Source of the DNA: Saprospiraceae bacterium
GTDB lineage: Bacteria > Bacteroidota > Bacteroidia > Chitinophagales > Saprospiraceae
Assembly (NCBI GenBank): GCA_013002475.1
Contig: JABDJM010000417.1
Location: 1-11,139 of the forward strand
Reading direction: 5' to 3'
DNA: 11,139 nucleotides
The notes under the pieces are model-generated. The model worked only from the letters and a program-made list of their open reading frames with translations, had not been told where the DNA came from and did not search any database. Of this stretch, positions 1 to 11,139 are shown piece after piece; positions within the stretch are counted from its first letter, which is position 1; each line of letters begins with the position of its first letter. The position numbers were made by a program, and so were the translations under genes.

Positions 1-331
1 AATCCTTCAGGATGAAGGATAATCTCTTTGAGGGCAGATTTGGATCTAAAGGTAAATAGGCACATCCTGCTTTCATTATTGCAAGAATCCCAATGATCAT
101 TTCCGGCGAGCGATTGCTGGCTATGGCGATGATTTCTTCCTTCTGTGGGGCCTGCTGAAGTATTTTTTGCGCAAGTAAGGTGCTTAAGCGATCAAGCTCA
201 TGGTAGGAAATTTTTTGTTGACCAAATTCCAGGGCAATAGCCTCAGGTGTTCGAGCAACCTGTGCTTCAAATAGCTGTGGGAGCGAATCCCAGGCGCGAA
301 GTGTCTCTATCCCATCGGGGCCTTTGCTCAT
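1..331 (-). CDS. NRPS-type adenylation-domain protein, N-terminal fragment (runs off the left edge)
   Basis: The minus-strand frame starting at ATG 331 stays open for 110 codons to the window edge. It reads like the N-terminus of an amino-acid-activating adenylation (A) domain: LPQLFEAQVARTPEAIAL at residues 17-34, the A1-like core ISYHEL at 41-46, and the A2 core MKAGCAYLPLD at 86-96. These domains activate an amino acid as acyl-AMP and normally load it on a carrier protein. No condensation domain precedes it, so the A domain is the first module, as in stand-alone or Pls/PosA-like synthetases; the real architecture lies outside the window. An in-frame TGA sits two codons before the ATG, so 331 is the first possible ATG. 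No clear Shine-Dalgarno is seen. A related acyl-CoA-ligase-type AMP-binding enzyme is possible, but the FEAQVARTPEAIAL and AYLPLD wording is typical of NRPS. Confidence 0.82.
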   Translation of the reverse strand, partial: MSKGPDGIETLRAWDSLPQLFEAQVARTPEAIALEFGQQKISYHELDRLSTLLAQKILQQAPQKEEIIAIASNRSPEMIIGILAIMKAGCAYLPLDPNLPSKRLSFILKD

Positions 332-567
332 AGTTCATAAACCATAAGCTACACACAAAGGGGGTCCAGGGTGTGTTGCTGTTTTTAAATACTCTTCTTC
401 GCCAGGACATAGCCCTGACTAGGTGTTTCAGTAAATGTTTAAAGGTGGTTGTGATGTTCGTGGGAACAGGGAAAAGGAAGTGATTCCCTTGTAGAAGCAA
501 ATTACTTGAATTCCATCAGATTTCCATCCCAAAAAATGGGTAAAATTATTCTGATCCTAAGTGTAAT
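332..567. other. intergenic leader upstream of the adenylation gene
   Basis: This stretch separates the hairpin behind the sulfur genes from the adenylation gene. I see no convincing gene in it; the short frames lack family resemblance. The best -7-like matches on the minus strand are TAATTTTA (548-541) and TAATTTGC, neither a full TAnnTTTG, so the promoter of the adenylation gene is not resolved. ACACAC (351-356) can pair with GTGTGT (371-376) across a 14-nt loop shortly before the start codon, but six base pairs of simple repeat could be chance. Confidence 0.4.
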
Positions 568-597
568 CCCTTAGTTATCCAGCTTTGCTAACAAGGG
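568..597 (-). terminator. imperfect hairpin directly after the DUF983 stop codon
   Basis: In the minus-strand transcript CCCTTGTTA (597-589) can pair with TAACTAAGGG (577-568), giving nine pairs with one bulged base and an 11-nt loop. It begins on the base after the DUF983 stop, where the end of the sulfur operon is expected. No U-run follows directly, so it is not a canonical intrinsic terminator; it could instead protect the mRNA 3' end. Confidence 0.35.
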
Positions 598-972
598 TTA
601 AGCACCTTTTACCGCAGCTTCAGGGTCATACGTGATCATAAGATGCATCCAAAGCGCCCTTGAGCCACGCAAAAACCGGAAATAAGTAATAGCTGCGATC
701 GCTAAAGCTACTCCCATACCAGCATATAGGGACCAATCATATACGAGGACAAGAACCAGGGTTGGGATCAAAATGAACCAACCGGAAAGGATATAGGAGA
801 TAAACATGGCTCCATAGTAAAACCCAGGCTCAGGAAGCATTTTTTGATGGCAAACCTCACAAGTTTCAGGCATGTCCAGGGGGTCTGACATCTTAAAGGG
901 TTTGGCAAACATATTCCCCTGGCGGCAGCGTGGACATTTATATTTCCAGATAGATTTAAATGATAAGCCCAT
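598..972 (-). CDS. DUF983 family zinc-ribbon membrane protein
   Basis: This 124-residue protein matches the DUF983 layout: an N-terminal zinc-ribbon-like part with two CxxC pairs (C13/C16 in CPRC and C38/C41 in CEVC), the FYYGAMF segment at 51-57, and then two hydrophobic membrane spans at about 55-78 and 82-98. The biochemical role of DUF983 is not established. The ATG at 972 lies one base after the stop of the upstream YeeE/YedE gene (TAA-T-ATG), so it is almost certainly co-transcribed and translationally coupled with the transporter pair. It is the last gene before the 266 bp gap. Four cysteines in a soluble knuckle are compatible with metal binding or thiol chemistry; this context alone does not show a sulfur role. 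Confidence 0.85.
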   Translation of the reverse strand: MGLSFKSIWKYKCPRCRQGNMFAKPFKMSDPLDMPETCEVCHQKMLPEPGFYYGAMFISYILSGWFILIPTLVLVLVYDWSLYAGMGVALAIAAITYFRFLRGSRALWMHLMITYDPEAAVKGA

Positions 973-973
973 A

Positions 974-1387
974 TTAATGCGGTAAGAATGATTTCAAAGC
1001 TCCATAAACAAAGGCTCCCAGGATGGCCGCTAAAATGATAATTCCGATTATCCAGTAACCATGCCCGAATAAAACATAAAGTGGTCCGGGACAAGCCCCG
1101 GTCATCGCCCATCCAAGACCAAAGGCGGTACCACCAAAAAGAGCGGCTTTATATAAGGGCGGCTTATCCTTGAAAGAAAAGCTTTTTCCCAATGAATTCT
1201 TCAGGGATGTTTTTTTCAACCAAAAGTGAAGAAGTGCACCTAAGATCACCGCTACCCCTATGATCCCATACATGTGGATACTTTGGAAGCGGAACATTTC
1301 CTGAATTCGAAACCAACTGATGGCTTCTGATTTTGTCATAACGATCCCAAAAAGGATCCCGGTTAAAAGAAATTGAATCAGTCGCAT
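974..1387 (-). CDS. YeeE/YedE family (DUF6691-type) sulfur transporter, C-terminal half
   Basis: A 137-residue hydrophobic protein with about four membrane spans (roughly 3-18, 38-57, 80-100 and 108-130). The signature GTAFGLGWAMTGACPGP at 86-102 contains its only cysteine, C99, in the GxCPGP setting conserved in YeeE/YedE proteins. Full-length members such as TsuA transport thiosulfate by passing it along membrane-buried cysteines; here the equivalent protein is two separate polypeptides, and this one looks like the second half. Split pairs of this kind (also called PmpA/PmpB) commonly accompany persulfide dioxygenase and rhodanese genes. The start lies 2 bp after the stop of the first half. 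Likely role: inner-membrane import of thiosulfate or a related sulfane-sulfur species together with the upstream product. The exact substrate is inferred. Confidence 0.87.
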   Translation of the reverse strand: MRLIQFLLTGILFGIVMTKSEAISWFRIQEMFRFQSIHMYGIIGVAVILGALLHFWLKKTSLKNSLGKSFSFKDKPPLYKAALFGGTAFGLGWAMTGACPGPLYVLFGHGYWIIGIIILAAILGAFVYGALKSFLPH

Positions 1388-1389
1388 GA

Positions 1390-1971
1390 TCAGATATTAA
1401 AGATGATTGGATACAGAATATGAGTCACTAACAGACCTCCGATAAAAAAGCCAACAACGGCTACCAATGACGGGAGCTGTAATTCGGAAAGGCCACTAAT
1501 GGCATGTCCTGAAGTACATCCTCCTGCCCATCTGGTTCCGAAACCAATTAGGAAGCCTCCGAGAACCATGAGAATGATCCCACGGGCTGTGGCTAGGTTT
1601 TCAAAAGTAAAAAGGTCCAGAGGGATGAAACCGGGATTCTCCTCAACATTTGAAGGGTAAGAAATCCCAAGTTCAGCAAGGTCTGAAATGGTTGCCTGAC
1701 TGATAGCTACTGGTTCAGGGCTGGCAAAAACAGTGGAAGCAATTGCTCCGCCAATTATGGTACCAATTACAAACACAAATAGCCAGTCATGGCCCTTCCA
1801 ATCGTATCTGAAATATTCAAATCTTTTTCCGGCGCCTGCTACACTGCAGACTGCTTTAAAGGAAGAGGAAATCCCAAATCGTTTTCCCAGGAAGATCAGG
1901 ATAAACATGACCACTACGATCATGAATCCTGAGAAGGACCAGTGCCAGGGTTGAGAGATAAAATCGATCAT
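1390..1971 (-). CDS. YeeE/YedE family sulfur transporter, N-terminal half
   Basis: A 193-residue membrane protein. Spans are visible at about 13-30, 63-83, 131-148 and 168-190. The family signature [22 protein letters not shown] occupies about 143-164, with C152 the likely substrate-contacting thiol; C42 is a second cysteine near the end of the first cytoplasmic loop. It pairs with the shorter gene 2 bp downstream, so the two together probably form one pseudo-symmetric transporter. The family includes the thiosulfate transporter TsuA and the PmpA/B proteins linked to sulfide detoxification operons. It follows the persulfide dioxygenase gene by 92 bp, a gap that holds a strong hairpin. No clear Shine-Dalgarno precedes the ATG; the leader is A/T-rich. 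Confidence 0.9.
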
Positions 1972-1997
1972 GAAAAATTTTTATTTAAAGAGAAGTT

Positions 1998-2030
1998 ATG
2001 CCGGACATCATCAAAGATAATATCCGGCAT
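1998..2030 (-). terminator. 15-bp RNA hairpin between persulfide dioxygenase and transporter genes
   Basis: The minus-strand RNA contains ATGCCGGATATTATC (2030-2016) and GATGATGTCCGGCAT (2012-1998), which pair over 15 positions with a 3-nt UUU loop. Two pairs are G-U, so the full stem forms only in the minus-strand RNA, the direction of transcription here. The outer eight pairs are perfect. The downstream RNA is U/A-rich (including AAATTTTT) but has no immediate U-tract, so partial termination, an RNA-processing site or 3'-end protection that sets enzyme-to-transporter ratio are all possible. The structure is clear from the sequence; the function is inferred. Confidence 0.55.
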
Positions 2031-2063
2031 TTAAACCCCAATATGAGTCGAATAATCTATAGG

Positions 2064-3473
2064 CTAGCTAAATGTACTAGGGCATACATAGTCTGAAACG
2101 GGCAGCTTCGTTTCTTTCATATCCTGAAATCCTCCAGCAATATCCACAAGGTTGTGGTAGCCTCTTGATTTCAAGATCGAAGCAGCAACCATTGACCTGA
2201 AACCACTTTTACAATGCAGGTAAAAGGTTTCTTCTTTTGGGAAAGAAGCCAGGTAATCATTTAGTGAGCTCAAAGGCGTATTCCTGGAATCGACCACATG
2301 CTCTGATCTGTGCTCAGTGGATTTTCGTACATCGAAGACTGGCATCTGTTTATTGTAAGCATTGGCAAATTCTTCAGCAGGGACAGATTTAACTGTATCC
2401 ACCTCTTTTCCAGCAGCAACCCAAGCCTCTATTCCGCCTTTCAGATATCCCATTGTATTATCAAACCCTACTCTGGAAAGACGGGTGACTGTTTCTTCTT
2501 CACGGCCTTCCGGAGTTACAAGAAAAATGGGTGTTTTGACATCCCTGATAAGAGCTCCTACCCATGGGGCAAAAGTCCCATCAATTCCGATAAAGATTGA
2601 TCGAGGCACGAATCCTTTGGCAAAGTCCTGTGTATCTCTAACATCCAGAACAAGTGCCTCATTGGCCTCAACTTCCAGTTCGAAAGCTAAAGGATCCAAA
2701 GCTCTTGTTCCCTGGTTAATAACTTTTTGTACATCCGCATAACCCTCTTTGTTCAGGCGAACATTTTCAGGGAAATATGCAGGCGGTGGTGCAAGCCCAT
2801 CAGTTACTTCTTTTACAAACTCTGCTTTAGTCATGTCTGCTCTCAAAGCATAGTTGACTTCCCTTTGGTTACCCAGTGTATCCACAGTTTCTTTCATCAT
2901 GTTTTTTCCACAAGCTGATCCAGCTCCATGTCCAGGATAAACAATCGTTTCATCAGGTAGAACCATGATCTTTTCACGGAGACTATCAAAAAGTGTCTCT
3001 GCCAGTTGCTCTTGGGTCATGCTGGCTGCTTTTTGAGCAAGGTCCGGGCGACCAACATCTCCCAGGAATAAGGTATCACCGGAGAAAATCGCATGTTCCT
3101 TTCCATTTTTATCTAATAGAAGGAAAGTAGTTGATTCCATAGTGTGACCAGGAGTATGCAATACTTTGATCTTTACATTTCCAATTTCAAATACTTGTTC
3201 GTCTTTAGCTACGATGGCCTCAAATTTCGGAGCTGCGGTTGGTCCGTAAATGATGGGAGCTCCGGTTAATTCTGAGAGGGTAACGTGGCCACTGACGAAG
3301 TCAGCGTGGAAATGGGTTTCGAAAATGTATTTCAACTTTACACCATCATTTTCCATTTTTTCAATATAAGGCTGAACCTCACGTAAAGGGTCAATAATGG
3401 CTGCCTCCCCGTTAGAGGTAATGTAGTAGGCTCCCTGAGCCAGACATCCGGTATATATCTGTTCGATATTCAT
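2064..3473 (-). CDS. CstB-like persulfide dioxygenase with two rhodanese domains
   Basis: A 469-residue three-domain protein. Residues 1-245 are an ETHE1-type metallo-beta-lactamase fold. The T-H-F-H-A-D motif at 53-58, TPGHT (H110), SGDTLF (D133) and YPGHGAGSACG (H182, C188) give the mononuclear iron ligands expected from ETHE1 (H54, H110, D133). Residues 260-355 form a rhodanese-like domain with no cysteine at the active-loop position (IFLVTPEGREEE), a pseudo-rhodanese. Residues 365-460 form an active rhodanese with C421 in HCKSGFRS. This order matches staphylococcal CstB, which oxidises persulfides to sulfite and, through its rhodanese, can yield thiosulfate. It is cytoplasmic, with no signal peptide. 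It lies 45 bp after a stand-alone rhodanese and before the transporter pair. The sulfite or thiosulfate it makes would connect to those neighbours. Confidence 0.93.
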   Translation of the reverse strand: MNIEQIYTGCLAQGAYYITSNGEAAIIDPLREVQPYIEKMENDGVKLKYIFETHFHADFVSGHVTLSELTGAPIIYGPTAAPKFEAIVAKDEQVFEIGNVKIKVLHTPGHTMESTTFLLLDKNGKEHAIFSGDTLFLGDVGRPDLAQKAASMTQEQLAETLFDSLREKIMVLPDETIVYPGHGAGSACGKNMMKETVDTLGNQREVNYALRADMTKAEFVKEVTDGLAPPPAYFPENVRLNKEGYADVQKVINQGTRALDPLAFELEVEANEALVLDVRDTQDFAKGFVPRSIFIGIDGTFAPWVGALIRDVKTPIFLVTPEGREEETVTRLSRVGFDNTMGYLKGGIEAWVAAGKEVDTVKSVPAEEFANAYNKQMPVFDVRKSTEHRSEHVVDSRNTPLSSLNDYLASFPKEETFYLHCKSGFRSMVAASILKSRGYHNLVDIAGGFQDMKETKLPVSDYVCPSTFS

Positions 3474-3485
3474 AATGAGATATTT

Positions 3486-3508
3486 AAAATTTGATTTGAA
3501 AATTTGAT
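3486..3508. repeat. 13-bp-period A/T-rich direct repeat upstream of the dioxygenase gene
   Basis: AAAATTTGAT occurs at 3486-3495 and again at 3499-3508, in tandem with a 13-bp period, in the 45-bp gap before the persulfide dioxygenase start codon. It may be a small duplication or an upstream A/T-rich translation-enhancing element. No full TAnnTTTG box is present here, so a separate promoter is not supported. Confidence 0.4.
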
Positions 3509-3518
3509 CTAAAATAAT

Positions 3519-3806
3519 TTATGCTGCTTTAGCCAGGTGGGTTTTTACTTCTGAAGCGTTTACGCCGTTGTATACATCCTTAAAACCTTTGCTTTTCAAA
3601 AAGGCGACAGCTTGTCCGGAACGGTTCCCACTTTGGCAATAGAATACTTTGGGGCCTGTCATTTCTTCAAGCCTGCTCATATACTCTCCAAATCTGGAAA
3701 GAGGAAAATGAAAAGCGCCCCCTACATGGCCCATTGAATACTCAAAGGACTCTCGAACGTCTATGATCTTTAGATCCTGGTTTTGATAAACTTCATTAAA
3801 ATTCAT
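3519..3806 (-). CDS. single-domain cytoplasmic rhodanese (sulfurtransferase)
   Basis: A 95-residue single rhodanese domain. IIDVRESFEYSMGHVGGAFHFPL (about 14-36) is the CDC25/rhodanese N-terminal motif and CQSGNRSGQA (57-66) is the active-site loop with catalytic C57. There is no signal peptide or membrane segment, so it is a soluble cytoplasmic sulfur carrier that accepts sulfane sulfur as a Cys persulfide and passes it to a thiol acceptor. It starts 12 bp after the thioredoxin stop and ends 45 bp before the persulfide dioxygenase. That position suits a relay: thiosulfate or persulfide sulfur moves through this protein to a thiol, and the resulting persulfide is the dioxygenase substrate. 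The donor and acceptor are inferred. Confidence 0.9.
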   Translation of the reverse strand: MNFNEVYQNQDLKIIDVRESFEYSMGHVGGAFHFPLSRFGEYMSRLEEMTGPKVFYCQSGNRSGQAVAFLKSKGFKDVYNGVNASEVKTHLAKAA

Positions 3807-3818
3807 GATTGATTATTT

Positions 3819-4124
3819 TTAGTTGGCGGCTTCCAACTGGGTTTTTAAAGCATACAAACTTTGCATTCCGGATTCACGCCAGACCGGCTTTCCTTCTTTG
3901 TAAATAATGAAAGTTGGAACTCCGCGGATCTTGAGTTTTTCCGCAAGCTTGCGGTTTCGGTCTATATCGACCTTTACGATCCGAGCATTTCCTCCCATCT
4001 CCTTTGCTAATTCAGAAAGGACGGGAGCCATCATTTGACAAGGCCCGCACCACGCGGCAGTAAAGTCTACGAGTACAGGAACCTCCTGGTTTATGATGTC
4101 GTTAAAAGATTTTTTCTCAGGCAT
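3819..4124 (-). CDS. trxA: thioredoxin
   Basis: A 101-residue classical thioredoxin: VLVDFTAAWCGPCQMMAPVL at 18-36 with the redox pair C26/C29 (WCGPC), VDIDRNRKLAEKLKIRGVPTF at 52-72 with the cis-proline P70, and no signal peptide. It reduces protein disulfides and can reduce persulfides on rhodanese or release sulfide from them. It is the first gene of a unit continuing into rhodanese, persulfide dioxygenase and transporter genes, and has its own well-formed promoter and palindromic operator. It is probably the dedicated reductant of this cluster rather than the housekeeping thioredoxin (inference). ATG 4124 is preceded by an A/T-rich leader without a Shine-Dalgarno, which is normal in Bacteroidota. 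Confidence 0.95.
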   Translation of the reverse strand: MPEKKSFNDIINQEVPVLVDFTAAWCGPCQMMAPVLSELAKEMGGNARIVKVDIDRNRKLAEKLKIRGVPTFIIYKEGKPVWRESGMQSLYALKTQLEAAN

Positions 4125-4150
4125 ACTATTGTTTTGAAGTATTTCTGAGA

Positions 4151-4158
4151 CAAAGGTA
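4151..4158 (-). promoter_or_regulatory. -7 box TACCTTTG of the thioredoxin promoter
   Basis: The minus strand reads TACCTTTG, a full match to the Bacteroidota -7 consensus TAnnTTTG, ending 26 bp before the thioredoxin ATG. At the -33 position only a partial element is seen (GTTTC, 4180-4176, 17 bp upstream). A weak -33 with a good -7 suggests activator dependence. Confidence 0.62.
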
Positions 4159-4180
4159 GGGATGTATCTAAGTTCGAAAC

Positions 4181-4194
4181 GTGATGTTCATCAC
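4181..4194. promoter_or_regulatory. Crp/Fnr-type operator GTGATGTTCATCAC
   Basis: A perfect 14-bp palindrome, GTGATG-TT-CATCAC, lies in the 85-bp gap before the thioredoxin gene. It fits both TGTGA-N6-TCACA (CRP) and TTGAT-N4-ATCAA (FNR), reading GTGAT-N4-ATCAC. Its centre (4187.5) is exactly 33 bp upstream of the centre of the TACCTTTG box, near -41.5 from the expected start of transcription, the class II activator position. The second palindrome in the window, before the peroxiredoxin, has identical spacing. Confidence 0.65.
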
Positions 4195-4209
4195 ACTAGA
4201 AATCGGGGG

Positions 4210-4629
4210 CTATTGAACAGCTTTATCCTCTTGGTTGGTCCAATCAAGGTATCCCCCATCTAGGTTATAAACCATAGGGAATCCCTCCTTTTGCATCATA
4301 CGGGCAGCTTGTCCGGATCGGTTGCCAGAACGGCAATACAGAAGATATTCTTTATCCTTAGCAAGGGACTTCATTTTCGATTCAAAATCCGGTCCATTAA
4401 AGTCCAATTCCTGGGCACCGGGGATTTTGCCCATAGATATTTCTGATGGGGTACGTACGTCAATTAAGACCCGGTCTTTGGTCCCGATGAGTTTGGCGAA
4501 CTCTTCCACTCCGATATCTTTCACCACAGGGGGTCCAGCTGCTTCAGGCGTTGAAACCACTTTTTCTCCGCAAGAGCAAAACAACAAGGATATGGCTATG
4601 GCAGCGAGAAGATATAGGGAAGATTTCAC
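4210..4629 (-). CDS. rhodanese-domain lipoprotein (envelope sulfurtransferase)
   Basis: A 139-residue protein with a lipoprotein signal peptide: MKSS, a hydrophobic stretch at 5-17, and a lipobox-like FCSC with C20 the likely lipidated cysteine (C18 is an alternative). A short linker rich in Pro and Ala (28-36) leads to one rhodanese domain: VLIDVRTPSEISMGKIPGA at 54-72 and the active loop CRSGNRSGQA at 99-108 with catalytic C99. It is therefore an envelope-anchored sulfur carrier, unlike the other rhodaneses here. The start is GTG at 4629: the same frame is closed upstream by the stop of the preceding gene and no ATG lies between. It follows the membrane hydroxylase gene by 15 bp. It may pick up thiosulfate or polysulfide sulfur outside the cytoplasm; this is inferred. 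Confidence 0.88.
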   Translation of the reverse strand: MKSSLYLLAAIAISLLFCSCGEKVVSTPEAAGPPVVKDIGVEEFAKLIGTKDRVLIDVRTPSEISMGKIPGAQELDFNGPDFESKMKSLAKDKEYLLYCRSGNRSGQAARMMQKEGFPMVYNLDGGYLDWTNQEDKAVQ

Positions 4630-4644
4630 GGCTAGGAGATTTAA

Positions 4645-5712
4645 TTATTGAACAGGTTTAATTCTTTCGTAATCATCCGCATTATAGGACTTATCAGAAA
4701 AACCTAATACGTTTTGCTTAACAAATTTCTCCGGAAACCGATCTATTCCAGGAAAACCCAGCTTAATGTCCCTCCCCTCTTTCGGAATATAGGCTGTTCC
4801 AAATATATAATCCCAAAGCGCCAAAGTGATCCCAAAATTGATCCCGTAGCGCCTCTCAGGTGGAAGTTCATAACTATGATGCCAGATATGCATTTCAGGG
4901 CTATTGAAAATCTTGGGCATGAATGGTCCAAGAATAAAAATTCCAGCCAGGACTGACCCAAGAAATGCCAGTATTTGTACTCCGCTGGAAGGATCTGTCA
5001 GCAAATTCACTTCAAGCAATGCCTGACTGATCACGATCCCGATCAGGGCACCTACGATCCCACCAGTGATCCTTCGATCAACGGAAATGTTTGAATGGTT
5101 ATAATGTCCCCAGGAAAGGGCAAAAATATGGATGACAAAAAAGTCGTATAACCCAATCCCCAATAGAGCAAGGGGAATGTATTCAAGAGTCCGATAGACC
5201 ACATTTTCCATCCAATGGTAACGGAGATGGGCAGCAAAGCCCATTTCTTCTACTGAATGGTGTACCTGGTGAAATTTCCACAGTCGGTCAGACTTATGAA
5301 GAAGTCGATGCACCCACCATTGGACAAAGTCTCTGACAACAAATCCAATGAGAAGAATGGACCAATAAGGAAAGTTTCGCATTGGGTTACTTGCCTGAAG
5401 ATCAAATCCCCCTGCAATGCTTTTTATTCCATCATTAAAAAGGTTGACCACTACATCTGAAACTGCTGAGTAAATGATCAGGGAAAAAAGAAAAAAGTTG
5501 AAGAACATATAAAATGCATCCAACCAAAAGTCTTTTCTAAATGTAGCTTGCTTTTTCCGCCATGGAATAACGATTTCAAGTAAGAAGAAAAATAGGGAAA
5601 CCCCAATCAACCAATAAAAATAATTGGTCCATGAGGGATGAGTAATTTCATGCCACAGATAATTGGCATAGCCTTTATATCCGTTCAGGAATATTTCCCA
5701 ATACTTGCTCAT
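4645..5712 (-). CDS. sterol desaturase / fatty acid hydroxylase superfamily membrane protein
   Basis: A 355-residue integral membrane protein with the three histidine clusters of the di-iron hydroxylase/desaturase superfamily: HRLLH at 135-139, HQVHH at 148-152 and HIWHH at 275-279, plus GHYNH at 202-206. Hydrophobic spans are at about 30-49, 66-86, 117-133, 179-200, 216-236 and 246-266. Members use O2 and two iron atoms to hydroxylate or desaturate a lipid; the substrate cannot be told from sequence. Its ATG overlaps the SulP stop by 4 bp (ATGA), so the two are translationally coupled, and the rhodanese lipoprotein follows 15 bp later. Why a lipid-modifying enzyme sits in a sulfur operon is unclear; membrane remodelling or a sulfur-containing lipid are possibilities only. 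Confidence 0.9.
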   Translation of the reverse strand: MSKYWEIFLNGYKGYANYLWHEITHPSWTNYFYWLIGVSLFFFLLEIVIPWRKKQATFRKDFWLDAFYMFFNFFLFSLIIYSAVSDVVVNLFNDGIKSIAGGFDLQASNPMRNFPYWSILLIGFVVRDFVQWWVHRLLHKSDRLWKFHQVHHSVEEMGFAAHLRYHWMENVVYRTLEYIPLALLGIGLYDFFVIHIFALSWGHYNHSNISVDRRITGGIVGALIGIVISQALLEVNLLTDPSSGVQILAFLGSVLAGIFILGPFMPKIFNSPEMHIWHHSYELPPERRYGINFGITLALWDYIFGTAYIPKEGRDIKLGFPGIDRFPEKFVKQNVLGFSDKSYNADDYERIKPVQ

Positions 5713-7439
5713 GCGTTTGATTGAAGGCTTAGTCCTTTTCGTTCAGAGGTAGGATCATTAAACTTTTTTCCATCAATAAAGTCTACAGCATCCTGGATCT
5801 TCATAAAGATCCGGTCCTTACCTATCTTTTCAAGCAGATGGGCCTTGGTAAATGCATCTCTGATGGGGCCTTTCATTCCACTGAAGAATAAATTGATGTC
5901 ATGCTTTTTAGCATTTTGAAGAATATCCTCAATGACATGCAATGCTGAACTATCAATATTATTTATGGGTTCGAAGTTTAAGATAACAGCCTTCAAGTCT
6001 TCTCCCTTTTGATCCGCATATTCATTCAAAGCACTTCGGAATTGGTCTGAATTTCCGAAAAATAATGAAGCGTCAAAACGCATCACCAAAAGTTCTGGTC
6101 GATCCTCAAGATCATCGAACCGTTCAAGGTTTCTATACAGGTCTGTTCCTTTTACTCTTCCCAAGGCTGCATGATGTGGATAAGCAGTTTGAAAAATTAT
6201 CATTACTAAAGAAAGGATAACACCTACCAAAACCCCTTGTTCAATACCTAGTCCAAGGGTGGCAAAAAAGGTGACCAACAGCATTGCCAGATCCCTCCTG
6301 TTAACCTTCCATAAATGCAGAACTTCCCTCCAATCGATAAGACCAAAAACAGCTACCATAATTACGGAAGCTAGTATCGCGTTTGGCAGATAATAAAAAA
6401 GCGGTGTTAGAAACAGAAGGGTTAAACCAACTAATAAAGCACTAATAATGCTTGCCATCCCCGTCTTCGCTCCCGCCTGATCATTGACCGCTGTTCTGGA
6501 AAAACCTCCCGTAACAGCATAGCTTTGAAAGAAGCTTCCTACCACATTGGCAAGTCCCAGGGAAACTAATTCCTGGTTGGCACTTAATTTATAGTCTTTA
6601 TGCTTTGCCTGGATAGCCTTTGCAACTGCAATACTCTCCATAAAACTTACCAGAGCGATAGCCAGGGCGACCCCGGTTAGGGAACCTAAAGAATCAAGGC
6701 TAAAATCAGGCACAGAAAAAATCGGCAAGCCTTTAGGCACTTCACCAACAATTTTCACACCCTCTGGCACGAGGTTAAATCCTACAACGGTCAGGATACC
6801 AAATATCACAGCAACCAATTGGGCCGGGATCGCCTTGTGTATCCTCTTTGCGAGAAGGATAACCAGGATCCCAACTACTCCAATTCCTAGAGCATAGCTA
6901 TTGGTTTCTCCGATCCGGCTGATCGCCTCGCCCACAATTTCATGGAAATGATGTGACCGTCCCAATGGGATTCCCAGCAGGTGTTTTAATTGGCTAATTC
7001 CAATGATCAAAGCTGCTGCTGAGGTAAATCCTGATATAACGGGATGTGAAAGGAAATTCACCAGGAAGCCAAGTCGAAAGGCACCCATCAGGAACTGGAT
7101 GGCACCCACCATAAAGGCAAGCAATATGGCTAATCCAATGAATGCCTCGGTGCCTCCTTCTGCAAGTGCCCCAACGCCGGTTGCGGTCAATAGGGATACC
7201 ATTGCCACAGGACCAACTGCCAGTTGACGGGATGTTCCCAACAAGGCATAGATGATCAGAGGAATAGTTGAGGCGTAAAGACCGTAAATGGGAGGAAGGC
7301 CAGCTATCATTGCATATGCCATTCCCTGTGGGATCAGCATAACACCCACCGTCAATCCGGCGGCCAAATCACTTTTGAAAAAGGATGAATTGTATCCCTT
7401 TCCCCAATCTAGTACAGGCAACATCCCTTTCCAATTCAT
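5709..7439 (-). CDS. SulP (SLC26-type) anion transporter with C-terminal STAS domain
   Basis: A 576-residue transporter of normal SulP length. The N-terminal signature LTVGVMLIPQGMAYAMIAGL lies at 29-48, followed by PPIYGLYAS (49-57), about 10-14 membrane helices up to residue 418, and the conserved AVTGGFSRTAVNDQAGAKTG segment at 308-327. A cytoplasmic STAS domain follows at about 447-557 with NIDSSAL at 494-500, the loop associated with nucleotide or partner binding. SulP proteins move sulfate, bicarbonate or related anions. In a pathway ending in sulfite or sulfate, sulfate movement is the natural guess, but bicarbonate cannot be excluded. It begins 9 bp after the Crp/Fnr stop and overlaps the next gene by 4 bp, so it is within the peroxiredoxin-led operon. 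Confidence 0.92.
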   Translation of the reverse strand: MNWKGMLPVLDWGKGYNSSFFKSDLAAGLTVGVMLIPQGMAYAMIAGLPPIYGLYASTIPLIIYALLGTSRQLAVGPVAMVSLLTATGVGALAEGGTEAFIGLAILLAFMVGAIQFLMGAFRLGFLVNFLSHPVISGFTSAAALIIGISQLKHLLGIPLGRSHHFHEIVGEAISRIGETNSYALGIGVVGILVILLAKRIHKAIPAQLVAVIFGILTVVGFNLVPEGVKIVGEVPKGLPIFSVPDFSLDSLGSLTGVALAIALVSFMESIAVAKAIQAKHKDYKLSANQELVSLGLANVVGSFFQSYAVTGGFSRTAVNDQAGAKTGMASIISALLVGLTLLFLTPLFYYLPNAILASVIMVAVFGLIDWREVLHLWKVNRRDLAMLLVTFFATLGLGIEQGVLVGVILSLVMIIFQTAYPHHAALGRVKGTDLYRNLERFDDLEDRPELLVMRFDASLFFGNSDQFRSALNEYADQKGEDLKAVILNFEPINNIDSSALHVIEDILQNAKKHDINLFFSGMKGPIRDAFTKAHLLEKIGKDRIFMKIQDAVDFIDGKKFNDPTSERKGLSLQSNA

Positions 7440-7448
7440 ACAGCTCAG

Positions 7449-8099
7449 TTACATTGTTAAATGGATCTTATTTCTCTCGAGTTTAACCTTCCCGTTTTTC
7501 TCCAATTTTTTCAAAAGCCTGGAAATGGCTTCCCGTGAAGCATTTAAATCCAGGGCAATTTTTTGGTGGGTAGTTTCCAAAGTTTTTGAGTTCAAAGCAA
7601 AAGCCGTTTTTTCCAAATAATCGACAAGTTGTTCATCCAGCTTAGAAAAAGCTAATCGGTCAACAGTATCGATCAGAGAGAACAATCTATAATCATACAT
7701 ACTGAAGATGAAATTCCGCCAGTCCGCATACTTCCCCATCCATTCATCTGCAGCTTCCAGAGGTATCAGCAACAAGGTGCTATCTTCTTCTGCGACTGCC
7801 ATGATCTCTGAGCGCTTTTGTACAAGACAACAAGAAAATGAAGCTGCACAAGTATCGCCCGGAGTGAGGTAGTAAAGGAAGACTTCATGATCATTTTCAT
7901 TCAGCCTGCTCACTTTCAGACTACCCTCCAGAACCAGGGGCAAAAATTTGATCTTATCCCCATAGTCAATGATTATTTCGGCACTTTGAACTTTTTCAAT
8001 TTTGGCCTTTTCTTCTAACTCAGTCAGGAGTTGTTGGTCTGCGAGACCAGGAAAATTTAACCTGATTCTTTTCCTAGTCTCCTCGTTATTTATACTCAT
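7449..8099 (-). CDS. Crp/Fnr family transcriptional regulator with a cysteine cluster
   Basis: A 216-residue protein: cyclic-nucleotide-binding-like beta-roll at about 20-120, dimer helix at about 125-160, and a winged helix-turn-helix at 176-214 (THQKIALDLNASREAISRLLKKLEKNG). The recognition helix carries R189, E190, S193 and R194, i.e. the positions corresponding to CRP R180/E181/R185 and FNR E209/S212/R213. The beta-roll contains C84, C90 and C91 (GDTCAASFSCCL); there is no N-terminal FNR-type [4Fe-4S] Cys set, and the cAMP-binding R-S/T pattern is not evident. A thiol-based or other small-molecule signal is more likely than cAMP. It lies 32 bp after the peroxiredoxin gene with no visible promoter, so it is probably autoregulated through the operator at 8838-8851. 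It is the likely regulator of both palindromes in the window (inference). Confidence 0.92.
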   Translation of the reverse strand: MSINNEETRKRIRLNFPGLADQQLLTELEEKAKIEKVQSAEIIIDYGDKIKFLPLVLEGSLKVSRLNENDHEVFLYYLTPGDTCAASFSCCLVQKRSEIMAVAEEDSTLLLIPLEAADEWMGKYADWRNFIFSMYDYRLFSLIDTVDRLAFSKLDEQLVDYLEKTAFALNSKTLETTHQKIALDLNASREAISRLLKKLEKNGKVKLERNKIHLTM

Positions 8100-8131
8100 A
8101 TCAAAACTTAACAGAATAGTCCTGAAAAGCT

Positions 8132-8791
8132 TTAAGCTAATGCTTTTTCGGCAAGATAAAAATCGACTTTTTCCAAAGTTTCATCGGCCAGACGCTCATT
8201 CATTTCATCCAAGGTTTTTGGGGGAGGAACGATGACGTTTTCACCAGGTTTCCAGTCAAGAGGCATAGCAACTTTGTGCTTATCAGAGACCTGGAGTGCT
8301 TTAAGAACCCTAAGGATCTCATTCATGTTTCTTCCGACATTTAGCGGGTAATACATGATCAGACGGATCTTCTTTTTTGGGTCTATGAAGAACACAGCTC
8401 TGACGGCAGCAGTTTCACTTTCATTTGGCTGCAACATCCCATAAAGCTTGGAGACTTTCATATCGATGTCTGCGATAATGGGAAAATCGAAATAAACGCC
8501 AGTTTTCTCTCTGACATTATTAACCCATCCAAGGTGGGCATGAACGGAATCAATACTGAGACCTAATCGCTCAGTATTTAATTCTTCAAACTCATTCTTT
8601 CTTTTTGCAAAACCACTCATCTCGGTGGTGCAGACTGGGGTGAAATCAGCCGGGTGGGAAAAGAGGACAATCCACTTATTTTTCCCGAAATCTGAAAATC
8701 TTAAACGGCCTTGGGTTGTGATGGCCTCAAAATCAGGAGCGGAATCACCAATTCTTGGCATTGAATATCCACCTATAGTGTTGTTTTCCAT
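8132..8791 (-). CDS. 1-Cys (Prx6-type) peroxiredoxin
   Basis: A 219-residue peroxiredoxin of the Prx6 class: IGDSAPDFEAITTQG at 14-28, active loop HPADFTPVCTTE at 46-57 with peroxidatic C54 and H46, and a long C-terminal dimer region with DWKPGENVIVPPP at 178-190. C54 is the only cysteine, so the enzyme must be recycled by an external thiol. It reduces peroxides and might act on persulfide-type substrates. ATG 8791 gives an expected 5' leader of only about 13 bases from the predicted promoter. The internal ATG at 8761 (M11, SMPRIGD) is preceded by AGGTGG at 7-nt spacing, a good Shine-Dalgarno, and gives a family-like N-terminus, so the protein may really be 209 residues. It leads the unit with the regulator, SulP and hydroxylase genes. 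Confidence 0.93.
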   Translation of the reverse strand: MENNTIGGYSMPRIGDSAPDFEAITTQGRLRFSDFGKNKWIVLFSHPADFTPVCTTEMSGFAKRKNEFEELNTERLGLSIDSVHAHLGWVNNVREKTGVYFDFPIIADIDMKVSKLYGMLQPNESETAAVRAVFFIDPKKKIRLIMYYPLNVGRNMNEILRVLKALQVSDKHKVAMPLDWKPGENVIVPPPKTLDEMNERLADETLEKVDFYLAEKALA

Positions 8792-8807
8792 GATAATTAA
8801 TTTTCCA

Positions 8808-8815
8808 CAAAAATA
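8808..8815 (-). promoter_or_regulatory. -7 box TATTTTTG of the peroxiredoxin promoter
   Basis: The minus strand reads TATTTTTG, a full match to TAnnTTTG, ending 16 bp before ATG 8791 (46 bp before the alternative ATG 8761). No good -33 element is seen at the normal spacing; the nearest TTG is only 11 bp away. This fits a promoter that needs the activator bound at the adjacent palindrome. Confidence 0.62.
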
Positions 8816-8837
8816 TCACGGAGAACCAAGATGGTCT

Positions 8838-8851
8838 GTGACACATGTCAC
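8838..8851. promoter_or_regulatory. Crp/Fnr-type operator GTGACACATGTCAC
   Basis: A perfect 14-bp palindrome, GTGACA-CA-TGTCAC, overlaps the last codons and stop of the upstream rhodanese gene. Its centre (8844.5) is 33 bp upstream of the centre of the TATTTTTG box (8811.5), the same distance as at the thioredoxin promoter and near -41.5 from the expected transcription start. It matches GTGA-N6-TCAC; compared with the thioredoxin site the fifth base is C instead of T. Confidence 0.62.
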
Positions 8852-9240
8852 TCACTCGCAGGGCTCTCGATAGAGTCAGATTCTTGTACCAATAATCCTT
8901 CCCTCAAATTGAAGACTTTGGTAAAACCCAAGTTATTGAGGATCACACAAACGCGAGTGATTCGCCGGCCGGTCCGGCAATAGACCAGGTAGGTCTTTTC
9001 AGGATCAAGGGCTTCCAATTCATCCGCCAGGTTATGCGAAAGGTAGTCGATGTTGGTGGCACCCTCAATTTTGTCAGTATTGAACTCTTCCGGGGTCCTG
9101 ACGTCCAGGATAATGGCATCCGGGTAATTTTCTACCAGTGTTAGGAACTTACCAAAAGCCAGATTATTCAGACTGGCTTTTAGCATGCCCCACCTGGATA
9201 TTTGACAGTCAGCCCCAGATTTATCAATATTCGGATCCAT
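8848..9240 (-). CDS. rhodanese-domain sulfurtransferase
   Basis: A 130-residue soluble protein with one rhodanese domain: IILDVRTPEEFNTDKIEGATNIDYL at about 43-67 and the active loop VYCRTGRRITRV at 86-97 with catalytic C88. C12 and C98 are additional cysteines. The first ~20 residues are an extra N-terminal segment; M19 (GMLKASL) could be the true start, but ATG 9238-9240 sits only 2 bp after the molybdoenzyme stop and suits coupling. It is transcribed with the molybdoenzyme, so it may deliver or accept sulfur for that enzyme's substrate. The peroxiredoxin operator overlaps its stop codon. The arrangement Mo-enzyme followed by rhodanese supports a sulfur substrate for the former (inference). 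Confidence 0.9.
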   Translation of the reverse strand: MDPNIDKSGADCQISRWGMLKASLNNLAFGKFLTLVENYPDAIILDVRTPEEFNTDKIEGATNIDYLSHNLADELEALDPEKTYLVYCRTGRRITRVCVILNNLGFTKVFNLREGLLVQESDSIESPASE

Positions 9241-9242
9241 TC

Positions 9243-11139
9243 TTAATCCCTAAGATAATACAGATCTTCCTGAGGTTTTAGTGGCCTTTTGAACCAAAGT
9301 GGTCTTCTCAGTCCATTTGGTCCCGGAGCCGGACGGGTCATTGCTAACCATTCCCGATAATTCTCCATTGATCGGTTTGTATCCACCATAATATCCCCGT
9401 ATTTATCACCGGGACTTGGTTTTTCGATCCTTACCCTTTGGTGCCAGCAATGCATGCCGCTAATAGGGTCCGGATGTACCGCATGGGTTATGTTCTGGTG
9501 GACTCCACCATCCACCCAGAAGATCCTCTTACTATCATTATCATCACTTTGGAAAGGTTTTACTCCGGACTTAGTATTCATTGTCCACTTTCCATCACCA
9601 TCATTTTCGATCCTCACTGTGTTAGTGGCCCATCGATTCCCTTTGTCCTGCTCTCTACGCCAGCGACCCAGGTGGTGGGAGCAAGCAACCACACCAGGCT
9701 TCATGCCTTGAGTAACCCAGACTTTATCAACGAAGTAGCCAATATCAGTATTCATTTTAACAATGTCCCCTGTTTGGAAACCCCATCTTGCCGCATCATC
9801 AGGATGCATCCATATTGGATTTCTGTTACTGATCTCCATCAACCATTTTGCATTTCCAGAACGGGAGTGGATCAGCGTCGGAAGCCGGAATGTTGGAACA
9901 AGCACATACTCACCTTTTTCCTTATCTAGTTTCTCTGGGTGGATGTGACTTTTGATATAGGAAGGGATAGCGTACTCAGGCCACTTCCAGTCAACCATGG
10001 TCTGACTGAAGAATTCATTCTTCATGCTTGGTGTCGGGAATCCTACTCTCGCCTCACCATTAACTTTCACCGCAACATTTTTTCCATTTTTGGAATAAAC
10101 GTTGGTTTCCGGATCAAAGTCGGCACCAGCCAATTTCTCCTCTGACACTACTTTATCATTCATCTTGTAGTTATGGGGTGCCACTTCAAAGGCTCCATAT
10201 CTACGCATATATTGAAGTTCTGTCAGACCTTCTTTCTTAGCTGCTTCAGGAAGGTTAGGAGTTCTTTCAAAGATGTATTGGTAATATTCATCAATGTTTA
10301 TCTTTTCTCCTTCTCTGTATGGAGACATAAAGTGCTTCCGCACCCCTAGCGAACCATCCGGATCAATCCTCCAACTCAATTCAATCCAAAATTCATCTTC
10401 TTCCCAAACTTCTCCCGGGTTCGTTTCATAGGTGAATTCGACTGTTTTTCCGGCCCTTCGCGCTGCTTCCCTAAGTACAGGTTGCCTGAAGGCGATCCAT
10501 TTGCCTGAGTGAGTTGCATAACTATTGAGATCATGCCGTTCAGCACTATGTCCCATTGGAAGGACCAGATCTGCAAAAAAGGCGGTCTCGTTCCAGGTTG
10601 GTGTCAAAGCGATATGCATCCCAAACAGCGACTCTTCTTTCAGGGCTTCCATCCAGGTAAATCCATCAGGATAAGTCCACACAGGATTGAACACCCGGGT
10701 GAAATACGTATCCATTTTTCCCCGTCCCTCTTTCAACATATGAGGAAGCAGGAAGCTCATTTCAAAATAGGCTAGCGGGTACTCTTTTGGGAAATGTAGC
10801 TCATTCCAGAATTTCTGTCCCGGAGGGACAGAGTGGAACTGTGGCTTGAACTTACTCCAGCTATTTGGAGAGGTTCCTCCCTTGGACCCCACACTTCCGG
10901 TAACGATATTCAAAAAGTGTAGAGCTCTGGATACGCACCAGCCTCCGAGATTTCCGCTAGCAGCTGCTCGCCAGTTATGGGTGGCGAATCGCTCTCCCGC
11001 TTCTCCGATTTTCCGGGCTACCTCAACGATCATATCCACTTTCACACCGGATTCTTTCTCTGCATATTCCGGCGTAAACTCAGCATATTCTTCAATTACT
11101 TTTTCGATGAAGGTTTCAAAGGTGCTCGGGACTCCTGGG
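9243..11139 (-). CDS. molybdopterin oxidoreductase catalytic subunit (DMSO reductase family), C-terminal part, start outside the window
   Basis: The minus frame is open from the window edge to TAA at 9245-9243, giving 631 residues; a GTG at 11045 is internal, because the preceding 31 codons are open and protein-like. Landmarks: SRALHFLNIVTGSVGSKGGTSP, a conserved segment of Mo-bisPGD enzymes; LTPTWNETAFFADLVLPMGHSAERHD, the usual pterin-domain strand where substrate-specific families read DVVLP; and a C-terminal molybdopterin-dinucleotide-binding domain with NRNPIWMHPDDAARWGFQTGDIVKMNT and GMKPGVVACSHHLGRWRR. About 560 residues follow the RALHFLN segment, so the full protein is probably 900-1000 aa, closer to sulfite-oxidising SoeA than to PhsA/PsrA, though the family is not settled by sequence alone. 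Partner FeS and membrane subunits, if present, must lie upstream. A rhodanese follows 2 bp downstream. Confidence 0.9.
   Translation of the reverse strand, partial: PGVPSTFETFIEKVIEEYAEFTPEYAEKESGVKVDMIVEVARKIGEAGERFATHNWRAAASGNLGGWCVSRALHFLNIVTGSVGSKGGTSPNSWSKFKPQFHSVPPGQKFWNELHFPKEYPLAYFEMSFLLPHMLKEGRGKMDTYFTRVFNPVWTYPDGFTWMEALKEESLFGMHIALTPTWNETAFFADLVLPMGHSAERHDLNSYATHSGKWIAFRQPVLREAARRAGKTVEFTYETNPGEVWEEDEFWIELSWRIDPDGSLGVRKHFMSPYREGEKINIDEYYQYIFERTPNLPEAAKKEGLTELQYMRRYGAFEVAPHNYKMNDKVVSEEKLAGADFDPETNVYSKNGKNVAVKVNGEARVGFPTPSMKNEFFSQTMVDWKWPEYAIPSYIKSHIHPEKLDKEKGEYVLVPTFRLPTLIHSRSGNAKWLMEISNRNPIWMHPDDAARWGFQTGDIVKMNTDIGYFVDKVWVTQGMKPGVVACSHHLGRWRREQDKGNRWATNTVRIENDGDGKWTMNTKSGVKPFQSDDNDSKRIFWVDGGVHQNITHAVHPDPISGMHCWHQRVRIEKPSPGDKYGDIMVDTNRSMENYREWLAMTRPAPGPNGLRRPLWFKRPLKPQEDLYYLRD

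Follow-up and report, generated by a model that had tools for sequence, protein, structure and literature searches.

Two identically spaced promoter sites in a Saprospiraceae sulfur/thiol gene island as candidate operators of a cysteine-bearing Crp/Fnr-family regulator

The thioredoxin (trx) and peroxiredoxin (prx) promoters of a Saprospiraceae bacterium carry the same palindrome at the same distance from the same promoter box. Both sites are probably class II operators of the Crp/Fnr-type protein encoded at 7449-8099, which would activate a sulfur/thiol regulon. The DNA analysed here, called the window, is one contig, taken as the whole stretch of 11,139 nucleotides.

In the proposed mechanism, a dimer of the regulator on GTGA-N6-TCAC at -41.5 would contact RNA polymerase at a TAnnTTTG promoter of the Bacteroidota type and turn on two units belonging to a single regulon, each predicted to be a separate transcript. 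The first unit would be prx-crp-sulP-hydroxylase-rhodanese, and the second trx-rhodanese-MBL/rhodanese-yeeE-yeeE-DUF983 (MBL, metallo-beta-lactamase). With its gene inside the prx unit, the regulator would control its own synthesis. Arg189, Glu190 and Arg194 are expected to read the GTGA half-site, and Cys84, Cys90 and Cys91 may sense persulfide or another sulfur/redox signal. If this is true, Bacteroidota, a phylum with unusual promoters, have a conserved sulfur-response circuit for which a candidate regulator, an operator, a spacing and a likely sensor site can be named. More tentatively, the protein may represent a Bacteroidota-wide Crp/Fnr family whose cAMP pocket was turned into a C84/C90/C91 persulfide/polysulfide switch. 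Its operator would have moved between GTGA-N6-TCAC and GTAAC-N4-GTTAC together with the residue at the CRP Glu181 position, while spacing and regulon stayed unchanged. This would be a naturally occurring example of a regulon-wide change in which an operator base seems to have shifted along with a single recognition residue.

Layout and spacing of the trx and prx sites

The main genes of the window are on the minus strand (Table 1). The prx side consists of a molybdopterin oxidoreductase piece, a rhodanese, the prx promoter, peroxiredoxin, the Crp/Fnr regulator, a SulP permease, a fatty-acid-hydroxylase-like protein and a rhodanese. The trx promoter is followed by thioredoxin, a rhodanese, an MBL-rhodanese fusion, two half-length YeeE genes and DUF983. 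The half-length YeeE genes (974-1971; 137 and 193 aa) resemble the PmpA/PmpB type (PMC11582611). The hydroxylase-like gene (4645-5712) is a lipid-type enzyme inside a sulfur unit, and homologues of it were found elsewhere directly after a gap-22 site (L198) or a gap-23 site (L050).

Table 1. Promoter elements and genes of the window
Feature	Position	Strand	Remark
Whole trx site	4194..4151	minus	GTGATGAACATCAC-N22-TACCTTTG
Operator, trx unit	4181..4194	minus	GTGATGAACATCAC; exact pattern match; predicted centre -41.5
Promoter box, trx unit	4151..4158	minus	TACCTTTG (TAnnTTTG class); 22 bp after operator
Whole prx site	8851..8808	minus	GTGACATGTGTCAC-N22-TATTTTTG
Operator, prx unit	8838..8851	minus	GTGACATGTGTCAC; exact pattern match; overlaps stop codon of upstream rhodanese gene
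Promoter box, prx unit	8808..8815	minus	TATTTTTG (TAnnTTTG); 22 bp after operator
Molybdopterin oxidoreductase, C-terminal part	9243-11138	minus	truncated at contig end; NCBIfam matches far below cut-offs
Peroxiredoxin (AhpC/TSA + 1-Cys Prx C-terminal domain)	8132..8791	minus	first gene after prx promoter
Crp/Fnr-family regulator, 216 aa	7449..8099	minus	Pfam cNMP_binding + HTH_Crp_2
SulP-family permease with STAS domain	5709..7439	minus	domain match
Fatty-acid-hydroxylase-like membrane protein	4645..5712	minus	Pfam FA_hydroxylase
Rhodanese domain protein, N-terminal signal-like segment	4210..4629	minus	last gene of prx unit
Thioredoxin	3819..4124	minus	first gene after trx promoter; TIGR01068 above cut-off
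Small rhodanese	3519..3806	minus	domain match
Metallo-beta-lactamase/rhodanese fusion	2064..3473	minus	commonest gene class after gap-22 sites, 24/133; putatively persulfide-dioxygenase-like, NCBIfam equivalogs below cut-off
Half-length YeeE-type sulfur transporter subunit	1390..1971	minus	Pfam Sulf_transp
Second half-length YeeE-type subunit	974..1387	minus	Pfam Sulf_transp/DUF6691
DUF983 protein	598..972	minus	homologues directly after GTAAC sites in relatives

An earlier note on this DNA had claimed an identical operator-to-box geometry at the two promoters. Our results showed that the geometry is exact in both: GTGA-N6-TCAC, 22 bp and TAnnTTTG, with 33 bp between the centres of operator and box. 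Both palindromes have perfect 6-bp arms, and the symmetry is broken at the central dinucleotide only. A scan of the window for degenerate sites (two or fewer mismatches in total, gaps of 21-23) yielded two more candidates: one on the minus strand at 1633-1646, within a yeeE gene, and one on the plus strand, where the trx palindrome pairs with a box that has two mismatches. The sigma-70 and terminator scan of 4100-8900 was not above its shuffles.

Class II activators of the Crp/Fnr type bind at -41.5. Mapped starts in Flavobacterium psychrophilum have TAnnTTTG at positions -12 to -5 (PMC9723704). Because of this box position and the 22-bp gap, the operator centre is predicted at -41.5, which agrees with the earlier proposal of an operator near that position, and the geometry thus places both operators at the class II position.

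The palindrome alone means little, because it occurs 17 times in the whole genome and the reversed pattern also 17 times. Inside the window, five matches were found at one mismatch or fewer, against 3.1 expected. The combination with the box is different: TAnnTTTG stands at gap 22 in 3 of 34 oriented palindromes of the genome, where the window's box density predicts about 0.012. The third genomic copy lies outside the window (G000:C486:3292-3335). We then counted the exact gap-22 pattern in 150 evenly drawn genomes of the family (the source genome is 82% complete) and obtained 215 matches, spread over 78 genomes; the reversed control gave 9. When gaps from 7 to 37 were profiled in the same genomes, 78 of the 150 matches listed had gap 22 and 18 had gap 23, and every other gap was represented by 0 to 5 of those matches. 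The site geometry is far beyond chance.

The equal palindrome counts speak for a chance match or a copied segment, but the spacing peak, the 215 matches against 9, and the return of the site in front of the same genes, in flanking DNA that differs, leave these two readings with next to no probability. Both were ruled out by the reversed control and the spacing profile, and the earlier statement that the two sites are not a copied segment holds.

The spacing also bears on the mode of action. A regulator acting as repressor would cover the promoter until a signal releases it. The direction of regulation is unreadable from sequence, and among the known persulfide sensors with other folds repressors are frequent; SoxR of Hyphomicrobium is an example (PMC10451225). 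A repressor is nevertheless very improbable here, as the gap is nearly fixed at 22-23 bp and the predicted centre at -41.5 is the class II activator position. Because of this nearly fixed gap, the predicted class II contact is favoured over simple blocking.

Genes downstream of the sites in relatives

For 133 distinct gap-22 sites out of the 215 matches in the family, the first gene was read as the longest ORF starting within 300 nt downstream. An ORF was present at 123 of the 133 sites, and 10 gave none. A homologue of a window gene came first at 73 sites: MBL-rhodanese at 24, rhodaneses at 18, SulP at 10, trx at 10, prx at 5, Crp itself at 3, YeeE at 2 and the fatty-acid-hydroxylase at 1. 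The ORF at the other 50 had no window homologue, which counts against our reading. The trx and prx counts include the two sites of the window. The palindrome is conserved before orthologues of both genes, and its lack there, which the earlier note had named as a refutation, was thus not observed. In relatives, sites were also found directly before the regulator gene (L035, L081, L095). These results agree with the clustering at sulfur and thiol genes that the earlier note had proposed to look for in this genome and in related ones.

Further first genes outside the window set encode YgaP-type membrane proteins, OsmC, MsrAB and SoxA/TsdA-type cytochrome c. Pyr_redox_2 flavoproteins after two sites are read as SQR-like (L047) and thioredoxin-reductase-like (L085). 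First genes without a clear sulfur role (HemN, Cu-ATPase-like, PaaA-like, two carbonic anhydrases, porins) were counted against the regulon.

A larger set, which includes loci chosen for nearness to regulators and is thereby biased towards sulfur genes, had a window homologue downstream at 84 of 170 gap-22 sites, 3 of 11 gap-23 sites and 0 of 18 sites with other gaps, 11 of which had an ORF. The 276 boxless palindromes of this set (137 with ORF) gave 16 window homologues.

The third genomic site precedes a small-protein ORF truncated by the contig end (…LGLAPFYPEPHIFGKIRWVLGG…; G000:C486:3292-3510). Similar small proteins follow gap-22 sites elsewhere (L084, L148, L164), and one with a rhodanese domain (L334) follows a GTAAC site. 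The motif LGLAPFxPEPHxxGKxRW recurs in this protein at L084, L148, L164, L334 and the third site, and no Pfam match was found in the copies searched. Outer-membrane-efflux-like proteins repeatedly follow GTGA or GTAAC sites (L150, L366, L374, L388, L391, L393, L395, L398, L404, L410). Three genomes have a Tll0287-like domain protein after a gap-22 site (L069, L141, L179).

The regulator and related proteins

The protein at 7449-8099 matches Pfam PF00027 and PF13545 above cut-off and thus belongs to the Crp/Fnr superfamily. It is not CRP proper, as the counterpart of E72 is A86 and the NCBIfam CRP profile gives 41 bits against a cut-off of 266. Nor is it FNR proper, which has an N-terminal cysteine set for a [4Fe-4S] cluster. 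The only cysteines of the window regulator are C84, C90 and C91, which lie in the pocket segment, and the NCBIfam Fnr profile gives 27.6 bits against a cut-off of 228.

These cysteines are well kept. Among 135 homologues, C84 is present in 134, C90 in 115, C91 in 114 and all three in 112; among the database homologues listed, 119 of 120 have CxxxxxCC. Named organisms among the homologues are Phaeodactylibacter luteus, Saprospiraceae and Bacteroidetes MAGs. R82 and S83 of CRP are cAMP-contacting residues and align with R96-S97 of the regulator; S97 is invariant in a 56-row alignment. CRP E72, a position named as cAMP-binding (PMC6603298), aligns with A86, where the profile has Met. The pocket is altered yet not plainly dead, because the E72 counterpart is A86 but R96-S97 is kept. 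We count this retention of the phosphate-binding pair, with a pocket only partly changed, against the main reading.

Conserved cysteines and a sulfur regulon, as in persulfide-sensing regulators, are both present. C84, C90 and C91, beside the former cAMP pocket, may respond to persulfide or to a different signal of sulfur or redox type. A bridge or a persulfide at these residues would be the most economical sensor; haem, a metal, a nucleotide and plain redox sensing are the alternatives.

By profile alignment, R189, E190 and R194 correspond to R180, E181 and R185 of CRP. The second G:C pair of TGTGA is contacted in CRP by E181, on the C, and by R185, on the G (PMC11253593). R189 and R194 are kept in 135 of 135 homologues, and at position 190 there are 95 with Glu and 40 with Val.

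The window regulator resembles E. coli CRP in its fold (profile match to 4bh9, E = 6e-17), in the retained R180-E181-R185, in the GTGA/TCAC half-sites and in the predicted centre at -41.5 (PMC9723704). It differs in lacking Glu at the E72 counterpart, in the three cysteines of the pocket segment, in a regulon of sulfur/thiol genes and in the TAnnTTTG box. The best PDB match to the family profile is 3dv8, a Crp/Fnr-family structure (E = 4e-33), which has cysteines at the C84 and C90 counterparts but Ile at that of C91.

SoxR of Hyphomicrobium, a sulfane-sulfur-responsive regulator, has a fold other than Crp/Fnr, to which the window regulator belongs by Pfam. In H. denitrificans it likewise controls sulfur oxidation and transport genes (PMC10451225, PMC11582611), but it is a repressor (PMC10451225).

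A closer precedent for the recognition residue is HcpR. The operator is wTGTGAnnnnnnTCACAw for HcpR of Desulfovibrio and GTAACnnnnGTTAC for HcpR2 (PMC1274295), and Rodionov and colleagues found that HcpR residue 181 correlates with an operator base (PMC1274295). As HcpR2 is defined in that text, its residue 181 is Pro (or Ser, Gln), while all 135 homologues of the window family have Glu or Val there; and the HcpR/HcpR2 regulon is one of hcp and nitrosative stress (PMC1274295), while sulfur genes are found here. The window family is thus not HcpR2 by this definition. The residue-base recognition rule is already known from HcpR (PMC1274295), and what is added here is its occurrence in this sulfur regulon. 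In the open-access literature searched, no description of the regulon or of such a sulfur circuit in Bacteroidota was found: the parts are of known kinds, and their combination is undescribed there.

Residue 190 and operator type within and beyond the family

The sites co-occur with the regulator. Of the 74 genomes whose homologue is at least 42% identical, 65 have sites, as do 13 of the 76 other genomes. Because the identity bands overlapped, this cut-off was replaced by classes of residue 190 and cysteines, which cover 116 of the 150 genomes; the other 34 have no homologue at E 1e-20. Among the 75 genomes that have Glu190 together with C84/C90/C91, 66 carry GTGA sites (193 sites), against 5 of 34 Val190 genomes (6 sites). 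Genomes with only Glu190 homologues missing the full cysteine set had sites in 3 of 7 cases (6 sites). Two results were counted against the link: sites in 4 of the 34 genomes where no homologue was detected (10 in all, G134 alone having 6), and the absence of a perfect site in 9 of the 75 Glu190 three-cysteine genomes.

If Glu190 reads the second G:C pair, a different base is to be expected at this place in the sites of Val190 proteins. Consistently, the perfect gap-22 palindromes near Val190 regulators were GTAAC-N4-GTTAC in 3 of 3 cases. GTAAC-type gap-22 sites, defined by C at position 5 or G at position 10, occurred in 14 of 31 Val190 three-cysteine genomes versus 8 of 75 Glu190 three-cysteine genomes (p = 2e-4); their absence in the remaining 17 of 31 was counted against. 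The loose pattern GTAA-N6-TTAC is largely background, because the family gave at least 53 matches among those listed versus 28 for the reversed control, and loose matches without the C or G had no window homologue downstream.

The 48 distinct GTAAC-N4-GTTAC sites include 26 before window homologues (MBL-rhodanese 13, rhodanese 4, YeeE 3, DUF983 3, SulP 2, Crp 1), and SQR-like, TauE-like and outer-membrane-efflux-like genes follow others. In the clade with Val190, the operator has shifted from GTGA to GTAAC. The link between residue 190 and operator appears to be mostly clade-level: an independent-pairs test on the tree, which has low power, had 3 supported pairs and no significance.

One genome, G164, has both types. 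Its Glu190 gene goes with GTGA sites, and it also has a Val190 paralogue; immediately downstream of this paralogue are two GTAAC sites, which precede a TauE-like gene and an MBL-rhodanese. Paralogues ranking below the best hit were covered in part, and G164 was counted as Glu190.

The sites could instead belong to another Crp/Fnr protein of oxygen-, NO- or cAMP-type, with the local regulator as just one of its targets. The half-site pair GTGA-N6-TCAC is general among CRP-like sites, a few of the downstream genes are of kinds known from other Crp/Fnr regulons (HemN, Cu-ATPase-like), and the genome, 82% complete, codes for at least one other Crp/Fnr protein of distant relationship (E = 1e-4). 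We consider this explanation unlikely, because site presence tracks the orthologue of the local regulator and its residue 190, and in G164 the two site types go with two paralogues. The local protein remains the preferred regulator; the Crp/Fnr regulon first proposed from the window is supported by site conservation before orthologous genes, by co-occurrence and by residue-base covariation with this protein.

Some Glu190 paralogues without the CC pair lie near GTGAC-N4-GTCAC at gap 22 or 23 (L311, L314, L315, L316, L320, L321, L322, L323, L083), and several of these sites precede YgaP-type membrane proteins.

The phylum sample comprised 296 genomes, 290 of them outside the family. Outside the family, 23 of the 108 genomes that have a homologue contain GTGA gap-22 sites, versus 4 of the 182 without one (p = 1e-7); for GTAAC-N4-GTTAC the numbers are 21 of 108 versus 2 of 182 (p = 3e-8). 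In the whole sample, GTAAC-N4-GTTAC gave 52 matches and its control 0, and GTGA gave at least 40 among the matches listed versus 9 for the control. Sites outside the family precede homologues of prx, SulP, MBL-rhodanese, YeeE, YgaP-type and OsmC genes.

The Glu/Val rule is looser outside the family. At 27 loci outside it or at its edge, 17 regulators had Val190, 6 of them in genomes that also have a GTGA site, which was counted against; 7 had Glu190, 5 with a GTGA site, and 3 were unreadable by script. GTAAC gap-22 sites were also present in G398 and G406, both without a detected homologue of the regulator. One of the GTAAC sites in such homologue-free genomes (L382) precedes an Hcp-like protein, fitting the HcpR2 regulon (PMC1274295).
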